A stretch of DNA of 64,000 bases from Sphingobacteriaceae bacterium. Its GTDB lineage: Bacteria; Bacteroidota; Bacteroidia; Sphingobacteriales; Sphingobacteriaceae. The position numbers and the translations under genes are program-made. The notes beneath the pieces were generated by a model. The model was not told where the DNA came from and ran no database searches. It worked only from the letters and a program-made list of their open reading frames with translations. Below, piece after piece: positions 1-64,000 of the stretch (the stretch's first letter is position 1; the number at the start of each line of letters is the position of its first letter). The DNA lies in assembly GCA_017745075.1 (NCBI GenBank), contig JAGIAD010000004.1, positions 62,001 to 126,000 on the forward strand. The letters run 5' to 3'.

Positions 1-378
1 TATCTTACCGTATTGCAAAACAAGCTCACTTACATAACTATAACTGTTTTTGTTGTATTCTGCTTTCCAGTTAACCAAACCGCCAACAGCTACCGAGTTG
101 GTACCCCCGCCTTTCCAGTTGTTACTAAACTGCGCCTGGTTAACATTTACACCGATACTGGTTTTGGTTTTCCAGTAGTTGATTTTTGCATTAACCACCA
201 AAGGTTTGATTTTTACAGGCTCAAAGTTTAACGGGCCTTGCCTGCTCGGCAGCGGACTACGTTTTAACTTAATGTTCATGTTTTTGGTATTGATGGGAAT
301 AGTATCAATCTCCTGTGCATGTAATTGGTTAGAGCAGAAAGTTAGAATCAGGATGATGGCAGCTAAACAGTTCTTCAT
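1..378 (-). CDS. DUF3078-type secreted protein, 3' part outside the window
   Basis: Only the first 126 codons are present; the reading frame runs off the left edge without a stop. The ATG at 378 opens a signal peptide ending around LHAQ. After a linker comes the stretch NNWKGGGTNSVAVGGLVNWK, which resembles the start of DUF3078, a Bacteroidota family thought to form an outer-membrane beta-barrel-like protein. The function of that family is not known. No gene overlaps it on the other strand. The family call rests on this one recognisable motif, so it is moderate; the existence of the gene is supported by the open frame and the signal peptide. Confidence 0.68.
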   Translation of the reverse strand, partial: MKNCLAAIILILTFCSNQLHAQEIDTIPINTKNMNIKLKRSPLPSRQGPLNFEPVKIKPLVVNAKINYWKTKTSIGVNVNQAQFSNNWKGGGTNSVAVGGLVNWKAEYNKNSYSYVSELVLQYGKI

Positions 379-472
379 TGTTACAAAGAAAAAGAAAAAT
401 TTCAGAGATAAAAAGCATTTAACAAAATGATTACCAGATTGACAATAGAAATGATGCTTAAAAATAATGCAG

Positions 473-796
473 TTAGATTTTTCCAATCCACCCATACCAA
501 TGTCCGTTTTTCAGGTAATCAGGATCGGTTTCATGATCGTAGGCTTCTTTTTCAAAAATAATGTTGCGATAGGCCCTGTCGTGATTTTGGTATCTGAAAA
601 GATTAATGAAGTAGTTAAAAAAATATAAGATGTAAAAGGGGAAAATAAGCAGCTCTAATTGCTGGCGCAGGTGGATTTTTTCATGGTTAATAATTTCCAT
701 ATCATTTTTAAACCTTTCTGATTTTAATAATATAAAAGGAAATATGGCCATGCCGGCCGCCGGAAGTTTTTTAATGATGATAATCGGCGCCCTCAC
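473..796 (-). CDS. Small membrane protein with HExxH metallopeptidase-like motif
   Basis: A 107-residue protein with HEKIH at residues 38-42, a hydrophobic segment at about 49-66, and a downstream acidic motif FEKEAY at 81-86. This HExxH plus later Glu order is that of zinc metallopeptidases of the gluzincin or M56/M48 type, but the protein is far shorter than those families. The start is a GTG whose bases overlap the TGA stop of the preceding gene, so the two are probably translationally coupled. I do not recognise a named family. It may be a small membrane peptidase or a structural relative without activity. No Shine-Dalgarno sequence is visible, as is usual in this phylum. Confidence 0.6.
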   Translation of the reverse strand: MRAPIIIIKKLPAAGMAIFPFILLKSERFKNDMEIINHEKIHLRQQLELLIFPFYILYFFNYFINLFRYQNHDRAYRNIIFEKEAYDHETDPDYLKNGHWYGWIGKI

Positions 797-1545
797 AGTT
801 TATCGATCGTTATTTTTGGCAGTTTAGGTAATTGCAGCGCTTTCGGGTTTAACTTGTAGCTTTTATAAGCGTTCCGGATAAACTGGTTGAAAGAATAATC
901 TGTTGCATCGAGCACAAACTGGTAAGTCGGACGGTACTGCTGCATAAAATCAGTCAGTTCATCGCCTTGTATGCCCAATACCTGCCGCACCAGGTTGGCA
1001 TTAAAACGGTAATCGATCAGATCTTCACGGTAATCTTTCTCGAGGATTTTTTGCAGGTGACGGGCATTTCTTCCCTGTCGGCTCAACAGGTTGTAAATGG
1101 CATCGATACCCAAACCTACCCCACCGTTGCCAAGGTTTAATAAATCTTTGCTGCTGCCTTTCATGGTTTGATAACGGTATTCTTGCACATTTTTTTCGTA
1201 AAGCTGCTGCGGTGTTAGCCTTTTCTGTTGGATTACCACATCGCGCAGCCTGATTCCCAATGTTTTAAGCTGAAAATACATAGCGGTTTGGCCCTTAAAT
1301 ACCATCGTATCTACCCCATAGCCCGATAAAGCCGCAACCAAAGTATCGCCCGGAATGGCAAAGGTGCTAAACTCTCCCTTTGTATTGTTATATAAACCAT
1401 CGCCGGTGCGGATGTTGTAAATATAAACCTTGGCCAGGCGTTGTTTGGTTTCTTTTTCAATAACAATTCCCTGCACAGGTTTTGTTTGTGCATATAACAG
1501 CTTAGAGAGTCCTGTAAGAAGAATAAAGGTGAAAAAAAATCTCAT
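793..1545 (-). CDS. Carboxypeptidase-regulatory-like domain protein
   Basis: A 250-residue secreted protein. A signal peptide (residues 1-19, ending LLYAQ) is followed by a beta-sandwich domain (about 22-100, starting KPVQGIVIEKETKQRLAKV) of the CarboxypepD_reg-like type that also begins many TonB-dependent receptors. The remainder is mixed helix and charged sequence with no catalytic motif I can name. Proteins of this layout are common and uncharacterised in Bacteroidota, and are assumed to be periplasmic or outer-membrane associated. Its stop codon overlaps the GTG start of the HExxH protein downstream, which suggests a two-gene operon. Confidence 0.72.
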   Translation of the reverse strand: MRFFFTFILLTGLSKLLYAQTKPVQGIVIEKETKQRLAKVYIYNIRTGDGLYNNTKGEFSTFAIPGDTLVAALSGYGVDTMVFKGQTAMYFQLKTLGIRLRDVVIQQKRLTPQQLYEKNVQEYRYQTMKGSSKDLLNLGNGGVGLGIDAIYNLLSRQGRNARHLQKILEKDYREDLIDYRFNANLVRQVLGIQGDELTDFMQQYRPTYQFVLDATDYSFNQFIRNAYKSYKLNPKALQLPKLPKITIDKL

Positions 1546-1593
1546 TAGGCTACAAAACTACAAATATCTGGCAGGCAATGTTTTTCCTTAACA

Positions 1594-2436
1594 TTATTTA
1601 ACCTTAAGTACCTGACCTAATTTAATTCCATCTGTAGTTATTCCGTTCAGCATTTTTAACTGATCAACTGTTAAATTAAAACGTTTTGAAATGTTATACA
1701 AAGTATCGCCTTTAACAACGGTATAAGTGCCATCGGCAACAATTGGTTTTGCACCAGGAGGGGGGGTATCAACCGGCGTAAACTTTGCTTTTTCCTGTGG
1801 GATATTCTGGTTGATCTCTGTAAAAACCCGGTCTTCACGTGCAATCTTCTGTTTTTCACTTTCAGGCTGATCGTATTGATAAAGCTGGTATTTCTCGATG
1901 GTATTGATCAGCAGATCGGGATATTTAGGGTTAGTGGCATATCCGGCTGTTTTTAAGCCCTGCGCCCAACTTTTATAGTCGTTTTTATCCAATTGGAAAA
2001 GAAAACTATAGCGTTTGCGTTTCAGAAAATCTGAATGGTCCCTGAACGATTCGCGGGCATCTTTATAGACCCTGAAACAGTCGTTTTTTTGGTCATCATC
2101 ACGGAAATAGTTTTTTCCTTTCCACTCTGAAGTACATTTAATGCCAAAATGATTATTGGCATACTTGGCCAGGTCGCTGTTTCCGCTGCCTGATTCTAAA
2201 ATTCCCTGGGCCAGGGTAATACTGGCAGGAATACCGGAAGAGTTCATTTCTTCTATTGCTACGCCTTTAAATTCGTCGATATAACTTAAGGTATTATAGC
2301 TTTTGTACGAATTGTTATTGGCTTTATTGGCCTCCTTTTCTATCTGACGGTTGTTTTTTGAAAATTTCCGTGAACCGCATGAGCTCAAAAGAATAAGGAT
2401 TGCCGCGATTAGAAGATAATGATGGTATGAACGCAT
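1594..2436 (-). CDS. Glucosaminidase-LysM lipoprotein (peptidoglycan hydrolase)
   Basis: A 280-residue lipoprotein. The N-terminus has a lipobox (LLSSC). Residues about 60-195 form a glucosaminidase domain of the GH73/FlgJ-like type, with the helix AQGILESGSGNSDLAKYANN carrying the likely catalytic Glu and the typical NHFGIKC stretch. A single LysM domain occupies residues 236-280 (GTYTVVKGDTL...GQVLKVK). It should cut the glycan backbone of peptidoglycan from the outer-membrane side. The next gene has the same two-domain layout, so the pair looks like an old tandem duplication. Confidence 0.85.
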   Translation of the reverse strand: MRSYHHYLLIAAILILLSSCGSRKFSKNNRQIEKEANKANNNSYKSYNTLSYIDEFKGVAIEEMNSSGIPASITLAQGILESGSGNSDLAKYANNHFGIKCTSEWKGKNYFRDDDQKNDCFRVYKDARESFRDHSDFLKRKRYSFLFQLDKNDYKSWAQGLKTAGYATNPKYPDLLINTIEKYQLYQYDQPESEKQKIAREDRVFTEINQNIPQEKAKFTPVDTPPPGAKPIVADGTYTVVKGDTLYNISKRFNLTVDQLKMLNGITTDGIKLGQVLKVK

Positions 2437-2495
2437 ATGGGGTTAATTGTTTAATCGGTTAACTGGTTAATTGTGAACTGCAAACTACACAAGAC

Positions 2496-3170
2496 TCAAA
2501 ACTTCAACTTTTGTCCTGGTTTTAAATTTGCCTTTTTGATGCCGTTTTTCTGCATCAGTTTCTTAACGCTTGTGCCTTTCTTTTTGGCAATAATACTCAG
2601 GTTATCCCCAGGTTTTACGGTATAAGTTTTGGTTGTTCTTCTGCTCCTGCTGTGACGCCTTACCGGCGAAGCGTAAACCGGTTCTTCATAGCCTTCGGGC
2701 CTTTCGTCATATTGGTAAAGCTCATATTTTTTGATCAGTCCGATTACCTGGTTTGCCCAGGTTCTGCTACGGGCATAACCACAGCTTCTGATGCCGTAAG
2801 CCCAACCCTTATAATCGTATTGATCATATTTTTTAAAAAGATTGTTGAAAGGCTCGCGGGTTTCCATGATTTCGACAAAATGACTGTAAGACTCGTCGGC
2901 ATTTAAATAATCGCGATATGAAGAACGGATTTCTGCACTGTTGTTGGGCCCTTTTACCCCGAAATGGTTGTTGAGGTGTTGTGCAATTTTACTGTTTCCC
3001 GAGGCCGATTCGTGTATGGCAACCGCTAAGATAATACTTGCCGGAATTTTGTGGTCGCGCATTAAACCCTGCGCATACTCTACATGCTCTGCAATATATT
3101 CGTCTGTATCCTGTGCTTTTACAGCAATTCCTGCTAAAAGGAGCAGACAAAAAGTGAAAATTTTCTTCAT
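2496..3170 (-). CDS. Secreted glucosaminidase-LysM protein
   Basis: A 224-residue paralogue of the preceding glucosaminidase. It has an ordinary signal peptide (ending AVKAQ) instead of a lipobox, so it is probably soluble in the periplasm or secreted. The glucosaminidase domain spans about residues 25-150, with AVAIHESASGNSKIAQHLNN around the likely catalytic Glu and then NHFGVKG. A basic linker (RRHSRSRRTT) leads to one LysM domain at residues 181-224. Expected role: remodelling or cleavage of peptidoglycan glycan strands. It lies 59 bp upstream of its lipoprotein paralogue in the direction of transcription. Confidence 0.85.
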   Translation of the reverse strand: MKKIFTFCLLLLAGIAVKAQDTDEYIAEHVEYAQGLMRDHKIPASIILAVAIHESASGNSKIAQHLNNHFGVKGPNNSAEIRSSYRDYLNADESYSHFVEIMETREPFNNLFKKYDQYDYKGWAYGIRSCGYARSRTWANQVIGLIKKYELYQYDERPEGYEEPVYASPVRRHSRSRRTTKTYTVKPGDNLSIIAKKKGTSVKKLMQKNGIKKANLKPGQKLKF

Positions 3171-3242
3171 CGTTTTTTGGTTAATAGACCATGGTTTAAT
3201 GGTTGATAGCCTTGGTTTATAAGGCCATTAACTATGCCATCA

Positions 3243-3878
3243 TCAGTTCTTCCTGATGATAAACAAGCCGTCGCGAACAGGCAGTATTAACTTCTCAACC
3301 CGCTCATCTGCTGCAATTTTATCATTAAAACTAGTAATATTTCTCGTGTCTTTATCTTGTTTCTCCTGGAGTACTTTTCCACTCCATAACACGTTATCCA
3401 CAATAATTATCCCTCCGGGGCGCACACGCTCAAAAATAAGGTCGTAATATGTGCCATTATTTTTCTTGTCGGCATCGATGAAAACGATGTCAAAAACTTC
3501 GTCCAGATCATTTAGTGTGATATTGGCATCACCCAGAATGTACTTAATCTGATCGTTATAGGCCGATTTTGCAAAATTGCTACGTACCATATCCTCCAGC
3601 TCCACATTAATGTCCAGCGTGTATAAAATTCCGTCAGGAGTTAAGCCTTCGGCCAGGCAAAGGGTTGCATAACCGGTAAAAGTGCCGATTTCTAAAATCC
3701 TTTTGGGCGAAACCATTTTACTAAGCAGGCTAAGCACCCGGCCCTGATAGTGGCCGGAAAGCATGCGGGGCATTAAAACTTTCAGGTTGGTTTCGCGGTC
3801 GATATGCTGCAGCAGCTCACTTTCAGGCTCGCAATAGGTTAGCAGTAAATCTTGTAAATCGTCGTTTATCAGGCTCAT
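3243..3878 (-). CDS. Class I SAM-dependent O-methyltransferase
   Basis: A 211-residue methyltransferase of the caffeoyl-CoA/catechol O-methyltransferase-like family. The SAM-binding motif I is EIGTFTGYATLCLAEG, motif II/III includes YTLDI and FIDADKKN, and DNVLWSG is the characteristic late motif. I place the start at the ATG at 3878 (MSLINDDLQDLL), because the 30 residues readable upstream do not look like protein and overlap ruvX. It follows ruvX by only 7 bp and is probably cotranscribed. The substrate cannot be read from the sequence. Confidence 0.87.
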   Translation of the reverse strand: MSLINDDLQDLLLTYCEPESELLQHIDRETNLKVLMPRMLSGHYQGRVLSLLSKMVSPKRILEIGTFTGYATLCLAEGLTPDGILYTLDINVELEDMVRSNFAKSAYNDQIKYILGDANITLNDLDEVFDIVFIDADKKNNGTYYDLIFERVRPGGIIIVDNVLWSGKVLQEKQDKDTRNITSFNDKIAADERVEKLILPVRDGLFIIRKN

Positions 3879-3885
3879 TTGTTGG

Positions 3886-4302
3886 TTATAAACGGTTACT
3901 TTCCATAAAATATTGTAAAATGATGGTTGCGGCAATGGTATCCACCCTTTCTTTGTCGCGCCGGTCATGCTTTTTCAATCCGCTTTGCATAATAGCCTGA
4001 TGTGCCATTTTGGAGGTAAAACGCTCATCGACCCAGTGTCGGGGAATATCGGGGAACGATTTCTTTAAAAGCGTGGCAAAGCCCTTTACATGCTGTGCCG
4101 AATCAGAAGGTGTGCCGTCCATTTGTTTAGGATCGCCAATAACAAAAGCTTCAACCTGCTCGGTAATCAGGTATTTTTTGATGTATTCGATTACATCCTT
4201 CGGGTGCACTGTATCCAAACCGGTTGCAATAATCTGCAAAGGATCTGTTACCGCCATGCCGATGCGTTTGGTGCCGTAATCAAAAGCTAAAATCCTGGCC
4301 AT
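3886..4302 (-). CDS. ruvX: Holliday junction resolvase-like RuvX/YqgF
   Basis: A 138-residue protein with the RNase H-like fold of YqgF/RuvX: the N-terminal MARILAFDYGTKRIGMAVTD carries the first catalytic Asp, WVDERFTS the central acidic residue, and RVDTIAA the last Asp. The family is essential in many bacteria and is linked to rRNA 5' processing and Holliday junction resolution. I chose the ATG at 4302 because the family starts directly at MARILA. A longer open frame continues upstream to 4536 but enters repeat-like intergenic DNA. The downstream O-methyltransferase is 7 bp away. Confidence 0.92.
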   Translation of the reverse strand: MARILAFDYGTKRIGMAVTDPLQIIATGLDTVHPKDVIEYIKKYLITEQVEAFVIGDPKQMDGTPSDSAQHVKGFATLLKKSFPDIPRHWVDERFTSKMAHQAIMQSGLKKHDRRDKERVDTIAATIILQYFMESNRL

Positions 4303-4880
4303 AAATATAAGCTTTGGGTGTTTGGCGTAAAGCGTTGCCCAATCTTTAAATTTTAAAAGGTCAAAGGTAAGGTTTTTGAAATAATAGGTAAACCCAAGGG
4401 GTAATGCTTTGGTAAAGCGTGTGTTATTCAATGAAAAATTGGTTTTTCTATTTTTGGAAAGCAAAACCTGTAGTACTTGGATATGTCCTGCTGTATGCTT
4501 TAGTCCCGACGTAAAGTCGGGAGCTGCTGCTTCCATAAGGTTTAGTTGATGCTGGTCTGGACGGTTTGAATAAAGTTGCGTAGTGCGCTATTTGATGTTC
4601 CCGAAGAATTACTGATTTAGTTAAATAAACCTGATAGAGCGAAAAGCCCGGAGCGCAACGAGGACTTGAAGAGATAGCAGGACTGCATTTGCCATTGGAA
4701 CAGAACCAGCCATTTCCAAAAAAAACAATAACGAAACTTCGCTATCGCTATGCGATGGGCAGGCAAACCTCTTAAATTTTGAAAACTTAAGAGGTTGCTA
4801 CACGCCAAAATATGTACGCCAAAAGTAAGAACGTGATGACGAATGTGCGAATCTCATATCTATTTCTTATTTTGCACCAA
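4303..4880. other. Non-coding region with hairpin-forming repeat debris
   Basis: A 578-bp gap between the divergent ruvX and holB genes. I see no convincing gene. It holds two clear inverted repeats: TCCCGAC at 4504-4510 with GTCGGGA at 4516-4522, and AACCTCTTAA at 4766-4775 with TTAAGAGGTT at 4787-4796. Between them lies GC-richer text (about 4640-4760) that has the look of a dispersed intergenic repeat of Sphingobacteriaceae, although I cannot confirm copy number from one window. Promoters for both flanking genes must also lie here. Confidence 0.5.
4766..4796. repeat. Perfect 10-bp inverted repeat
   Basis: AACCTCTTAA and its exact reverse complement are separated by 11 bp. It lies about 85 bp upstream of the holB start and has no T-tract, so it is more likely part of a dispersed repeat than a terminator. 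Confidence 0.6.
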
Positions 4881-6029
4881 ATGCAGTTTAAAGAAATCAT
4901 AGGACAGGCAAGAGTAAAGCAACAATTGGTGCAAACGGTTAAGGAAAACCGCATTAGCCATGCGCAGTTATTTTTATCGCCTGCCGGTTCCGGTGCTTTA
5001 CCCCTGGCTATTGCCTATGCACAGTATATCAATTGCCTGGACAGGGGAGAAACGGATAGTTGCGGAGAGTGTTCAAGCTGTAGAAAATACGAGCGGTTAA
5101 TTCACCCTGATTTACATTTTTCATATCCTTTCTTTGCTTCAGCCAGTGTAAAAACTGCGGTTGATGTGCTGGATGAATGGCGTAATATGGTACTGGGCGA
5201 TCCTTATTTCGATATGGATATCTGGCGCTCCAAACTCGATGCCGCCAATAAACAGGCCAATATTAACATTGCCGAGTGCCACGATATTATTAAAAAACTA
5301 AGTTTTAAAGCTTTCGAGGCCGGAACCAAGGTTTTGATTATGTGGCTGCCAGAATATCTGGACAAAGCTGGTAATGCGCTGTTGAAATTAATTGAGGAAC
5401 CACCTGCAAATACTTTATTTATTTTAATTGCACAAAGTCAGGATCAGATCTTAAACACCATTTTATCCAGAACACAGATTGTGAAGATCCCGAAATTATC
5501 ATCAGAAGAGGTGACGGATTTTCTATTAAACAGCAGTGGGTTAACTGAAAACCAGGCGATTGATTACTCGTTTTTGGCCGACGGAAATTTGATTGAGGCA
5601 AAAGCTTTGGCAGCAGATACACAGAGCGACAGTTCGGGTACGTTTACTTCATGGTTGCGGATGGGATTTGGGAATAAAGTGCCTGATCTGATCGAGTTTA
5701 CCGACGAGGTGGCGAAATGGGGAAGGGAAAACCAGAAGAACTTTTTAAAATACGGTGTAAATTATTTACGCGAGTGCTGTTTAATTTTAAGTGGTGCTGA
5801 AGAACTGGTGAAATTACCTCCTCTTACCTTCGAAACGGCAAAAAAACTGAGTACTCACGTACTTACATTGCCCATGGCAGAGGCTATAATCGGCGAATTG
5901 GAGAGGGCGCATTATCACATTGAAAGAAACGCGAACCCAAAAATTCTGTTTTTAGATGTATCTTTACAATTGGTAAAAATTATCAAGTTTAAAACGCTCC
6001 CTGCGGGGACTCAATATATATACAATTAA
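4881..6029 (+). CDS. holB: DNA polymerase III delta' subunit
   Basis: A 382-residue clamp-loader subunit. The start at 4881 gives the family N-terminus MQFKEIIGQARVKQQL; the 23 residues readable upstream do not fit. A zinc module is formed by C52, C61, C64 and C67 (CGECSSC). The P-loop position reads SPAGSGALPL, lacking the Lys, as expected for a delta' subunit that does not hydrolyse ATP. LSRTQIVKI is the SRC/SRT-like motif and LIEEPP the usual core segment. It helps load the sliding clamp during replication. RicT begins one base after its stop, so the genes form an operon. Confidence 0.88.
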   Translation: MQFKEIIGQARVKQQLVQTVKENRISHAQLFLSPAGSGALPLAIAYAQYINCLDRGETDSCGECSSCRKYERLIHPDLHFSYPFFASASVKTAVDVLDEWRNMVLGDPYFDMDIWRSKLDAANKQANINIAECHDIIKKLSFKAFEAGTKVLIMWLPEYLDKAGNALLKLIEEPPANTLFILIAQSQDQILNTILSRTQIVKIPKLSSEEVTDFLLNSSGLTENQAIDYSFLADGNLIEAKALAADTQSDSSGTFTSWLRMGFGNKVPDLIEFTDEVAKWGRENQKNFLKYGVNYLRECCLILSGAEELVKLPPLTFETAKKLSTHVLTLPMAEAIIGELERAHYHIERNANPKILFLDVSLQLVKIIKFKTLPAGTQYIYN

Positions 6030-6030
6030 T

Positions 6031-7554
6031 ATGGGATGTGGAAGTTGTTCAACAGGTGGTGGTTGCACCCCTAATGGATGCAAAAGTAATGGCTCATGCG
6101 GCACCGGTGGTTGCCAAACAATGGAAGTTCACGATTGGCTGTCTAATTTGGATATGCCTTCTAATTATAAACCTTTTCAGGTTACAGAAATTAAATTTAA
6201 AGGCTCACGTAAAGAGTTTTTCTTAAACAGTGATAACATTTACCTTGAAATCGGTGAACTTGTTGCTGTTGAAGGGCCAACGGGTGGTTTTGATGTAGGG
6301 CATGTTTCGCTTACAGGCGAACTGGTAAGGATCCAGATGAAACGCCGTAAAACGACACTTGATCAGGTAACCAAAAAAATCTACCGTAAAGCTACCGAAG
6401 CTGATGTAGAAAAATGGAATTCCGCTAAGGGAATGGAATGGGAAACCATGCACAAAGCCCGTAAACTGGCATTGGATTTACGTTTGCAGATGAAAATAAG
6501 TGATGTAGATTACCAGGCCGATAAAACCAAAGCTACTTTCTTTTATACTGCTGATGGACGTGTAGATTTCCGCGAACTGATCAAAAAAATGGCCGAGAGT
6601 TTCCGGATCAGGATCGAAATGCGTCAGATCGGGATGCGTCAGGAAGCCGGCCGTTTAGGTGGAATCGGCTCTTGCGGACGCGAATTATGCTGTTCTACAT
6701 GGCTAACCAATTTCAAAACCGTATCTACGGCTGCGGCACGTTATCAAAACTTATCATTAAATACTCTGAAGCTTGCCGGGCAATGTGGTAAATTGAAATG
6801 TTGCCTGAACTATGAGCTCGATACTTATTTGGATGCATTGAAAGATATTCCAGATAAAATTGAAAATTTAGATACTGAGGCAGGTTATGCCCGTCACCAA
6901 AAAACCGACATTTTTAAAAAAGTAATGTGGTTTAGCTACCAGGGCGATGAAAACTGGATCCCGGTTAAAGCTGCGCGTGTTAAAGAAATCATGGCCATGA
7001 ACAAGGCTGGTAAAAAAGCGCCAAACCTTAAAGAAGATGCCATTCAGGTTGCTGCTCCGATAGTGGTTGAAAAATCTTTCGATTACGAAAATGTTGTTGG
7101 TCAGGATAGTTTAACCCGTCTGGACGAACGTTCGCGCGGTAAAAACAACCGGAATAACAATCAGAAAAATAACCGCAATAGCCAGAAAAACAATCGCGAT
7201 AAGGCATCTGTAGGTGAGAAAAATGCCCAGCATAATAACAACAGGCAGCAGCAAGGTGGTCAGAAGCAACAGGGCGGAAAGCAGCAGCAGAAACAGCAAC
7301 AAAATACTGCACCTAAAGCTCAGCAGCAAGCCGTACCAAAGCCTGCACATGTTAACGGGCCAAAGCCTCAAAACAATAAACCTAAACAGCAACCGCAGCA
7401 ACAGGTGCAAAAACCGGTTGCTAAAGCAGAAGGAAATGCGGTGCAGGGTGAAAAACCAGAGCAGGGCAAAAATAAAAGCAGAAATAACCGTAGGAAAAAC
7501 AATAACCGCCGAAACAATAACAATGGTTCAGAAAATAAACCTGCAGCTGAATAA
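6031..7554 (+). CDS. ricT: RicT/PSP1-domain protein with Cys-rich start and N/Q/K-rich tail
   Basis: A 507-residue protein. Residues 1-28 are rich in Cys and Gly (MGCGSCSTGGGC...). Residues about 40-300 are the PSP1/YaaT (RicT) core, with GIGSCGRELCCSTW and GQCGKLKCCLNYE, cysteines matching those that bind Fe-S clusters in the Bacillus RicAFT complex. The last ~150 residues are low-complexity Asn, Gln and Lys, a tail typical of Bacteroidota members. In Bacillus the protein takes part in RNA maturation control; the role here is inferred. It sits between holB and gldH, an arrangement I associate with this phylum, and its 3' end overlaps gldH by 32 bp. Confidence 0.85.
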   Translation: MGCGSCSTGGGCTPNGCKSNGSCGTGGCQTMEVHDWLSNLDMPSNYKPFQVTEIKFKGSRKEFFLNSDNIYLEIGELVAVEGPTGGFDVGHVSLTGELVRIQMKRRKTTLDQVTKKIYRKATEADVEKWNSAKGMEWETMHKARKLALDLRLQMKISDVDYQADKTKATFFYTADGRVDFRELIKKMAESFRIRIEMRQIGMRQEAGRLGGIGSCGRELCCSTWLTNFKTVSTAAARYQNLSLNTLKLAGQCGKLKCCLNYELDTYLDALKDIPDKIENLDTEAGYARHQKTDIFKKVMWFSYQGDENWIPVKAARVKEIMAMNKAGKKAPNLKEDAIQVAAPIVVEKSFDYENVVGQDSLTRLDERSRGKNNRNNNQKNNRNSQKNNRDKASVGEKNAQHNNNRQQQGGQKQQGGKQQQKQQQNTAPKAQQQAVPKPAHVNGPKPQNNKPKQQPQQQVQKPVAKAEGNAVQGEKPEQGKNKSRNNRRKNNNRRNNNNGSENKPAAE

Positions 7555-8014
7555 AGGACAAATATTTTTGATTGGTTTTTTATTCATTACTTCGCTGTTT
7601 ACTGGCTGTAAACCCAGTATAATTGATAGTAATGTAGGAATTGCCAACCGCAGGTGGACCTACCGTAACCATATTCTGGCGTCGTTTGAAATTAAGGATA
7701 ATACCAAAGCCTACAATATTTATTTTAAGTTAAGGCATACTGCTGATTATAAATATGCCAACATATTTATCCTGGCCCATTTTAAGGATGGCAAAAAGAT
7801 GGTAACACGACGTTATCAATACAAATTGGCCAAAAATGACGGCGAATGGTTAGGTAGTGGCTCCGGAAATGTATTCAGTTATACTTTACCCATGCTTACC
7901 AACTATCATTTTCCTCATAACGGCAAATTTGAGATCGAAATTGAGCAGAATATGCGCGATAATCCGCTTTTGGAAGTGAGTGATGTGGGTGTTTTAGTTG
8001 ATTTGGCCCAATAG
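7523..8014 (+). CDS. gldH: Gliding motility lipoprotein GldH
   Basis: A 163-residue lipoprotein. The start ATG at 7523 lies inside the end of ricT in another frame and gives MVQKINLQLNKG, then a hydrophobic segment and lipobox (SLFTGC). The mature part, starting near ANRRWTYRNHILASFEIKD, matches the GldH family, which also shows the NGKFEIEIEQNMRDNPL stretch near the end. GldH is needed for gliding in Flavobacterium johnsoniae, but it is also kept in non-gliding Bacteroidota. No other gld or type IX secretion gene is in the window. Translation is probably coupled to ricT. Confidence 0.85.
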   Translation: MVQKINLQLNKGQIFLIGFLFITSLFTGCKPSIIDSNVGIANRRWTYRNHILASFEIKDNTKAYNIYFKLRHTADYKYANIFILAHFKDGKKMVTRRYQYKLAKNDGEWLGSGSGNVFSYTLPMLTNYHFPHNGKFEIEIEQNMRDNPLLEVSDVGVLVDLAQ

Positions 8015-8179
8015 TTTATTTTTTCTGCCCCTGCGGGCTAATTTTTGCATTATTTTAGTTTTTTGTCTTAAATCTTCTACATAAATGGCGGGTTTATTTG
8101 TTATTTGGTTCTTTATCAGGGTTTTGTAATATGAAAATGTGTAATAAAATTGTTATTATTGTTTATAAACCTATGAACT

Positions 8180-11038
8180 ATGATCAAAATTTTATTCAAA
8201 AACATCCTCGTTATTCTCCTTTTTCTAACGTCAGCCCAGTTATTTGCACAAGGCTTAAAAGGTAAAGTTACTGATTCTGCTGGTCTGGCAATACCCGGCG
8301 CTACGATCCAGGTGGTGGGCTCAAAAATCGGAACATCTTCTGATGGAAACGGACTGTATGCCTTAAAATTTCCTGCTGCCGGGTCCTATAAAATCCGGAT
8401 TTCTTTTACCGGTTATCAAACTTCGGAGGTAGCTGTTCAGATTGATAATACCGTAAAAACAATGGATTTCGCGCTACAGGATACAAAAGAATTATTAAGT
8501 GATGTAGTTGTGGTGGGGTCGAGGTCGACGCCAAGAACGAATATCGAGAGTGTGGTTCCTGTTGATCTGATTTCTGCAAAAGATGTTAAAGTATTTGCTC
8601 AGACAGATTTAACGCAGATTTTAAACTTTGTGGCACCATCTTTCAGTTCTAACCGGCAAACGGTTTCGGATGGAACGGATCACATTGATCCGGCATCTTT
8701 ACGTGGTTTAGGGCCCGATCAGGTTTTGGTGCTGGTAAACGGAAAGCGCCGGCATACTACAGCATTGGTAAACATTAACGGTACTTTTGGCCGCGGTTCT
8801 GTCGGAACTGATTTAAATTCCATTCCGGTTTCAGCAATTGAACGTATTGAGGTACTGCGCGACGGTGCTGCGGCCCAGTACGGTTCGGATGCCATTGCCG
8901 GGGTAATCAACATTGTATTAAAAAAAGTAACACCTTACAGCTTCTCCACTTCCTTTGGTCAGTCTTCTTCAAGTACACTGGGTCGCGATTTTAGCGATGG
9001 CCGGACTTTCCAGGTTGATTTTAGCAAGGGATGGGCATTTAAAAACGATAAAGGATTTATCAATTTTGCAGCCCAATATCTTCAGCGCGGGTATACCAAC
9101 AGAGGTGGTTTAGATACCCGTCCTTTATTGTATTCTGCAAGCCCGACTAAAGGAGCAACAGAGTCAGAAGCCGATTTCCAGGCCCGTTTTGCCAGTTTGA
9201 AAGCTGCTGACGACGCCAGGGCTGCAGCAAACGGTTTAGACAGAAATAACATGCGCGTAGGTAATTCTGATTCTAAAAACGGGGGTGGATTTTTGAACGG
9301 ACAGTTTAATTTCGGAAAAACCACCCAGCTCTATTATGCAGCAGGCTTTACCCATAAAACGGGCAGTGCAGCAGGGTTTTATCGTCTGCCAACGCAGACC
9401 ACACAGATAGACTTATCAATCTATCCGAACGGATTTCTACCTTTTATAAATACCAAAATCAATGATTATTCATTTGCTGCCGGCTTAAGGGGTAAAATTG
9501 GAACCTGGGAGTACGACCTGAGCAATACAAGCGGAGAAAATACCATTAAATTTAATATCGATAATACGGTTAATGCTTCGCTGCCCACAGGAACAAGCCC
9601 TACTTCGTTTTACGCTGGGGAATTGCTTTTCAGGCAAAACACCAGTAACCTCGATTTAAGCAAAAAATATACTTTTGACGGTGGATTTTTAACTTCATTA
9701 AATGCGGCCTTTGGCGGGGAATTCAGGATTGATAATTATCAGATCAGAGAAGGCGAGGTTTTATCTTATTCCAATGGTGGAAGGTTGATCGGAACCACGC
9801 CTACTGCATCGGGTGCGCAGGTATTTCCAGGTTTTAAGCCGAGCAATGCACTGGATAAATCGAGGCATAACGTTGGTGCCTATGCAGATTTTGAAGCTGA
9901 ATTTGGACCAAGGGTAACGCTGGGCGCTGCAGGCCGATATGAGAATTACAGCGATTTTGGTTCGAACTTTTCTTACAAATTTACGGGTAAGGTTAAACTT
10001 TTTGGTGATGTTGCGTTACGGGGGGCTTATGCCACAGGGTTTAGGGCGCCATCTTTACACCAGCAATACTTTAATAATGAAAGCACGCAGTTTGTAGGTA
10101 CCAATGCCACGCAGGTTTTAACGGTAAATAATGCAAATCCTATTGTTGCCCAATTTGGTGTCGGGGCATTAAAGCCTGAAATATCTAAGTCGGGAAGTTT
10201 AGGTTTGGCAGGTAAAATTGCCCAAACTTTTACATTTACCATTGATGCTTATAATATTGATATCAGAGACCGTATTGTATTCTCGAGCCAATATGCCCGC
10301 GAACGTTCTGGCGGCGTTTTGGTTCCGACTGGTGTGGTGAACCAGATTTTAAATACAGTAGATCCATCTGCTCAGATTAACAGTGTGCAGTTTTTTACCA
10401 ATGCCATTAACACCAATACCGCCGGAATAGATGTGGTTTTAACCAACAGGTTCAATCTGGGTGTAAAAAGCAGCTTAATTTTAAGTGTTGCCGGAAATTT
10501 AAACAAAACCGTGGTGAGAAGCATACAGGGTTCGGATAAAATTGAAAGCGACCCCAGCCTGAAAGCGAAATTATTCGATCGTTTGGAACGCTCCCGTTTC
10601 GAAAGTTCCGTGCCTAAAAATAAATTGAATATTACCGCAACCTATAATGTGAGTAAATTATCATTCGTGGCAAGAACAGTCCGTTTTGGAGAAGTCACTT
10701 ATTTAAATGCGATCGACCCGAATATTCCTTCAAACGGTTTGCCTCCCCAGTTAGATCAAACTTTTGCCCCGAAATGGATAACCGACCTGTCTGTAAGTTA
10801 TGCTGCCAGCAAAACCTGGTCGGTAACCGTAGGTGCTAATAATATTTTTGATGTTTATCCCGATAGATTATATATCGATCCGCGCAACAATGAACATAAC
10901 CTCAGTGGAAATGCAAGCAGTAATTATTCGGGTGGATTAGACAATACTTCTAATGGCAGGTTCTTGTACTCAAGGGCTGTTAGCCAATTTGGTTTCAATG
11001 GCAGGTATGTTTACGGCAAAATTGCCTGTACTTTTTAA
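8180..11038 (+). CDS. TonB-dependent outer-membrane receptor, not paired with SusD
   Basis: A 952-residue receptor. The signal peptide ends at LFAQ (about residue 24), followed by a CarboxypepD_reg-like domain (25-110), a plug domain (about 120-250, with LRGLGPDQVLVLVNGKRR and EVLRDGAAAQYGSDAIAGVI) and a beta-barrel that ends in the aromatic C-terminus IACTF. The plug resembles siderophore/vitamin-type receptors more than SusC, and no susD follows. It should import a substrate across the outer membrane using TonB energy; the ligand is not evident. A hairpin with terminator features follows the stop. Confidence 0.88.
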   Translation: MIKILFKNILVILLFLTSAQLFAQGLKGKVTDSAGLAIPGATIQVVGSKIGTSSDGNGLYALKFPAAGSYKIRISFTGYQTSEVAVQIDNTVKTMDFALQDTKELLSDVVVVGSRSTPRTNIESVVPVDLISAKDVKVFAQTDLTQILNFVAPSFSSNRQTVSDGTDHIDPASLRGLGPDQVLVLVNGKRRHTTALVNINGTFGRGSVGTDLNSIPVSAIERIEVLRDGAAAQYGSDAIAGVINIVLKKVTPYSFSTSFGQSSSSTLGRDFSDGRTFQVDFSKGWAFKNDKGFINFAAQYLQRGYTNRGGLDTRPLLYSASPTKGATESEADFQARFASLKAADDARAAANGLDRNNMRVGNSDSKNGGGFLNGQFNFGKTTQLYYAAGFTHKTGSAAGFYRLPTQTTQIDLSIYPNGFLPFINTKINDYSFAAGLRGKIGTWEYDLSNTSGENTIKFNIDNTVNASLPTGTSPTSFYAGELLFRQNTSNLDLSKKYTFDGGFLTSLNAAFGGEFRIDNYQIREGEVLSYSNGGRLIGTTPTASGAQVFPGFKPSNALDKSRHNVGAYADFEAEFGPRVTLGAAGRYENYSDFGSNFSYKFTGKVKLFGDVALRGAYATGFRAPSLHQQYFNNESTQFVGTNATQVLTVNNANPIVAQFGVGALKPEISKSGSLGLAGKIAQTFTFTIDAYNIDIRDRIVFSSQYARERSGGVLVPTGVVNQILNTVDPSAQINSVQFFTNAINTNTAGIDVVLTNRFNLGVKSSLILSVAGNLNKTVVRSIQGSDKIESDPSLKAKLFDRLERSRFESSVPKNKLNITATYNVSKLSFVARTVRFGEVTYLNAIDPNIPSNGLPPQLDQTFAPKWITDLSVSYAASKTWSVTVGANNIFDVYPDRLYIDPRNNEHNLSGNASSNYSGGLDNTSNGRFLYSRAVSQFGFNGRYVYGKIACTF

Positions 11039-11040
11039 TT

Positions 11041-11061
11041 TTGCTAAGCGTTTTTTAGCAA
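11041..11061. terminator. Hairpin after the TonB-dependent receptor gene
   Basis: TTGCTAA at 11041-11047 pairs exactly with TTAGCAA at 11055-11061 around a T-rich loop, just after the receptor stop codon. Confidence 0.5.
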
Positions 11062-11062
11062 C

Positions 11063-11105
11063 GGATGTACACAGATAAACACGGTTTTAATATCTGTGTG
11101 CATCC
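11063..11105. terminator. Strong 15-bp hairpin between convergent genes
   Basis: GGATGTACACAGATA (11063-11077) pairs with TATCTGTGTGCATCC (11091-11105), 14 of 15 positions, loop of 13. It lies between the convergent receptor gene and murF. There is no long T-tract, so it may act as a bidirectional stop or an mRNA 3' end stabiliser. Confidence 0.5.
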
Positions 11106-11165
11106 TTTATATCTGTGGTTACTTAATACCTGGTGCTTAATTCTTTTTACGCTAAAAGACTGGAA

Positions 11166-12467
11166 CTATAGATACTGCAACAAGCTTTCCAGTTTCATTC
11201 CCCTTGATCCTTTTAGCAATACTAAATGATCATGAACCTGGTTTTCCTGTAGGTAAGTGGCTGCCTCGGCCGGGGTTTCGAAAAATATACCGCTAAAATT
11301 GTCTTTAAACGTGTAGAAATCCTTCCCGATAAAAATGAGCTGGTCTAAACCACTTTCATTTGCTTGTTTTACAATGAGTTCGTGCTGACCAGGAGATTCT
11401 GGTCCTAATTCGAACATATCGCCCAAGATAGCGGTTTTTTTATCGGCAGATAGCGTGGCAATATTCTTCAATGCTACCGCCATACTGCTGGGATTGGCGT
11501 TATAGAAATCGCAGATAACAGTGTTTTTTTCGGTTTTTGTGAGCTGCGACCGGTTGTTTTTGGGTTGATAATTGGATAAGCCGGTATTAATTTCTTCAGG
11601 GCTCATGTCGAAAAAGTCTCCTATGCAGATTGCCGCCAGGATATTTTCGAAATTATAGCTACCAGTTAAATTGGTTTTAACGGAAGAAGAAACATCGTGG
11701 TTGGTCCAGTCTACTTCGATAAAAGGATCGCTGCTTTTTAACGTGCCCTTTATGGTATTCCCATTTTCCGTTCCATAATAAATGAGTTTGTTTAAGCCCG
11801 CGGCAATGCTCATTTCGAGTAAATTAGGGTTATCCCTATTAATAAAGGTGTATCCATTGGTCTGTTTAAGGTAAGTGTAAAGTTCTGCCTTGCCTTTTTT
11901 TACACCTTCAAACCCGCCAAAACCATCTAAATGTGCCATTCCAACATTGGTAATAATGCCATGTGTAGGCTGGGCAATGGTACAGAGCAGTTCTATCTCT
12001 TTTTGGTGGTTGGCTCCCATTTCAATTACGGCAATCTGTACCTCATTTGTGATGGATAATATGGATAAAGGAACACCAATGTGGTTATTTAAATTGCCAA
12101 AAGTGGCAAAAGTTTTATAACGTTCAGCCAATACAGCATTTACCAGTTCTTTACTTGTGGTTTTTCCGTTACTGCCGGTTAAACCGATCACAGGGATATT
12201 GAGCTGTTTGCGGTGATGGCGTGCCAGATCCTGTAAAGTGCTTAAAACATCCCTTACCAATAAACATTTATCGTTTTGGGCGTATTTTTCTTCATCGATT
12301 ACCGCGTAAGCCGCCCCTTTCTCAATGGCCTGGGCAGCAAATTCATTGGCATTGAAAAGGTCTCCCTTAAGGGCAAAAAAGATGCAGCCCGGAATAATGT
12401 TCCTGGTATCGGTAGAAATAATGTTATGCTTTAAATAATGCTGATAAAGGGTTTCTGTATTTGTCAT
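11166..12467 (-). CDS. murF: UDP-MurNAc-tripeptide--D-Ala-D-Ala ligase
   Basis: A 433-residue cytoplasmic Mur ligase that adds D-Ala-D-Ala to the peptidoglycan precursor. The ATP-binding motif is GLTGSNGKTT (residues 95-104), preceded by the N-terminal domain with DTRNIIPGCIFFALKGDLFN. EMGANHQKEIE and the C-terminal DFYNANPSSM and LGDMFELG segments are typical of MurF. Length fits the family. It stands alone, divergent from the first susC gene, and is not in a dcw cluster here. Confidence 0.93.
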   Translation of the reverse strand: MTNTETLYQHYLKHNIISTDTRNIIPGCIFFALKGDLFNANEFAAQAIEKGAAYAVIDEEKYAQNDKCLLVRDVLSTLQDLARHHRKQLNIPVIGLTGSNGKTTSKELVNAVLAERYKTFATFGNLNNHIGVPLSILSITNEVQIAVIEMGANHQKEIELLCTIAQPTHGIITNVGMAHLDGFGGFEGVKKGKAELYTYLKQTNGYTFINRDNPNLLEMSIAAGLNKLIYYGTENGNTIKGTLKSSDPFIEVDWTNHDVSSSVKTNLTGSYNFENILAAICIGDFFDMSPEEINTGLSNYQPKNNRSQLTKTEKNTVICDFYNANPSSMAVALKNIATLSADKKTAILGDMFELGPESPGQHELIVKQANESGLDQLIFIGKDFYTFKDNFSGIFFETPAEAATYLQENQVHDHLVLLKGSRGMKLESLLQYL

Positions 12468-12646
12468 TTCAAATGAATTGCGAAGGTAAAAGTACGAATC
12501 AGGCCCAAATAAAACACTCTTTTTCCAATCTTCACTGTTTCTTCATGAATTTCCTTGAGAAAGGCTCTACATTCATTGCTTATAAAGGAAATGCGTTTGT
12601 TTTTGGCATCGCTTTTCGATCATTATTAACTAAACTAATTCATATC

Positions 12647-15600
12647 ATGAAGAAACTACTACAAAGTTTGTTCACCCTGTTGCTATTTGCCTCTATGGCG
12701 ATGGCACAAGAGAGAACCATTACAGGGACGGTTACCGCTAAAGAAGATGGCGCTCCGATTCCCGGGGTGAGTATTAAGGTAATCGGCTCCAATGCAGGTG
12801 TGTCAACCGGTGCAGATGGGAAGTTTTCTGTTAAAATTTCACCATCGGCAAAGAGTTTACAATTTTCATCAATCGGATTTTCTACGCAAACCATTAACAT
12901 TGGTACCGCTAATGTAATTAATGCTGTGCTGGTTACTGACTCTAAGATTTTAGGTGATGTTGTTGTTACGGCTTTGGGCATAAAAAGAGAGAAACGCACA
13001 CTTACTTACTCTACGCAAGAGGTTAGTGGTGGTGCATTGGTTGATGCAAAAGAAAATAACCTGGTTAATGCCCTTGCCGGTAAGGTTGCAGGTGTGCAGA
13101 TAACCAATTCGAGCGGTGCAGCCGGAGGTTCTTCAAAAATTGTAATCCGTGGAAATACTTCCTTAACAGGCGAAAATGGAGCACTTTTTATTTTGGATGG
13201 TGTACCGATTGATAACTCGGAAGCAGGTAACCCTGATGGAGCCCTAAGTGCCGGAGGAACGTCCAACCGTGCCATTGATATCGATCCGAATATTATTGAA
13301 AGCGTAACGATATTAAAAGGGGCAGCGGCAAGTGCATTGTATGGAGCAGCTGCAGCAAGGGGGGTTGTGATTATTACCACCAAAACAGGAAAAGGAAAAC
13401 CATCTGTAACCTTAAGTTCTGGAGTAACGTTCGATAATCCTATTCTTCCTGAATTTCAAGATAAATATGCCCAGGGAAGCCAAGGCGTTTATGTTGATGG
13501 AAACAATGGTAAGTTAAGTTCATCTTCCTGGGGTCCGCCTATTGATGGCTTAATGGTAAATGGTCAGCCTGTACAGAAGCACGATCCCAGGAAAGAATTT
13601 TTCAAAACAGGTTTTACAACAGATAATACCCTGGCAGTAAATGGGTCAACAGATAATTCAACTTACCTGGTTTCCTATTCCTATTTAAAAACGAATGGAA
13701 CGGTGCCATCTACAGATTTTGGAAGACATTCGTTATTTACCAAGTTTTCGAATAAAATTACAAAAGACATTACACTTACCGGTCAGTTTAACTATGTTAA
13801 TTCTGTAAACGATCGTTTGGCAGAAGGTAATGGATTGTCTAGCCCATATTGGACGGTATATGCTGCTCCTATCTCATGGAACCCATTTCCTACAACAAAT
13901 CCTGACGGTTCTCAGCGGGTATACCGGGCGGCCAGAAATAACCCATACTGGTTGGTAGATAATACCAAGTTTGTTTCGGCTGTTAACCGCTTTTTACCTG
14001 TACTTACGGTGAGTTATAATCCGTTGCCGTGGTTAACCATAACCGAACGTGGTGGGGCTGATATTTATAATGATGGCAGTAACTACCATGAAGCACCAGG
14101 TATAGTAGGTGGAGAATCTGCTGACGGTAAAATGTATAACCGTGAAATAAACTATAAACAGTTTAACAATGATGTTATTGTAGAGGCGAAAAAGAATTTT
14201 AATGAAGATTGGTTTGGTAGCATACTGGTTGGTAACAACATTCTGAGCAACTCTCAGCGAATTGTTTTTGATAAGGGCATAGGCTTATCTGTTAATGATT
14301 TTTACAACATTAATAATGCTTCTACTCAGATATCTTCTATAAACAATTATACAAAAAGAAAGGTTGGCTACTACGCGCAATTAACAACGGAGTATAAAAG
14401 GATGATATCTTTATCTTTAACGGGGCGTTATGACGGCACTTCGGTTCTGAGTCAGGATAAAAACTATTATCCTTATGGTTCGGCATCGGCAGCCTTTATT
14501 TTTACTGAACCTCTCCATCTGGAGGATAATGCCATATTAAATTTCGGTAAAATCAGACTATCTTATTCTTATGTAGGAAACGATAATGTAGGCCCATATG
14601 CATTAAGCACTACATACCTGCACCCTGTCATTTCAAATATAGAATTTCCTTATCAAGGGCAAAATGGATTTTTGCTTACCAACACTTATGGCGATCCAAA
14701 TCTTAAAAATGAGGGTTTAAAGGAGTTTGAAACAGGTTTAGAACTAAAAATGTTCAGAAGCCGGTTGAGTTTAGAAGCCACCTATTTTGATAAGAAAAGC
14801 GTTGATTTAATCACTACTACTCCAATTACACCATCATCAGGTTTTAATGCAGCCACCATAAATGCGGCAAGCATGTACAATAAAGGGATAGAATTAATCT
14901 TGAGCGGTACGCCTATTAAAACCAAAGATATTACCTGGAATATTGGCCTTAACTTCTCTAAAATTAAGAATGAGGTTACAGAAATTGGTCAGGGCTTGGA
15001 AAATATACAATTTGCCGGATTTACAAACCCCGGAATTTTTGCCTACAAAAACCAGCCTTACGGCGTAATATATGGTTCGAGGTATAAAAGGAATAGCGAT
15101 GGTAAATTATTGATCGATGATAATGGCTATCCGATTATTGATGATCAGCTTGGCGTAATCGGAAACACCACCCCTAAGTGGAATGCAGGTTTAACCACAA
15201 GCTTCACTTACAAGTCATTTAGCTTATCTGCTGTATTTGATGTGCGCTATGGTGGCGATGTATATAACTTAGACGGCCATTATTTAGATTTTTATGGTAC
15301 CACCAAAAAGACCGAAGACAGAACAGCAACTAAAATCTTCGACGGGATAAGAGAGAGTGATGGTAAGGTAAATACAACAGTTGCTAAACTTGACCAAGCG
15401 TATTATCAAAATAATGAGAGTGCGGTAGATGAAACCGGTGTAGAAGATGGTACTTATTATAAGCTAAGGCAGGTAACCTTATCTTATAATTTTAATCCAT
15501 CGCTTTTAAAGAGAACTCCATTTAAAGGACTAAGCATTGCTGCCACCGGAAGGAACTTATGGATTTATGCGCCACATTACACGGGATCAGATCCGGAGGT

Positions 15601-15694
15601 AAGTTTGTACGGAACAGGTAATGGTGCCAGTTTTACCAATTTTGTTACCCCAACAAACAGGAGTTATAATTTTGCAATAAAAGCAACCTTTTAA
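12647..15694 (+). CDS. SusC/RagA-type TonB-dependent transporter, pair 1
   Basis: A 1015-residue outer-membrane transporter. I start it at the ATG at 12647, giving MKKLLQSLFTLLLF and a signal peptide ending MAMAQ; an open frame extends further upstream but has no protein character. A CarboxypepD_reg-like domain (about 22-110) is followed by the plug (VAGVQI, LDGVPIDN, LYGAAAARGVVIITTKTG) and a barrel ending in KATF. No STN domain is present, so it is not of the sigma/anti-sigma regulated kind. The leader has ATTAACTAAACTAA at 12625-12638, shared with the other susC genes here. The partner SusD starts 10 bp downstream. Confidence 0.92.
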   Translation: MKKLLQSLFTLLLFASMAMAQERTITGTVTAKEDGAPIPGVSIKVIGSNAGVSTGADGKFSVKISPSAKSLQFSSIGFSTQTINIGTANVINAVLVTDSKILGDVVVTALGIKREKRTLTYSTQEVSGGALVDAKENNLVNALAGKVAGVQITNSSGAAGGSSKIVIRGNTSLTGENGALFILDGVPIDNSEAGNPDGALSAGGTSNRAIDIDPNIIESVTILKGAAASALYGAAAARGVVIITTKTGKGKPSVTLSSGVTFDNPILPEFQDKYAQGSQGVYVDGNNGKLSSSSWGPPIDGLMVNGQPVQKHDPRKEFFKTGFTTDNTLAVNGSTDNSTYLVSYSYLKTNGTVPSTDFGRHSLFTKFSNKITKDITLTGQFNYVNSVNDRLAEGNGLSSPYWTVYAAPISWNPFPTTNPDGSQRVYRAARNNPYWLVDNTKFVSAVNRFLPVLTVSYNPLPWLTITERGGADIYNDGSNYHEAPGIVGGESADGKMYNREINYKQFNNDVIVEAKKNFNEDWFGSILVGNNILSNSQRIVFDKGIGLSVNDFYNINNASTQISSINNYTKRKVGYYAQLTTEYKRMISLSLTGRYDGTSVLSQDKNYYPYGSASAAFIFTEPLHLEDNAILNFGKIRLSYSYVGNDNVGPYALSTTYLHPVISNIEFPYQGQNGFLLTNTYGDPNLKNEGLKEFETGLELKMFRSRLSLEATYFDKKSVDLITTTPITPSSGFNAATINAASMYNKGIELILSGTPIKTKDITWNIGLNFSKIKNEVTEIGQGLENIQFAGFTNPGIFAYKNQPYGVIYGSRYKRNSDGKLLIDDNGYPIIDDQLGVIGNTTPKWNAGLTTSFTYKSFSLSAVFDVRYGGDVYNLDGHYLDFYGTTKKTEDRTATKIFDGIRESDGKVNTTVAKLDQAYYQNNESAVDETGVEDGTYYKLRQVTLSYNFNPSLLKRTPFKGLSIAATGRNLWIYAPHYTGSDPEVSLYGTGNGASFTNFVTPTNRSYNFAIKATF

Positions 15695-15704
15695 TCTAGA
15701 AAAC

Positions 15705-17123
15705 ATGAAAATTATATATTATTCAATCGTTACGGTATTGCTGCTTTCTTTTACAGGATGTAAAAAATTCTTGGATATCAATCAGGATCCAAATAACCCT
15801 ACAACGGTACAGGAATCTTTAATTTTATCTCCAATTGAACTTTATACTACAACGCAAATTGCTGCCGGTTATCCATCGGTTACCACAGCTTACTGGACAC
15901 AACAATTGGCGTTAAATCAAGAATCACCCAATATCGATACTTATCGCATTACGCCAACAGACGTAAACAATACCTGGAGCTTCGATCTTTATCCCGCTAT
16001 CTTTTACAATTTACGCAAACTGATCAGCAACGCAGATCAGAAAGGTAATACCGCTTATTCGGGCGTTGGCAAAGTATTATTGGCTTATAACTTAGCTGTA
16101 TGTACCGATTTATGGGGCGACATCCCATATTCACAGGCATTTCAGGCACTTAATGGAACAAAACCAATATACGATTCTCAAGAAAGTATCTATAAGGTTA
16201 TTCAAAGTACGCTTGATGACGCTATTGCTAAACTAAACAGTACATCATCCGGAAAGGCTATTGGTTCTGACGATTTTATTTATGGCGGGAATCTAGCTGC
16301 CTGGAAGAAATTTGCTTACACGCTTAAGGCCCGGTATTATTTGCGTTTGAGTAAGGCAGCGGGTTATAATGCAGCAACCCAAGCTGATTTGGCACTTGCA
16401 GCACTTCAGAACGGTTTCACTTCAAATGCAGATAATGCTTCCATCACTTATGCCGGAACAGCAAAAGCAGAAAATCCCTGGTACGAAAATACCTTACCGG
16501 GTGCAGGAGGCGTTGTTTTATCTTCAAATTTGGTTAATATTTTAAAAACAAATAATGACCCTCGGCTACCAATTTTGGCAAACCCAGGCTCGGGTAACGA
16601 TTATATAGGAAGAACAAGTGGTACAGCCGCAGCTACAGACCCGGGTGTTTATGCTACCGTAGGAACATTTTATGGCGGATATATTGATGGAAATGATAGT
16701 GGATCAGCGGCTCCTGTATTCTTGGCTACCTATGCTGAAGCATTATTTATTAAAGCAGAAGCTACGCTTTATAAGTCAGGAGCCGCTGCAGCAACGCCGA
16801 TTTATAACAGTGCCATTGGAGCACATATGGATCTGCTGAAGGTTGCGGCTGCAGATAAGGCTGTTTATCTTGCTGCTCATGCAACGCTTGATCCGGTAAC
16901 TCCTTTAAAAACCATCATCGGTGAAAAATATATTGCCGATTTTTTATCTCTCGAAGTGTATAACGACTGGCGTAGAACAGGGTATCCTGCCCTATCTGTG
17001 GTTCAAAATGCTTTTAAGCCTTATATTCCACAGCGTTTTCCTTATCCTTCGCAGGAAATTACTTCAAACCCACAACCACAGCAAAATATTGCTACCTCAA
17101 CAAAGGTTTGGTGGGCAAATTAA
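15705..17123 (+). CDS. SusD/RagB-family outer-membrane lipoprotein, pair 1
   Basis: A 472-residue lipoprotein (lipobox SFTGC) with the start FLDINQDPNNPTT that marks the SusD-like_2 branch, then tetratricopeptide-like helices. It should sit as a lid on the SusC partner encoded 10 bp upstream and capture the ligand at the cell surface. The C-terminal region includes EVYNDWRRTGYP and TSTKVWWAN, recurring in the homologues of pairs 2 and 6. Transcription probably ends at the hairpin at 17143-17171. Confidence 0.9.
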   Translation: MKIIYYSIVTVLLLSFTGCKKFLDINQDPNNPTTVQESLILSPIELYTTTQIAAGYPSVTTAYWTQQLALNQESPNIDTYRITPTDVNNTWSFDLYPAIFYNLRKLISNADQKGNTAYSGVGKVLLAYNLAVCTDLWGDIPYSQAFQALNGTKPIYDSQESIYKVIQSTLDDAIAKLNSTSSGKAIGSDDFIYGGNLAAWKKFAYTLKARYYLRLSKAAGYNAATQADLALAALQNGFTSNADNASITYAGTAKAENPWYENTLPGAGGVVLSSNLVNILKTNNDPRLPILANPGSGNDYIGRTSGTAAATDPGVYATVGTFYGGYIDGNDSGSAAPVFLATYAEALFIKAEATLYKSGAAAATPIYNSAIGAHMDLLKVAAADKAVYLAAHATLDPVTPLKTIIGEKYIADFLSLEVYNDWRRTGYPALSVVQNAFKPYIPQRFPYPSQEITSNPQPQQNIATSTKVWWAN

Positions 17124-17142
17124 GCTTTTTTTGATCTTTTTT

Positions 17143-17175
17143 AAAGGCAATCCAGTTTTTGGGTTGCCTTTTTGG
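17143..17175 (+). terminator. Rho-independent terminator after susCD pair 1
   Basis: AAAGGCAATCC (17143-17153) pairs with GGGTTGCCTTT (17161-17171), 10 of 11 positions, followed by a T-run. Confidence 0.75.
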
Positions 17176-17287
17176 GTTTTTAAGCGTTCTAAATCTGCTT
17201 GTGCAGGTATTTAACCACAAAAATGATATGGAATCACCTTATCAAATAAAATTTATTTTATGTATTATTGGTTAAATAATTTATTTC

Positions 17288-19777
17288 ATGAGATACGTTC
17301 TGTTTTGCATTGCTCTATTTGTCAGTATAAGCGGTTATTCCCAAATACAAACTCCCGATCAGTTTTTAGGTTACCCTCTCGGTTCGCATTTTACGCCTCA
17401 CCATAAAGTAGCCGATTATTTCAGGCAAACCGCTGCGGCTTCCGCCAAAAACATGAAACTCATAGAATATGGTAAAACCAATGAGGGCAGGCCATTAATG
17501 GCAGCAGTTGTTTCTTCGCCAGAAAACATCGCCAGACTGGAACAGATCAGAAGTAACAATTTAATTTTGGCAACAGGTACGAATAATAGTGTCGATTTAA
17601 CAAATCAGCCTGCTATACTTTGGTTGAGCTATAATGTACATGGCAACGAGGCAAACTCGACCGAAACAGCCATGAAAATGCTTTATACGCTTGTGTCTGG
17701 TTCGAATAAACCGGCTACTGAGTGGTTAAAAAATACAGTAGTGATAATTGATCCCTGCTTAAATCCGGATGGAAGAGATCGTTATGTTAATTATTTTAAT
17801 AGCGTAGTGGGTAAAACGCCAAATTCTGATCCACTGTCAAGAGAACATATAGAGCCATGGCCAGGAGGCAGACCAAATCATTATTATTTCGACTTAAACC
17901 GCGACTGGGCCTGGCAAACACAGGTTGAAAGCCAGCAACGGTTAGCTCTGTATAACCAATGGATGCCCCAGGTACATGTTGATTTTCATGAGCAAAGCTA
18001 TAATGAACCTTACTATTTCGCACCGGCAGCAGAACCTGTTCACCAGGACATTACCCCTTGGCAAAAAAGTTTCCAGGTGGTTGTGGGAAAGAACAATGCC
18101 AAATATTTTGATGCCGAAGGCTGGCAATATTTCACCAAAGAACGGTTCGACCTGCTTTACCCTTCTTATGGCGATACTTATCCTTTATATAATGGATCAA
18201 TCGGGATGACTTACGAACAGGGCGGCATCAGGGCCGGATTATCGATAGTAACCAACGATGGCGATACCTTAACCTTAAAAGACCGCATTGCGCATCATTT
18301 TACAACGGGAATGTCGACCCTTGAAGTAACTTCCTTAAACCATCAGAAGTTATTAGAAGAATATAAAAAGTATTTCCAGCAAGAGTTGGCCAATAGCCCG
18401 GGCATTTATAAAAGCTATATTATAAAAGCAACTAATCTATCACGCTTAAAGAAACTCGCCGAACTGTTAACCAAAAATAAAATCGAATTCGCTTTTGGTG
18501 GGGATAAAACAGGCAGAGGTTATGATTACGATACGCAGAAGGAAGAAAATTTTAGCATCGCCCGAAACGATTTAATTGTTAACATCCAGCAGCCAAGGGC
18601 GGTTTTGGCTAATGTTTTATTAGAACCCCAAACCTTCGTAACCGACTCTAATACCTATGATATTACGGCCTGGGCCCTGCCCTATGTATATGGATTGAAA
18701 GGATATGCCAGTAAAGAAAGTATAAGAGGTAAATTTCCGGCAATCGAAGAACCTAGAATAATCAATACTGAGGTTGAGAAGCCTTTAGCCTGGCTGTTTA
18801 GCTGGGGAACAAGAGAAGATGTTCAGGTTTTAACGGCGCTACAAAAGGAAAATATAAAAGTGAGGCAGGCCGATCAGCCGTTCTCGGTAAACGGGAAAGA
18901 TTACCCTGCGGGAACCCTCATTGTATTGCGGGCAGAAAATGAAAAAACGATAAAAGGGATGAACGATAAAATCGCCTTTATTGCAAAAATGTTCGATAAA
19001 CCCATTCAGGCAGTAAGCAGTGGTTTTGTAGAAAAAGGTAAAGACTTCGGATCTAACGTTTATCCCTTATTAAAACAACCAAAAATTGCCATAGTATCGG
19101 GTATGGAGGTTTCTTCTCTTGCTTTTGGCGAAGCCTGGTTTTTTCTTGAGCACGATCTGAATCTTTCGCCGAGTATTATTAATGCCAAAGACCTGAATAA
19201 CCTGGATATTAATAAAGTAAACACCTTGATTTTGCCGGATGGGACTTACAGCGCTTTTATAGGTGATGGATTAACCACATGGCTAAATAAAGGCGGAAGA
19301 TTAATCTTAATGGAAGACGCTATAGAAAGTGTACTCGAGAAAAAAGGATTTGATATTAAAAAGAAAGAAGCTGCGGTAAAAAAAGACGAAAAGCCTGAAG
19401 CGAACAAACTACCGTTTAAAGATAAGGATAAAGATGATTTCGAAACTACCATACCGGGAGCTATTTATAAGATCAACCTCGATGCTACACATCCTTTCTC
19501 TTACGGTCTGGGTAAATTTTACTATAGCTTAAAAACAGACCGGAAGATTTATGAACCTTTTGTTAAGGGCTGGAACGTGGGATTGATTAACGATAAAAGC
19601 TTAATGGCCGGTATAGTAGGAAAAAAAGCCAGGGAAGAACTTAAAGCCGGGCTTTTAATTGGCGTACAGGATTTTGGCCGTGGGCAGGTGGTCTATTTAG
19701 CCAACGATCCGCTTTTTAGGAATTTTTGGGAGGGTGGAAAAACTTTATTCGGGAATGTAATTTTTTGCGGGTATTAG
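17288..19777 (+). CDS. Secreted M14-family zinc carboxypeptidase
   Basis: An 829-residue secreted peptidase. After a signal peptide (ending GYSQ), the M14 domain (about 40-360) shows zinc ligands H118 and E121 (NVHGNE) and H234 (VDFHEQ), NPDGRDRY and FDLNRDW substrate-binding stretches, and a likely catalytic Glu at about 310 (GMTYEQGG). The C-terminal part (about 520-829) is a second domain resembling class I glutamine amidotransferase-like folds; this is inferred from layout only. It should trim C-terminal residues from peptides outside the inner membrane. It lies alone between susCD pairs 1 and 2, which hints that peptides are among the array's substrates. Confidence 0.88.
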   Translation: MRYVLFCIALFVSISGYSQIQTPDQFLGYPLGSHFTPHHKVADYFRQTAAASAKNMKLIEYGKTNEGRPLMAAVVSSPENIARLEQIRSNNLILATGTNNSVDLTNQPAILWLSYNVHGNEANSTETAMKMLYTLVSGSNKPATEWLKNTVVIIDPCLNPDGRDRYVNYFNSVVGKTPNSDPLSREHIEPWPGGRPNHYYFDLNRDWAWQTQVESQQRLALYNQWMPQVHVDFHEQSYNEPYYFAPAAEPVHQDITPWQKSFQVVVGKNNAKYFDAEGWQYFTKERFDLLYPSYGDTYPLYNGSIGMTYEQGGIRAGLSIVTNDGDTLTLKDRIAHHFTTGMSTLEVTSLNHQKLLEEYKKYFQQELANSPGIYKSYIIKATNLSRLKKLAELLTKNKIEFAFGGDKTGRGYDYDTQKEENFSIARNDLIVNIQQPRAVLANVLLEPQTFVTDSNTYDITAWALPYVYGLKGYASKESIRGKFPAIEEPRIINTEVEKPLAWLFSWGTREDVQVLTALQKENIKVRQADQPFSVNGKDYPAGTLIVLRAENEKTIKGMNDKIAFIAKMFDKPIQAVSSGFVEKGKDFGSNVYPLLKQPKIAIVSGMEVSSLAFGEAWFFLEHDLNLSPSIINAKDLNNLDINKVNTLILPDGTYSAFIGDGLTTWLNKGGRLILMEDAIESVLEKKGFDIKKKEAAVKKDEKPEANKLPFKDKDKDDFETTIPGAIYKINLDATHPFSYGLGKFYYSLKTDRKIYEPFVKGWNVGLINDKSLMAGIVGKKAREELKAGLLIGVQDFGRGQVVYLANDPLFRNFWEGGKTLFGNVIFCGY

Positions 19778-19823
19778 TAGGTATGTTTAAAATCAGCTGT
19801 GATCACTGCTTTTTTAGTTAAAG

Positions 19824-19844
19824 AGTTTTTTCTTAGAAAAAACT
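19824..19844. terminator. A/T-rich hairpin after the M14 peptidase gene
   Basis: AGTTTTTTCT and AGAAAAAACT form a perfect 10-bp stem with one unpaired base. The stem is almost all A-T, so its strength as a terminator is doubtful. Confidence 0.35.
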
Positions 19845-19976
19845 GTGCTTCAAAAAAGGCCTTTGGAGGCATTTAGGACAGGTTTAGTTAAAAAACGTTA
19901 AAAATAATTTGCTTAAAGGTATAACTAACTCTACTTTAGCATATTATTTATACACACTAACTAACATATTTCTACT

Positions 19977-22900
19977 ATGAAAAAACTTCTACAGAGTTTG
20001 TTCATCATGCTGTTTTTTGCGGTAAACGCAATGGCACAGGAGCGAACAATCACAGGAACAGTTACGTCCGCAGATGACAAACTGCCGATTCCTGGAGTAA
20101 GCGTAAAAATTCAGGGAGCCGCGGGAGGTACCTCTACCGATTCGAATGGAAAATTCTCCATTAAAGTTTCTGCTGATGCTAAAGCGATTGAATTTTCTTC
20201 CATTGGCTTTGCTAGTCAAACCAGACCGATCGGAAGTTCAAATGTGATCAATGTAATTTTAACAACCGATTCTAAAGCCCTGGGTGAGGTAGTGGTTACC
20301 GCATTGGGTGTTAACAAGGCTACTAAAACTTTGGGTTACTCCCAAAGCACTTTAAAATCGGCCGAGGTGAACGCTTCAGCACCGGCAAGTTTATTTGGCG
20401 GTCTGCAAGGTAAAGTGGCAGGGGTAAACATTTCCAATACCTCTGGTGCACCAGGTGGATCTACAAAAGTTATTTTAAGGGGATTTTCTTCAATAACAGG
20501 CAGTAATCAGCCTTTATATGTTATAGATGGTGTGCCCTTGGATAACTCAACAGCAGGTTCTGATAATAACTACGACTTTGGTAATAATGCAAACGATATT
20601 GACCCGAATAATATCGAGAGCATCAGTATCTTAAAAGGATCGGCTGCAACAGCGTTATATGGTTCGCGCGGATCGAACGGTGTTTTGATCGTAACCACTA
20701 AAAAAGGAGCTGCCGGTAAATTAAAAGTTGATCTTTCTACATCGACCACATTAACCAACGTTGCTTCTATTTACAAACCTCAAGATCAGTTTGGTCAAGG
20801 CTGGGATGGTACCTATATTCCTTCTGAAAACGGTAACTGGGGGCCGAAATATGATGGACAATTAAGGTCGTGGGGTGCTATCGTAGATAATTCACAATTA
20901 TTAAAACCTTATTCATTTATTAAGAACAACGTAAGAGATGCCTTAACAACAGGTATTGAATTAAACAATAACATTGCTTTAAGTGGTGGTAACGAAAATA
21001 GCACAGCCTATTTTTCTTACGGTAACATTTACAGTAATGGTTACCTGCCTTCTGATAACGATTCTTATAAAAGAAATAACTTTACCTTAAAGGGATCGAC
21101 CAAGTATGGTAACTTCTCCGCCGATGCCTCTTTAAACTATGTAGGTAAAACGACTAAATTTATCAATCAGGGCGGTGCCAATTCGGGTATTGGTTCTTCA
21201 TTTTACGAAGATATTCTTCAGATCCCGGGTGATATCCCGATTAAAGACCTTCAGGATTATAAAAACAAGTTTTTTAACGTAGATAATTATTTTACGCCAT
21301 ATGCTGAAAACCCTTACTACTCTATTTATGAAAACGGCAGTAGGTATAAAAGTGATCGTGTATACGGAAATATTAATCTAAACTATAAAGCAACCAACTG
21401 GTTAAGTTTCCAGTTCCAGCAAGGTGCGGATGTTGATAATGCGATTAGCAAAATCTGGCATAACAAAAATGCACCGAGCCCTGGTAGTTATAATGCGGGA
21501 GGAAATATTGAAGGATCTTCAAGGGCCGCTGATGCCGGTGATGTAATTGACGGATCAGTAAAAACTTTTGAGTACGATTCAAAATTAAATGCTCTTTTTA
21601 ACAAAGTGTTTAATGATCATTTTGATTTAGACGGATTAATCGGGGTTAACTATAACGATCGTGGATCGAGGGTTTTAACAACCGGTATTGAGGATTTAGC
21701 AATCCCGGGTTTTTATCAGATCAATAACTCTGCAAATAAACCAACCTCAACAAGTGCAGAGTCGCACCGTCGCTTATTTGGTGCTTACGCCTCTGCAACC
21801 CTGGGTTACAATAAATATTTGTATTTAACTGTGACGGGAAGAAATGACTGGTCATCAACCTTACCACAAGATAATAACAGCTATTTTTATCCAGCTTCAA
21901 GTTTGGCATTCATTGCTTCACAGGCAATAGACTTCAGTAAAACACCTATCAGTTTCTTAAAATTAAGAGCAAGTTATGGTGAAACAGGTAGTGATACAGA
22001 TCCTTATCGTGTATTTAACAGTGCTACCAGAACATCAGTTCCATTGGGCTTCGGTACCTTAACCTTCCCTATTTTTGGTGTTCCGGGTTATTCAATATCA
22101 AACCAGCTAAACAGCAACAACTTTAAACCAGAGCGTGTTAAAGAGGTTGAGTTAGGTGCTGAGATCAGGTTTTTACAAGATCGAATCGGTATCGACGCAA
22201 CCTATTACAACAAATTAAGAAAGGATCAGATTATCCCATTGCCTATTGATCCTGCTACAGGTTACTCATCATACATTGTAAATTTTGGTTCGGTACGTAA
22301 TAAGGGCGTAGAAATTGCAGTAAATATTAAACCAATAAAAACTACTGATATTGACTGGGCTTTAAATTATACGTTCACGAAAGAGAACAGTAAAGTAACC
22401 GAATTGCCGGCAGGACTAGATAAGGTAGTTTTAAATTCAGCTTACGACGCACAGTTTGTTGCGCGTGTAGGTCAGCCGTTAGGTATTATCGAAGCGCCTA
22501 CCCGTACTTACAGCCCAACCGGCCAGGTAATTGTAGATTCAAATGGCTATCCAGTATATTCATCTGAAAATGTAAGTTTTGGTACAACCGTTCCGGATTT
22601 TGTAATGGGTTTAAACAACCAGTTCCGTTACAAGAATTTTTCACTTTCATTTACATTGGATTGGCATAAAGGCGGTGTATTTTATTCAGGTACTGCTGAT
22701 TTGTTAAACTTCGTTGGAGCGGATAGAAAAACAACCTATAACGATCGTCGCCCTTTTATTGTGCCTAACTCAGTACAAAAACTGTCAGATGGTACTTACG
22801 TAGAAAACACTACACCAATAACGGAAGCCAACATTGACGACTTCTACTACCACACTTCGAACAAGGCAGATGCTTATGCCAACCGTATTTTAGACCGCTC

Positions 22901-23147
22901 TTTCCTAAAGTTAAGAGAGGCAACGTTAAGCTACAGCCTTCCAAAAGCGGTTGTTGGCAAGATAGGTGCCCAAAAAGCAAGTATTTCTGTATTTGGAAGG
23001 AATTTATTAACCTGGTTGGCTAAAACGAACAAGACGATCGATCCGGAGGTTTCTAACTTCGGAAATGATTTGGGAAGTGAATTTGGTGAGTTTAGAACTG
23101 CACCTCCGGTTAGGTTCTTTGGTGCATCGTTAAAAGTTTCATTTTAA
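19977..23147 (+). CDS. SusC/RagA-type TonB-dependent transporter, pair 2
   Basis: A 1056-residue transporter starting MKKLLQSLFIMLFF, signal peptide ending AMAQ. Domains: CarboxypepD_reg-like (about 22-110), plug (VAGVNI, IDGVPLDN, ALYGSRGSNGVLIVTTKKG), barrel ending KVSF. After the carboxypeptidase-like domain it reads ALGVNKATKTLGYSQ, the ALG...LGY type also seen in pair 6. The leader keeps ACTAACTAAC at 19956-19965. It heads a four-gene unit: the SusD gene begins 11 bp downstream, then two small lipoproteins follow. Confidence 0.92.
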   Translation: MKKLLQSLFIMLFFAVNAMAQERTITGTVTSADDKLPIPGVSVKIQGAAGGTSTDSNGKFSIKVSADAKAIEFSSIGFASQTRPIGSSNVINVILTTDSKALGEVVVTALGVNKATKTLGYSQSTLKSAEVNASAPASLFGGLQGKVAGVNISNTSGAPGGSTKVILRGFSSITGSNQPLYVIDGVPLDNSTAGSDNNYDFGNNANDIDPNNIESISILKGSAATALYGSRGSNGVLIVTTKKGAAGKLKVDLSTSTTLTNVASIYKPQDQFGQGWDGTYIPSENGNWGPKYDGQLRSWGAIVDNSQLLKPYSFIKNNVRDALTTGIELNNNIALSGGNENSTAYFSYGNIYSNGYLPSDNDSYKRNNFTLKGSTKYGNFSADASLNYVGKTTKFINQGGANSGIGSSFYEDILQIPGDIPIKDLQDYKNKFFNVDNYFTPYAENPYYSIYENGSRYKSDRVYGNINLNYKATNWLSFQFQQGADVDNAISKIWHNKNAPSPGSYNAGGNIEGSSRAADAGDVIDGSVKTFEYDSKLNALFNKVFNDHFDLDGLIGVNYNDRGSRVLTTGIEDLAIPGFYQINNSANKPTSTSAESHRRLFGAYASATLGYNKYLYLTVTGRNDWSSTLPQDNNSYFYPASSLAFIASQAIDFSKTPISFLKLRASYGETGSDTDPYRVFNSATRTSVPLGFGTLTFPIFGVPGYSISNQLNSNNFKPERVKEVELGAEIRFLQDRIGIDATYYNKLRKDQIIPLPIDPATGYSSYIVNFGSVRNKGVEIAVNIKPIKTTDIDWALNYTFTKENSKVTELPAGLDKVVLNSAYDAQFVARVGQPLGIIEAPTRTYSPTGQVIVDSNGYPVYSSENVSFGTTVPDFVMGLNNQFRYKNFSLSFTLDWHKGGVFYSGTADLLNFVGADRKTTYNDRRPFIVPNSVQKLSDGTYVENTTPITEANIDDFYYHTSNKADAYANRILDRSFLKLREATLSYSLPKAVVGKIGAQKASISVFGRNLLTWLAKTNKTIDPEVSNFGNDLGSEFGEFRTAPPVRFFGASLKVSF

Positions 23148-23158
23148 TCTATCTCGCA

Positions 23159-24628
23159 ATGAAAAATAATTATAAAAAATATAAAGCGCTGATGTTTTCA
23201 GCAATGGTGTTTCTTGCCTTTGGATGTAAGAAAACACTGGATATTAATGTAAGTCCAAATAACCCTTTAATAGAAACAACTACTCCTGAGGTATTGTTTC
23301 CTTCGGCTGTAGCTTCTACGGCAGGACGTGTTGGTGGCGATTTAACCATTCTGGGCGGTATTTGGTCGCAGTATTATACACAGGCAAATGCTTCAAACCA
23401 GTACAAAACCATTGATTCGTATGCATTAACCCGTAACGATTTTAATGGCAGTTACAATGAACTGTTTTCTGGGGCACTTGCTGACTATCAACTGGCTATC
23501 AACCTGGCTAAAGCTAAGAGCGATTGGCGTTATAACCTGATGGCCACAGTAATGAAAGCCTATACTTATCAGGTATTGGTTGATTTGTATGACCAGGTTC
23601 CATATACTGAAGCGTTAAAAGGTGTAGATAATTTACAGCCTAAATTTGACGATGGTTATACCATTTATGTAGGTTTACTTGCTGAAATTAATGACGCATT
23701 AGCAAAAGATTACACCAGCGTTGCTTTAAGTAGCGATCAGAAAAAAACTGATTTTCTTTTTGGTGGCGATATGAGCCTCTGGACGAAGTTTGCTAATACC
23801 TTAAAATTAAAAATGTACTTAAGAATGGTGAATGCAAAACCTGCAGAAGCACAGGCGGGTATTACTAAATTGTATACTGACGGTGCAAACTTCTTGACCA
23901 CGAATGCAGGTTTTGCCACATTTGAGGGAACACCAGATAACAGTAATCCGTTTTATGAATACAACATTCGTCGTTTAAATACCACAACTAACTTAAGAGC
24001 AAGTAAAACATTTACCTCGTGGTTAACGACTAATAACGACCCAAGGGTTAATTATTATTTTGGAACAGCTAATCCTACCCCGATGAATCAGGGCGATTAT
24101 ACAGCTACAGCTACTCAACAACCAACTTATGCAAGTGCTACTGTTTTTGTACAGACGGCTAAAGACCCGGTGTGGTTCATTTCTGCTGCTGAATCTTATC
24201 TGATGCAGGCGGAGGCTCTTGAGCGCTACTACGGCGGAACAGGAGCCCAAGCTATGTACCAGAATGGCGTACGTGCTGCCTTTACGCAAGTTGGGTTAGC
24301 AAGCACTTCTGTTCCTGCGGCTTACCTGGTATATACCGGAACCTTTGAACAAAAATTAGAAAAGATTATCGTTCAAAAATGGGCTTCATTTGCTGGCTCA
24401 CACAGTTTGGAGGGCTTTTTTGAGCAGGAGCGTACCGGATATCCTAAAACAAGCGCGGTATATTCAACAGATGCAAGTTACATTCCGGGACAGTGGGTAT
24501 ACTCTAAAAATGGTGTTACTTCTGGTTTGTTCCCTAAACGTTTGGTTTTCCCGGCATCATCAAGGGATAGAAATAGTAATACACCTGCAGAGGTACCAAT
24601 TACAACTAAAGTTTGGTGGGGTAAGTAA
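23159..24628 (+). CDS. SusD/RagB-family outer-membrane lipoprotein, pair 2
   Basis: A 489-residue lipoprotein (lipobox AFGC) with TLDINVSPNNPL at its mature start, placing it in the SusD-like_2 branch. The C-terminal ITTKVWWGK matches the ending of pair 1's SusD. It should form the surface lid of the SusC transporter encoded directly upstream. The ligand cannot be predicted from sequence. Confidence 0.9.
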   Translation: MKNNYKKYKALMFSAMVFLAFGCKKTLDINVSPNNPLIETTTPEVLFPSAVASTAGRVGGDLTILGGIWSQYYTQANASNQYKTIDSYALTRNDFNGSYNELFSGALADYQLAINLAKAKSDWRYNLMATVMKAYTYQVLVDLYDQVPYTEALKGVDNLQPKFDDGYTIYVGLLAEINDALAKDYTSVALSSDQKKTDFLFGGDMSLWTKFANTLKLKMYLRMVNAKPAEAQAGITKLYTDGANFLTTNAGFATFEGTPDNSNPFYEYNIRRLNTTTNLRASKTFTSWLTTNNDPRVNYYFGTANPTPMNQGDYTATATQQPTYASATVFVQTAKDPVWFISAAESYLMQAEALERYYGGTGAQAMYQNGVRAAFTQVGLASTSVPAAYLVYTGTFEQKLEKIIVQKWASFAGSHSLEGFFEQERTGYPKTSAVYSTDASYIPGQWVYSKNGVTSGLFPKRLVFPASSRDRNSNTPAEVPITTKVWWGK

Positions 24629-24648
24629 GCAATTTAATCTAGAACAAC

Positions 24649-25290
24649 ATGAAAAAATATTTCGCAATAATAATACTTGGCTTGATAGGTATAACCTATA
24701 GCTCTTGTAAGAAACAAGATTTCAACTATCCCGAAGGATATGTTGGAATATCTAAAGTCACAAAATATGCCACCTTTACCATGAAAGGGGATGTATATCA
24801 ATCGATCGTTAAAGGCGGCACTTATACAGAACAAGGGGTTACGGCCAAAGAAGGTAGCAGCGATTTAACTGTAAAGGTTTCAGGTTCGGTAAATACCGCA
24901 GCGGTAGGTTTATATATAATTACCTATAGTGCAGTCAATGGAGATGGTTTTCCGGCTACGGTTAATCGTTACATCGCAATCCTGCCATCGGCAGAAACCG
25001 CTGGAGCAAATATTGCTGGCGACTATAATTATGCAACCGGAGGAACAACTTCTACAATTACCAAGCTTGCACCAGGATTTTATCAGGCAAGTAATATTTG
25101 GTCTGCAGCGACAACAATTTCGGCTTATCTGCTTTCTGTTGATGGACAAAGTATTATCGTCCCAAGTCAGGCAACCGCTTTTGGTACCCTTAGTGGCACG
25201 GGAACTTTGGCAGGTAGTAGTTTAAAGTATGTGGTGAGTATCCCTGAACAGGGCATTAACAATTCGACAAGGAGCTGGGTGAAGAAATAG
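24649..25290 (+). CDS. Ig-like-domain lipoprotein, accessory to susCD pair 2
   Basis: A 213-residue lipoprotein (lipobox YSSC). Residues about 25-110 form an Ig-like beta-sandwich of the DUF5011/BT_2262-like kind (GGTYTEQGVTAKEG, GLYIITYSAVNGDG), often found as the third gene of SusCD units. The C-terminal half (about 120-213) is a separate beta-rich region ending in WVKK. It is likely exposed at the cell surface next to SusD, possibly as an extra binding protein. It begins 20 bp after susD and 27 bp before the next lipoprotein. Confidence 0.7.
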   Translation: MKKYFAIIILGLIGITYSSCKKQDFNYPEGYVGISKVTKYATFTMKGDVYQSIVKGGTYTEQGVTAKEGSSDLTVKVSGSVNTAAVGLYIITYSAVNGDGFPATVNRYIAILPSAETAGANIAGDYNYATGGTTSTITKLAPGFYQASNIWSAATTISAYLLSVDGQSIIVPSQATAFGTLSGTGTLAGSSLKYVVSIPEQGINNSTRSWVKK

Positions 25291-25317
25291 TTAGGAAGAT
25301 TATTAAATTAAAACGTG

Positions 25318-25800
25318 ATGAAAAAATATTTTTATATACTAACACTTTTTGTATTAAGCATATCGGCTTGCAAAAAGGATGAGCCGATTGGAGGTACAGC
25401 AGTACAAGACCTTTCCGGAGAATGGTGGGTGCAGATTGATGGAACCGGCGATTATTATGGGATTTCTACCTATAACACAGCAGACAATTCCTCAAGCCAA
25501 ATGTGGTTGAATCTTACCAAGTTTTATGGTAATGATAGCAATACTATATTTGGTAAAGTAAGTGTGAATCTTGATAGCAAGACCTTTAACGGTCAGAATG
25601 TGGTTAATAAAGGAACATATGCTGGTGGTTTAACTTTTACAGTAACGAATGGAAAAGTAACGCCAAACGGCGCTGTTGGTCCATCATCAAAAGCGGTGAC
25701 AGACGCCATCGCGCTCGATGTTGAATTTTCTGATGATCCTGGAACGATTTATCATCTTAAAGGATACCACAGAACCAAATTTGTTGGTGACGACCATTAA
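25318..25800 (+). CDS. Lipocalin-like lipid-binding lipoprotein, accessory to pair 2
   Basis: About 160 residues. I take the ATG at 25318 (MKKYFYIL) over the GTG one codon earlier. Lipobox SISAC, then DLSGEWWVQIDGTGDY, and a beta-rich body ending GTIYHLKGYHRTKF. This looks like the Lipid_bd (PF12888) family found in Bacteroidota polysaccharide or peptide loci, where it is annotated as a lipid-binding putative hydrolase without proven activity. It is the last gene of pair 2's operon and is followed by a good terminator. Confidence 0.7.
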   Translation: MKKYFYILTLFVLSISACKKDEPIGGTAVQDLSGEWWVQIDGTGDYYGISTYNTADNSSSQMWLNLTKFYGNDSNTIFGKVSVNLDSKTFNGQNVVNKGTYAGGLTFTVTNGKVTPNGAVGPSSKAVTDAIALDVEFSDDPGTIYHLKGYHRTKFVGDDH

Positions 25801-25818
25801 AGCTCAACAAAAATGATA

Positions 25819-25856
25819 ACAAAGCCTTCCGGACTATTTCGGAGGGCTTTGTTGTT
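25819..25856 (+). terminator. Rho-independent terminator after susCD operon 2
   Basis: ACAAAGCCTTCCG (25819-25831) pairs with CGGAGGGCTTTGT (25840-25852), 12 of 13 positions, then TGTTTT. Confidence 0.8.
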
Positions 25857-26108
25857 TTACATCATCAAAATGAATAAGGAAACATTTCAAACTCTATTAA
25901 CTTCTGCCGTCGAGGAAAATGTTAAATAACTATATCTAAAGAAATATGATTATCAATGGTTAAATGGCATCAAAATTTTGGCATGGTTTTTTAATTCTCA
26001 TTGAACTATTTTTTTAGTCATATGCATAGCTTTAAGTATAAACTGTCCAAAATATTCCACACATTAAGGAAAATTTATAAATATGTCTTTTTAAAAAGAC
26101 GTTTTTAT

Positions 26109-26182
26109 TGTCATGATAACGTCATTATTAATTTTGGACTTGTTAAATTTTGTTAAATTACTGTTTAACTATTTTATATTTA
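26109..26182 (+). promoter_or_regulatory. Upstream element and -7 box of susC pair 3, twin of pair 4
   Basis: TGTCATGATAACGTCATTAT at 26109-26128 nearly repeats (17 of 20) the element at 33305-33324, and AACGTCATTAT starts exactly 104 bp before the start codon in both. A -7-like TATATTTA at 26175-26182 is also shared, about 47 bp before the ATG. The element reads as a direct repeat of GTCAT. The remaining ~290 bp of this gap (from 25857) is A/T-rich and shows no gene. Confidence 0.5.
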
Positions 26183-26221
26183 GCACTTCAAATAAACTAA
26201 TCATTAACTAACTTAAATTTC

Positions 26222-29200
26222 ATGAAAAAACTTCTACAAAGTTTGTTCATTCTTGTGCTGTGCGCATTTTCTGCCTTTGCTCAAGAAAGAACGGTTACTG
26301 GAACGGTTACAGCACAGGAAGACGGATTACCTATCCCTGGTGTATCTGTTAAAGTTAAAGAGGTGCCAAGCCTCGGAGCTCAAACAAGCGGTGACGGAAA
26401 GTTCACGTTAAGAGTTCCATCAAATGGAAAAACACTTGTGTTTTCTTACATCGGATACGTAACTAAAGAAGTTGCTATTTCCTCTACAAGGATTTCAGTA
26501 TCTTTAGAATCAGATGCAAAGTCTCTAAATGAGGTGGTTGTAACAGCCGGAGGTTTAACGGCCACAAAAGCCCAGTTAGGTACTGCGTCAACTACGGTTC
26601 GTGCAGAGCAGTTAACACAGGCAAAACAAACTAACGTAGCTTCTGCCCTTTCAGGTAAAGTTGCAGGTTTACAGTTAAACGCGGTAAGTACAGGTGTTAA
26701 CCCGAATTATCGTTTGGTTCTTCGTGGTAACAGATCGTTATTGGGTAATAACCAGGCCCTGGTTGTTGTAGATAACATCATTTCTCCTAATAGTATTTTA
26801 GGAAATATCAACCCGGATGATATCGAAGATATTCAGGTGCTGAATGGTGGTGGTGCTGCAGCCCTTTATGGTTCAGAAGCATCTAACGGTGCGTTAATCA
26901 TCACGACTAAAAAAGGTAAAAATGGTGTAACAACCTACAAAATCGGACAAACTGTAAATGCAGAATGGATTAGCTTCTATCCTGGTTTACAAACTAGCTT
27001 TGGTTCTGGTGCGGATTCTGATTTACAAATCTATACTCCACACGAAAACCAGCAATACGGCCCTGCCTTTGATGGTAGCATTCGTCCAATTGGTGATCTT
27101 TTAGAAGACGGAAGCATGCAAACCGCTGTGTATTCGCCAAACAACTCTAAAAAAGAGTTTTGGGATACTGGTTTGACTAATACTACCGACTTCTCAATGA
27201 CTACTGGTGACGATAAGTCAAAATATTATGTGTCTGCACAGTATGTTGATGTTGCAGGTACTACTCCTAAAGATAAATGGAACCGTTTCTCTGTACGTTT
27301 CAACGGTAGCCGCGATTTCGGTAAAGGAGTTAGCTTGGATTTCACTACTAACTACATCCAGAACCGTTATGATGTAACTACTGCAACTTCATCTATGTAT
27401 GATCAGATTTTGCAAACTCCGGCGCAAATTATGTTAACTGATTATTCTGATTGGAGAAACAATAAATTTGCAAATCCAAACGGCTACTACAATGCATACT
27501 ATGCTAACCCTTACTTTACATTAGACAATCAACGTCAGGATGTACGTAATGATTATTTAGCAGGTAACTTGGATTTGAAATACAAGCCGTTAGATTGGTT
27601 AAGTTTCTTGTATCGTGTAAACATTACTACTCAAAATTCATCTAATAAAAACTGGACGGATAAATTTGTACTATCAAACTATACTAAAAGTTTAGGGTTA
27701 TCTTCCTTGAAAAATAATGATATCGCAGGAAGTGTTTCTGATGGTTCTTCTTTTGCCACTCAGTTATTAACAGAATTCCAGGCTAAAGTAAATAAGAAAT
27801 TAACTGAAGATATTAAGTTGGATTTTACTTTAGGTGCTGCTTTAAGAAATAATACAGCAAAAAGCATTGGTGTAAATGCAACAGGCTTAACTTTCCAGGG
27901 ATTATTTAATATCGCTCACCGTACTACTGCAAATATTGGTGGTTCAGAGAGCAATTCAACTGCCAGACAGCAAGGTGTGTATGGAGATCTAAGGTTAGGT
28001 TACAAAGACTTTTTATACTTACACGCAACAGCACGTAACGACTGGTGGTCTACTTTGCCAACTCAAAACAGATCAATTTTCTATCCTGCTGTAGATGCTT
28101 CATTTATTGTAAGCAATGCTATACCTGCTTTAAAAGATAGCAAATTTGTTAACTCCTTGAAAGTTCGTGCTGGTTATAATGAGGTGGGTAACGTAAACTT
28201 AGGTGCTTACAGCCTGTTAACCACTTTCAGCCAATCTGGTGGTTATCCATATAACAACGTTCCTGGATATGGAATTGATTCAAGGGTGGTAAATCCTAAC
28301 TTAAAAGCTGAAAGAACAAGAGGTTTTGAGGGTGGTATCGATGCAGAACTTTGGGATAACCGCGTGTCGTTAAGTGTAACAGCTTACCACACAAGTACAA
28401 CAGATCAGATTGTTCCCGTATCAATCAGCTCTGCTTCAGGTTTTTCTAGTTACCTGACCAATACAGGTGAAGTAACCAACTTCGGTTTGGAAAATACATT
28501 AAACTTTGTGGTTTTCCGTAACAACGATTGGCAAATTGATATCGGTGGTAACTACACTTACTATGATAACAAGGTAAAATCAATCAGCGATGCGGTAACC
28601 CGTTTGAACTTATCAACTGGTGGTAGCGTTCAGGTTGTTGCTGAGGCTGGTCAAACTTATCCAATGTTAAGAGGTATCGATTATAAGAGAGATCCTCAAG
28701 GCCGTGTGATTGTTGATCCACGTACAGGTTATCCTTCAGCAACAGAGAGTGGTGTAATCTTAGGGAACTCTAGCCCTAAACACATTTTAGGTACTAACTT
28801 AGCGGTGAAATATAAATCATTCAGATTAGCTGCTGTAGCAGAATACAGAGGTGGTTATATTGCTTACGCAGATGCCGGTAGTTTCGATTTCTCTGGTTCT
28901 GGTTTAAGAACAGTAGCGTATAACCGTGAGCGTTTTGTATTCCCTAATTCTTCTTACCTGAATTCAAGTGGCCAGTACGTAGCCAATACATCGGTAACAG
29001 TAAGAGATGGTGGTGCTGGTTTCTGGCCATCTGCTGCTTACAATACTGGTATTGCAACCAACTACGCTTTCAACGGTGCTTACTGGAAAATCCGTGAGAT
29101 AAGCTTATCTTATGACATTCCTAAAAAATGGTTAGGAAACAATAAAGTAATCAAAGGAATCGTAGTAGCGGCTCAAGGTCGTAACTTATTCCTATTTACA

Positions 29201-29323
29201 CCTAAAGAAAACATTTTTACAGATCCTGACTATATGCTTGGTAACAATGCAATAGGTATCAGTACACTAAGTTATACACCTCCAACCCGTTTTGTTGGTG
29301 GATCTGTTACGGTAACATTCTAA
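26222..29323 (+). CDS. SusC/RagA-type TonB-dependent transporter, pair 3
   Basis: A 1033-residue transporter starting MKKLLQSLFILVLC, signal peptide ending AFAQ. CarboxypepD_reg-like domain about 22-105, plug with VAGLQL and ALYGSEASNGALIITTKKG, barrel ending TVTF. The DGV box found in the others reads VDNIISPN here, a divergence in the plug. The leader contains ATTAACTAACTTAAA at 26203-26217. Its promoter region is related to that of pair 4. It heads a three-gene operon with susD and a DUF1735 lipoprotein. Confidence 0.91.
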   Translation: MKKLLQSLFILVLCAFSAFAQERTVTGTVTAQEDGLPIPGVSVKVKEVPSLGAQTSGDGKFTLRVPSNGKTLVFSYIGYVTKEVAISSTRISVSLESDAKSLNEVVVTAGGLTATKAQLGTASTTVRAEQLTQAKQTNVASALSGKVAGLQLNAVSTGVNPNYRLVLRGNRSLLGNNQALVVVDNIISPNSILGNINPDDIEDIQVLNGGGAAALYGSEASNGALIITTKKGKNGVTTYKIGQTVNAEWISFYPGLQTSFGSGADSDLQIYTPHENQQYGPAFDGSIRPIGDLLEDGSMQTAVYSPNNSKKEFWDTGLTNTTDFSMTTGDDKSKYYVSAQYVDVAGTTPKDKWNRFSVRFNGSRDFGKGVSLDFTTNYIQNRYDVTTATSSMYDQILQTPAQIMLTDYSDWRNNKFANPNGYYNAYYANPYFTLDNQRQDVRNDYLAGNLDLKYKPLDWLSFLYRVNITTQNSSNKNWTDKFVLSNYTKSLGLSSLKNNDIAGSVSDGSSFATQLLTEFQAKVNKKLTEDIKLDFTLGAALRNNTAKSIGVNATGLTFQGLFNIAHRTTANIGGSESNSTARQQGVYGDLRLGYKDFLYLHATARNDWWSTLPTQNRSIFYPAVDASFIVSNAIPALKDSKFVNSLKVRAGYNEVGNVNLGAYSLLTTFSQSGGYPYNNVPGYGIDSRVVNPNLKAERTRGFEGGIDAELWDNRVSLSVTAYHTSTTDQIVPVSISSASGFSSYLTNTGEVTNFGLENTLNFVVFRNNDWQIDIGGNYTYYDNKVKSISDAVTRLNLSTGGSVQVVAEAGQTYPMLRGIDYKRDPQGRVIVDPRTGYPSATESGVILGNSSPKHILGTNLAVKYKSFRLAAVAEYRGGYIAYADAGSFDFSGSGLRTVAYNRERFVFPNSSYLNSSGQYVANTSVTVRDGGAGFWPSAAYNTGIATNYAFNGAYWKIREISLSYDIPKKWLGNNKVIKGIVVAAQGRNLFLFTPKENIFTDPDYMLGNNAIGISTLSYTPPTRFVGGSVTVTF

Positions 29324-29336
29324 TTGATAAATTAAT

Positions 29337-31046
29337 ATGAGAAAGATATTCAATATACTTATTGTGGGGGCGGTAATTTTGTCAAGTTCAGCTTGTAAAA
29401 AGTTTCTTGATGTAAATGAGAACCCAAACAACCCAACTACCGACAATCAGGTTAGTCCAACGTTGGTATTGCCTCAGGCCATTGTAACATCTGCGGCAGC
29501 AATGAATAACTATGATAATGTCGGCGCCTGGACAGCTGGTTACAAGGCTAATGCGGGAGGTTATGGCGGCTGGGGTACTGTATGGACATACGATTTCACC
29601 ACTGGCGACTATGCAAGTGTTTTCACAGGTACTTTCGATGCCATTAACCAATTAAATTACGTAATTAATAATTCGACAGCCAGTGGGCCATTAAAATACC
29701 ATCACGCAGTCGCAAAAATTATGCGCAGCTTTTTATATCAAAAGCTGGTTGACCAGTACGGTGATGTACCATATTCTGAAGTAGGTAAAGGTTTAGATAA
29801 TTTGGCACCTAAATATGATAAATATTCAGATGTTTATCAGGCTGTTTTTGCTGATTTAACAGCAGCTATTGACGTGTTGAATACTGCTCCGGTAACCAAT
29901 GTTACAATAACTGTAAGTGCTGGGCAGGATCCTTTATTTGGCGGAAGTGCAACTGCAAATTTGGCTAATTTTCAAACCAAATGGAAGCAATTTGCTAATA
30001 CCATCAGGTTAAAAATGTTAATTCGTGCAAGAAACGTAAGTACATTGAGTGCTTGGGTTAGTACCTCTAAGGCCTCTTTACCAACTACATCAGCAGGCTA
30101 TTTAACTGATGACGCGATTGTTCAGCCAGGTTATACTTCTTCCAACGCAAATCAATTTAACCCAAGATGGAGTGTTTACGCCTGGAATAATGCTGGTGCT
30201 TCACTTGGTAGTGGTTTGTCCAATGTTCCTACTCCATGGATTTTATCATTCTATAACGGTGGTAAATTATCGGATGATGTTCGTGGTCAGATGATCTATG
30301 CTTCTTATGGCACTAACGTAAACAATAATATCAATGGTAACACCATCACCTTTGTAGGCCCTTCAACTAACCAATTGGGTTACGATACTGAGCCGGTGAA
30401 ACGCGGGGTTGCTGGTTCGTATTGGTATAGCGGAAAGCCACGTTCATCACGCCCTACCGGAACGGATGCCAATGCAGCTACCGATGTTGCGGGTGTTTTA
30501 AAAGGTGCAACCATGGGTACCGTATTGATTTTGGCGGCAGAATCTTACTTCCTTCAGGCAGAAGCGGCACTTCCTAGTGTAAATCTTGTTGCTGGTAATA
30601 GCTCAAACTTGTTTGACAGTGGTATTTCAGCTTCTTATAACTATTTAGGAAAGAATGCTGCAGGAACCTACATTTGGGCAACACCGGTTACAACCTTACT
30701 TACTAATTATAAAGCGGCTAATGCAACTAAGTTAACGGTTAATTTCGGGGCTACTACAACAGATGAGCAAAAGTTGGAGGCAATTATTACTCAGAAATAC
30801 ATCGCAGTTAATATGATTACGAGCGATGAAGGATGGAATGAATATAGAAGAACCGGTTATCCTAGAATTGTAAATGGTGCAACAGGTCAACTTGAAACTT
30901 TTGCTTCTATTAAATCGGCAAAAGCTACAGCAGATAAACTTCCAACACGGATACTTTACCCAGCTATAGAATTTCAGGTAAACACAGAAAATGTGCCTAA
31001 AGGAGTTACCACAACAACACCGATATTTTATGCCAAACCATTATAA
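29337..31046 (+). CDS. SusD/RagB-family outer-membrane lipoprotein, pair 3
   Basis: A 569-residue lipoprotein, the longest SusD here (lipobox SSAC, then KKFLDVNENPNNPTT). The start places it in the SusD-like_2 branch; extra length comes from inserts in the middle (about 200-330). EGWNEYRRTGYPR near the C-terminus matches the family. It should bind ligand for the SusC encoded 13 bp upstream. A DUF1735 lipoprotein follows after 11 bp. Confidence 0.88.
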   Translation: MRKIFNILIVGAVILSSSACKKFLDVNENPNNPTTDNQVSPTLVLPQAIVTSAAAMNNYDNVGAWTAGYKANAGGYGGWGTVWTYDFTTGDYASVFTGTFDAINQLNYVINNSTASGPLKYHHAVAKIMRSFLYQKLVDQYGDVPYSEVGKGLDNLAPKYDKYSDVYQAVFADLTAAIDVLNTAPVTNVTITVSAGQDPLFGGSATANLANFQTKWKQFANTIRLKMLIRARNVSTLSAWVSTSKASLPTTSAGYLTDDAIVQPGYTSSNANQFNPRWSVYAWNNAGASLGSGLSNVPTPWILSFYNGGKLSDDVRGQMIYASYGTNVNNNINGNTITFVGPSTNQLGYDTEPVKRGVAGSYWYSGKPRSSRPTGTDANAATDVAGVLKGATMGTVLILAAESYFLQAEAALPSVNLVAGNSSNLFDSGISASYNYLGKNAAGTYIWATPVTTLLTNYKAANATKLTVNFGATTTDEQKLEAIITQKYIAVNMITSDEGWNEYRRTGYPRIVNGATGQLETFASIKSAKATADKLPTRILYPAIEFQVNTENVPKGVTTTTPIFYAKPL

Positions 31047-31057
31047 AGCTTAAAAAC

Positions 31058-32002
31058 ATGAAAATATTTAAATTACTTATTCCGGCATTAGTGTTGACAA
31101 CAACGTTGTCATCCTGCCTAAAGAATAAATTCGATCAAATGAACCCGGATAACAGTCCGAGCGTGATAGAATTTGCTAACCCAAGTGCACCTGCTTCAGA
31201 AACACCGGGAGGATCAGCTTTCACCGTTTTTCCGGTTTCTTACGCTGTTGGAGCTTCTATAGAAGCTAGTTATGTGGTTCAATTGAGCGGGCCAAATCCG
31301 GCAGCTCAGGATATCACTGTGAATATAGGAGTTAATCCAGCCGCTGTAGCTCAGTTAAATAGCGAGAAATCAGTAGTACCTTCTTATGTTCCTTATGTAG
31401 TGTTACCAAGCACATTATATACGATCTCTACTCCAACGGTTACTATTCCTGCTGGCCAGCGAAAAGCAACAGTTAAGGTTTTGTATAAAACAGCAGATTT
31501 TAGCTTCACTACTAAATATGCATTACCTATTTCGATTACCAGCACTAGTTTCGCAGGAGTAAGCTCGAATTTCGGTACTATACTTTTAAATGTAACCGCT
31601 AAAAACCAATGGGATGGTATTTATGCGATGCAGACCGGTAGTGTGATTACCCGTTACACTGCTCCTGGTGTGCCTGCAAACGACGCTTTGAGTGGTAATA
31701 TTTCAAATAACTCAGACCTTACATTAACGACTATTAACGGTAACACTGTTGAAATTACCAACTTAAAATGGGCTGGTAATGCTTCAGGAGTAGCAGGTAT
31801 CGATAATCTTCAGATCGTAATTGACCCGGCAACAAACCTGGTTACTATGAAATCTTTAGGAACTCCTAACTTACGTAATACACCTGGAAAGGATAATAAA
31901 TACGATCCGGCAACTAAGACATTTACGTTGAATTTTGACTGGAATCAAACTACAACTCCAAGGGAGGCTACTGTTATTATTAAATATAAAAACGGTAGAT
32001 AA
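31058..32002 (+). CDS. DUF1735-domain surface lipoprotein, accessory to pair 3
   Basis: A 314-residue lipoprotein (lipobox LSSC). Residues about 60-180 form a DUF1735 (BT_3987-like) beta-sandwich: FPVSYAVGASIEASYVVQLS, then YTISTPTVTIPAGQRKATVK and TKYALPISITS. The second half (about 195-314, from NQWDGIYAMQTG) is a beta-rich domain common at the C-terminus of such proteins. These are usually surface accessory proteins of SusCD systems, sometimes glycan-binding. The gene closes operon 3 and is followed by a terminator. Confidence 0.8.
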   Translation: MKIFKLLIPALVLTTTLSSCLKNKFDQMNPDNSPSVIEFANPSAPASETPGGSAFTVFPVSYAVGASIEASYVVQLSGPNPAAQDITVNIGVNPAAVAQLNSEKSVVPSYVPYVVLPSTLYTISTPTVTIPAGQRKATVKVLYKTADFSFTTKYALPISITSTSFAGVSSNFGTILLNVTAKNQWDGIYAMQTGSVITRYTAPGVPANDALSGNISNNSDLTLTTINGNTVEITNLKWAGNASGVAGIDNLQIVIDPATNLVTMKSLGTPNLRNTPGKDNKYDPATKTFTLNFDWNQTTTPREATVIIKYKNGR

Positions 32003-32023
32003 TCACTTTAATATTTAATGATC

Positions 32024-32052
32024 AAAAAAGGGAGCGCTTAGCTCTCTTTTTT
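32024..32052 (+). terminator. Rho-independent terminator after susCD operon 3
   Basis: AAAAAAGGGAGC (32024-32035) pairs with GCTCTCTTTTTT (32041-32052), 11 of 12 positions, with a 5-base loop. Confidence 0.85.
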
Positions 32053-32066
32053 GGTTTATGACAGAA

Positions 32067-32094
32067 TTGTTTCTGGAGTATTTTGTTAAATTTG
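32067..32094 (+). promoter_or_regulatory. Bacteroidota-type promoter of the 32121 gene
   Basis: TTG at 32067-32069 and TAAATTTG at 32087-32094 are separated by 17 bp. The second fits the TAnnTTTG -7 consensus. The start codon follows 26 bp after the box. Confidence 0.6.
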
Positions 32095-32120
32095 TTACAT
32101 TGAATTATAACTCTTTATTT

Positions 32121-32807
32121 ATGAAATATTTATTCGCCTTCCTGCTTGGCATTTCGATGTTCTCATCCAATGCTCAAAACCTCCGTCAGCAAAAAATGGA
32201 TTTGCCTGATGGCTCTAAATTAACCTATCAAACTATAAACAACGAACTCAATGGAATTTATTTGATTGATAAGGATGGTTTAACAGTTTTAAGGGGTAAT
32301 TACGTCAACGAAAAACGGGTTGGCAATTGGTATTTCTTCAATAAAGACAAAAGTCTTTTTGCAAGGTATAATTACGATGCCAAGAAATTGTTGTCGGTTG
32401 ATACCAAGATGTTGGCTCTAGCGACAGTGAATGTTAAATCAGGAAATGAAGATATTAATGCCAAAGCTTCTGTAAGCCTTCCATTGATCTCACTAGAGCA
32501 ATACTTTCCTATAGTAACAAGATTAGCAGAATCTACAATTCCTTTAACCGACATTTATAAACTCGACCAGAATTCTGTGTATATTACAGCTAAGGTTGAC
32601 GACCAAGGAAAAGCAGAATATTTTGTTAACTACGAGATAAAAGGGAAAAAGCAAGAATATAAGCTTAAAGTTGATAAAGATCCGTTTTTTATCGATTGGG
32701 TTGTTGCTTCGTATGAAGGTAAAACATATCCTTCGGAGTTTATTATTAAGACCAAACTTAATGCTCCTGCCCAGGAAGGAAATCATAAAAGAATAAATTG
32801 GCTATAA
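32121..32807 (+). CDS. Secreted MORN-like repeat protein of unknown function
   Basis: A 228-residue protein. I start it at 32121 (MKYLFAFLLGISMF), because a signal peptide ending SSNAQ begins there and a promoter lies just upstream; the 21 residues readable before it overlap that promoter. The segment GNYVNEKRVGNWYFFNKDKS resembles MORN/toxin-antitoxin-like YwqK repeats found in secreted Bacteroidota proteins. The C-terminal half (from about 130) is a beta-rich region similar in layout to TonB C-terminal-like domains (ITAKVDDQGKAEYFVNYEIK), but I would not assign it. It is a single-gene unit between two terminators. Confidence 0.65.
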   Translation: MKYLFAFLLGISMFSSNAQNLRQQKMDLPDGSKLTYQTINNELNGIYLIDKDGLTVLRGNYVNEKRVGNWYFFNKDKSLFARYNYDAKKLLSVDTKMLALATVNVKSGNEDINAKASVSLPLISLEQYFPIVTRLAESTIPLTDIYKLDQNSVYITAKVDDQGKAEYFVNYEIKGKKQEYKLKVDKDPFFIDWVVASYEGKTYPSEFIIKTKLNAPAQEGNHKRINWL

Positions 32808-32822
32808 CCTAATGCCAATGTT

Positions 32823-32850
32823 AAAAGAGCTATTTTTAAGCTCTTTTTTA
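32823..32850 (+). terminator. Rho-independent terminator after the 32121 gene
   Basis: AAAAGAGCT (32823-32831) and AGCTCTTTT (32839-32847) form a perfect 9-bp stem with a 7-base loop and a T-run. Confidence 0.85.
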
Positions 32851-33304
32851 TTTATATCTGTCTTCAATTACACAAAACCGAATATTTCAGGTATCCTTCA
32901 ATACCGCTTATGTACAGGATTAATAGGCCCTGCTACTTCCGTTAATCTAAGCCAGCTCGACAGGATTATGTTCCGAAAAAGAGCCATTACGGAATTTGTA
33001 AATGATGAACTTAAGAATATCTGTAAACTGCAGCATACAGGCATAGACCAGTGGAAACTTTCTGCTCAATATACTAAGGGCACTGGCAGCCAATTCATTC
33101 TCCCCTAAAAACAATTTGATAATTCTAACCAGCTAACCTTGGGAGCTTAAACAGAACTCAGGTTAATTAATATTTAGTGAAATTGTGTTTTATTCCTGCC
33201 ATTTAGGGGAGTAATTGTATTATATCTTTAGATCCTTTCACCGGAAATATTTTTTACACCCATGTTGTCTTTCAGAATTTGTAGTTTAAATAATACAGAC
33301 AAAT
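32851..33304. other. Non-coding region upstream of susC pair 4
   Basis: About 450 bp without a credible gene. One open frame of 98 codons (32812-33108) begins inside the terminator hairpin and has no start signals or family resemblance. The rest is A/T-rich upstream DNA of the next susC gene. Confidence 0.5.
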
Positions 33305-33377
33305 CGTCATTAGAACGTCATTATGCTTGTGTTTTTAGTTAAATTTCTTAGAGTACTATTTATGTCTACTATATTTA
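33305..33377 (+). promoter_or_regulatory. Upstream element and -7 box of susC pair 4, twin of pair 3
   Basis: CGTCATTAGAACGTCATTAT at 33305-33324 is a direct repeat of CGTCATTA and matches the element of pair 3 at the same distance from the start codon. TATATTTA at 33370-33377 is the shared -7-like box, 48 bp before the ATG. Confidence 0.5.
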
Positions 33378-33417
33378 ACTTTTCAAAAAACTATATCATT
33401 AACTAACTTAAAATTTC

Positions 33418-36400
33418 ATGAAAAAACTTCTACAAAGTTTGTTCGTGTTTTTGTTAATTGCATCTTCTGCAATGGCTCAAAACCGAACAATCTCGGGTAC
33501 AGTGACTTCAAAAGAAGATGGTTTACCTCTTCCGGGAGTGAGTGTAAAAGCGAGTGGCACAGGTACTGTTACTCAAACAAACGCTGATGGAAAATACACC
33601 TTAAGTGTTCCGACCTCAGCAAAAACAATAGAATTTTCTTATATCGGTTACAACAAGCAAACTTTATCTATTGCGGGAGTAATCAATGTGGCATTAGTTG
33701 CTGATAGCAAGTCGCTTCAGGATGTTATAGTAACGGCTTATGGTACGGTAAAAAGACAAAACTTTACCGGAACGGCAGCAACCGTTGGTAATACACAGAT
33801 TAAAGATCAACTGGTAAGTAGTATTGGCAATGTTTTGCAAGGACAGGCAAGCGGCGTAATTGCGATTAACAGCACAGGCCAACCTGGAGCTAACCCAACT
33901 ATCCGTGTGCGTGGTATTGCTTCAGCAAATGCTTCAGCCGATCCTTTAATTGTTTTGGATGGTGCAATCTTCGGCGGTAACTTAAATAATATCAATCCTA
34001 ACGATATTGAAAGTATCACAATTGGTAAAGATGCAACCTCAACATCGTTATACGGATCAAGAGCAGCTGCTGGTGTTTTATTTATTACTTCAAAATCAGG
34101 AAATGGTAAACCAAAGGTTGATATAAGTATTAATAGTGGTTTTTCTAACAGAGCAGTTAAAGATTATGAGTATTTAGGTTCTCAAGGACTTTATGAAGCT
34201 ACGTGGGAAGGCCTTCGTAATCAAGCATTAATAACTCCAACATTGGTTACTTCTTCTGGTTCTACATCAGCAGCAGACTACGCAAGTAAAACCGTGGTAC
34301 CTACGCTTGTTTATAACCCATATAACATCGCTCAGCCAATTGGCCAGGATGGTAAATTGGTTTCTGGAGCCAATGCTTTATGGAACCAAGACTGGGCTGA
34401 CGCTTTATTAAGAACCGGTAAAAGAACAGATATTAATGGATCTGTTTCAGGCGCATCTGATAAGACACGCTACTATATTGGTGGTGGTTATTTGACAGAT
34501 GAAGGTTTGGCAACCGAATCTAAATTTAAAAGATATAGCGGTCGCGTTAAATTGGATAACCAAATGACCAACTGGTTAAAAGTAGGTGCAAATGTAAGTG
34601 GGGCTTTCTCTACGCAAAATTATCCTAACCAGGCTGGTTCAGGTTATTCAAATGTAATTTCTTGGATCCGTACAGTATCAAGCATTTATCCGGAGTATAT
34701 TTTAGCTCCTACAACAGGTCAGCCTATTTTAGATGCCAACGGCAATAAGCAGTATGACTTTGGTAATAATGGCCCTTTACTTCGTCCGGTGTTGAGACCA
34801 GGTAACCCTGCAGCTACCACTTCAATGAATCCAACTACTTATGATCGTTATTTAACTTCTTTAAATGGTTATGCTGAAGCTAAGGTAATTGATGGTTTAA
34901 CTATTCGTTCTCAATACGCTTTAGACTACTATCAATATGCATTTGATCAATATTACAATCCATTTGTTGGTGACGGTGCTGCTTATGGCGGTAGAAGTGA
35001 AAAATTAAGAGAAACAACAGTAACCCAAACTTTGACCAACACTGCTACATACGATAAAACATATGGTATACACCATATCAATTTATTGGGTGGTTGGGAA
35101 ATATATAAATTTAAAGATGGTTATACAGATGCAGAATCAAGAGGTTTTACTTTTCCAGGCACAACAGAATTATCTTATGGTGCAACACCATACACCGCGA
35201 GTTCAAATACCTATTTAAACAGACAGACCAGTTTCTTCGGTAGAGCTAGTTACGATTATAAAGATAAATATCATGTAACAGGTTCGGTGCGTGGTGATGG
35301 AAATAGCCGTTTCGCAGAAAACGTTCGCTGGGCAACATTCTATTCAGTTGGTGCTTCCTGGAACATTAATCGTGAAACTTTTCTTTCCGATGTTAAAGCA
35401 ATTAACGACTTAAAATTAAGGGCTAGTTATGGTACAACTGGTAACCAAGCGCTATTAAACAGCTCAGGCGGACAGAATTATTTTCCTTATTTAGGCGTTT
35501 ACACGGGTGGTGCAAATATTGCTGGATATAGCGGTTCTTACATTTTAAGTGCAGCAAATGATGTTCTTACCTGGGAAAAGCAAACTGACTTAGATTTAGG
35601 TATTGATTACAGTATTTTGAATAATAGAATTTCAGGATCATTCACTTATTTTAATAAAAAATCGAAAGGATTATTGTTTAATAGACCGTTGGCACCTTCA
35701 AGCGGCTTAAACGGTGTTAACGATAATATTGGTCAATTATCTAACAAAGGTATCGAGATTGAATTAGCTACTAAAAACTTTGCAGGCAAAGATTTCCAAT
35801 GGTCAACTTCGATCAACTTTACCCATATCAGAAATAAAATTACAGCTCTTCCTCAACCTACAATCACAGGAAGTAACTTCTCTCAGCTTTCTGTAGGAGA
35901 ATCTTTATATAATTTCTACTTAAGAGATTATGCTGGTGTTGATCCTACTGATGGCCGCCCAATGTGGTATTTAGATCAAACAGATGCTAATGGTAATGTT
36001 ACGCAAACAACTACTAAAACCTATAGTGCAGCAACGCGCTACTATAAAGGAACAGCATTGCCAAATGCTACAGGGGGTATTAACAATACATTTAGCTACA
36101 AAAACTTTGATCTGAATGTATTGGCTTCTTTCAGCTTTGGCGGAAAAATTTATGATTCTGACTATGCAGGCTTGATGCATGCAGCTATTGGTACAAACCC
36201 GGGCTATAATTGGAGTGTTGATATCTTAAACAGATGGCAAAGTGCAAGTAATCCAGGTGATGGCGTAACTCCACGCTTAACCGGTACAACTGATGATCAG
36301 GCAACTTCAGCTTCAACCCGCTTCTTATATGATGCAAGTTATGGACGTATCCGTAATATTACTTTAGGGTACCGTTTCCCACAACGTTGGTTAGAGAAGA

Positions 36401-36558
36401 TCAAATTTGCAAACGCCAGAATTTTTGTTGATTACCAAAACCCATTCACCATTTTCGGTCGTAAAGGTTTAGATCCTGAACAAGGCATTGCAGGTGTTAC
36501 CAATAACGCATCTGTTGTTTACAAAACCTTATCATTTGGTGTCAATTTCGGATTTTAG
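33418..36558 (+). CDS. SusC/RagA-type TonB-dependent transporter, pair 4
   Basis: A 1046-residue transporter starting MKKLLQSLFVFLLI, signal peptide ending AMAQ. The carboxypeptidase-like domain spans about 22-105. Then AYGTVKRQNFTGTAATV, plug motifs LQGQASGV, LDGAIFGG and SLYGSRAAAGVLFITSKSG, and a barrel ending VNFGF. With pair 5 it belongs to the YG..K...FTG subgroup, distinct from the ALG type of pairs 1, 2 and 6. The leader ATTAACTAACTTAAA (33398-33412) is identical to that of pair 3. Confidence 0.91.
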   Translation: MKKLLQSLFVFLLIASSAMAQNRTISGTVTSKEDGLPLPGVSVKASGTGTVTQTNADGKYTLSVPTSAKTIEFSYIGYNKQTLSIAGVINVALVADSKSLQDVIVTAYGTVKRQNFTGTAATVGNTQIKDQLVSSIGNVLQGQASGVIAINSTGQPGANPTIRVRGIASANASADPLIVLDGAIFGGNLNNINPNDIESITIGKDATSTSLYGSRAAAGVLFITSKSGNGKPKVDISINSGFSNRAVKDYEYLGSQGLYEATWEGLRNQALITPTLVTSSGSTSAADYASKTVVPTLVYNPYNIAQPIGQDGKLVSGANALWNQDWADALLRTGKRTDINGSVSGASDKTRYYIGGGYLTDEGLATESKFKRYSGRVKLDNQMTNWLKVGANVSGAFSTQNYPNQAGSGYSNVISWIRTVSSIYPEYILAPTTGQPILDANGNKQYDFGNNGPLLRPVLRPGNPAATTSMNPTTYDRYLTSLNGYAEAKVIDGLTIRSQYALDYYQYAFDQYYNPFVGDGAAYGGRSEKLRETTVTQTLTNTATYDKTYGIHHINLLGGWEIYKFKDGYTDAESRGFTFPGTTELSYGATPYTASSNTYLNRQTSFFGRASYDYKDKYHVTGSVRGDGNSRFAENVRWATFYSVGASWNINRETFLSDVKAINDLKLRASYGTTGNQALLNSSGGQNYFPYLGVYTGGANIAGYSGSYILSAANDVLTWEKQTDLDLGIDYSILNNRISGSFTYFNKKSKGLLFNRPLAPSSGLNGVNDNIGQLSNKGIEIELATKNFAGKDFQWSTSINFTHIRNKITALPQPTITGSNFSQLSVGESLYNFYLRDYAGVDPTDGRPMWYLDQTDANGNVTQTTTKTYSAATRYYKGTALPNATGGINNTFSYKNFDLNVLASFSFGGKIYDSDYAGLMHAAIGTNPGYNWSVDILNRWQSASNPGDGVTPRLTGTTDDQATSASTRFLYDASYGRIRNITLGYRFPQRWLEKIKFANARIFVDYQNPFTIFGRKGLDPEQGIAGVTNNASVVYKTLSFGVNFGF

Positions 36559-36582
36559 TAGGGCTATTTAAAAAAGATTGTT

Positions 36583-38064
36583 ATGAATTTAAAGAAATAT
36601 TTATTGATCGGTTTAAGTGCTATAGCACTTTCATCATGCACTAAAGATTATCTTAACGAACCTCAGCCAGCTGATGGTAGCGTTTCAGATGTATTGGTGT
36701 TTAATTCTAAAGTTGGTGTTGATAATGCCATGACAGGTATTTATTACCTTATGCGTAATTATCAGGGTTCTCAACAAAATATGTACGGTTGGAAAACAGT
36801 ACAGTTAAACTTTGACATGAGGGGTAACGATATGATCTCTGATGCCAGCAATTGGTGGTTATACGAAAATAACTGGAGTGATAATAATTATGGCCGAATT
36901 GCCACGGCATCGCGTAATACCCAAATCTGGAACCTTTGCTATAAAGTGATCAACAATGCCAATGCTATTGTAGCAAACATTAATAAGTTGCCAGAATCCG
37001 ACGCTGTAAAAAATGCTTTTGTTGCTGAAGCCAGAGCCTTAAGGGGTTGGGCTTACTTTCAGCTGGCAAGAGTGTACCAGTTTACTTATGCTAAAGATGT
37101 AAATGCAGCAGGTGTGCCTATCATGTTGGAACCGACAACAGCTACAACAACAGGTAAGCCCCGTTCTTCGATGAAAGATGTTTATGCACAAGTGGTATCT
37201 GATTTAGAGTATGCAACTGCAACATTAACGACGACACGCGTTGATAAATACCGCATTAATAAAAATGTAGCTCAGGGTATTTTGGCAGAGGTTTATCAGG
37301 AAATGGGAATGGCAGATGCTTCTTTATGGGCTAAAGCAGTTGCTAATGCACAAGCAGCCAGAACAGGTTTTACTTTAATGAGTGCTACCGATTATAAAGC
37401 TGGTTTTAATACTGTTTCTAATTCAGAATGGATGTGGGGTTTGCAATTTAATGCATCTCAATCATTATCTTATGCCTCTTTCTTTGGTTATATCGAGCCT
37501 TTAAATACTCCAAATACGGCTTTCAAAGCAAGGTATAATGATTTATATATCAATAATACTTTTGTGAGTTTATTTACGGCTACAGATATTAGAAATACCT
37601 TCTTGGCTGCGCCTGGGCAATCAAGTGCATTACCTTGGAAAAAGTTTGTGACATACAAATTTCAGGATAATGCAACCCAAACAGGTGATTTTGTAATGAT
37701 GCGTGCTGCTGAGATGTATTTAATCGAAGCTGAGGCTGATGCACAGCAAGGTTTATTAGAGCCAGCAAAAGATATACTTTTTATATTACAGAAACAAAGA
37801 GATCCGAATGCTGTTCGTTCTGCTGCAGCAAGTAAAGATGTGTTGATTAATGAGATTCTGGTAGAACGAAGAAAAGAATTATACGCAGAGATGGGCGTAG
37901 AGTATTTTGACTTAAAACGCTACCAAAGAGGTTTAGTCCGCAATGGTATTCAGTGGAGCTTGTTAAATATCCCTGCAACAGATAACCGCTGGAGGTGGCA
38001 GATTCCACAGACGGAAATGGACAACAACAAGAGCTTAACTAGCGCTGATCAAAATCCATTATAG
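36583..38064 (+). CDS. SusD/RagB-family outer-membrane lipoprotein, pair 4
   Basis: A 493-residue lipoprotein (lipobox LSSC, then TKDYLNEPQP). It belongs to the classical RagB/SusD branch (SusD-like_3 plus SusD domains) and not to SusD-like_2: AVRSAAASKDVLINEILVER and GVEYFDLKRYQRG are the standard C-terminal motifs, ending near RWRWQIPQTEMDNN. It should cap the SusC encoded 24 bp upstream. A strong terminator follows. Confidence 0.9.
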   Translation: MNLKKYLLIGLSAIALSSCTKDYLNEPQPADGSVSDVLVFNSKVGVDNAMTGIYYLMRNYQGSQQNMYGWKTVQLNFDMRGNDMISDASNWWLYENNWSDNNYGRIATASRNTQIWNLCYKVINNANAIVANINKLPESDAVKNAFVAEARALRGWAYFQLARVYQFTYAKDVNAAGVPIMLEPTTATTTGKPRSSMKDVYAQVVSDLEYATATLTTTRVDKYRINKNVAQGILAEVYQEMGMADASLWAKAVANAQAARTGFTLMSATDYKAGFNTVSNSEWMWGLQFNASQSLSYASFFGYIEPLNTPNTAFKARYNDLYINNTFVSLFTATDIRNTFLAAPGQSSALPWKKFVTYKFQDNATQTGDFVMMRAAEMYLIEAEADAQQGLLEPAKDILFILQKQRDPNAVRSAAASKDVLINEILVERRKELYAEMGVEYFDLKRYQRGLVRNGIQWSLLNIPATDNRWRWQIPQTEMDNNKSLTSADQNPL

Positions 38065-38082
38065 GCTTTAATCCTTAAAAGT

Positions 38083-38114
38083 AAAAAACACTATCTATTC
38101 AGATAGTGTTTTTT
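38083..38114 (+). terminator. Rho-independent terminator after susCD pair 4
   Basis: AAAAAACACTATCT (38083-38096) and AGATAGTGTTTTTT (38101-38114) form a perfect 14-bp stem with a 4-base loop. Confidence 0.9.
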
Positions 38115-38390
38115 GTTTAATAATTATCTATAATAATATTAATTTATAGTCGCTTCTCTAATCTCATTTTAATCTAATTGTATCTTTTTTATTAAAATAA
38201 TTTGGAACTTAAGATCGATAAGACAAGCTTTTATCTGTTTTTGTGTGGTTATGCTACGTTTTTCTATAGGTTTAAGAACATTTTTCTTATTAAAATAAAA
38301 ATCATTGTAATATTTTTTGATATGGGTGTTTGCATTGCTAGATGTTTACTTGTATATTGTGCTATTAACGGAAACTAAACTAACTTTTTT
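38115..38390. other. A/T-rich non-coding DNA before a truncated susC start
   Basis: No gene is visible. The last ~30 bp (from 38364) read ATTAACGGAAACTAAACTAA, a variant of the leader motif found before the complete susC genes. Confidence 0.45.
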
Positions 38391-38489
38391 ATGAAAAAAC
38401 TTTTACGAGATTCGTTTGCACTGTTATTTATTGTCTCTGGCAAGAAAATGAGATCGAATTATTGCAAAAATCCATGTAATTCGAGGTGA
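38391..38489 (+). pseudogene. Truncated susC-like start (remnant or leader peptide)
   Basis: An ATG preceded by a susC-type leader opens MKKLLRDSFALLFIVSG, clearly related to the signal peptide of the complete SusC proteins (MKKLLQSLFILLFIANS in pair 5). The similarity ends after about 17 codons; the frame stops after 32 residues at a TGA (38487-38489). No later part of a SusC is recognisable in the 250 bp before the next susC. It is most simply a leftover of a deleted or rearranged susC copy. A translated regulatory peptide upstream of pair 5 is an alternative. Confidence 0.6.
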
Positions 38490-38742
38490 CTGATCATCTT
38501 TTTAATATTAGGTGTTGAAAATCAAATGCCATTAACGGAATAAAGTCAATTTTAATCACCTTCATGCTTTCCTTGTTTGCTTAAACAATAACAATTATGT
38601 GTATTAAATCGTGTTCATTTACTTTTCGATATTAGTAATAAAAGTTTTGGGCAGTTGGACAATAGGAGGCGGTGAAAAGCAAAATTTGCATTCAGAGTAC
38701 AAAATCATATAAGGTCATCATTAACTAAATTAAATTATTTTT

Positions 38743-41700
38743 ATGAAAAAACTTCTACAAAGTTTGTTCATATTGCTATTTATTGCAAACTCGGCAATAG
38801 CGCAAGAAAGAACAATCACTGGAACAGTTACAGGTAAGGAAGATGGAGTGCCGCTTCCTGGCGTAAGTGTTAAAATTAAAGGTGCAACAGGCGGAACTAC
38901 AACAGGTGCGGACGGTAAATACACGGTTCGTGTAACTTCAAAAGCAACGGCTTTAGAATTTTCTTACATCGGCTATATTACTCATTCAAGAGCAATTGGT
39001 GGAGGGTCAACAATTAATGTAGCTTTAGAGAGCGACTCTAAAACATTAACAGATGTTGTGGTTACCGGCTATGGCGTAACCAAGAAAAAAGATTTTACAG
39101 GATCGGCTTCTAGCGTTAAAGGTGATGATTTAAAAGACAAACCGGTACAAAGTTTTGTGCAGGGTTTAACAGGCCAGGCTGCTGGTGTGAGTATTATCCA
39201 GCCAAATGGTTTATTAAACAATCCTCCGGTAATCCGTGTAAGAGGGGTAAGTTCTATTTCGTTGAGCTCTTTCCCTTTAGTGATCGTGGATGGCATCCCC
39301 TTTCCTACTGGTGATGCTTCAGCCAACTCTGCCACAAATAATCCACTGGGTGATATTAACCCTGCGGATATCGAATCAATCGATATCTTAAAAGATGCAG
39401 CTTCAACGGCATTATATGGTTCTAGAGCTGCAGCTGGTGTATTGGTAATTACCACTAAAAAAGGAAAAACTGGCGATGCCAAAGTAACCTATGACGGCTG
39501 GGTAGGTGTAAATAATGCCGTTCGTTTGCCTGAAGTATTAAATGCCCAACAATACATCGATTCGAAAAATGCTGCAGTTAAAAACGCATTGGGGATCAAT
39601 CCGAATGCACTTACTACTGCTCAGAGAGATGCAAACGGGGTGAGTTTCTTTCCAAGCTACAATGCCGATGGCTCATTGGTAGATACTAAATGGTATGATG
39701 AGGTTTATAGAACAGCTTACTCGCAAAACCACAACGTAACCATAAGCGGGGGAACAGCTAAAACAACTTATTACCTTTCGGGCGGTATTTCCGATCAAAA
39801 TGGTTTCTTAAAAGCAAACTCTTTCCAAAGAAACTCTGCACGCGCCAATTTAACGCACAAAGCAACAGATTGGTTAGAATTAAATTTAAATCTGAATTAT
39901 AACAACAGTTTCAACAAGTCTCCACAGAGTGGATCTGCTCCAGGTTCAGCATTTGCTTCTTCAGGTTTAGGACGTATTGCCATTGCTGCTGCACCAAACG
40001 TATCTGTATATAAACAAGATGGTAGCTATAACTTAAACGGTCAGTATATTGGTAACAATGCCAATCTTATTGCAGGTACCTGGGCTCACCCAACTGTATT
40101 GATTGAAAAAGATTTAAATACATCAGAAAATACTAGATTTTTAACCAATCTTGGTGCAACTTTCAAAATTGTAGACGGTTTAACTTTTAGATCAAATTAC
40201 TCGTGGGACAGAAGTAATACCGAAAACATTCAGTTTTGGAATCCTTTATCTGGGGATGGTTTTACGTATACTGGTTATGCATATAATAATACTGCACGCC
40301 GTAACAACTGGAACTGGATTAATACCTTACAGTATAACAGAACTTTTGGCGGCAATCATAATTTAAACATAACCTTAGGTTCAGATGTTCAAAAAACAAG
40401 AACAGTAAACTGGGGAGCTATCCGACAAGGTTTAGGTGATCCAACTTTCTTCGATCAGTTTCAAGGGACTTATGTAACCAACGTTCCAGGGGGAAATGGC
40501 ATTAACCAAATTTCTTTTGAAGCTTATTTGGCCAACGTTAGCTACAACTACAAGGGTAAATATTTCTTGAGTGGTAACTTTAGAAGAGATGGTAACTCTG
40601 GTTTAGCACAAGAAAATAAATGGGGTAATTTTGGTGGTGGATCAATCGGATGGTCTATCTCTCAGGAAGATTTCTTCAAAAGCTCATCTTTAGCAAATAC
40701 CATTAGTAATTTACGTATCCGTGCTAGTTATGGTAGAGTGGGTAACGCAAACGTAGGCTCATATAATGAATATACTACTTACAGTTCTGCTTTATACGGT
40801 GCTATTCCTTTTGCCTGGTTGTATGGCCAAGCGGGGAACAAGGATTTGAAATGGGAAACCAGTAACCAGACTGATATTGGTTTAAATATTGGCTTCTTGA
40901 AGGACAGACTTACCTTTGAAGCCGACTACTTTTATAAGGATATCAATAACCTGATTTTAGATGTTCCTCAAGCACCATCTAAAGGTATCCCTGGTGGAAG
41001 TATCCTTGCTAACGTGGGTTCGATGTACAATAAAGGATTTGAGTTTGCAATCTCGGGTATACCTGTAAAAACAATAGACTTTACCTGGACTACGAATTTG
41101 AATTTCACCACGATTAAAAATGAGGTAACGGCATTAGATCCTAACGTGAAACAGATTATAGGCACCACAAGCGGTTTGGAATCTGCAAGTATTACAACTG
41201 TTGGACAGTCTATCGGCAGTATTTATGCAGTTAAAACAAATGGTGTCAACCCTGCTAACGGACGTAGGATTTTTATCAATTCTGCCGGCCGCGAAGTACA
41301 ATATCTTCACCTTGGAGGCACAAGTGCATGGACCTACTTAGATGGTACTCCAGCATCTTCGCCAGCGGGCGATGCGCAGGTAATCGGAGGAACGTTGCCT
41401 AAATGGTATGGTGGATTTAACAACACCTTTGCTTATAAAAACTTCGATTTAAATATCATGTTTACTTACTCTGGTGGTAATTATATCTATAATGGTTCAC
41501 GTGCAGGATTATTGGATCAACGTTTCTGGAACAACTCAACGGAGGTGTTAAATGCATGGACCACCCAAGGCCAGGTAACCAACATTCCAAGAGTGGTTTA
41601 TGGAGATAATGTTTCCAATGGATCATCATTTCCTATTGATGCGAATGTTGAAAAAGGAGACTTTCTGCGTTTACAGGCTGCAACTTTAGGATACAAAATC

Positions 41701-41901
41701 CCAAAATCCGTATTTGGTAAAACCGGTATTAGTGGTGCAAGGGTTTACGCTTCTGTAAACAATGCCTTTATTATTACAGGTTATACAGGTGTGGACCCAG
41801 AGATATCTACCAATGGTAACTCCAACCTTGCAAGCGGTATCGAGCGTAATAGTATTCCTCAAGGAAGATCTTTCACATTCGGAATTAGTTTAGGACTATA
41901 A
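38743..41901 (+). CDS. SusC/RagA-type TonB-dependent transporter, pair 5
   Basis: A 1052-residue transporter starting MKKLLQSLFILLFIANS, signal peptide ending AIAQ. CarboxypepD_reg-like domain about 22-105, then GYGVTKKKDFTGSASSV, plug motifs LTGQAAGVSII, VDGIPFPT and ALYGSRAAAGVLVITTKKG, barrel ending ISLGL. Its first ~44 bases are the same as those of pair 6, although the proteins differ strongly beyond the signal peptide and belong to different subgroups; this suggests exchange of 5' ends. Leader ATTAACTAAATTAAA at 38720-38734. Confidence 0.91.
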   Translation: MKKLLQSLFILLFIANSAIAQERTITGTVTGKEDGVPLPGVSVKIKGATGGTTTGADGKYTVRVTSKATALEFSYIGYITHSRAIGGGSTINVALESDSKTLTDVVVTGYGVTKKKDFTGSASSVKGDDLKDKPVQSFVQGLTGQAAGVSIIQPNGLLNNPPVIRVRGVSSISLSSFPLVIVDGIPFPTGDASANSATNNPLGDINPADIESIDILKDAASTALYGSRAAAGVLVITTKKGKTGDAKVTYDGWVGVNNAVRLPEVLNAQQYIDSKNAAVKNALGINPNALTTAQRDANGVSFFPSYNADGSLVDTKWYDEVYRTAYSQNHNVTISGGTAKTTYYLSGGISDQNGFLKANSFQRNSARANLTHKATDWLELNLNLNYNNSFNKSPQSGSAPGSAFASSGLGRIAIAAAPNVSVYKQDGSYNLNGQYIGNNANLIAGTWAHPTVLIEKDLNTSENTRFLTNLGATFKIVDGLTFRSNYSWDRSNTENIQFWNPLSGDGFTYTGYAYNNTARRNNWNWINTLQYNRTFGGNHNLNITLGSDVQKTRTVNWGAIRQGLGDPTFFDQFQGTYVTNVPGGNGINQISFEAYLANVSYNYKGKYFLSGNFRRDGNSGLAQENKWGNFGGGSIGWSISQEDFFKSSSLANTISNLRIRASYGRVGNANVGSYNEYTTYSSALYGAIPFAWLYGQAGNKDLKWETSNQTDIGLNIGFLKDRLTFEADYFYKDINNLILDVPQAPSKGIPGGSILANVGSMYNKGFEFAISGIPVKTIDFTWTTNLNFTTIKNEVTALDPNVKQIIGTTSGLESASITTVGQSIGSIYAVKTNGVNPANGRRIFINSAGREVQYLHLGGTSAWTYLDGTPASSPAGDAQVIGGTLPKWYGGFNNTFAYKNFDLNIMFTYSGGNYIYNGSRAGLLDQRFWNNSTEVLNAWTTQGQVTNIPRVVYGDNVSNGSSFPIDANVEKGDFLRLQAATLGYKIPKSVFGKTGISGARVYASVNNAFIITGYTGVDPEISTNGNSNLASGIERNSIPQGRSFTFGISLGL

Positions 41902-41917
41902 TTTAATACAAATCAAC

Positions 41918-43417
41918 ATGAAAATTTTTCATATCAACACATACAAACTGAAGATCGCAATATTAGTGGTAACGGCATTACCATTAATAGGTTTGGTATC
42001 TTCTTGTAAAAAAGATTTTTTGGTTGCAGAACCAGAATTGAACCTTCCCGATCAAGATGCATTTGCTAATCCAACCAGGATTTTAGGGCAGGTAAATGGT
42101 TTATATGTATCACTTAAATCTGGTTCATTTCTTGGCGGCAGATACGAAATTTATAACGACATCAGGGCTGAAGAATTTACCAATAGGTTAAGTAATAATG
42201 TTACAGGTTACGATGTTTATCAAGGAACCAATAACTCTTCCAATACCTATGCTGCTAGCTTTTGGTCGCAGGGCTATTTAACAATAAATAGGGTAAACCT
42301 GTTTTTAAAAGGGATGGAAGCTAACCCGAATGTTCTAACAGCAGCCTTAAATGCAAACTATATTGGTGAAGCAAAATTTGTTAGAGCACTTAGTTATTTT
42401 TCTTTAATCCAGATTTTTGCAAAACCATACATTCTGAACAATGGCGCATCAAGGGGATTACCTTTGCGTTTACAGCCTGAAAGCTCATTGGCGAATAATG
42501 CGCTTAAAAGTAGTACAGTAGCAGCCGTATATGCACAAATATTAAAGGATTTGAACGATGCTGAAGCGGGTTTACCAGATACTTATTCTGTATCATCTGC
42601 CTCAGAAACAGCGTTGCTTCGTACAACACGTGCACACAAAAACACGGCCATTGCATTAAAAACACGTGTTTATCTTGCTATGGGCAATTATGCTAAAGTA
42701 ATTGAAGAAGGAAACAAGCTAGTTCCTTTGGTTGCTCCTTTTACAAATTCTGCCAGAACGCCCCATGCGCTGCAAGCAAACGTTTCTAGTGTTTTTGCGG
42801 CACCTTATACTACTACCGAATCGATTTTCTCTTTACCAATGGCCGATACAAACGCCCCTGGTACCCAAAATCAGCTTGGTTATTACTACAATAGTAACGT
42901 AGAGTATTTCTTAAATCAAACCGGTCTTGGTATATATGTAGATCCAGCTTGGCCTGCAAGTGACGCCAGAAAATCTAGTTTGACAGGAAATGTAGCGCTA
43001 TCTTCTACCAGCACGGTACGTAGAGTTATCAAATTTTCAGGAACTTCTCCATTTGTTGATTACGTTCCGATTATCCGATATGCAGAAGTATTGCTTAATG
43101 TTGCCGAAGCAGAAGCTTTGGTTACAGGTGGTAACCTTGTGCGCTCAGCTGCTTTATTACAGGCCGTACGTAGCCGTTCTGATGCGAGCTATATATTTGG
43201 TGCATTTGTTACCTCTACTGATTTAGTGAATGCAATTCTGAAAGAAAGACGCATCGAATTTTTAGCTGAAGGATTTAGATATAATGATTTGGCCAGAAAA
43301 GCGGCCCCGCTTCCATCATTTGGTATTGGTGCATCTGTTCCCGTTACAGATGATCGTTACACATTCCCAATCCCACTAGCAGAAATTAATACCAACTCGG
43401 AGGTTAATAACTTTTAG
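41918..43417 (+). CDS. SusD/RagB-family outer-membrane lipoprotein, pair 5
   Basis: A 499-residue lipoprotein (lipobox VSSC, then KKDFLVAEPELNLPDQDAF) of the classical RagB/SusD branch. Typical motifs are FVRALSYFSLIQIFAKPY in the first half and LKERRIEFLAEGFRYNDLAR near the end, followed by YTFPIPLAEINTN. The long pre-lipobox segment (about 30 residues) is longer than usual. It should cap the SusC encoded 16 bp upstream. A MITE-like element with a strong palindrome begins 12 bp after its stop. Confidence 0.9.
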   Translation: MKIFHINTYKLKIAILVVTALPLIGLVSSCKKDFLVAEPELNLPDQDAFANPTRILGQVNGLYVSLKSGSFLGGRYEIYNDIRAEEFTNRLSNNVTGYDVYQGTNNSSNTYAASFWSQGYLTINRVNLFLKGMEANPNVLTAALNANYIGEAKFVRALSYFSLIQIFAKPYILNNGASRGLPLRLQPESSLANNALKSSTVAAVYAQILKDLNDAEAGLPDTYSVSSASETALLRTTRAHKNTAIALKTRVYLAMGNYAKVIEEGNKLVPLVAPFTNSARTPHALQANVSSVFAAPYTTTESIFSLPMADTNAPGTQNQLGYYYNSNVEYFLNQTGLGIYVDPAWPASDARKSSLTGNVALSSTSTVRRVIKFSGTSPFVDYVPIIRYAEVLLNVAEAEALVTGGNLVRSAALLQAVRSRSDASYIFGAFVTSTDLVNAILKERRIEFLAEGFRYNDLARKAAPLPSFGIGASVPVTDDRYTFPIPLAEINTNSEVNNF

Positions 43418-43429
43418 AGTTGATGAAAT

Positions 43430-43628
43430 AAAAGAGGTTGTCTCATAAGTCATTTTAACCCTAATGTAGCCAAATAAAATTTCATCTCGGTCTCTATCTT
43501 AACAAAAAACGGTAATTTTCTATATAGAAAATTACCGTTTTTTGTTGTATTTCATTGTTTTAATGAAAATCTCCAAAATTAAATTCTGTTTGTGAACTTC
43601 GGTTTTGACTTATGAGACAGCCTCTTTT
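43430..43628. mobile_element. MITE-like element, 23-bp terminal inverted repeats
   Basis: A 199-bp non-coding unit bounded by 23-bp inverted repeats (43430-43452 and 43606-43628) that match at 22 of 23 positions. The core of the repeat, GAGGYTGTCTCATAAGTCA, resembles the ends of insertion sequences whose termini read GAGRCAGCCTC, as I recall from IS1182- and IS5-type elements. No transposase is encoded. The centre is a perfect 46-bp palindrome. I could not identify a clear target-site duplication; the flanks are A/T-rich. Confidence 0.6.
43501..43546. terminator. Perfect 46-bp palindrome, likely bidirectional terminator
   Basis: Two 23-base halves are exact reverse complements with no spacer (centre between 43523 and 43524). 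Each strand presents a stable stem containing ACGGTAATTTTC followed by a T-run, so it can act as a terminator in either direction, here for susCD pair 5. It lies within the MITE-like element. Confidence 0.75.
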
Positions 43629-44055
43629 TGTTCTAGAATATTTCATTTTGCCAAGTTTGACGATGGTGTTTTGCAGATTGTTGATTTTTTGGCCTTTTTG
43701 TGAGTGAATTTATATTTAATCACATTAAATCTTATTTTATTATGACATTATTGATTAAGCTTAAGTTTTTTGTAAAAACAGCTCCATAGTTGTTTAGCTT
43801 TCAAGATACTTCATGATCGAACTGTTGCAGGAGAAATTGATTATCTCTTCTTGAACTAAATACGCCTCTTTATCTATTCGGATAAGGTTATTTCTTAGGT
43901 ATGATTGTAAAACATGTGCAGGTTAATAGAAAACAACTTATTCGCATTGAGTATTTTAATTTTTATCAAAGTGTTTAATAAAAATAACGTAAAATTTGTA
44001 TTACAAAATACTAAACCCTATATTGTAAATTATTAACTAAACTAAACTATTTTTT
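43629..44055. other. Non-coding region upstream of susC pair 6
   Basis: About 430 bp of A/T-rich DNA without a gene. Its 3' end carries the susC leader motif ATTAACTAAACTAAA at 44032-44046. The promoter must lie here but I cannot place it with confidence. Confidence 0.45.
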
Positions 44056-47000
44056 ATGAAAAAACTTCTACAAAGTTTGTTCATATTGCTATTTATTGCC
44101 ACCTCAGCAATAGCGCAAGATCGAACAATCACAGGAACAGTTACGGCCAGTGAGGATGGATTACCACTTCCGGGTGTAAGTGTAAAAATTAAAGATGCAC
44201 CAAATTCCGGTGTCTCTACAAATGCGGCAGGTAAATTTTCTATTAAGACAAGTGCAGCTGCAAAAGTGCTTGTTTTTTCTTCTGTTGGATATTTAACACA
44301 AGAGGTCACCATTCGGGGAAATGTAATCAATGTTTCTTTGGAAGTTGACTCAAAGTCATTATCTGAAGTTGTGGTAACAGCACTGGGGCAAAAAAGAGAA
44401 GCCAAATCTTTAGGTTATGCAGCGACTACTATTGATGCTTCAAAATTAACAGCAGGCCGTTCAACCAACGTAGTAAATGCGCTGGCAGGTAAAGTAGCAG
44501 GTGTAAAAATTCTTTCTACCGGTGGAGCAACAGGCGCTTCATCAAATATTAATATTAGGCAAGCCACAACCTTTACCGGATCGAACCAACCGCTATGGGT
44601 ACTAGATGGTATTCCTATTGATAATGGTGGTGGAGGGCAATCTGTAAATACAGGAAGTACAAATTCGAACAGAGGTATTGATTTAAATCAGGATGATATT
44701 GAGTCCGTAACCATTTTAAAGGGGCCAGCTGCCGCCGTGCTTTATGGCTCCAGGGCTGTTGCCGGGGCTGTAATTGTAACCACTAAAAAAGGAAGCAAAG
44801 GGCAGGCCGGAAGAGTAGAATTAAGCAGTAACTACAATTATATAGAAGTTAACCGCTTACCGGATTATCAAAATGAATATTCTCAGGGTGCCAATGGATT
44901 ATATGATTCTTACTCGCAAATGTCGTGGGGAGCTAAAATAACGGGTCAAACGGTCACCAATTACCTTGGTAATCCTGAAACACTTACTGCTTATCCGGAT
45001 AATGTTAAGGATATATTTAAAGGGGGGTATAACCTGCAGAATAACGTTACTTTTACTGGAGGCACCGAAAAATCAGCTTACTATTTTAATTATGGAAATT
45101 TTAAAGAAAGTGGATTTATCGATAACAACACTTTGGCTAAAAATAACTTTACGGTTAACGCCAGTACACAATTGAGTAAAAACCTCACCCTAAGCTCTTC
45201 AATTCAGTACATTCATAATAACTCTGTAGGCACACCTACTGGTAATGCAAGGTCTAATCCCCTATTCGATGGAATGACATTGCCTAGAACCTATAACCTG
45301 GCAAACTATCCTTTCGAAACCCCGGCAGGATTAAATAATATTCCTACAAGCAGAGTGAACAATGCCGGTTATACTTATTATAATATTTTAGGCACCGATA
45401 ACCCCCTATGGTCAATAAAATATGTTTTATATAAACAAAAGATAGATCGTGCCATTGGTAATGTGGGTTTGGATTATAAAATAGCCGATTGGTTAAGTGC
45501 CAATTATAAAATCGGTATTGATCAATATACCAACGTATCTAAAACAATCAACGAAAAATCAGCAAACAATAACCAATCGGCAAGCAGGGCCGGTTCCATT
45601 ATCGATAATACAACAAACCGGCGCGAGGTAAGTTCGTATTTCAACTTAGTAGCCAACAAGAGGTTTTGGAAAGATTTTGGTGCCAGATTTTTATTGGGTA
45701 ACGAGATTAACTATAGAAGATTAGACCAGCTACAGGTTACCGGTAATGGTATACAGGCAGCCCATAATTACAATATCTCGAATACCTTAACTTACATTCC
45801 GGTTCAAGCCATAACCGAACAGAGTCTGGTAGGGGTATATGCTGATATTAGCTTAGATTATAAATCTTTTGCATATCTGTCGTTTACAGGCCGCAGAGAT
45901 GTTTCGTCAACTTTTGCTCCCGATAAAAGAAGTTATTTTTACCCTAAAGTAGATGCCAGTTTTATTGCTACTGAAGCTTTCCCTGAGTTAAAACAAAATG
46001 ATATTTTAACTTATTTGAAAATCAGGGCGAACTATGCAAAAGTAGGTAGAGAGGCACCAGTTTATAGTACGGGCACCTATTTTGGTACTGCAGGCCCTTC
46101 TGATGGTTTCGGACCAAATCTGGTTTTTCCATTTAACGGGGTAAATGGGCAAACTTTTTCTAATGCAGCAGGTAACATTAATATCAAACCCGAATTTACA
46201 GCGTCAAGAGAAATTGGTTTAGAGGCTAAGCTTTTAAAAGACAGGTTGAGTTTCGATATTGCATACTATAGCACCAAAAGTACCGACATTATATTTTCGG
46301 TACCTAGTGCACCTTCATCCGGATTTACCAGTACCCTGTTAAATGCCGGAACGCTAAAAGCTCACGGTATTGAGTTATTGGTTAGTGGAACACCGATAAA
46401 ATCAAGAGACTTTAACTGGGATTTATCTGTAAACTTTACCAAAGGAAGAAATGAAGTAGTAGAGCTTGCTCCAGGCGTTCCTTTTATTGGTAACGGTGGT
46501 TTCACCAATCCACAGGGCCGTATTGTTACCGGATATCAGTACGGAACATTATTTGGTCAGGTATTTAAAAAACTTAACGGTAAGGATATTGTGGATGCAA
46601 ACGGCAGGCTAAGCTCTGGCCAGATCAATACTGCAGAACTGCAGCCGATTGGTGATCCAAATCCAAAATGGACCGGTGGTGTAAATACAACATTCTCTTA
46701 TAAAGGCTTATCATTAAGCTTATTTGCAGATATCCGTTATGGTGGAGATATTTACTCAAGAACAATTACCGATTTAAGACGATATGGTGTTGCAGCAGAA
46801 ACAGGCAACAGAGATCGTTTATACATGCACAACGCAGTATACGCCGATGGTACACCAAATAATACCTTAATTACTGCCGAACAATATTATAGTGATTTGT
46901 ATTCTTCAGCAGCACAGCAATATGCGGTTTTTGATGGTTCCTGGATCAGGTTGCGTGAAGCCACATTATCTTATCGTATACCGGGCAAACTGTTAAACAA

Positions 47001-47184
47001 ACTGAGCTTTATAAAAGGAATTAATGTTGGTTTAACTGGAAGAAACCTTTTGATGTACGCGCCTAATTTCCCTCACCTGGATCCGGAGAACAACCTTTTA
47101 GGTGTTAGTAACGGACAGGGAATTGAGTACAATGGCCAGCCTCAAACAAGAACCTATGGTGGATTTTTAAAATTATCATTTTAG
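44056..47184 (+). CDS. SusC/RagA-type TonB-dependent transporter, pair 6
   Basis: A 1042-residue transporter starting MKKLLQSLFILLFIATS, signal peptide ending AIAQ. Carboxypeptidase-like domain about 22-105, then ALGQKREAKSLGYAATT, plug motifs VAGVKI, LDGIPIDN and VLYGSRAVAGAVIVTTKKG, barrel ending LKLSF. It belongs to the ALG...LGY subgroup with pairs 1 and 2. It heads a three-gene unit with a SusD-like_2 lipoprotein and a small lipoprotein. Confidence 0.91.
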   Translation: MKKLLQSLFILLFIATSAIAQDRTITGTVTASEDGLPLPGVSVKIKDAPNSGVSTNAAGKFSIKTSAAAKVLVFSSVGYLTQEVTIRGNVINVSLEVDSKSLSEVVVTALGQKREAKSLGYAATTIDASKLTAGRSTNVVNALAGKVAGVKILSTGGATGASSNINIRQATTFTGSNQPLWVLDGIPIDNGGGGQSVNTGSTNSNRGIDLNQDDIESVTILKGPAAAVLYGSRAVAGAVIVTTKKGSKGQAGRVELSSNYNYIEVNRLPDYQNEYSQGANGLYDSYSQMSWGAKITGQTVTNYLGNPETLTAYPDNVKDIFKGGYNLQNNVTFTGGTEKSAYYFNYGNFKESGFIDNNTLAKNNFTVNASTQLSKNLTLSSSIQYIHNNSVGTPTGNARSNPLFDGMTLPRTYNLANYPFETPAGLNNIPTSRVNNAGYTYYNILGTDNPLWSIKYVLYKQKIDRAIGNVGLDYKIADWLSANYKIGIDQYTNVSKTINEKSANNNQSASRAGSIIDNTTNRREVSSYFNLVANKRFWKDFGARFLLGNEINYRRLDQLQVTGNGIQAAHNYNISNTLTYIPVQAITEQSLVGVYADISLDYKSFAYLSFTGRRDVSSTFAPDKRSYFYPKVDASFIATEAFPELKQNDILTYLKIRANYAKVGREAPVYSTGTYFGTAGPSDGFGPNLVFPFNGVNGQTFSNAAGNINIKPEFTASREIGLEAKLLKDRLSFDIAYYSTKSTDIIFSVPSAPSSGFTSTLLNAGTLKAHGIELLVSGTPIKSRDFNWDLSVNFTKGRNEVVELAPGVPFIGNGGFTNPQGRIVTGYQYGTLFGQVFKKLNGKDIVDANGRLSSGQINTAELQPIGDPNPKWTGGVNTTFSYKGLSLSLFADIRYGGDIYSRTITDLRRYGVAAETGNRDRLYMHNAVYADGTPNNTLITAEQYYSDLYSSAAQQYAVFDGSWIRLREATLSYRIPGKLLNKLSFIKGINVGLTGRNLLMYAPNFPHLDPENNLLGVSNGQGIEYNGQPQTRTYGGFLKLSF

Positions 47185-47202
47185 TATTAGGAGAGTTTAA
47201 AT

Positions 47203-48678
47203 ATGAAAATTAATATAAAGAAAATAGTTTTTGGATTGGCATTAGCCATGACAGGACTGAGCTCGTGCAAGAAATTTGTAGACATCAATGATGATCCTAC
47301 AAGATTAAAAGACCCTGATGCTAGTTTAATTCTGCCCGCCGCAGAAGGTAACCTTGGTTTTACCATGGGCTCCGATATACACCGTTTTACTTCATTATGG
47401 GTACAGCAGTTTGCTGCGCAGGGTGGTGGCTCGGTTCAGCCAACGCAATATGATAAATATGCGGTAGGTGAAGGTGATATCAATAACACCTGGGCGGCAA
47501 CTTTTGCAGGTACCTTAGCTGATTTACAGAAAGTGATCGAGAAAACCAAAGCAACAAGTCCAAAATATGCGGGTGTTGCAGAGCTGATAAAAGCCTATGT
47601 TTATCAAACTCATGTGGATGCGTATGGTGATCTGCCTTATACCGAAGCTATCGGTTACGAAGCGAATTTAAAACCCAAATTTGATGGATCTTCAGCAATA
47701 TACGATAACCTGTTCAGCTTAATTGATGAGGGTATTGCAGATATTAAAAAAGCGTCTTTATTAGCCCCTACAACTGATGACCTGTTTTATGGTGGTGATA
47801 TGGATAAATGGGAGCGCTTTGGAAATGCTTTAAAATTGAGAATGTATATCCACTATTTTTCTACAAATGGAACGGCGGCAGATGCTACAAGAGCTAAAAC
47901 AGGTATAACCGCAATTTTGGCTGCCAATAAACTATTGAGAGGAAATACCGATAATTTTCAAATGCGGTTTTTAACTTCAGCCAATCAAACCAATCCTATC
48001 CACCAATTTGAAGGATCAAGGCCAAACCAGTTTTTTCCAAGCAAAACTTTGGTTGATATCATGAATGCCAAGAGTGATAGTAGAAGAAACTCATATTTTA
48101 CCCTGCAATCAGGAACCTATATCGGTGCTACAAATGGGAATGGTGATGTTGTAGTAAGTACTGCTTTTTCGCGCATGAGCACTTATCTTAGAGGAAAGCT
48201 TTCTGCAGGGGCATATTCTGGTGAAGCGCCAATAAGGATGTTTACTTTTGCTGAGCAAAATCAGATTTTGGCAGAATATTTTGCGAGAACTAATGGAGGA
48301 AATGATTTACTAACGGCCGATACCTATTATAAAGCTGGTATAACTGCATCCTTTGCAAATGCGGTTGAATTTTCAGATGCAACTGAAGCTTCAGCAGTGA
48401 GTTCGGGCCTAACGGCTTACCTGGCTTCAGCAAATGGAACTTTGGTTACAGGAAATGCGCTTCAAAAAATTATTGAAGAAAAATTTGTTTCAAATTTTGG
48501 GGTTGCCATTGAGCCTTGGACGGACTGGAGAAGAACAGGATTTCCTGTGCTGACGCCGGTATCTCCTTCAACAGCTGTTCCGCGTATATTGCCGTATTCA
48601 TTTAACGAGAGAAGCTACAATCCTAACACACCAGCCCGACCTTCAGTATTTGTAAAATCTGTATTCTGGGATAAATAA
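47203..48678 (+). CDS. SusD/RagB-family outer-membrane lipoprotein, pair 6
   Basis: A 491-residue lipoprotein (lipobox LSSC, then KKFVDINDDPTRLKDPD) of the SusD-like_2 branch. IEPWTDWRRTGFPVL near the C-terminus corresponds to the DWRRTGYP stretch of pair 1. It should bind substrate above the SusC encoded 18 bp upstream. The next gene begins 8 bp after its stop. Confidence 0.9.
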   Translation: MKINIKKIVFGLALAMTGLSSCKKFVDINDDPTRLKDPDASLILPAAEGNLGFTMGSDIHRFTSLWVQQFAAQGGGSVQPTQYDKYAVGEGDINNTWAATFAGTLADLQKVIEKTKATSPKYAGVAELIKAYVYQTHVDAYGDLPYTEAIGYEANLKPKFDGSSAIYDNLFSLIDEGIADIKKASLLAPTTDDLFYGGDMDKWERFGNALKLRMYIHYFSTNGTAADATRAKTGITAILAANKLLRGNTDNFQMRFLTSANQTNPIHQFEGSRPNQFFPSKTLVDIMNAKSDSRRNSYFTLQSGTYIGATNGNGDVVVSTAFSRMSTYLRGKLSAGAYSGEAPIRMFTFAEQNQILAEYFARTNGGNDLLTADTYYKAGITASFANAVEFSDATEASAVSSGLTAYLASANGTLVTGNALQKIIEEKFVSNFGVAIEPWTDWRRTGFPVLTPVSPSTAVPRILPYSFNERSYNPNTPARPSVFVKSVFWDK

Positions 48679-48686
48679 TTATAACT

Positions 48687-49139
48687 ATGAAAAGAATTTT
48701 AATCATATTATTTGCATCAATTTTAGGCCTGGCCTCATGCAAAAAAGATCCAAAGCAACCTGAAACACTTGATACAGCTGCTACCATCATTTTTGATGGG
48801 AACTTAAATACGGTATCGGGTACCTATTCAAGCTATGCGAGTACTACGCCACCACTGGTAAAAGGTACAGGAACAGTAAATATTGTAATTACCTATAGCG
48901 GAGATGTGAAAACACTTTCGTTTACTACACCAACAGGCACTGTTGTTAACAATCTTGGTACTGCGACTGTAAGCGGTGGTTCTTATACCTTTACTAAATT
49001 GGTAAAAGATTTACGTGGAGCGGCTGATGCTCCGCTTCCTACTTCAGGTACAAGCGGATCGGTTGTCTTAACAGTTACGGCAACTCTCGGTAATGGGCAG
49101 ACAGTAAAACGCTTTTTTACCATTAACATAACCGGATAG
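48687..49139 (+). CDS. Small lipoprotein accessory to susCD pair 6, unknown family
   Basis: A 150-residue lipoprotein (lipobox LASC, then KKDPKQPETL). The mature protein is rich in Thr, Ser, Val and Gly with repeated beta-strand patterns (GTGTVNIVITYSGDVKTLSF, SGSVVLTVTATLGNGQ), suggesting one Ig-like domain. I do not recognise a family. Its place as third gene of the unit points to a surface protein acting with the SusC/SusD complex. A very strong palindromic terminator follows. Confidence 0.7.
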   Translation: MKRILIILFASILGLASCKKDPKQPETLDTAATIIFDGNLNTVSGTYSSYASTTPPLVKGTGTVNIVITYSGDVKTLSFTTPTGTVVNNLGTATVSGGSYTFTKLVKDLRGAADAPLPTSGTSGSVVLTVTATLGNGQTVKRFFTINITG

Positions 49140-49143
49140 TTTG

Positions 49144-49185
49144 TTAAAAAGAAAGGCTAGGAAATTTCCTAGCCTTTCTTTTTAA
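49144..49185. terminator. Perfect 42-bp palindromic terminator between convergent genes
   Basis: Two 21-base halves are exact reverse complements (stem core AAAGGCTAGGAAA) with A- and T-runs at the outer ends. It can stop transcription from both sides, as expected between convergent genes. Confidence 0.9.
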
Positions 49186-49202
49186 ACCGGAAGAATAGTA
49201 AC

Positions 49203-49610
49203 TTATTTCTTATCCACGCTATATTTCCCCGGGCCGATAAAGATCAATCCGAAAAACACAATGCCCAATTCAATTGCATGGCTGGCGCCTTGTAAACCAT
49301 CCCCCTTACCAAAATGAACCAAAGCAGCTATAATCATCGTAAAGACCAATAAAATTAAGGCAGGTCTGAAAAACAAGCCTACAATTAAAAGGAAACCGCC
49401 AAAAGTTTCTGTCGCTGCAGCCATAAAGCCCCAAAATATGGGTAAAAAGTTTATGCCGATTACTTTCATACTTCCGCCTAAATCAGTCCAGCCGTTTGGT
49501 CCGCCTGCAAGTTTCGGGAAACCATGAATAATGAACATTACGCCTAAACCAATACGCAGCAGTAACAGGCCTGTATTGCGGTATTTTCCTAAATTGTCTA
49601 AAATTGCCAT
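49203..49610 (-). CDS. DoxX-family membrane protein
   Basis: A 135-residue protein with four predicted membrane segments. LLLLRIGLGVMFIIHGFPKL and the following GG-rich turn, then TETFGGFLLIVGLFFRPAL, are typical of the DoxX family. Members are linked to redox or thiol homeostasis in the membrane; the exact role is unclear. The gene starts 1 bp after the stop of the LD-carboxypeptidase gene, so the two form an operon. Confidence 0.85.
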   Translation of the reverse strand: MAILDNLGKYRNTGLLLLRIGLGVMFIIHGFPKLAGGPNGWTDLGGSMKVIGINFLPIFWGFMAAATETFGGFLLIVGLFFRPALILLVFTMIIAALVHFGKGDGLQGASHAIELGIVFFGLIFIGPGKYSVDKK

Positions 49611-49611
49611 C

Positions 49612-50511
49612 TTATAAATATTTAAATTGAACGTTATTTGTTTCTACTTTTAAGCTTACTTCAGCACCTAAAACCATACTGAGGTTATTGCTGATGTGCC
49701 CTGTTGGAAAATTAAAGCAGACCGGAAAATCGTATTCTTTAACAATATCCCAGATCACCTCATCAGCCGTTTGTCCGAAAGAAATCTTTTCTTCAGCTAT
49801 TTCATTAAAAGCGCCTACGATTAAACCCTTTAAGTGCGCCAGTTTTCCTGCCCTTTTGAGCATCCGCAACATCCGGTCGATGCTGTACTCATGTTCACCA
49901 ACATCTTCTAAGAAAAGAATTTTATCTGTGAAATCCATCTCCGAAACCGAGCCCTGTACCATGGCAAGCAAGGTTAAATTACCACCAATCAAAATCCCGG
50001 TTGTCTCTCCTGCCCTGTTTTTAAAGCTGCTTTGGTAAGAATAGGTCTGTTTTTCTCCAAATAATGCCTTCTTTAAAGAAATTAAAGCTTCTTCGGTCGA
50101 TTCATCAAACGTATAGGGCATTTGCGCGTGCATGCACTGGGTATTACATTGCGCAATTAAGTGCGATAGCAGAACAGTAATGTCGCTAAAGCCCACAAAC
50201 CACTTAGGATTCTTTTTAAATTGTGTAAAGTCCAGATGATCAATAATCCGGATGGTACCATAACCTCCACGACCCGAAATCATTGCCTTTATGGATGGAT
50301 CATCTAAAAAACGCTGAATGTCTTTAGCCCTTAGCGCATCAGTTCCGGCAAATTGGTGATGGCTGGCCTTTATACTATCACCCAAAATAACCTCTAAACC
50401 CCAGCCTTTCAATATTTCAATGGCATGGTCTATCGGTTTGGGTAATTTCTTTGCCGGACACACCAGGGCAATCTTATCTCCTTTTTTTAAATACGGGGGC
50501 TGCTTAATCAT
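49612..50511 (-). CDS. S66-family LD-carboxypeptidase (LdcA/MccF-like)
   Basis: A 299-residue serine peptidase. I use the ATG at 50511 ([20 protein letters not shown]), which gives the family N-terminus; an upstream ATG adds eight residues. The nucleophile Ser is S109 in FVGFSDIT, the Glu lies in [16 protein letters not shown], and the His in [15 protein letters not shown]-carboxypeptidases remove the terminal D-Ala from peptidoglycan tetrapeptides during recycling; some relatives (MccF) give immunity to microcins. There is no signal peptide, which fits cytoplasmic recycling. It is divergent from metG. Confidence 0.88.
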
Positions 50512-50523
50512 CTTTAAAACACT

Positions 50524-50531
50524 TATCTTTG
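50524..50531 (+). promoter_or_regulatory. -7 box of metG
   Basis: TATCTTTG fits the TAnnTTTG consensus and lies 20 bp before the TTG start chosen for metG. It argues against the ATG at 50420 being the start. No clear -33 element is seen. Confidence 0.5.
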
Positions 50532-50551
50532 CCAAATTAATAAAAATTGTT

Positions 50552-52660
50552 TTGGATAATAGTAAAATAAAAAGATATACCGTAACTGCAGCGCTACCAT
50601 ATACAAATGGACCTGTTCATATTGGGCACCTTGCCGGCGTTTATATTCCTGCAGATATTTATGCCCGTTACTTAAGATCGAACAAACGTGATGTAAAATT
50701 CATCTGCGGATCTGACGAAAACGGCGTTCCGATTACTTTGAAAGCCAAAAAAGAGGGAATAACACCGCAGGAAGTGGTAGATAAGTACCATAAAATTATT
50801 GGCGATTCCTTTAAAGAATTTGGTATATCTTTCGATATCTATCACCGGACCTCATCGCTTACCCACCATCAAACTGCTGCTGATTTCTTTGAAACACTCT
50901 ACGAAAAAGGGGTTTTTACCGAAGAAATTACCGAGCAATATTACGATGCCACCGCGAAGCAATTTTTAGCCGATCGTTACATCACAGGTACCTGCCCTAA
51001 ATGTGGCAACGAAAATGCTTATGGCGATCAGTGCGAAAACTGTGGGTCTACGCTTAATGCAACCGACCTGATCAATCCAAAATCGACCCTGTCGGGCGAT
51101 AAACCAATTTTAAAGGAAACTAAAAACTGGTTTCTGCCACTCGATAAATATGAAGACCGTTTAAGGGCTTATATCGAAAGCCACAAAGAATGGCGTCCGA
51201 ATGTTTACGGGCAATGCCAAAGCTGGTTAAATGCAGGCTTACAGCCGAGAGCAATGACAAGAGACCTGGATTGGGGGGTACGTGTTCCGCTTCGCGATGC
51301 TGAAGGCAAAGTCCTTTATGTATGGTTTGATGCGCCAATAGGTTATATTTCTGCTACCAAAGAGCTTTGCAACTATGCAAAACTTGATGTTTGGAACCCA
51401 AAAGCCGAAGAATATTACATTAACGGTTACGAAAACGATAAATGTGGTTGGGAAGAATACTGGAAAAGCGACGAAACCAAACTCGTTCACTTTATTGGTA
51501 AAGATAATATCGTTTTCCACTGTATTATTTTCCCTGCGATGTTAATGGCACATGGCGAATATACTTTGGCAGATAATGTACCCGCAAACGAATTTTTAAA
51601 CCTCGAAGGCCAAAAAATATCGACTTCTAAAAACTGGGCGGTGTGGCTGAATGAATATTTAAGGGAATTTGAAGGTAAACAGGATGTTTTGCGATATGTA
51701 TTAACCGCAACCGCTCCCGAAACTAAGGATAATGACTTTACCTGGAAGGATTTTCAGTCCAGAAATAATAATGAACTGGTAGCTATACTCGGGAATTTTG
51801 TGAACCGTGTAGTGGTACTTACGCATAAATATTTCGGCGGCTCGGTGCCCACCTGTATGGAAATTACGGATGTAGATCAGGCAGTTATTGATGAACTGGC
51901 TGGCTATCCTGCTAAAATTTCGGCATCCATAGAAAACTACCGCTTTAGAGAAGCACTATCGGAAGTAATGAATGTTGCCCGCTTGGGAAATAAATACCTG
52001 GCCGAAACCGAACCTTGGAAGCTGATTAAAACAGACGAAGATCGCGTAAGAACAATCTTGCATATTGCGCTTCAGATAGCAGCCAATATTCAGATCCTGA
52101 TCGAACCTTTCTTGCCGTTTACGGCCGAAAAGTTAATGAAGATGCTTAAAAACGGAGGACAGAATTGGGAAGATGCAGGTACGGTTAGCCTGTTAAAACG
52201 TGGTCACGATATTGGAGAAGCAGTGCTCTTGTTTGATAAAATTGAAGATGCAGAGATTGATTTTCAGATCGGGAAACTAAATCAGAGCAAAGCCAGCAAT
52301 GCAGCAAGTACAGCTGTAGCCGCACCGGCAAAAGAGAATATCCAGTTTGACGATTTCTCGGCAATGGATATCCGTGTTGCCACAATTGTAGCCGCAGAAA
52401 AGGTAGAAAAAACCAAAAAACTATTAAAATTAACGGTAAATACCGGTATTGACGAAAGAACAGTGGTTTCGGGCATTGCCGAACATTATAAGTCTGAAGA
52501 CATTGTTGGTAAACAGGTAAGTATGATCGTAAACCTTGCTCCGCGGGAAATCAAGGGAATTTTATCTCAGGGAATGATCCTGATGGCCGAAAATGCAGAA
52601 GGAAAACTTGCTTTTGTAGCGCCTGCAGAAAAGTTCTCTGAGGGGAGTGTAATCAGATAG
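50552..52660 (+). CDS. metG: Methionyl-tRNA synthetase
   Basis: A 702-residue enzyme charging tRNA-Met. I choose the TTG at 50552 ([20 protein letters not shown]) because it gives the family N-terminus and lies just after a -7 box; the upstream ATG at 50420 is inside the divergent gene. HIGH-class motif at residues 23-26, zinc knuckle with C148, C151, C161 and C164, and KISTSK as the KMSKS equivalent. The last ~110 residues form an EMAP/ARC1-like tRNA-binding domain ([20 protein letters not shown]). A terminator follows. Confidence 0.94.
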
Positions 52661-52688
52661 TATTTGCCCGCCCTGATTAAAATATAAG

Positions 52689-52719
52689 GCCATTTGATTG
52701 ATTTCAAATGGCTTTTTTA
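52689..52719 (+). terminator. Rho-independent terminator after metG
   Basis: GCCATTTGA (52689-52697) and TCAAATGGC (52704-52712) form a perfect 9-bp stem followed by TTTTTT. Confidence 0.9.
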
Positions 52720-52832
52720 TTTACTTATCTCTAAGCAATAATCTTAAAAGGCATTTGTTATCATTTATTTTAAAGGCAATTTCCTTCGGTAAATGCTTAT
52801 TAAAATGAATTTTCTTGCGACAAAACTTTTGT

Positions 52833-52840
52833 TATATTTG
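52833..52840 (+). promoter_or_regulatory. -7 box of the tRNA-Arg gene
   Basis: TATATTTG matches TAnnTTTG and ends 10 bp before the first base of the tRNA. Confidence 0.6.
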
Positions 52841-52850
52841 CGCAATAAAT

Positions 52851-52922
52851 GGTCCCGTAGTTCAACGGATAGAATAGAAGTTTCCTAAACTTTAGATATG
52901 AGTTCGATTCTCGTCGGGACCA
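52851..52922 (+). tRNA. tRNA-Arg, anticodon CCT
   Basis: A full cloverleaf can be folded. Acceptor GGTCCCG pairs with CGGGACC, the D arm is GTTC/GAAT, the anticodon stem is GAAGT/ACTTT around TTCCTAA (anticodon CCT at 52884-52886, reading AGG), and the T arm is ATGAG/CTCGT around TTCGATT. The discriminator base is A. The CCA end is not encoded. A promoter box lies just upstream and a terminator just downstream. Confidence 0.95.
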
Positions 52923-52924
52923 CG

Positions 52925-52957
52925 AACGGCCTTCATAATATCATGGAGGCCGTTTTT
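52925..52957 (+). terminator. Terminator of the tRNA-Arg gene
   Basis: AACGGCCT near 52925-52932 pairs with AGGCCGTT at 52947-52954, with inner CAT/ATG pairing, followed by a T-run. Confidence 0.85.
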
Positions 52958-53249
52958 ATTTTAAGCCTGTTTTTAGGCCTTGATTAAAGTAAATAGAGAC
53001 GTATTTTGGTTCGAGCCTTGTTGGGGCACCCCGACGATGTGAGTGCACAAACAAAAATATATTTTAAGGAAATAAGTGCAAATTCCTAATTTCTGTTAAT
53101 TTAGAAAGTTTTTTTAAAAAATATAGCGGTTCGATGTTGCTCTTTTTTCGGTTTACTGATAAGGCTATACATAAATTAAGTGTTATATATCGCTATTCAA
53201 ACTGTTGGGGTTACTCAGCAGGCAAGGTACAAGATGCTATAACAATAGA
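52958..53249. other. Non-coding DNA with a tRNA 3'-end-like stretch
   Basis: About 290 bp without a gene. Near 53015-53037 it reads GGTTCGAGCCTTGTTGGGGC, which resembles a tRNA T-loop followed by an acceptor 3' half but does not fold as a tRNA. It may be an old integration scar; this is a visual impression only. Confidence 0.3.
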
Positions 53250-53911
53250 TTAGTTAAATATATCCTCACTAATATACTCTTCGGCTCTATCCCGCCTGGT
53301 ATACATATCATACCATATGTCTGCTATTTTATCCTGTACACCGGAACCTTCCCGCATCCAAATTCCAATGCCGATATGACCTGCGTAAATACCTTTGCCG
53401 GATAGCTCGGTGTTCAGATTAAGAATGTGGTGCGGAGTCCTGCCATTGCAATCCCAACGTTGCCCATCATCGGTGTTGGATGGATAGATGAGCCTCCGGT
53501 CGTGAACAATAATGTGCCTGTATTTTTCTCCAACATCTCCGGAAGCACTTCCCTGATTGATGAAATTGCACCAAGCACATTGAACTGAAACTGATGAAGT
53601 GCGTTTTCTTCGGTTACCTCTAAAGTTCCTGCCAAATTTTTGACACTTGGTATCGGGCTGTATTCAAACACATTTATAAAGCCGTATTTATCTTTTATCG
53701 CATTGAATGCGGACGTGATCTGTTCCTTATCCAATATATCTGCTGCAAATGCAGCTGCCTCAATTCCATCCTGCTTCAGCTCTGCAGCCAACTGGTTCAG
53801 CTTTTCTTCATTTCGGGCTACAAGTGCAACCTGAAAACCATTTTGGCCGAATTTTTTTGCGATGGACAAACCTAATCCAGCACCTGCCCCAACTATTGCT
53901 ATTGTTTTCAT
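53250..53911 (-). pseudogene. Short-chain dehydrogenase with a one-base deletion
   Basis: The gene starts at 53911 with an NAD(P)-binding Rossmann motif (VGAGAGLGLSIAKKFG) and VALVARNEEKLNQLAAEL, typical of SDR enzymes. The frame ends early (53414) after AGLRTTFLI. Restoring one base near 53429-53431 turns this into AGLRNHILNLNTEL and keeps the frame open to a stop at 53250-53252, giving a normal ~220-residue protein whose C-terminus reads GIYAGHIGIGIWMREGSG. The usual SDR Tyr-x3-Lys is not evident (GSSIHPTPMMG at that place), as in some atypical members. It is either a recent pseudogene or a sequencing error. It forms a minus-strand group with dsbA-like and doxX-like genes. Confidence 0.75.
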
Positions 53912-53939
53912 TTAATTGTTATTTACTCAAATAAGATGT

Positions 53940-54767
53940 TTAATTACAATCTCCATCAGGAGTGCATACTTTTCCCTCTGTTATGTCCAACTTGGTCTGC
54001 GGATTTTCTTTCTTCCATTCGGCAAAGGACTTTTCAAGCGTTTGCAAAATTTCATTGGGCTGCTGCGCTCCGGCAATGGCATACTTGCGGTTCACTACGA
54101 AAAATGGAACGCCTCTTGCGCCCAATGTCTGTGCTTCCCGACTGTCGTCCGCTACTTTCTGCATATACAAAGGGTCTGCCAATGCTTGATTGACTTCGGC
54201 TTCTGTTAAGCCAATTTCCTTTCCTAACTCAACCAGCGTAGCTAAATCATTTAAATTTCTACCTTGTGTAAAATAGGCAAAAAATAGAGTTTCCTCGGCT
54301 TTTTCACCCAAACCTTTTGTTTTGGCAAATTGTATGATGCGGTGGCCTTTCATCGAATTGGTAACAAGGGCTTTGTCCAGGTTGTATTCAAGCCCTACAC
54401 TTTTGGCATACTGTATCAGGTCCTGGTGCCTCTTTTTTGACTGCTCATAACTCATGCCCTTCCGGTCGGCTACAAACATATACATATCGTCCTGGTACTT
54501 GGGTACTTCGGGCATAGCAGGATCAAGCTGAAAGCTTTTCCACTCCACTTCTATTAGTTCTTTATCAGGGAACTGCGATAAAGCTTTCTCGAAATTGCGT
54601 TTTCCGATATAGCAGAACGGACACATAATATCCGACCATATCTCTATTTTCATTTTATTTTCCATTGTTATCCTTTTTGTGTCAGTGGGCTGTTTCTGTT
54701 GTTTTTCCTGGCCGCAGGCAGTGAAGAAAAGTAACGAAAAAACTGCAACCAGTACATTACCTTTCAT
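53940..54767 (-). CDS. DsbA/FrnE-like thioredoxin-fold oxidoreductase, possible lipoprotein
   Basis: Up to 275 residues. The core is a FrnE-type DsbA fold: IEIWSDIMCPFCYIGKRNFE with the CPFC active site at residues 49-52, and AQTLGARGVPFFVVNRKYA with the cis-Pro loop. The frame from 54767 adds a lipoprotein leader (lipobox FTAC, C18). A second ATG at 54665 (MENKMKIEIW) has AGGATAAC just before it and gives the usual cytoplasmic length of 241 residues. Which start is used is open. The upstream start overlaps the doxX-like gene by 11 bp. The protein should catalyse thiol-disulfide exchange or isomerisation. Confidence 0.82.
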   Translation of the reverse strand: MKGNVLVAVFSLLFFTACGQEKQQKQPTDTKRITMENKMKIEIWSDIMCPFCYIGKRNFEKALSQFPDKELIEVEWKSFQLDPAMPEVPKYQDDMYMFVADRKGMSYEQSKKRHQDLIQYAKSVGLEYNLDKALVTNSMKGHRIIQFAKTKGLGEKAEETLFFAYFTQGRNLNDLATLVELGKEIGLTEAEVNQALADPLYMQKVADDSREAQTLGARGVPFFVVNRKYAIAGAQQPNEILQTLEKSFAEWKKENPQTKLDITEGKVCTPDGDCN

Positions 54768-55152
54768 AATTCAGTTTTCGGAAATAATAATAGGATACCG
54801 CAAGAAGTGCAAACGGAACAAGCGGGGCAATGCCTTTTACAATTCCATCAACCATACCATGAGCCAAACTTGCGGACAATAGGAGTATACCGAAACCCAC
54901 ATACGCCCACTCTTTAAACATCGTTGGGATAACCGGAACCAGGATTAGGATGGCGCCCACAATTTTTAGGATGTCTAATTCTAATCCAAAATAACTAGGA
55001 AATTCCATTCTGTGAATAGTTTCAATTAAGTATTCCCGTGGTGCAAAATAGGATGGTAATACAATCAAGGCCATTGCTAGGCTGGTTACGATCCAATAGG
55101 TGCGTTTAGCCTTCTTGTCAGGGTTCTGTGCGAAGTCAATCTGTTTTGTCAT
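54757..55152 (-). CDS. DoxX-like membrane protein of the redox cassette
   Basis: A 131-residue protein with four hydrophobic segments: YWIVTSLAMALIVLPSYF, LDILKIVGAILILVPVIP, WAYVGFGILLLSASLAHG and LVPFALLAVSYYYF. It fits the DoxX-like (DoxX_2) family. It is the first gene of the minus-strand group with the DsbA-like and SDR genes and is divergent from an HxlR-type regulator. Its likely -7 box, TAATTTTG read on the minus strand, lies at 55206-55213 next to the repeats proposed as the operator. Confidence 0.83.
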   Translation of the reverse strand: MTKQIDFAQNPDKKAKRTYWIVTSLAMALIVLPSYFAPREYLIETIHRMEFPSYFGLELDILKIVGAILILVPVIPTMFKEWAYVGFGILLLSASLAHGMVDGIVKGIAPLVPFALLAVSYYYFRKLNYER

Positions 55153-55205
55153 TTTTTTATTTAGTTTAATTGATGAAAATTTCAGTTTGATATTTTTTAA
55201 TGATA

Positions 55206-55264
55206 CAAAATTACGTACCTTTGCTTACATTTTGTAAGCAGTTACCCAAATGTAAGCAGTTACC
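55206..55264. promoter_or_regulatory. Divergent promoter with inverted and direct repeats (HxlR operator)
   Basis: GCTTACA (55223-55229) and TGTAAGC (55233-55239) form an inverted repeat. TGTAAGCAGTTACC occurs twice in direct orientation (55233-55246 and 55251-55264), 18 bp apart. -7 boxes lie on both strands: TACCTTTG (55216-55223) towards the regulator and TAATTTTG (minus strand, 55206-55213) towards the doxX-like gene. Such repeats over promoters are what an autoregulated HxlR dimer would bind. Confidence 0.6.
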
Positions 55265-55278
55265 TTAAAGTAAGTGAT

Positions 55279-55635
55279 ATGGCAGAAAAATTTCCGGAGC
55301 GTACCAAAAATGAATGTTTGGCAAGAATGCTGACCGTACGTGATGCCCTTGATGTGATAAGCGGCAAATGGAAAATTCTCATTATTATATCCATTATGAG
55401 CGGGAATAAACGTTTCAGGGAAATAGAAAGAAGCATTCCCAAAATTTCCTCTAAGGTTCTCGCCAAAGAACTGAAAGATCTAGAGGAACATCAGCTCATC
55501 AAGCGCACTGTTTACGACGAATCGCCCGTATTAGTGGAATATACGGCAACAGATTATGTTTTTACCCTTGAAAAGGTAATTGAGGCACTTCATAGCTGGG
55601 GATTAAACCACAGAAAAAAGATATTGGAGCAATGA
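55279..55635 (+). CDS. HxlR-family winged-helix regulator with conserved N-terminal Cys
   Basis: A 118-residue regulator. ISGKWKILIIISIMSGNKRF opens the HxlR winged-helix domain, with RFREIERSIPKISSKVLAKE as recognition region and LIKRTVYDESPVLVEYTATD as wing. C13 (NECLARML) sits where redox-sensing relatives such as YodB and HypR carry their reactive Cys. That suggests, without proving, a response to electrophiles or disulfide stress. It is divergent from the doxX/dsbA/SDR genes and separated from them by the repeat-rich operator. Confidence 0.88.
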   Translation: MAEKFPERTKNECLARMLTVRDALDVISGKWKILIIISIMSGNKRFREIERSIPKISSKVLAKELKDLEEHQLIKRTVYDESPVLVEYTATDYVFTLEKVIEALHSWGLNHRKKILEQ

Positions 55636-55735
55636 AATAAACAATAAAACGGTTCAATCTTTATCCCGTATCCTCGCTTTGATTCTTCCTTAAATCATTT
55701 ATAAATCGGTTCAAGTTTTCTCTCGTGTGGCCCAC

Positions 55736-55779
55736 AAGACAAGAACCTTGTAATTTTTGCAAAAGTTCTTGTCTTTTTT
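55736..55779 (+). terminator. Strong terminator-like hairpin downstream of the HxlR gene
   Basis: AAGACAAGAAC (55736-55746) and GTTCTTGTCTT (55765-55775) form a perfect 11-bp stem followed by T6. It lies 100 bp after the HxlR stop. The preceding text around 55710-55735 reads GGTTCAAGTTTTCTCTCGTG, faintly like a tRNA T arm and 3' end. Confidence 0.75.
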
Positions 55780-56194
55780 GTTGGGTAAAATATCAAACTA
55801 ATCATCTTTTTCATCCGCTCAACCGCGGATCTCCGGCACATCAGGTTATTTAAACTTATATTTTCTTACATCACTTATATGGTTAGATGGTTTTAATTGG
55901 CATACCTTGATCAGCATTCCGAATTCACTTTTACAAAAGAGTTGGATTAATAATGTTCAGGCGATTCGTTGTTCCAACCCCGATAGGAAATCGTAATGCG
56001 GTAAGCTTGAAGATTAGTTTAATAGGAGCAAGCATGGTTCCAGATTAATAATTAATAACAGTTCGTCTAGAAATTACAGGCGTTGGTCTAGCGGTTACCA
56101 ACGCTGGTATAATACCGGGTTTTTGCCTGCAACGTTTGATGGACAACTGCGTCTTAATAACAAAACAACAGTAAAAACCTAAAATATAAAAGAT
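55780..56194. other. Non-coding region before the GIN-domain gene
   Basis: About 415 bp with no credible gene. It holds a perfect 8-bp inverted repeat, GCGTTGGT (56080-56087) with ACCAACGC (56097-56104), about 90 bp before the start codon, possibly part of the 5' untranslated region. Confidence 0.45.
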
Positions 56195-56806
56195 ATGAAA
56201 ACTTTAGCAAAAACAATATTCGCAGCAGCATTAACAGCAGTAGTATTTACTTCATCAGCCATGGCAACTTTTGCCACTGAGCCAGTTAAATCAGAAACAA
56301 AAACTTCTTCTTTATCAAAGTTTGATAGGATCTGGGTGAGTGGTAACGTGAAACTTATCTTAACGCAAGGTGATAAACAAAAGGTAGAAGGTACCAGCAA
56401 CTACGACGCTGCAAAAACCTCAGTATCAACTGATGGAAAAACCTTGTTCATCAATTCATTGGAAACAAGCCAGGTAACGCTGAGTATTACCGTAAAAGAT
56501 TTAGAAAGAATCGAAGCTTATGGACAATCGGTTGTGGTGACCAGCAATAATTTTGACGTAAAATATCTTCAGTTATTTTTGGGTCAAAGCGCTACTGCGA
56601 AGATCAAAACTACAGCAGGCAGTTTATATACTATCGTTAAGGATGATGCGGTATTAAAATTAAATGGTACTGCCGATCAAAGTACAATGATTGCCAGCAA
56701 CATGAAAAATGTAAAATTAGCTGACTTTGCCAGTCGTAAATCAGAATCATATGCTTCTCAAGCGATTATGGAAGCAGAGCAAAATGCAATGGTTTTAGCA
56801 AAATAA
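56195..56806 (+). CDS. GIN-domain (DUF2807) secreted protein
   Basis: A 203-residue exported protein. The signal peptide ends near SAMATFA. The body (about 38-190) is the right-handed beta-helical GIN domain (DUF2807), annotated as a putative auto-transporter adhesin head: FDRIWVSGNVKLILTQGDKQ, TSVSTDGKTLFINS, and the regular short strands LQLFLGQSATAKIKTTAGSL. Length fits small family members. The function is not known. It is a single gene with its own terminator. Confidence 0.8.
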   Translation: MKTLAKTIFAAALTAVVFTSSAMATFATEPVKSETKTSSLSKFDRIWVSGNVKLILTQGDKQKVEGTSNYDAAKTSVSTDGKTLFINSLETSQVTLSITVKDLERIEAYGQSVVVTSNNFDVKYLQLFLGQSATAKIKTTAGSLYTIVKDDAVLKLNGTADQSTMIASNMKNVKLADFASRKSESYASQAIMEAEQNAMVLAK

Positions 56807-56826
56807 ATATATTAATCAGATAAGTT

Positions 56827-56853
56827 AAAGCTGCCATCAGGCGGCTTTTTTTA
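56827..56853 (+). terminator. Rho-independent terminator after the GIN-domain gene
   Basis: AAAGCTGCC (56827-56835) pairs with GGCGGCTTT (56840-56848) including one G-T pair, followed by T-run. Confidence 0.85.
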
Positions 56854-57048
56854 TTTAAGGGGGATTCAAAGAATATTTCTGTATAATGCGAAACCATGCT
56901 GACTGCATCTTTTAAAAATGGCTATGGGTCGTTTTTATATCTACCCAGCAACTTTGGTTTTAGACAGGTAGTTGTTATTTTGATTCAATGCAACCTTTCG
57001 AAGTTTTCTGGCGTCTTTGATTTATTCTGAACCTTAAACTAATTGAAA

Positions 57049-58203
57049 ATGAAATGCGCTATTCTATTCTTACTCCTTTTTCCAGTTACAATCACATTCG
57101 CCCAAAAGAAGCTTAAAATCGTTAAGGCAACTTCTACCAGTGTTGATATCAAGGATGATAATTACCCGGTCAGAAAGAACGCCTGGACAGTCATGCCCAA
57201 AGAAAAATTAGATGTATATACCACCTCGGCCAAAAAAGTAACTTTTTACACCGACCAGGAATCTATATCATTCAATGTCGATCCGAAGGTTGGAGAATAT
57301 GATTTTATTATCCTGGTAAATGGAACCGATACCGCAAGAACACAGGTGAAATATGATGCAAAAGCACCTGTCAGGAAGCCTGTTGCCTATCTTGACACAC
57401 TTCAAAAGGCGGAAAAATACAACCTGTCTGACAGGCGTGAAGTTCCGGTATTTACCTATCAATCGATGGACAACCCTAATCTGGTACGCATCAAAAAGCA
57501 TCTCAAGCTGGATTCGGTTGCAGGCAATGGAAATGAGCTTTCCAAAATTTTCAACCTGATGCATTGGGTACATAATCTGATCAGACACGATGGGAACAGC
57601 GAAAACCCAACCCTAAAAAATGCCATTGATCTGATCAAGGTTTGCCGGGAGCAGAACCGTGGGGTAAACTGCCGCATGCTGGCTACAGTACTTAACGAAT
57701 GTTACCTCGCTATGGGTATCACTTCCAGATATATTACTTGTATGCCAAAAGAAACCAACTTTGATGATTGCCATGTAATTAATATGGTATACAGCAAGGA
57801 TCTTAAGAAATGGATCTGGATTGACCCTACCTTTGATTCGTATGTGATGGATGAAAAAGGTAATCTATTGGGTATTCAGGAAGTAAGGGAACGTTTGATA
57901 AAAAATATGCCGCTGGTTCTAAATGCGGATGCAAACTGGAACCGTACTGCTCTGCAATCTAAAGAATATTACCTGCAGACCTACATGGCAAAGAATCTCT
58001 ACCGCCTGGAGACACCTGTAATAAGCCAGTTTGATACGGAAACCTGGACTAGCGGGAAAGAAGTATCCTATGTAGAACTGTTGCCATTGGATGGTATTGT
58101 TCAGGGGCCACAGAAAAGAGAATCAACCAATCAGAAAACCGGGGTTAAGTTTATTAATTATAAAACCAATAATCCTGAGTTGTTCTGGACTACGCCGAAA
58201 TAA
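57049..58203 (+). CDS. Secreted transglutaminase-like superfamily protein
   Basis: A 384-residue exported protein; I take the ATG at 57049 (MKCAILFLLLFPV) over the TTG two codons earlier. After the signal peptide (ending TFAQ) there is an N-terminal beta-rich region (20-110), then a transglutaminase-like core: C208 in NRGVNCRMLATVLNEC, H242 in DDCHVINMVY and D259 in WIWIDPTFDSY. All three catalytic positions are present, so a cysteine peptidase or acyltransferase activity is plausible. The substrate is unknown. It appears to be a single gene. Confidence 0.83.
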   Translation: MKCAILFLLLFPVTITFAQKKLKIVKATSTSVDIKDDNYPVRKNAWTVMPKEKLDVYTTSAKKVTFYTDQESISFNVDPKVGEYDFIILVNGTDTARTQVKYDAKAPVRKPVAYLDTLQKAEKYNLSDRREVPVFTYQSMDNPNLVRIKKHLKLDSVAGNGNELSKIFNLMHWVHNLIRHDGNSENPTLKNAIDLIKVCREQNRGVNCRMLATVLNECYLAMGITSRYITCMPKETNFDDCHVINMVYSKDLKKWIWIDPTFDSYVMDEKGNLLGIQEVRERLIKNMPLVLNADANWNRTALQSKEYYLQTYMAKNLYRLETPVISQFDTETWTSGKEVSYVELLPLDGIVQGPQKRESTNQKTGVKFINYKTNNPELFWTTPK

Positions 58204-58572
58204 TTTTACAAAATACTTTTCATAGCTATCTGGTATCTCAATGTTATTAAGTTAAGCGCTGCGGTCGTCAGTCTGAGCGTAGTCAGAGTTTGATAAATCG
58301 CAAAAAAATGTCACCCTGAGGGATAATTTATTTTATAAAAATCAATGTGGGTAACAGGAGAGTCCAACGGTATTGATTTACTCGAAAAATCGTCATTGTG
58401 AGAAGGAACGGCGAAGCAATCTTTCATACCAGTAATTCTTGCTGTAAAGATTGCTTCGTCGGCTGAAAAAGCCTTCTAGCAATGGCGACATTCCTGGGTA
58501 TCAATGGTAGTGTAATCGAAGGGCATCTTTTTAAGATTTTATCACTTACATAATGACATTGAACCTGGCGCC
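58204..58572. other. Intergenic region made of dispersed-repeat sequence
   Basis: No gene is visible in these 369 bp between convergent genes. It contains text such as GTCAGTCTGAGCGTAGTCAG (58267 onwards) and the palindromic unit at 58391-58490, both of which look like repeats often found between genes in Pedobacter-like genomes. Confidence 0.5.
58391..58490. repeat. REP-like long imperfect palindrome
   Basis: The outer arms (58391-58406 and 58471-58486) match at 13 of 16 positions and the inner arms GCGAAGCAATCTTT (58411-58424) and AAAGATTGCTTCGT (58446-58459) at 13 of 14. The wording CGTCATTG...GAAGCAATCTTT is characteristic of interspersed palindromic repeats in this group, by recollection. 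It may also act as a terminator for the convergent genes. Confidence 0.6.
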
Positions 58573-59880
58573 TTACTCTGTCTGATATCTGGTAAGCTTT
58601 CTGATCTGGTAAAAAAATCTTTCTATTAGTCTTAAATCCTGCGTTACGATTTCGGCATTACCTTTAAGCTCTTTATCAAAGGGAAGTATTTTGTGATAAG
58701 AGGTTTTCAGCCCTTTCGGAAGCGATACATCTATATAATAATTGCCCTTATCGTCAGGAGTAAAAGATATGTTTTGAACTTTACCCTCTACAATACCATA
58801 TTCCTGATAACGGTAATTATCCAGTTTGATTAAAACTTTTTCTCCTTTGGCAATTTTGCCCGAATTGGTGGCTGCTACAAACATTCTCCCAATCAGCGCC
58901 TGGGTATCATCGGGTAAAATAGATAATATAGGATCTCCCCGTTTTACAAACTGGTTTTCGCCCCAGAACTGCTGAAAACTGGCCACACCATCGGTAGAGG
59001 AAATAACCAGGTAGTTTTGTTCCCAGGCTCTTAACGAACGCCTCAACTGCTCTAATAGCTGCAGAGTTTGCGAAGCAAAGTTGATTTTGTCTTTCTCTGC
59101 ATTTATGGTTGTTCCACTTTTGGTTTTATTGAGGTTATAAATCATCTCCTCAGTTTGCGCTAGTGAGATATCTATATTTTCTAAATTTTGTTGTGCCTGC
59201 AGGAATTTAATTTTCTCATTTTCAAACTCAGCGGTTGAAATGGCTTTTTGATTAAGAAGTTGCTGGGCACGCTGATAATTTTTCCTGACCAGCTCATATT
59301 TCTCCAGCTCGAATGCTTTTTGACGTTTTAGGGTTGCTATTCTGCTTTTATTTGCGGATATATTCTGAACAGTGGCTATATTTTCCGGTGCATAGGGTTT
59401 AAGTCTGGTAAACAGCTTTTCATCCTGAAATGCCTTGGCAAAATTATTGTAATCGCCCTGCAGTTCTCCTAATTTAAAGCCCGAAACTTTATCTACGGGA
59501 AATGAAACCAATTGATTGGTAGAAATAGAATCTATTATTTGCTTAAGCTGCAAAACGTCTTTGTAATTTGCAGTGGATTGCAAAACCATTAATAGCTGAC
59601 CCTTTTTTACCTTTTGATGGTCGGTAATCAATATTTTTTCAATTCTGGAATCCGTTCTGATCTCTAGTTTTTCTGGCGGATTTTGTGAAGTAACGATGAT
59701 GGTTGCGGGTACAAACTCCGGGTATTTAATGAAATAACTCATCAATAAGATCATTAAAAGGATGGTCAGGATAATCACACTACCCCAGCGGAACATCCAG
59801 TGAGGTGGTTCCGATAGAATATCCTGCACACCTTCCGAGCGCAGTTGTACCTCGTCTAGTTTATCTTTTTTAGTTTCCAA
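58573..59880 (-). CDS. HlyD-family membrane fusion protein of the RiPP exporter
   Basis: A 435-residue periplasmic adaptor. A cytoplasmic N-terminus is followed by one membrane segment (about 33-51), a split biotinyl/lipoyl-type domain (start near LEIRTDSRIEKILITDHQKV), a long coiled coil (about 140-270, for example NYQRAQQLLNQKAISTAEFE) and a beta-barrel region ending in KGNYYIDVSLPKGLKTSY. It should link the ABC exporter to an outer-membrane channel. Its start overlaps the ABC transporter gene by 11 bp; it is the last gene of the operon. Confidence 0.88.
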   Translation of the reverse strand: METKKDKLDEVQLRSEGVQDILSEPPHWMFRWGSVIILTILLMILLMSYFIKYPEFVPATIIVTSQNPPEKLEIRTDSRIEKILITDHQKVKKGQLLMVLQSTANYKDVLQLKQIIDSISTNQLVSFPVDKVSGFKLGELQGDYNNFAKAFQDEKLFTRLKPYAPENIATVQNISANKSRIATLKRQKAFELEKYELVRKNYQRAQQLLNQKAISTAEFENEKIKFLQAQQNLENIDISLAQTEEMIYNLNKTKSGTTINAEKDKINFASQTLQLLEQLRRSLRAWEQNYLVISSTDGVASFQQFWGENQFVKRGDPILSILPDDTQALIGRMFVAATNSGKIAKGEKVLIKLDNYRYQEYGIVEGKVQNISFTPDDKGNYYIDVSLPKGLKTSYHKILPFDKELKGNAEIVTQDLRLIERFFYQIRKLTRYQTE

Positions 59881-62068
59881 GTTCGAGCTGGTTTTTGATT
59901 AATCTGTAATACTCTCCTTTTTTAGCTACTAATTCATTATGGTCGCCCTCTTCAACAACCATTCCTTTATCCAGCACGATAATTTTATCAGCATGTTTAA
60001 CGGTCGATAATCTATGGGCAATCACTATGGCGGTTTTACCTTTAAAAAACTGCTCCAGGTTTTCGATAATTATCTTTTCGTTATTGGCATCCAGTGCACT
60101 TGTAGCCTCATCGAAAAAAATATACTCGGGCGATTTGTACACAGCACGTGCAATGAACAATCTCTGCTTTTGTCCACCGCTGACGCCCATACCTTCGTTA
60201 CCAATTTTGGTGTTGTAGCTTAAAGGCAGGCTTTCTATAAAATCCTGTATGTTAGCAATTTCTATGGCTTTTCTCAGCTTTTGTTTATCAATCGCATCTT
60301 CACCTATGGCGATATTATTGGCAATAGTATCGTTAAACACATAACTCTCCTGCATTACCACTCCGCAATGGTCTCGCCAATACCTTGGCGAAATATTTTT
60401 CATATCTGTATTTCCGATTTTTATTTCCCCTTTATCGGGTTCGTAAAATTTGGTCAGCAGCTTTAAAAGCGTTGTTTTTCCGCTACCGCTCGCCCCAACT
60501 ATAGCTGTGGTTTTTTGAAAGGGGATTACAAGGTTTAAATCCTGAAAAACAAACGAATCAGCCCCTGTATACCTGAACGATACAGACTTTAATTCAATGT
60601 CTTTCTGCGCAATTTCGGCAGCGTACTGTTCTTCGCTGCCTTCTTCGTTGTCTTTATCGTGTATTTCCTGTAACCTTTCGAGCGAAATTCTGGCATCCTG
60701 TGATTGTTTAATAAAATCTATGAGCTGCAACAAAGGGCTGTTTAGCTGGCCAATGATATATTGTACTGAAAGCATCATGCCCAGCGTAAGGTTACCACTC
60801 AAAACCAGTTTTGCGGCAAGGAAACTCACCAGGATATCTTTTATCTGGTTAATAAAACCACCACCCACAGATTGCCACTGCTCTAAAGAGAGTGCCTTTA
60901 TTTTTATCTTAAATAACTTTACCTGTAAAAATTCCCATCCCCAGCGCTTCTGCTTTTCGGCATTATGCATTTTTATTTCCTGCATGCCATTAATCAGTTC
61001 GATCACCGTGCTTTGCTCTTGTGCAACCTGAGCAAACATTTTATAATCGAGTTCTTTTCTTCTTTTAAGGAAAAAAACAATCCAGCCCGCATATAAGAGT
61101 GCGCCCAGCAGGTATACGATAAACAACCGGTAATCGTAAATAAGAAGTATAATGCTAAAAATAAGCAGGTTTACCATCGAGAAGAGGGTGTTGAGCGAGG
61201 AGCCGGTCAGCAATTGTTCTATCCGGTGGTGATCACTTATCCGCTGCATAATATCACCGGTCATCCGTGTATCAAAGAAACTAATTGGAAGTTTCATCAG
61301 TTTGATAAAAAAGTCGGAAATGATTGAAATGTTAATCCGGGTAGAAAGGTGTAGCAAGATCCAGCTCCTAATCATTTCAATGCCCATTTTACCCATAAAA
61401 AGCATCACCTGGGCCAGCAAAACCAGGTAAATAAAGTTAATGTCCTGGTTTTGTATGCCTACATCAACAATACTTTGGGTAAGGAAGGGGAAAATAAGCG
61501 ATAATAAACTTCCGGCCAGTAAGCCAATGACCAGTTGTATAAACAGCGATTTATATTTTAGCAGATACCTGGAGAGGAAAGTGAAGCTTGTTTTCTTTTC
61601 TGTTTCCTGGAAATCACTGTTGTAAAATGCAGGGCTTGTTTCTAAAATAAGGGCAATACCTTCTTCTGTATTTTCGTGGGCATTTTCGCCGATCCAGTAT
61701 TTTATAAATTCAGTTTTGGTATAGGTAATTAAGCCATAACCCGGGTCTGAAACATAAACCTTACCGGCTTTGTCAATTTTATAAACCACAACATAGTGGT
61801 TTTTATTCCAATGTACTATGCAGGGTAATGGTGCATCGGCCAGCAGGGTATTAAAATTTATTTTAACACCTAATGTTCTGAAGCCTAAAGCCTCTGCTGC
61901 ATTGCTAAGGCCAAGCAACCCGCTTCCTTCTCTGGTGGTTTCGGCGAGGGTTCTGATTTGGGGCAACGGAATGCTTTTATTATAGTGTTTTGCTATAATG
62001 CGCAGGCAGGTAGGGCCACAATCCTTATTGTCGGGTTGTTTATAAAATGGAAATTTTTTAAGCTTCAT
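59870..62068 (-). CDS. C39-peptidase ABC exporter (PCAT) for a modified peptide
   Basis: A 732-residue bifunctional protein. The N-terminal C39 peptidase (1-145) has C17 (NKDCGPTC), H91 (NHYVVVY) and D108 (VSDPGYG). A six-helix membrane domain spans about 165-455. The nucleotide-binding domain has Walker A GASGSGKT (525-532), signature VSGGQKQR (629-636) and Walker B YIFFDEAT (649-656). PCATs cut leader peptides after a double-Gly motif during export. All catalytic residues are intact. It starts 6 bp after the SPASM gene stop and overlaps the HlyD gene, so it serves the RiPP cluster. Confidence 0.94.
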   Translation of the reverse strand: MKLKKFPFYKQPDNKDCGPTCLRIIAKHYNKSIPLPQIRTLAETTREGSGLLGLSNAAEALGFRTLGVKINFNTLLADAPLPCIVHWNKNHYVVVYKIDKAGKVYVSDPGYGLITYTKTEFIKYWIGENAHENTEEGIALILETSPAFYNSDFQETEKKTSFTFLSRYLLKYKSLFIQLVIGLLAGSLLSLIFPFLTQSIVDVGIQNQDINFIYLVLLAQVMLFMGKMGIEMIRSWILLHLSTRINISIISDFFIKLMKLPISFFDTRMTGDIMQRISDHHRIEQLLTGSSLNTLFSMVNLLIFSIILLIYDYRLFIVYLLGALLYAGWIVFFLKRRKELDYKMFAQVAQEQSTVIELINGMQEIKMHNAEKQKRWGWEFLQVKLFKIKIKALSLEQWQSVGGGFINQIKDILVSFLAAKLVLSGNLTLGMMLSVQYIIGQLNSPLLQLIDFIKQSQDARISLERLQEIHDKDNEEGSEEQYAAEIAQKDIELKSVSFRYTGADSFVFQDLNLVIPFQKTTAIVGASGSGKTTLLKLLTKFYEPDKGEIKIGNTDMKNISPRYWRDHCGVVMQESYVFNDTIANNIAIGEDAIDKQKLRKAIEIANIQDFIESLPLSYNTKIGNEGMGVSGGQKQRLFIARAVYKSPEYIFFDEATSALDANNEKIIIENLEQFFKGKTAIVIAHRLSTVKHADKIIVLDKGMVVEEGDHNELVAKKGEYYRLIKNQLELGN

Positions 62069-62074
62069 GTGCCT

Positions 62075-63151
62075 TTACCTTTGTTGCATGCTGTAATGTT
62101 GTATTGCTTTTTGTTTAAGCGGGTTTGTACTCCATTCTTCCCATTTATTGGTAGAAGGGTCGTAGCCACATTTTAGTGGTTTGGATATATCTAAACCTGC
62201 ATGGTTGGTATGGGTACGCTCTGTAAATGCCCTGCAATCGGTACATACATTTCTAAACTCACAGTGCTTGCAAACCATAATGTCATCTTTGGTGATGTTC
62301 CAGTAAGCCTTAAACTCTTTAACGTTTAGTGCATCTTCTAAAGAAATGTCATTTATGTTCCCGAAAATCCGGGGCATTGCCGGGCAGTTTTTGATATTGC
62401 CATTTATATCAATACCTATTTTTTTATTAAGGCAGGAATTATGATTAATAGCTTCCAAAACCTTCAAAATATTGGTATCAAAGTACTTTAAGTCTACTTT
62501 TCCGCAAGAATTGATTTTTAAATGCTGACTGGTAAAAACCAAGTTAAATTTGAAAATATCTGCAACCTCAAACGGAGCTTTTTCGCATTGATGAAATATC
62601 AAACTATAAATTCTTATGCACTTTTCATTTAGGGCTTTTATAAAGTCATCATCAACTCCTGAATGATATGGAGAGAAAATCTCTATGCTTTCTAAACGTG
62701 AGTCGTTTAATGTATCCTCTAAGGTCAAAAAAGCTGTTAAAGAAAGTTCACTTTCACAATAGATTACCAAATGTCTTATCCCTAAATTTTCTATAGATTG
62801 CACCAGTCGTGGCGACAGCAATAAATCAGTAGTTTCCATAAATAAATTGGAAATTGTGCTGGCATCGCTAAATTCGAGGGATAGTGGTGGGAAATTTTTA
62901 TCCCAATCATTCTCAGTAATAAAACCGTACTCTTTTTCCACTAAAAAGTTTAGGTATTCTTGTACTATGTCTTTTGATTCTTCATCATAAAAAGCAAATA
63001 CTTCTTCAATAGAATTGGACTTCAACTCTTCAATAATCGTATTCAATTCTAAAGGCTGTAGCTCAGAACGGTTTCGTTGTAAATCAGAAATCAGGATCCT
63101 GTTAAGACCTGTTGTGATCAAAATATCGCTAAATAAATTAAAATACCTCAT
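62075..63151 (-). CDS. gwsS: Grasp-with-spasm SPASM-domain peptide maturase
   Basis: A 358-residue protein. The C-terminal third is a seven-Cys SPASM domain: C240, C256 (GNIKNCP), C294, C297, C303, C306 (CKHCEFRNVCTDC) and C328. The upstream part (1-235) is barrel-like in layout but contains no CxxxCxxC radical-SAM motif; its cysteines (132, 178, 189, 216) are scattered. This fits the SPASM partner of grasp-with-spasm RiPP systems. It may bind Fe-S clusters and help shape or deliver the precursor; catalysis is uncertain. Its ATG overlaps the TGA of the small gene upstream (ATGA), and the exporter gene follows after 6 bp. Confidence 0.85.
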   Translation of the reverse strand: MRYFNLFSDILITTGLNRILISDLQRNRSELQPLELNTIIEELKSNSIEEVFAFYDEESKDIVQEYLNFLVEKEYGFITENDWDKNFPPLSLEFSDASTISNLFMETTDLLLSPRLVQSIENLGIRHLVIYCESELSLTAFLTLEDTLNDSRLESIEIFSPYHSGVDDDFIKALNEKCIRIYSLIFHQCEKAPFEVADIFKFNLVFTSQHLKINSCGKVDLKYFDTNILKVLEAINHNSCLNKKIGIDINGNIKNCPAMPRIFGNINDISLEDALNVKEFKAYWNITKDDIMVCKHCEFRNVCTDCRAFTERTHTNHAGLDISKPLKCGYDPSTNKWEEWSTNPLKQKAIQHYSMQQR

Positions 63152-63327
63152 AACAATCTGCTAATTGGCTTATAGGGTTTTACAAGCATAAGAAAGTTTG
63201 TTTTATAGGACTTGCATGTGCCATATAGCACATCCTTACTTTTTTGATTGATTTTTTTACCCCTGTATTCATCAACAAATTTGAAGGTTAGCGGTAATTT
63301 ATTTTTTTCTTCGATCTGGTATCTCAT
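63148..63327 (-). CDS. Small protein (59 residues) between the ATP-grasp and SPASM genes
   Basis: An intact 59-residue frame from an ATG at 63325-63327 to a TGA at 63148-63150. The ATG overlaps the stop of the ATP-grasp gene (ATGA) and the TGA overlaps the start of the SPASM gene (ATGA), so it is very likely translated by coupling. The protein starts MRYQIEEKNKLPLTFKFVDE, is strongly basic in the middle (RGKKINQKSK), has one Cys at residue 38 and ends VKPYKPISRLL. There is no double-Gly leader motif, signal peptide or membrane segment, so it does not look like an ordinary RiPP precursor. I do not recognise a family. It may be a recognition or chaperone factor for the two maturases. Confidence 0.72.
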   Translation of the reverse strand: MRYQIEEKNKLPLTFKFVDEYRGKKINQKSKDVLYGTCKSYKTNFLMLVKPYKPISRLL

Positions 63328-64000
63328 AAATATTCGGCTATAGCTTTCTCTGCAGCATAATTACACATGGATGTAACCCCTAAAAATTGGCCAACGGTAT
63401 TTACCTCTAAAAAATAAAATTTCTCCCCGCTCTTTATAAAATCTATTGAGCCACAGTTTACATCCAGTAACACCATTAGTTGATGTGTTTTCTCTTCAAT
63501 TTCAACAGGCAGATTGTATCTCACATTACGGTTAGGCTTTTCGAGATTGTACTTTCTGAAATCGGTTTTGGTTTGCTCATCATTTTGAGACATTATTGCT
63601 GTAGAAGAGAATTTCCCGTTCAAATAAAAGCTCCTGATTTCGAAATCCTTCTCAATTTTCTCCTGAAAAAATGTGATGAAAAAACGATCTTTTTCTTTAT
63701 GGTTTATTACGTTGGTGTACATAATACTTTCCGCATAATCTTTGTAGGTATTTATGGTAATGTTTCCGGTTAAAGGCTTTATAATTGTTTTATTCAAAAC
63801 CACTTCGTCCGTATTTTCGGCCAAATAATATTCTGGAACATCTAATCCTACTTTTTTTGCGTACTCTAATACCAATAGCTTATTTACAGCACTATTGCTT
63901 TGTTTATTGATGTGCTTTTTGGCCTCGATTTTTTTAATTACATAATCCTGCAACCAATGCTGGTGCTCCTGCATATGGATATCGACAGAGGGGTTATCAT
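63324..64000 (-). CDS. gwsG: Grasp-with-spasm ATP-grasp peptide ligase, 5' part outside the window
   Basis: The C-terminal 225 codons of an ATP-grasp enzyme. The frame stays open to the window edge (DNPSVDIHMQEHQHW), so the internal Met at 63974 is not the true start; a full member would have about 310-330 residues. Visible motifs are TIIKPLTGN and FEIRSFYLNGKFSS, the basic KYNLEKPNRNVRYNLP, DVNCGSIDFI, and the metal-binding FLEVNTVGQF. Relatives of the microviridin ligase group make ester or amide links between side chains of a precursor peptide. Its stop overlaps the start of the small gene. The precursor gene is expected upstream, beyond the window. Confidence 0.85.
   Translation of the reverse strand, partial: DNPSVDIHMQEHQHWLQDYVIKKIEAKKHINKQSNSAVNKLLVLEYAKKVGLDVPEYYLAENTDEVVLNKTIIKPLTGNITINTYKDYAESIMYTNVINHKEKDRFFITFFQEKIEKDFEIRSFYLNGKFSSTAIMSQNDEQTKTDFRKYNLEKPNRNVRYNLPVEIEEKTHQLMVLLDVNCGSIDFIKSGEKFYFLEVNTVGQFLGVTSMCNYAAEKAIAEYL

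Follow-up and report, generated by a model that had tools for sequence, protein, structure and literature searches.

The current study establishes that the 59-codon frame between the ATP-grasp ligase gene gwsG and the SPASM-protein gene gwsS is a gene under selection, that its counterparts form a single family which, in the sample, is associated with GwsS, and that the radical-SAM motif is missing from GwsS. The gene is real, its family (LPL) is known yet uncharacterised, and the protein may be the piece that ties two proteins together. The preferred reading, to which a probability of about 0.5 is assigned, is that it would act as a flexible docking peptide that links GwsG, the ligase, with GwsS, the recognition protein.

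The window (the whole stretch of DNA analysed, 64,000 nucleotides) contains the following features of the operon.

63148..63327, minus strand: LPL-family gene, 59 aa (MRYQIEEKNKLPLTFKFVDEY...YKPISRLL); open reading frame, ATGA overlaps, conservation, dN/dS
63324..63327, minus strand: ATGA overlap of gwsG stop and LPL start; seen in the sequence
63148..63151, minus strand: ATGA overlap of LPL stop (TGA) and gwsS start (ATG); seen in the sequence
63289..63297, minus strand: N-terminal LPL motif, residues 11-13; P aligned in 102/114 non-gap rows, conserved in A1
63160..63174, minus strand: C-terminal YKPIS motif, residues 52-56; KPIS in 39/113 gap frames, K in 97/115 rows
62075..63151, minus strand: gwsS, SPASM-domain protein of 358 aa that lacks the radical-SAM CxxxCxxC; TIGR04193, 388.6 bits
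62927..63142, minus strand: putative RRE-like N-terminal domain of GwsS, residues 4-75; low-confidence AF2 model and VIA-align
62258..62431, minus strand: SPASM iron-sulfur domain of GwsS, residues 241-298; PF13186
63324..64000, minus strand: gwsG, ATP-grasp ligase, running off the end of the window; 263.8 bits to TIGR04192 for the portion inside
59870..62068, minus strand: peptidase/ABC exporter adjoining gwsS, probably of C39 type; bacteriocin-export ABC families, below curated cut-offs

The first-pass annotation had described a 59-codon frame with an ATGA overlap at both ends, whose product is basic, has one Cys and lacks a double-Gly leader, and the sequence bears this out (K+R = 14, D+E = 5, Cys = 1, no GG). 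In the genome contig the complete gwsG encodes 300 aa (L002:4825-5727) and scores 336.7 bits against TIGR04192; GwsG and GwsS both exceed the curated cut-offs of their profiles. On the same strand, 5' of gwsG, are two short reading frames (79 and 80 aa) whose leaders are of the GG type.

According to the parts of the source covered here, the LPL family was named in 2022 (Biol Direct) for 116 proteins of graspetide branch 5, which invariably sit immediately 5' of the SPASM gene and have no GG (PMC8939145). The window protein has LPL at residues 11-13, no GG and a 4-nt overlap upstream of a TIGR04193 gene, and the ATP-grasp protein adjoining it, beside that gene, is over the TIGR04192 cut-off, which for branch 5 is a profile match and not a tree placement. 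Compared by its published description, the family appears to fit the window protein. The expectation in the first-pass annotation that such a partner would be new did not hold, since the description of 2022 means that the discovery of the gene as such is not new.

The small gene and its family

Taken singly, the window makes the open frame only mildly unlikely by chance: in gaps resampled with the same neighbour-base frequencies, a run of at least 52 open codons starting at most 10 nt beyond the gwsG stop arose in 394 of 20,000 cases (about 2%). The overlaps alone are therefore insufficient as proof, and conservation settles the question. The first-pass annotation, which had argued that two overlaps by chance are unlikely, was right that the gene is real, as conservation and dN/dS indicate.

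A similar frame of 59–65 residues was found at the same place in all nine of the first GwsS relatives (three Pedobacter, five Chryseobacterium and one Sphingobacterium), with the consensus KLPLTFKY... and ...KPYKxLxRLL. The dN/dS of the window frame against three close relatives (L003, L076, L081), calculated by the Nei-Gojobori method and rough because the gene is short, was 0.07–0.09. Over the ten pairs of the five-member close-relative group that includes the window frame it was 0.07–0.32, which is below 1, as had been asked of a true gene. GwsS and GwsG gave values in a range like that of LPL wherever dS was computable. In a second, Sphingobacterium-like group, dN/dS was about 0.04–0.32 in 25 of 28 LPL pairs, the remainder being one near-identical pair (0.52) and two pairs with saturated dS. 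A chance open frame is ruled out by the conservation and dN/dS, and judged by these the frame is real and protein-coding.

Two overlapping draws, of 399 family and 395 class genomes, supplied the GwsS loci, which comprised the TIGR04193 matches over the cut-off, 20 chosen below it and the nine first relatives. Of the 121 different GwsS that scored 60 or more against the profile, 113 had GwsG no more than 500 bases upstream. Translation of these gaps (113–453 bases, median 188), which the first-pass annotation had proposed, revealed a conserved small frame, with one intact frame of 52–87 residues per gap in 112 of the 113 (that of L156 was selected by eye). The sole gap without an intact frame belongs to L148, where GwsG itself is in two pieces; GwsG is also in two pieces at L137, and the gap frame there has no N-terminal patch. 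Together with dN/dS below 1, these counts run against the absence of a conserved frame, or the accumulation of frameshifts, that had been named as evidence against a gene, and uphold the earlier view of a conserved gene beside two maturases that is not an obvious precursor.

Eight GwsS fall outside the 113-gap count: the first L099 copy and L179, which both run off their stretch, two L132 fragments, and L124, L125, L129 and L130. The last four were read singly, and each has an LPL frame; L124 and L125 are without GwsG, only a remnant of GwsG is left at L129, and at L130 a gene has been inserted. In ten further loci from a phylum search, an LPL-type frame, judged by eye, was present upstream of all 11 GwsS genes. 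An 11-member profile, which misses divergent members and with which at most 16 candidates were scored per genome, matched 18 of the 399 family genomes, 17 of them at GwsS loci; the eighteenth match was weak (E 0.007) and contains stops. Double ATGA coupling as in the window is not general: an overlap of 4 or 1 nt with the gwsG end was seen for 30 of the 113 frames, and one of 4 or 1 nt with the gwsS start for 40. The LPL protein, probably a small accessory subunit, is found in nearly every Bacteroidota grasp-with-spasm operon examined.

Two Elizabethkingia anophelis plasmids also carry gwsG-LPL-gwsS, with the LPL frame intact (L240:3828-4004 and L241:3828-4004). For both of them the PLSDB gene table, which is stated to be incomplete, lists gwsG and gwsS and no gene in the 169-base gap. 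If a 59-residue gene missed by annotation is required, heterologous expression from the annotated genes would fail for that reason. A tandem pair of gwsG-LPL-gwsS sets, with quite different LPL proteins, was observed in Pedobacter petrophilus (L004).

Mean column identity among 62 LPL representatives was 15%, and conservation was mostly confined to two short patches, an N-terminal L-P-L/V/I patch (P in 102/114 rows) and a C-terminal [YFH]-K-P-[IL]-[ST]-[KR] patch (K in 97/115 and S in 79/110 rows). KPIS occurred in 39 of the 113 gap frames; shuffling gave 0.3 on average and 4 at most, and among 4872 control frames 7 had it. A loose C-terminal pattern was missed by 24 of the 113. When whole GwsS clusters were held out (62 clusters at 45% identity), the gap frame ranked first in 102 of 111 loci and third or better in 110, out of a median of 208 frames at each locus; two of the nine gap frames not ranked first share one locus with two LPL genes. 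A broad profile gave 118 gap frames among 119 matches and is circular, having been trained on those frames, so that the one-family claim rests on the leave-cluster-out test. By this ranking the gap frames look like one family, and the small proteins at the gwsG-gwsS position that were called 'unrelated' (PMC8939145) are probably divergent LPL members with a YKPIS-type end.

The window LPL protein had no Pfam or NCBIfam match, and the 62 representatives gave only scattered single-member weak matches to these collections (best E 0.0086). A search with the 62 LPL sequences returned no solved relatives at E 1. Tryptophan hydroxylase, seen in two weak rows (E 0.16 and 1.4), was rejected as a solved relative and taken as a chance match. 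The LPL monomer model was of low confidence (mean pLDDT 47.4) and not folded, but it was built from only 11 sequences, which makes a 'disordered' reading weak.

GwsS, leader peptides and loci that lack a partner

Neither CxxxCxxC nor CX2-7CX2C was detected in the first 220 residues of any of 116 GwsS. The SPASM cysteines are common, with C294 and C297 present in 109/116. The AF2 model of GwsS was weak (mean pLDDT 54.6) and begins with three strands followed by three helices. Its top Foldseek rows, one match among them having E <0.001, were 5wgg and 5why (sactipeptide thioether-enzyme entries, presumably CteB) and SuiB 5v1q, all of which we take to be RRE/radical-SAM/SPASM enzymes. In VIA-align the best row was TbiB1 with leader (5v1u), over GwsS residues 4-75, with 71 of 84 aligned at 2.8 Å and Z 6.3, a score under the level that VIA-align calls safe and one that can reflect a common arrangement. 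Lower rows over the same residues were TigE and heterocyclase (4v1v, 4v1u). These entries, like TbiB1, presumably carry RREs, and the presence of several of them on one stretch makes an RRE reading of the GwsS N-terminus more believable. No RRE family was among the Pfam matches of GwsS. Judging from the model, GwsS may have its own RRE-like N-terminal domain. Natural LPL-GwsS fusions were not seen among the inspected GwsS frames with N-terminal extensions.

Thirteen ATP-grasp loci without GwsS, hand-picked from below-cut-off TIGR04192 matches, served as controls, and none had an LPL-like frame directly following the ligase. The broad profile gave three matches there (E 0.82–0.85), in no case immediately 3' of the ligase and on the same strand. 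A GG-type small frame was present upstream at 78 of 116 gws loci (duplicates kept) versus 0 of 13 controls. A clear PF(F/L/V)xxFLE-type small protein was found at 5/13 controls; a looser PF pattern matched at 7/13, two of these being doubtful. The same loose pattern matched at 14/116 gws loci, where the twelve matches examined look like chance frames, the L104 gap frame being one of these twelve. The remaining 8/13 controls were without a clear cis leader motif. Across the sampled loci there is hardly any overlap between the cis leader motif and the LPL/GwsS pair.

LPL and GwsS also occur together where GwsG is absent. At G363 and G348 (L223 / L224) they precede a LanB-type dehydratase, with no GwsG in the locus and no obvious precursor nearby; the LanB assignment is by PF04738 and PF14028 on the G348 copy, the G363 copy being alike by eye. 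TIGR04192 had no match in the whole G348 genome and one weak match, on another contig, in G363. The small frame of these loci keeps YKPLS and has no LPL patch, with dN 0.065 and dS 0.35 between the two genomes. Twelve rows without the aligned N-terminal P come from loci that have GwsG, so loss of the patch in a LanB locus may mean little. At G067 (L225:11112-11549, minus strand), an LPL protein that has both patches is joined to the first ~91 GwsG positions; there is no ligase domain, and the next genes are LanC, LanB and exporter-like ones. The GwsS of this locus is by eye without some SPASM cysteines, which suggests that the locus may be degenerating.

A further locus, at G056:C31, has GwsG and an LPL frame, beyond which the contig stops. 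At G683 LPL lies after GwsG, and a lipoprotein-like gene stands between LPL and GwsS. Lipoprotein-like genes in this position (L130:3519-4436, L225:10310-11071) had no Pfam match at E 0.01.

LPL distances followed those of both GwsG and GwsS, those of GwsG somewhat more (partial r 0.58 vs 0.16), and GwsG exceeded GwsS in all 300 bootstraps. With rank statistics the difference shrank over all pairs (0.24 vs 0.19) but held for close pairs (0.45 vs -0.08). A protein that is found with GwsS and evolves with GwsG fits a bridge between the two. A split with the N-terminal patch for GwsG and the C-terminal patch for GwsS was not supported by the co-variation, in which the YKPIS end follows GwsG no less closely.

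A docking role and its alternatives

In the proposed mechanism, GwsS (an RRE-like domain, a radical-SAM-like barrel without cluster motif, and SPASM) would bind the leader of the GG-type precursor. The conserved N-terminal LPL and C-terminal YKPIS patches would hold GwsG and GwsS together, each patch presumably meeting one partner, so that the LPL protein would deliver GwsG to the GwsS-bound precursor. It would thereby replace the PFFxxFL-type motif that microviridin-type precursors carry in cis in their leader, and which is apparently absent here. The docking model draws on the near-universal frame, its single family, selection like that on the enzymes and the specificity for GwsS. It draws further on the GG-leader contrast, retention beside GwsS without GwsG, the G067 fusion, the RRE-like GwsS and distances that track both proteins. 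Several observations count against it, namely the low-confidence LPL and GwsS models, the Z of 6.3, the lack of a patch split in co-variation, the P missing in 12 rows, the 24/113 frames without the C-terminal pattern, and the 8/13 controls without a leader motif. The few loci that lack GwsG, moreover, amount to two similar genomes and one locus with degenerate parts.

The most direct competitor was put forward with the family itself: a PqqD-like chaperone role was suggested in the parts of PMC8939145 covered here, in which LPL would be a discrete leader-binding element presenting the precursor to the SPASM protein. It is usually directly upstream of gwsS, it is away from GwsS only at one contig end and in one weak match, and it is kept with GwsS where GwsG is absent. 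This role is nevertheless considered rather unlikely. If the RRE-like reading of GwsS holds, GwsS itself already recognises the leader and this is less needed from LPL; GwsS is also without the radical-SAM motif. None of 62 diverse LPL members matched RRE/PqqD families at E 0.1 in Pfam or NCBIfam, and conservation lies in two short patches of a protein whose model is not folded, although each of these points is weak as an exclusion. The same source, as far as covered, also suggested a possible ATP-grasp contact, since LPL resembles the leader motif Phhx(1,2)h (PMC8939145). An LPL patch could then fill the leader site of the ligase and switch GwsG on in trans, GwsS not being a partner. Such a motif in a small protein at 5/13 SPASM-less controls (the matches at gws loci look like chance) and the closer tracking of GwsG favour this possibility, which is held to be improbable, as LPL is kept beside GwsS at G348, whose genome has no TIGR04192 match, and was not found at the 13 ATP-grasp loci without GwsS.

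That the small, basic protein is itself an additional precursor is quite improbable. It lies within a RiPP operon and has a conserved Lys and Ser/Thr near the C-terminus, but GG occurs in only 2/113 gap frames, there is one frame per gap, the gene is under purifying selection with a conserved and not variable C-terminus, and GG-type precursors are present upstream. Equally doubtful is an inhibitor or immunity protein of the maturases or the product, for which a small coupled gene without an enzyme signature would be suitable; its usual place is between two maturases and not by the exporter, and it is kept beside GwsS in LanB operons of other chemistry, neither of which is a direct test. The ATGA overlaps on both sides could also suggest a translation-coupling spacer without protein function, which is scarcely credible with dN/dS of 0.07–0.32 over ten pairs and residues conserved across 62 GwsS clusters. 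Among the recognition, scaffold and inhibitor roles that the first-pass annotation had listed, the data, which are those of sequence comparison, lean to a scaffold or docking role.

The docking reading has a bolder and tentative extension. LPL and GwsS may form a portable substrate-recognition module that is separate from the chemistry, in which a cluster-less radical-SAM relative reads the GG-leader via an RRE and the 59-residue docking peptide plugs in an ATP-grasp ligase or, in some lineages, a LanB dehydratase. If this is true, a leader function has been split off into a gene of its own. Among the open-access papers that the literature searches listed, no title or abstract opening describes an experiment on an LPL protein, and the paper parts covered report no characterised product from a SPASM-type graspetide locus. 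One shared small protein and a GwsS without the radical-SAM motif point to a direct minimal experiment.

Comparison with known systems

PqqD and discrete RRE proteins are likewise encoded by a small gene beside that of a SPASM protein. LPL differs from them in having no RRE match and two short conserved patches, the RRE-like fold being found in the GwsS model instead. Loci of the microviridin/chryseoviridin type (CdnC, MdnC) have a related ligase, CdnC being the closest solved relative of GwsG (7mgv, E 1.1e-16). The 13 related ATP-grasp loci without GwsS differ in that no LPL-like frame lies 3' of the ligase, and 5/13 have a cis PF(F/L/V)xxFLE-type small protein.

According to the parts of its description covered, MirC, the partner of the rosaritide synthetase MirB, is similarly needed with a graspetide synthetase and copurifies with it (PMC13097080). 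It differs in having at least 315 residues and a SurA-like domain and in belonging to another graspetide group; the two are likened by description and not by sequence (PMC13097080).

The closest counterpart is the LPL family as published, with which the window protein shares its small size, the LPL motif, the lack of GG, the position upstream of a TIGR04193 gene, the occurrence in Bacteroidota and a grasp-with-spasm ATP-grasp neighbour. In the parts of that account covered here, other small proteins at the same position are called unrelated, whereas in the current study the proteins sharing the position act as one family with a YKPIS-type end, and a figure legend terms the SPASM maturase a radical SAM enzyme, whereas CxxxCxxC was absent in 116 GwsS (PMC8939145). 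The present results extend the published description by the one-family evidence, the missing radical-SAM motif in GwsS, and the loci in which LPL and GwsS occur without GwsG.
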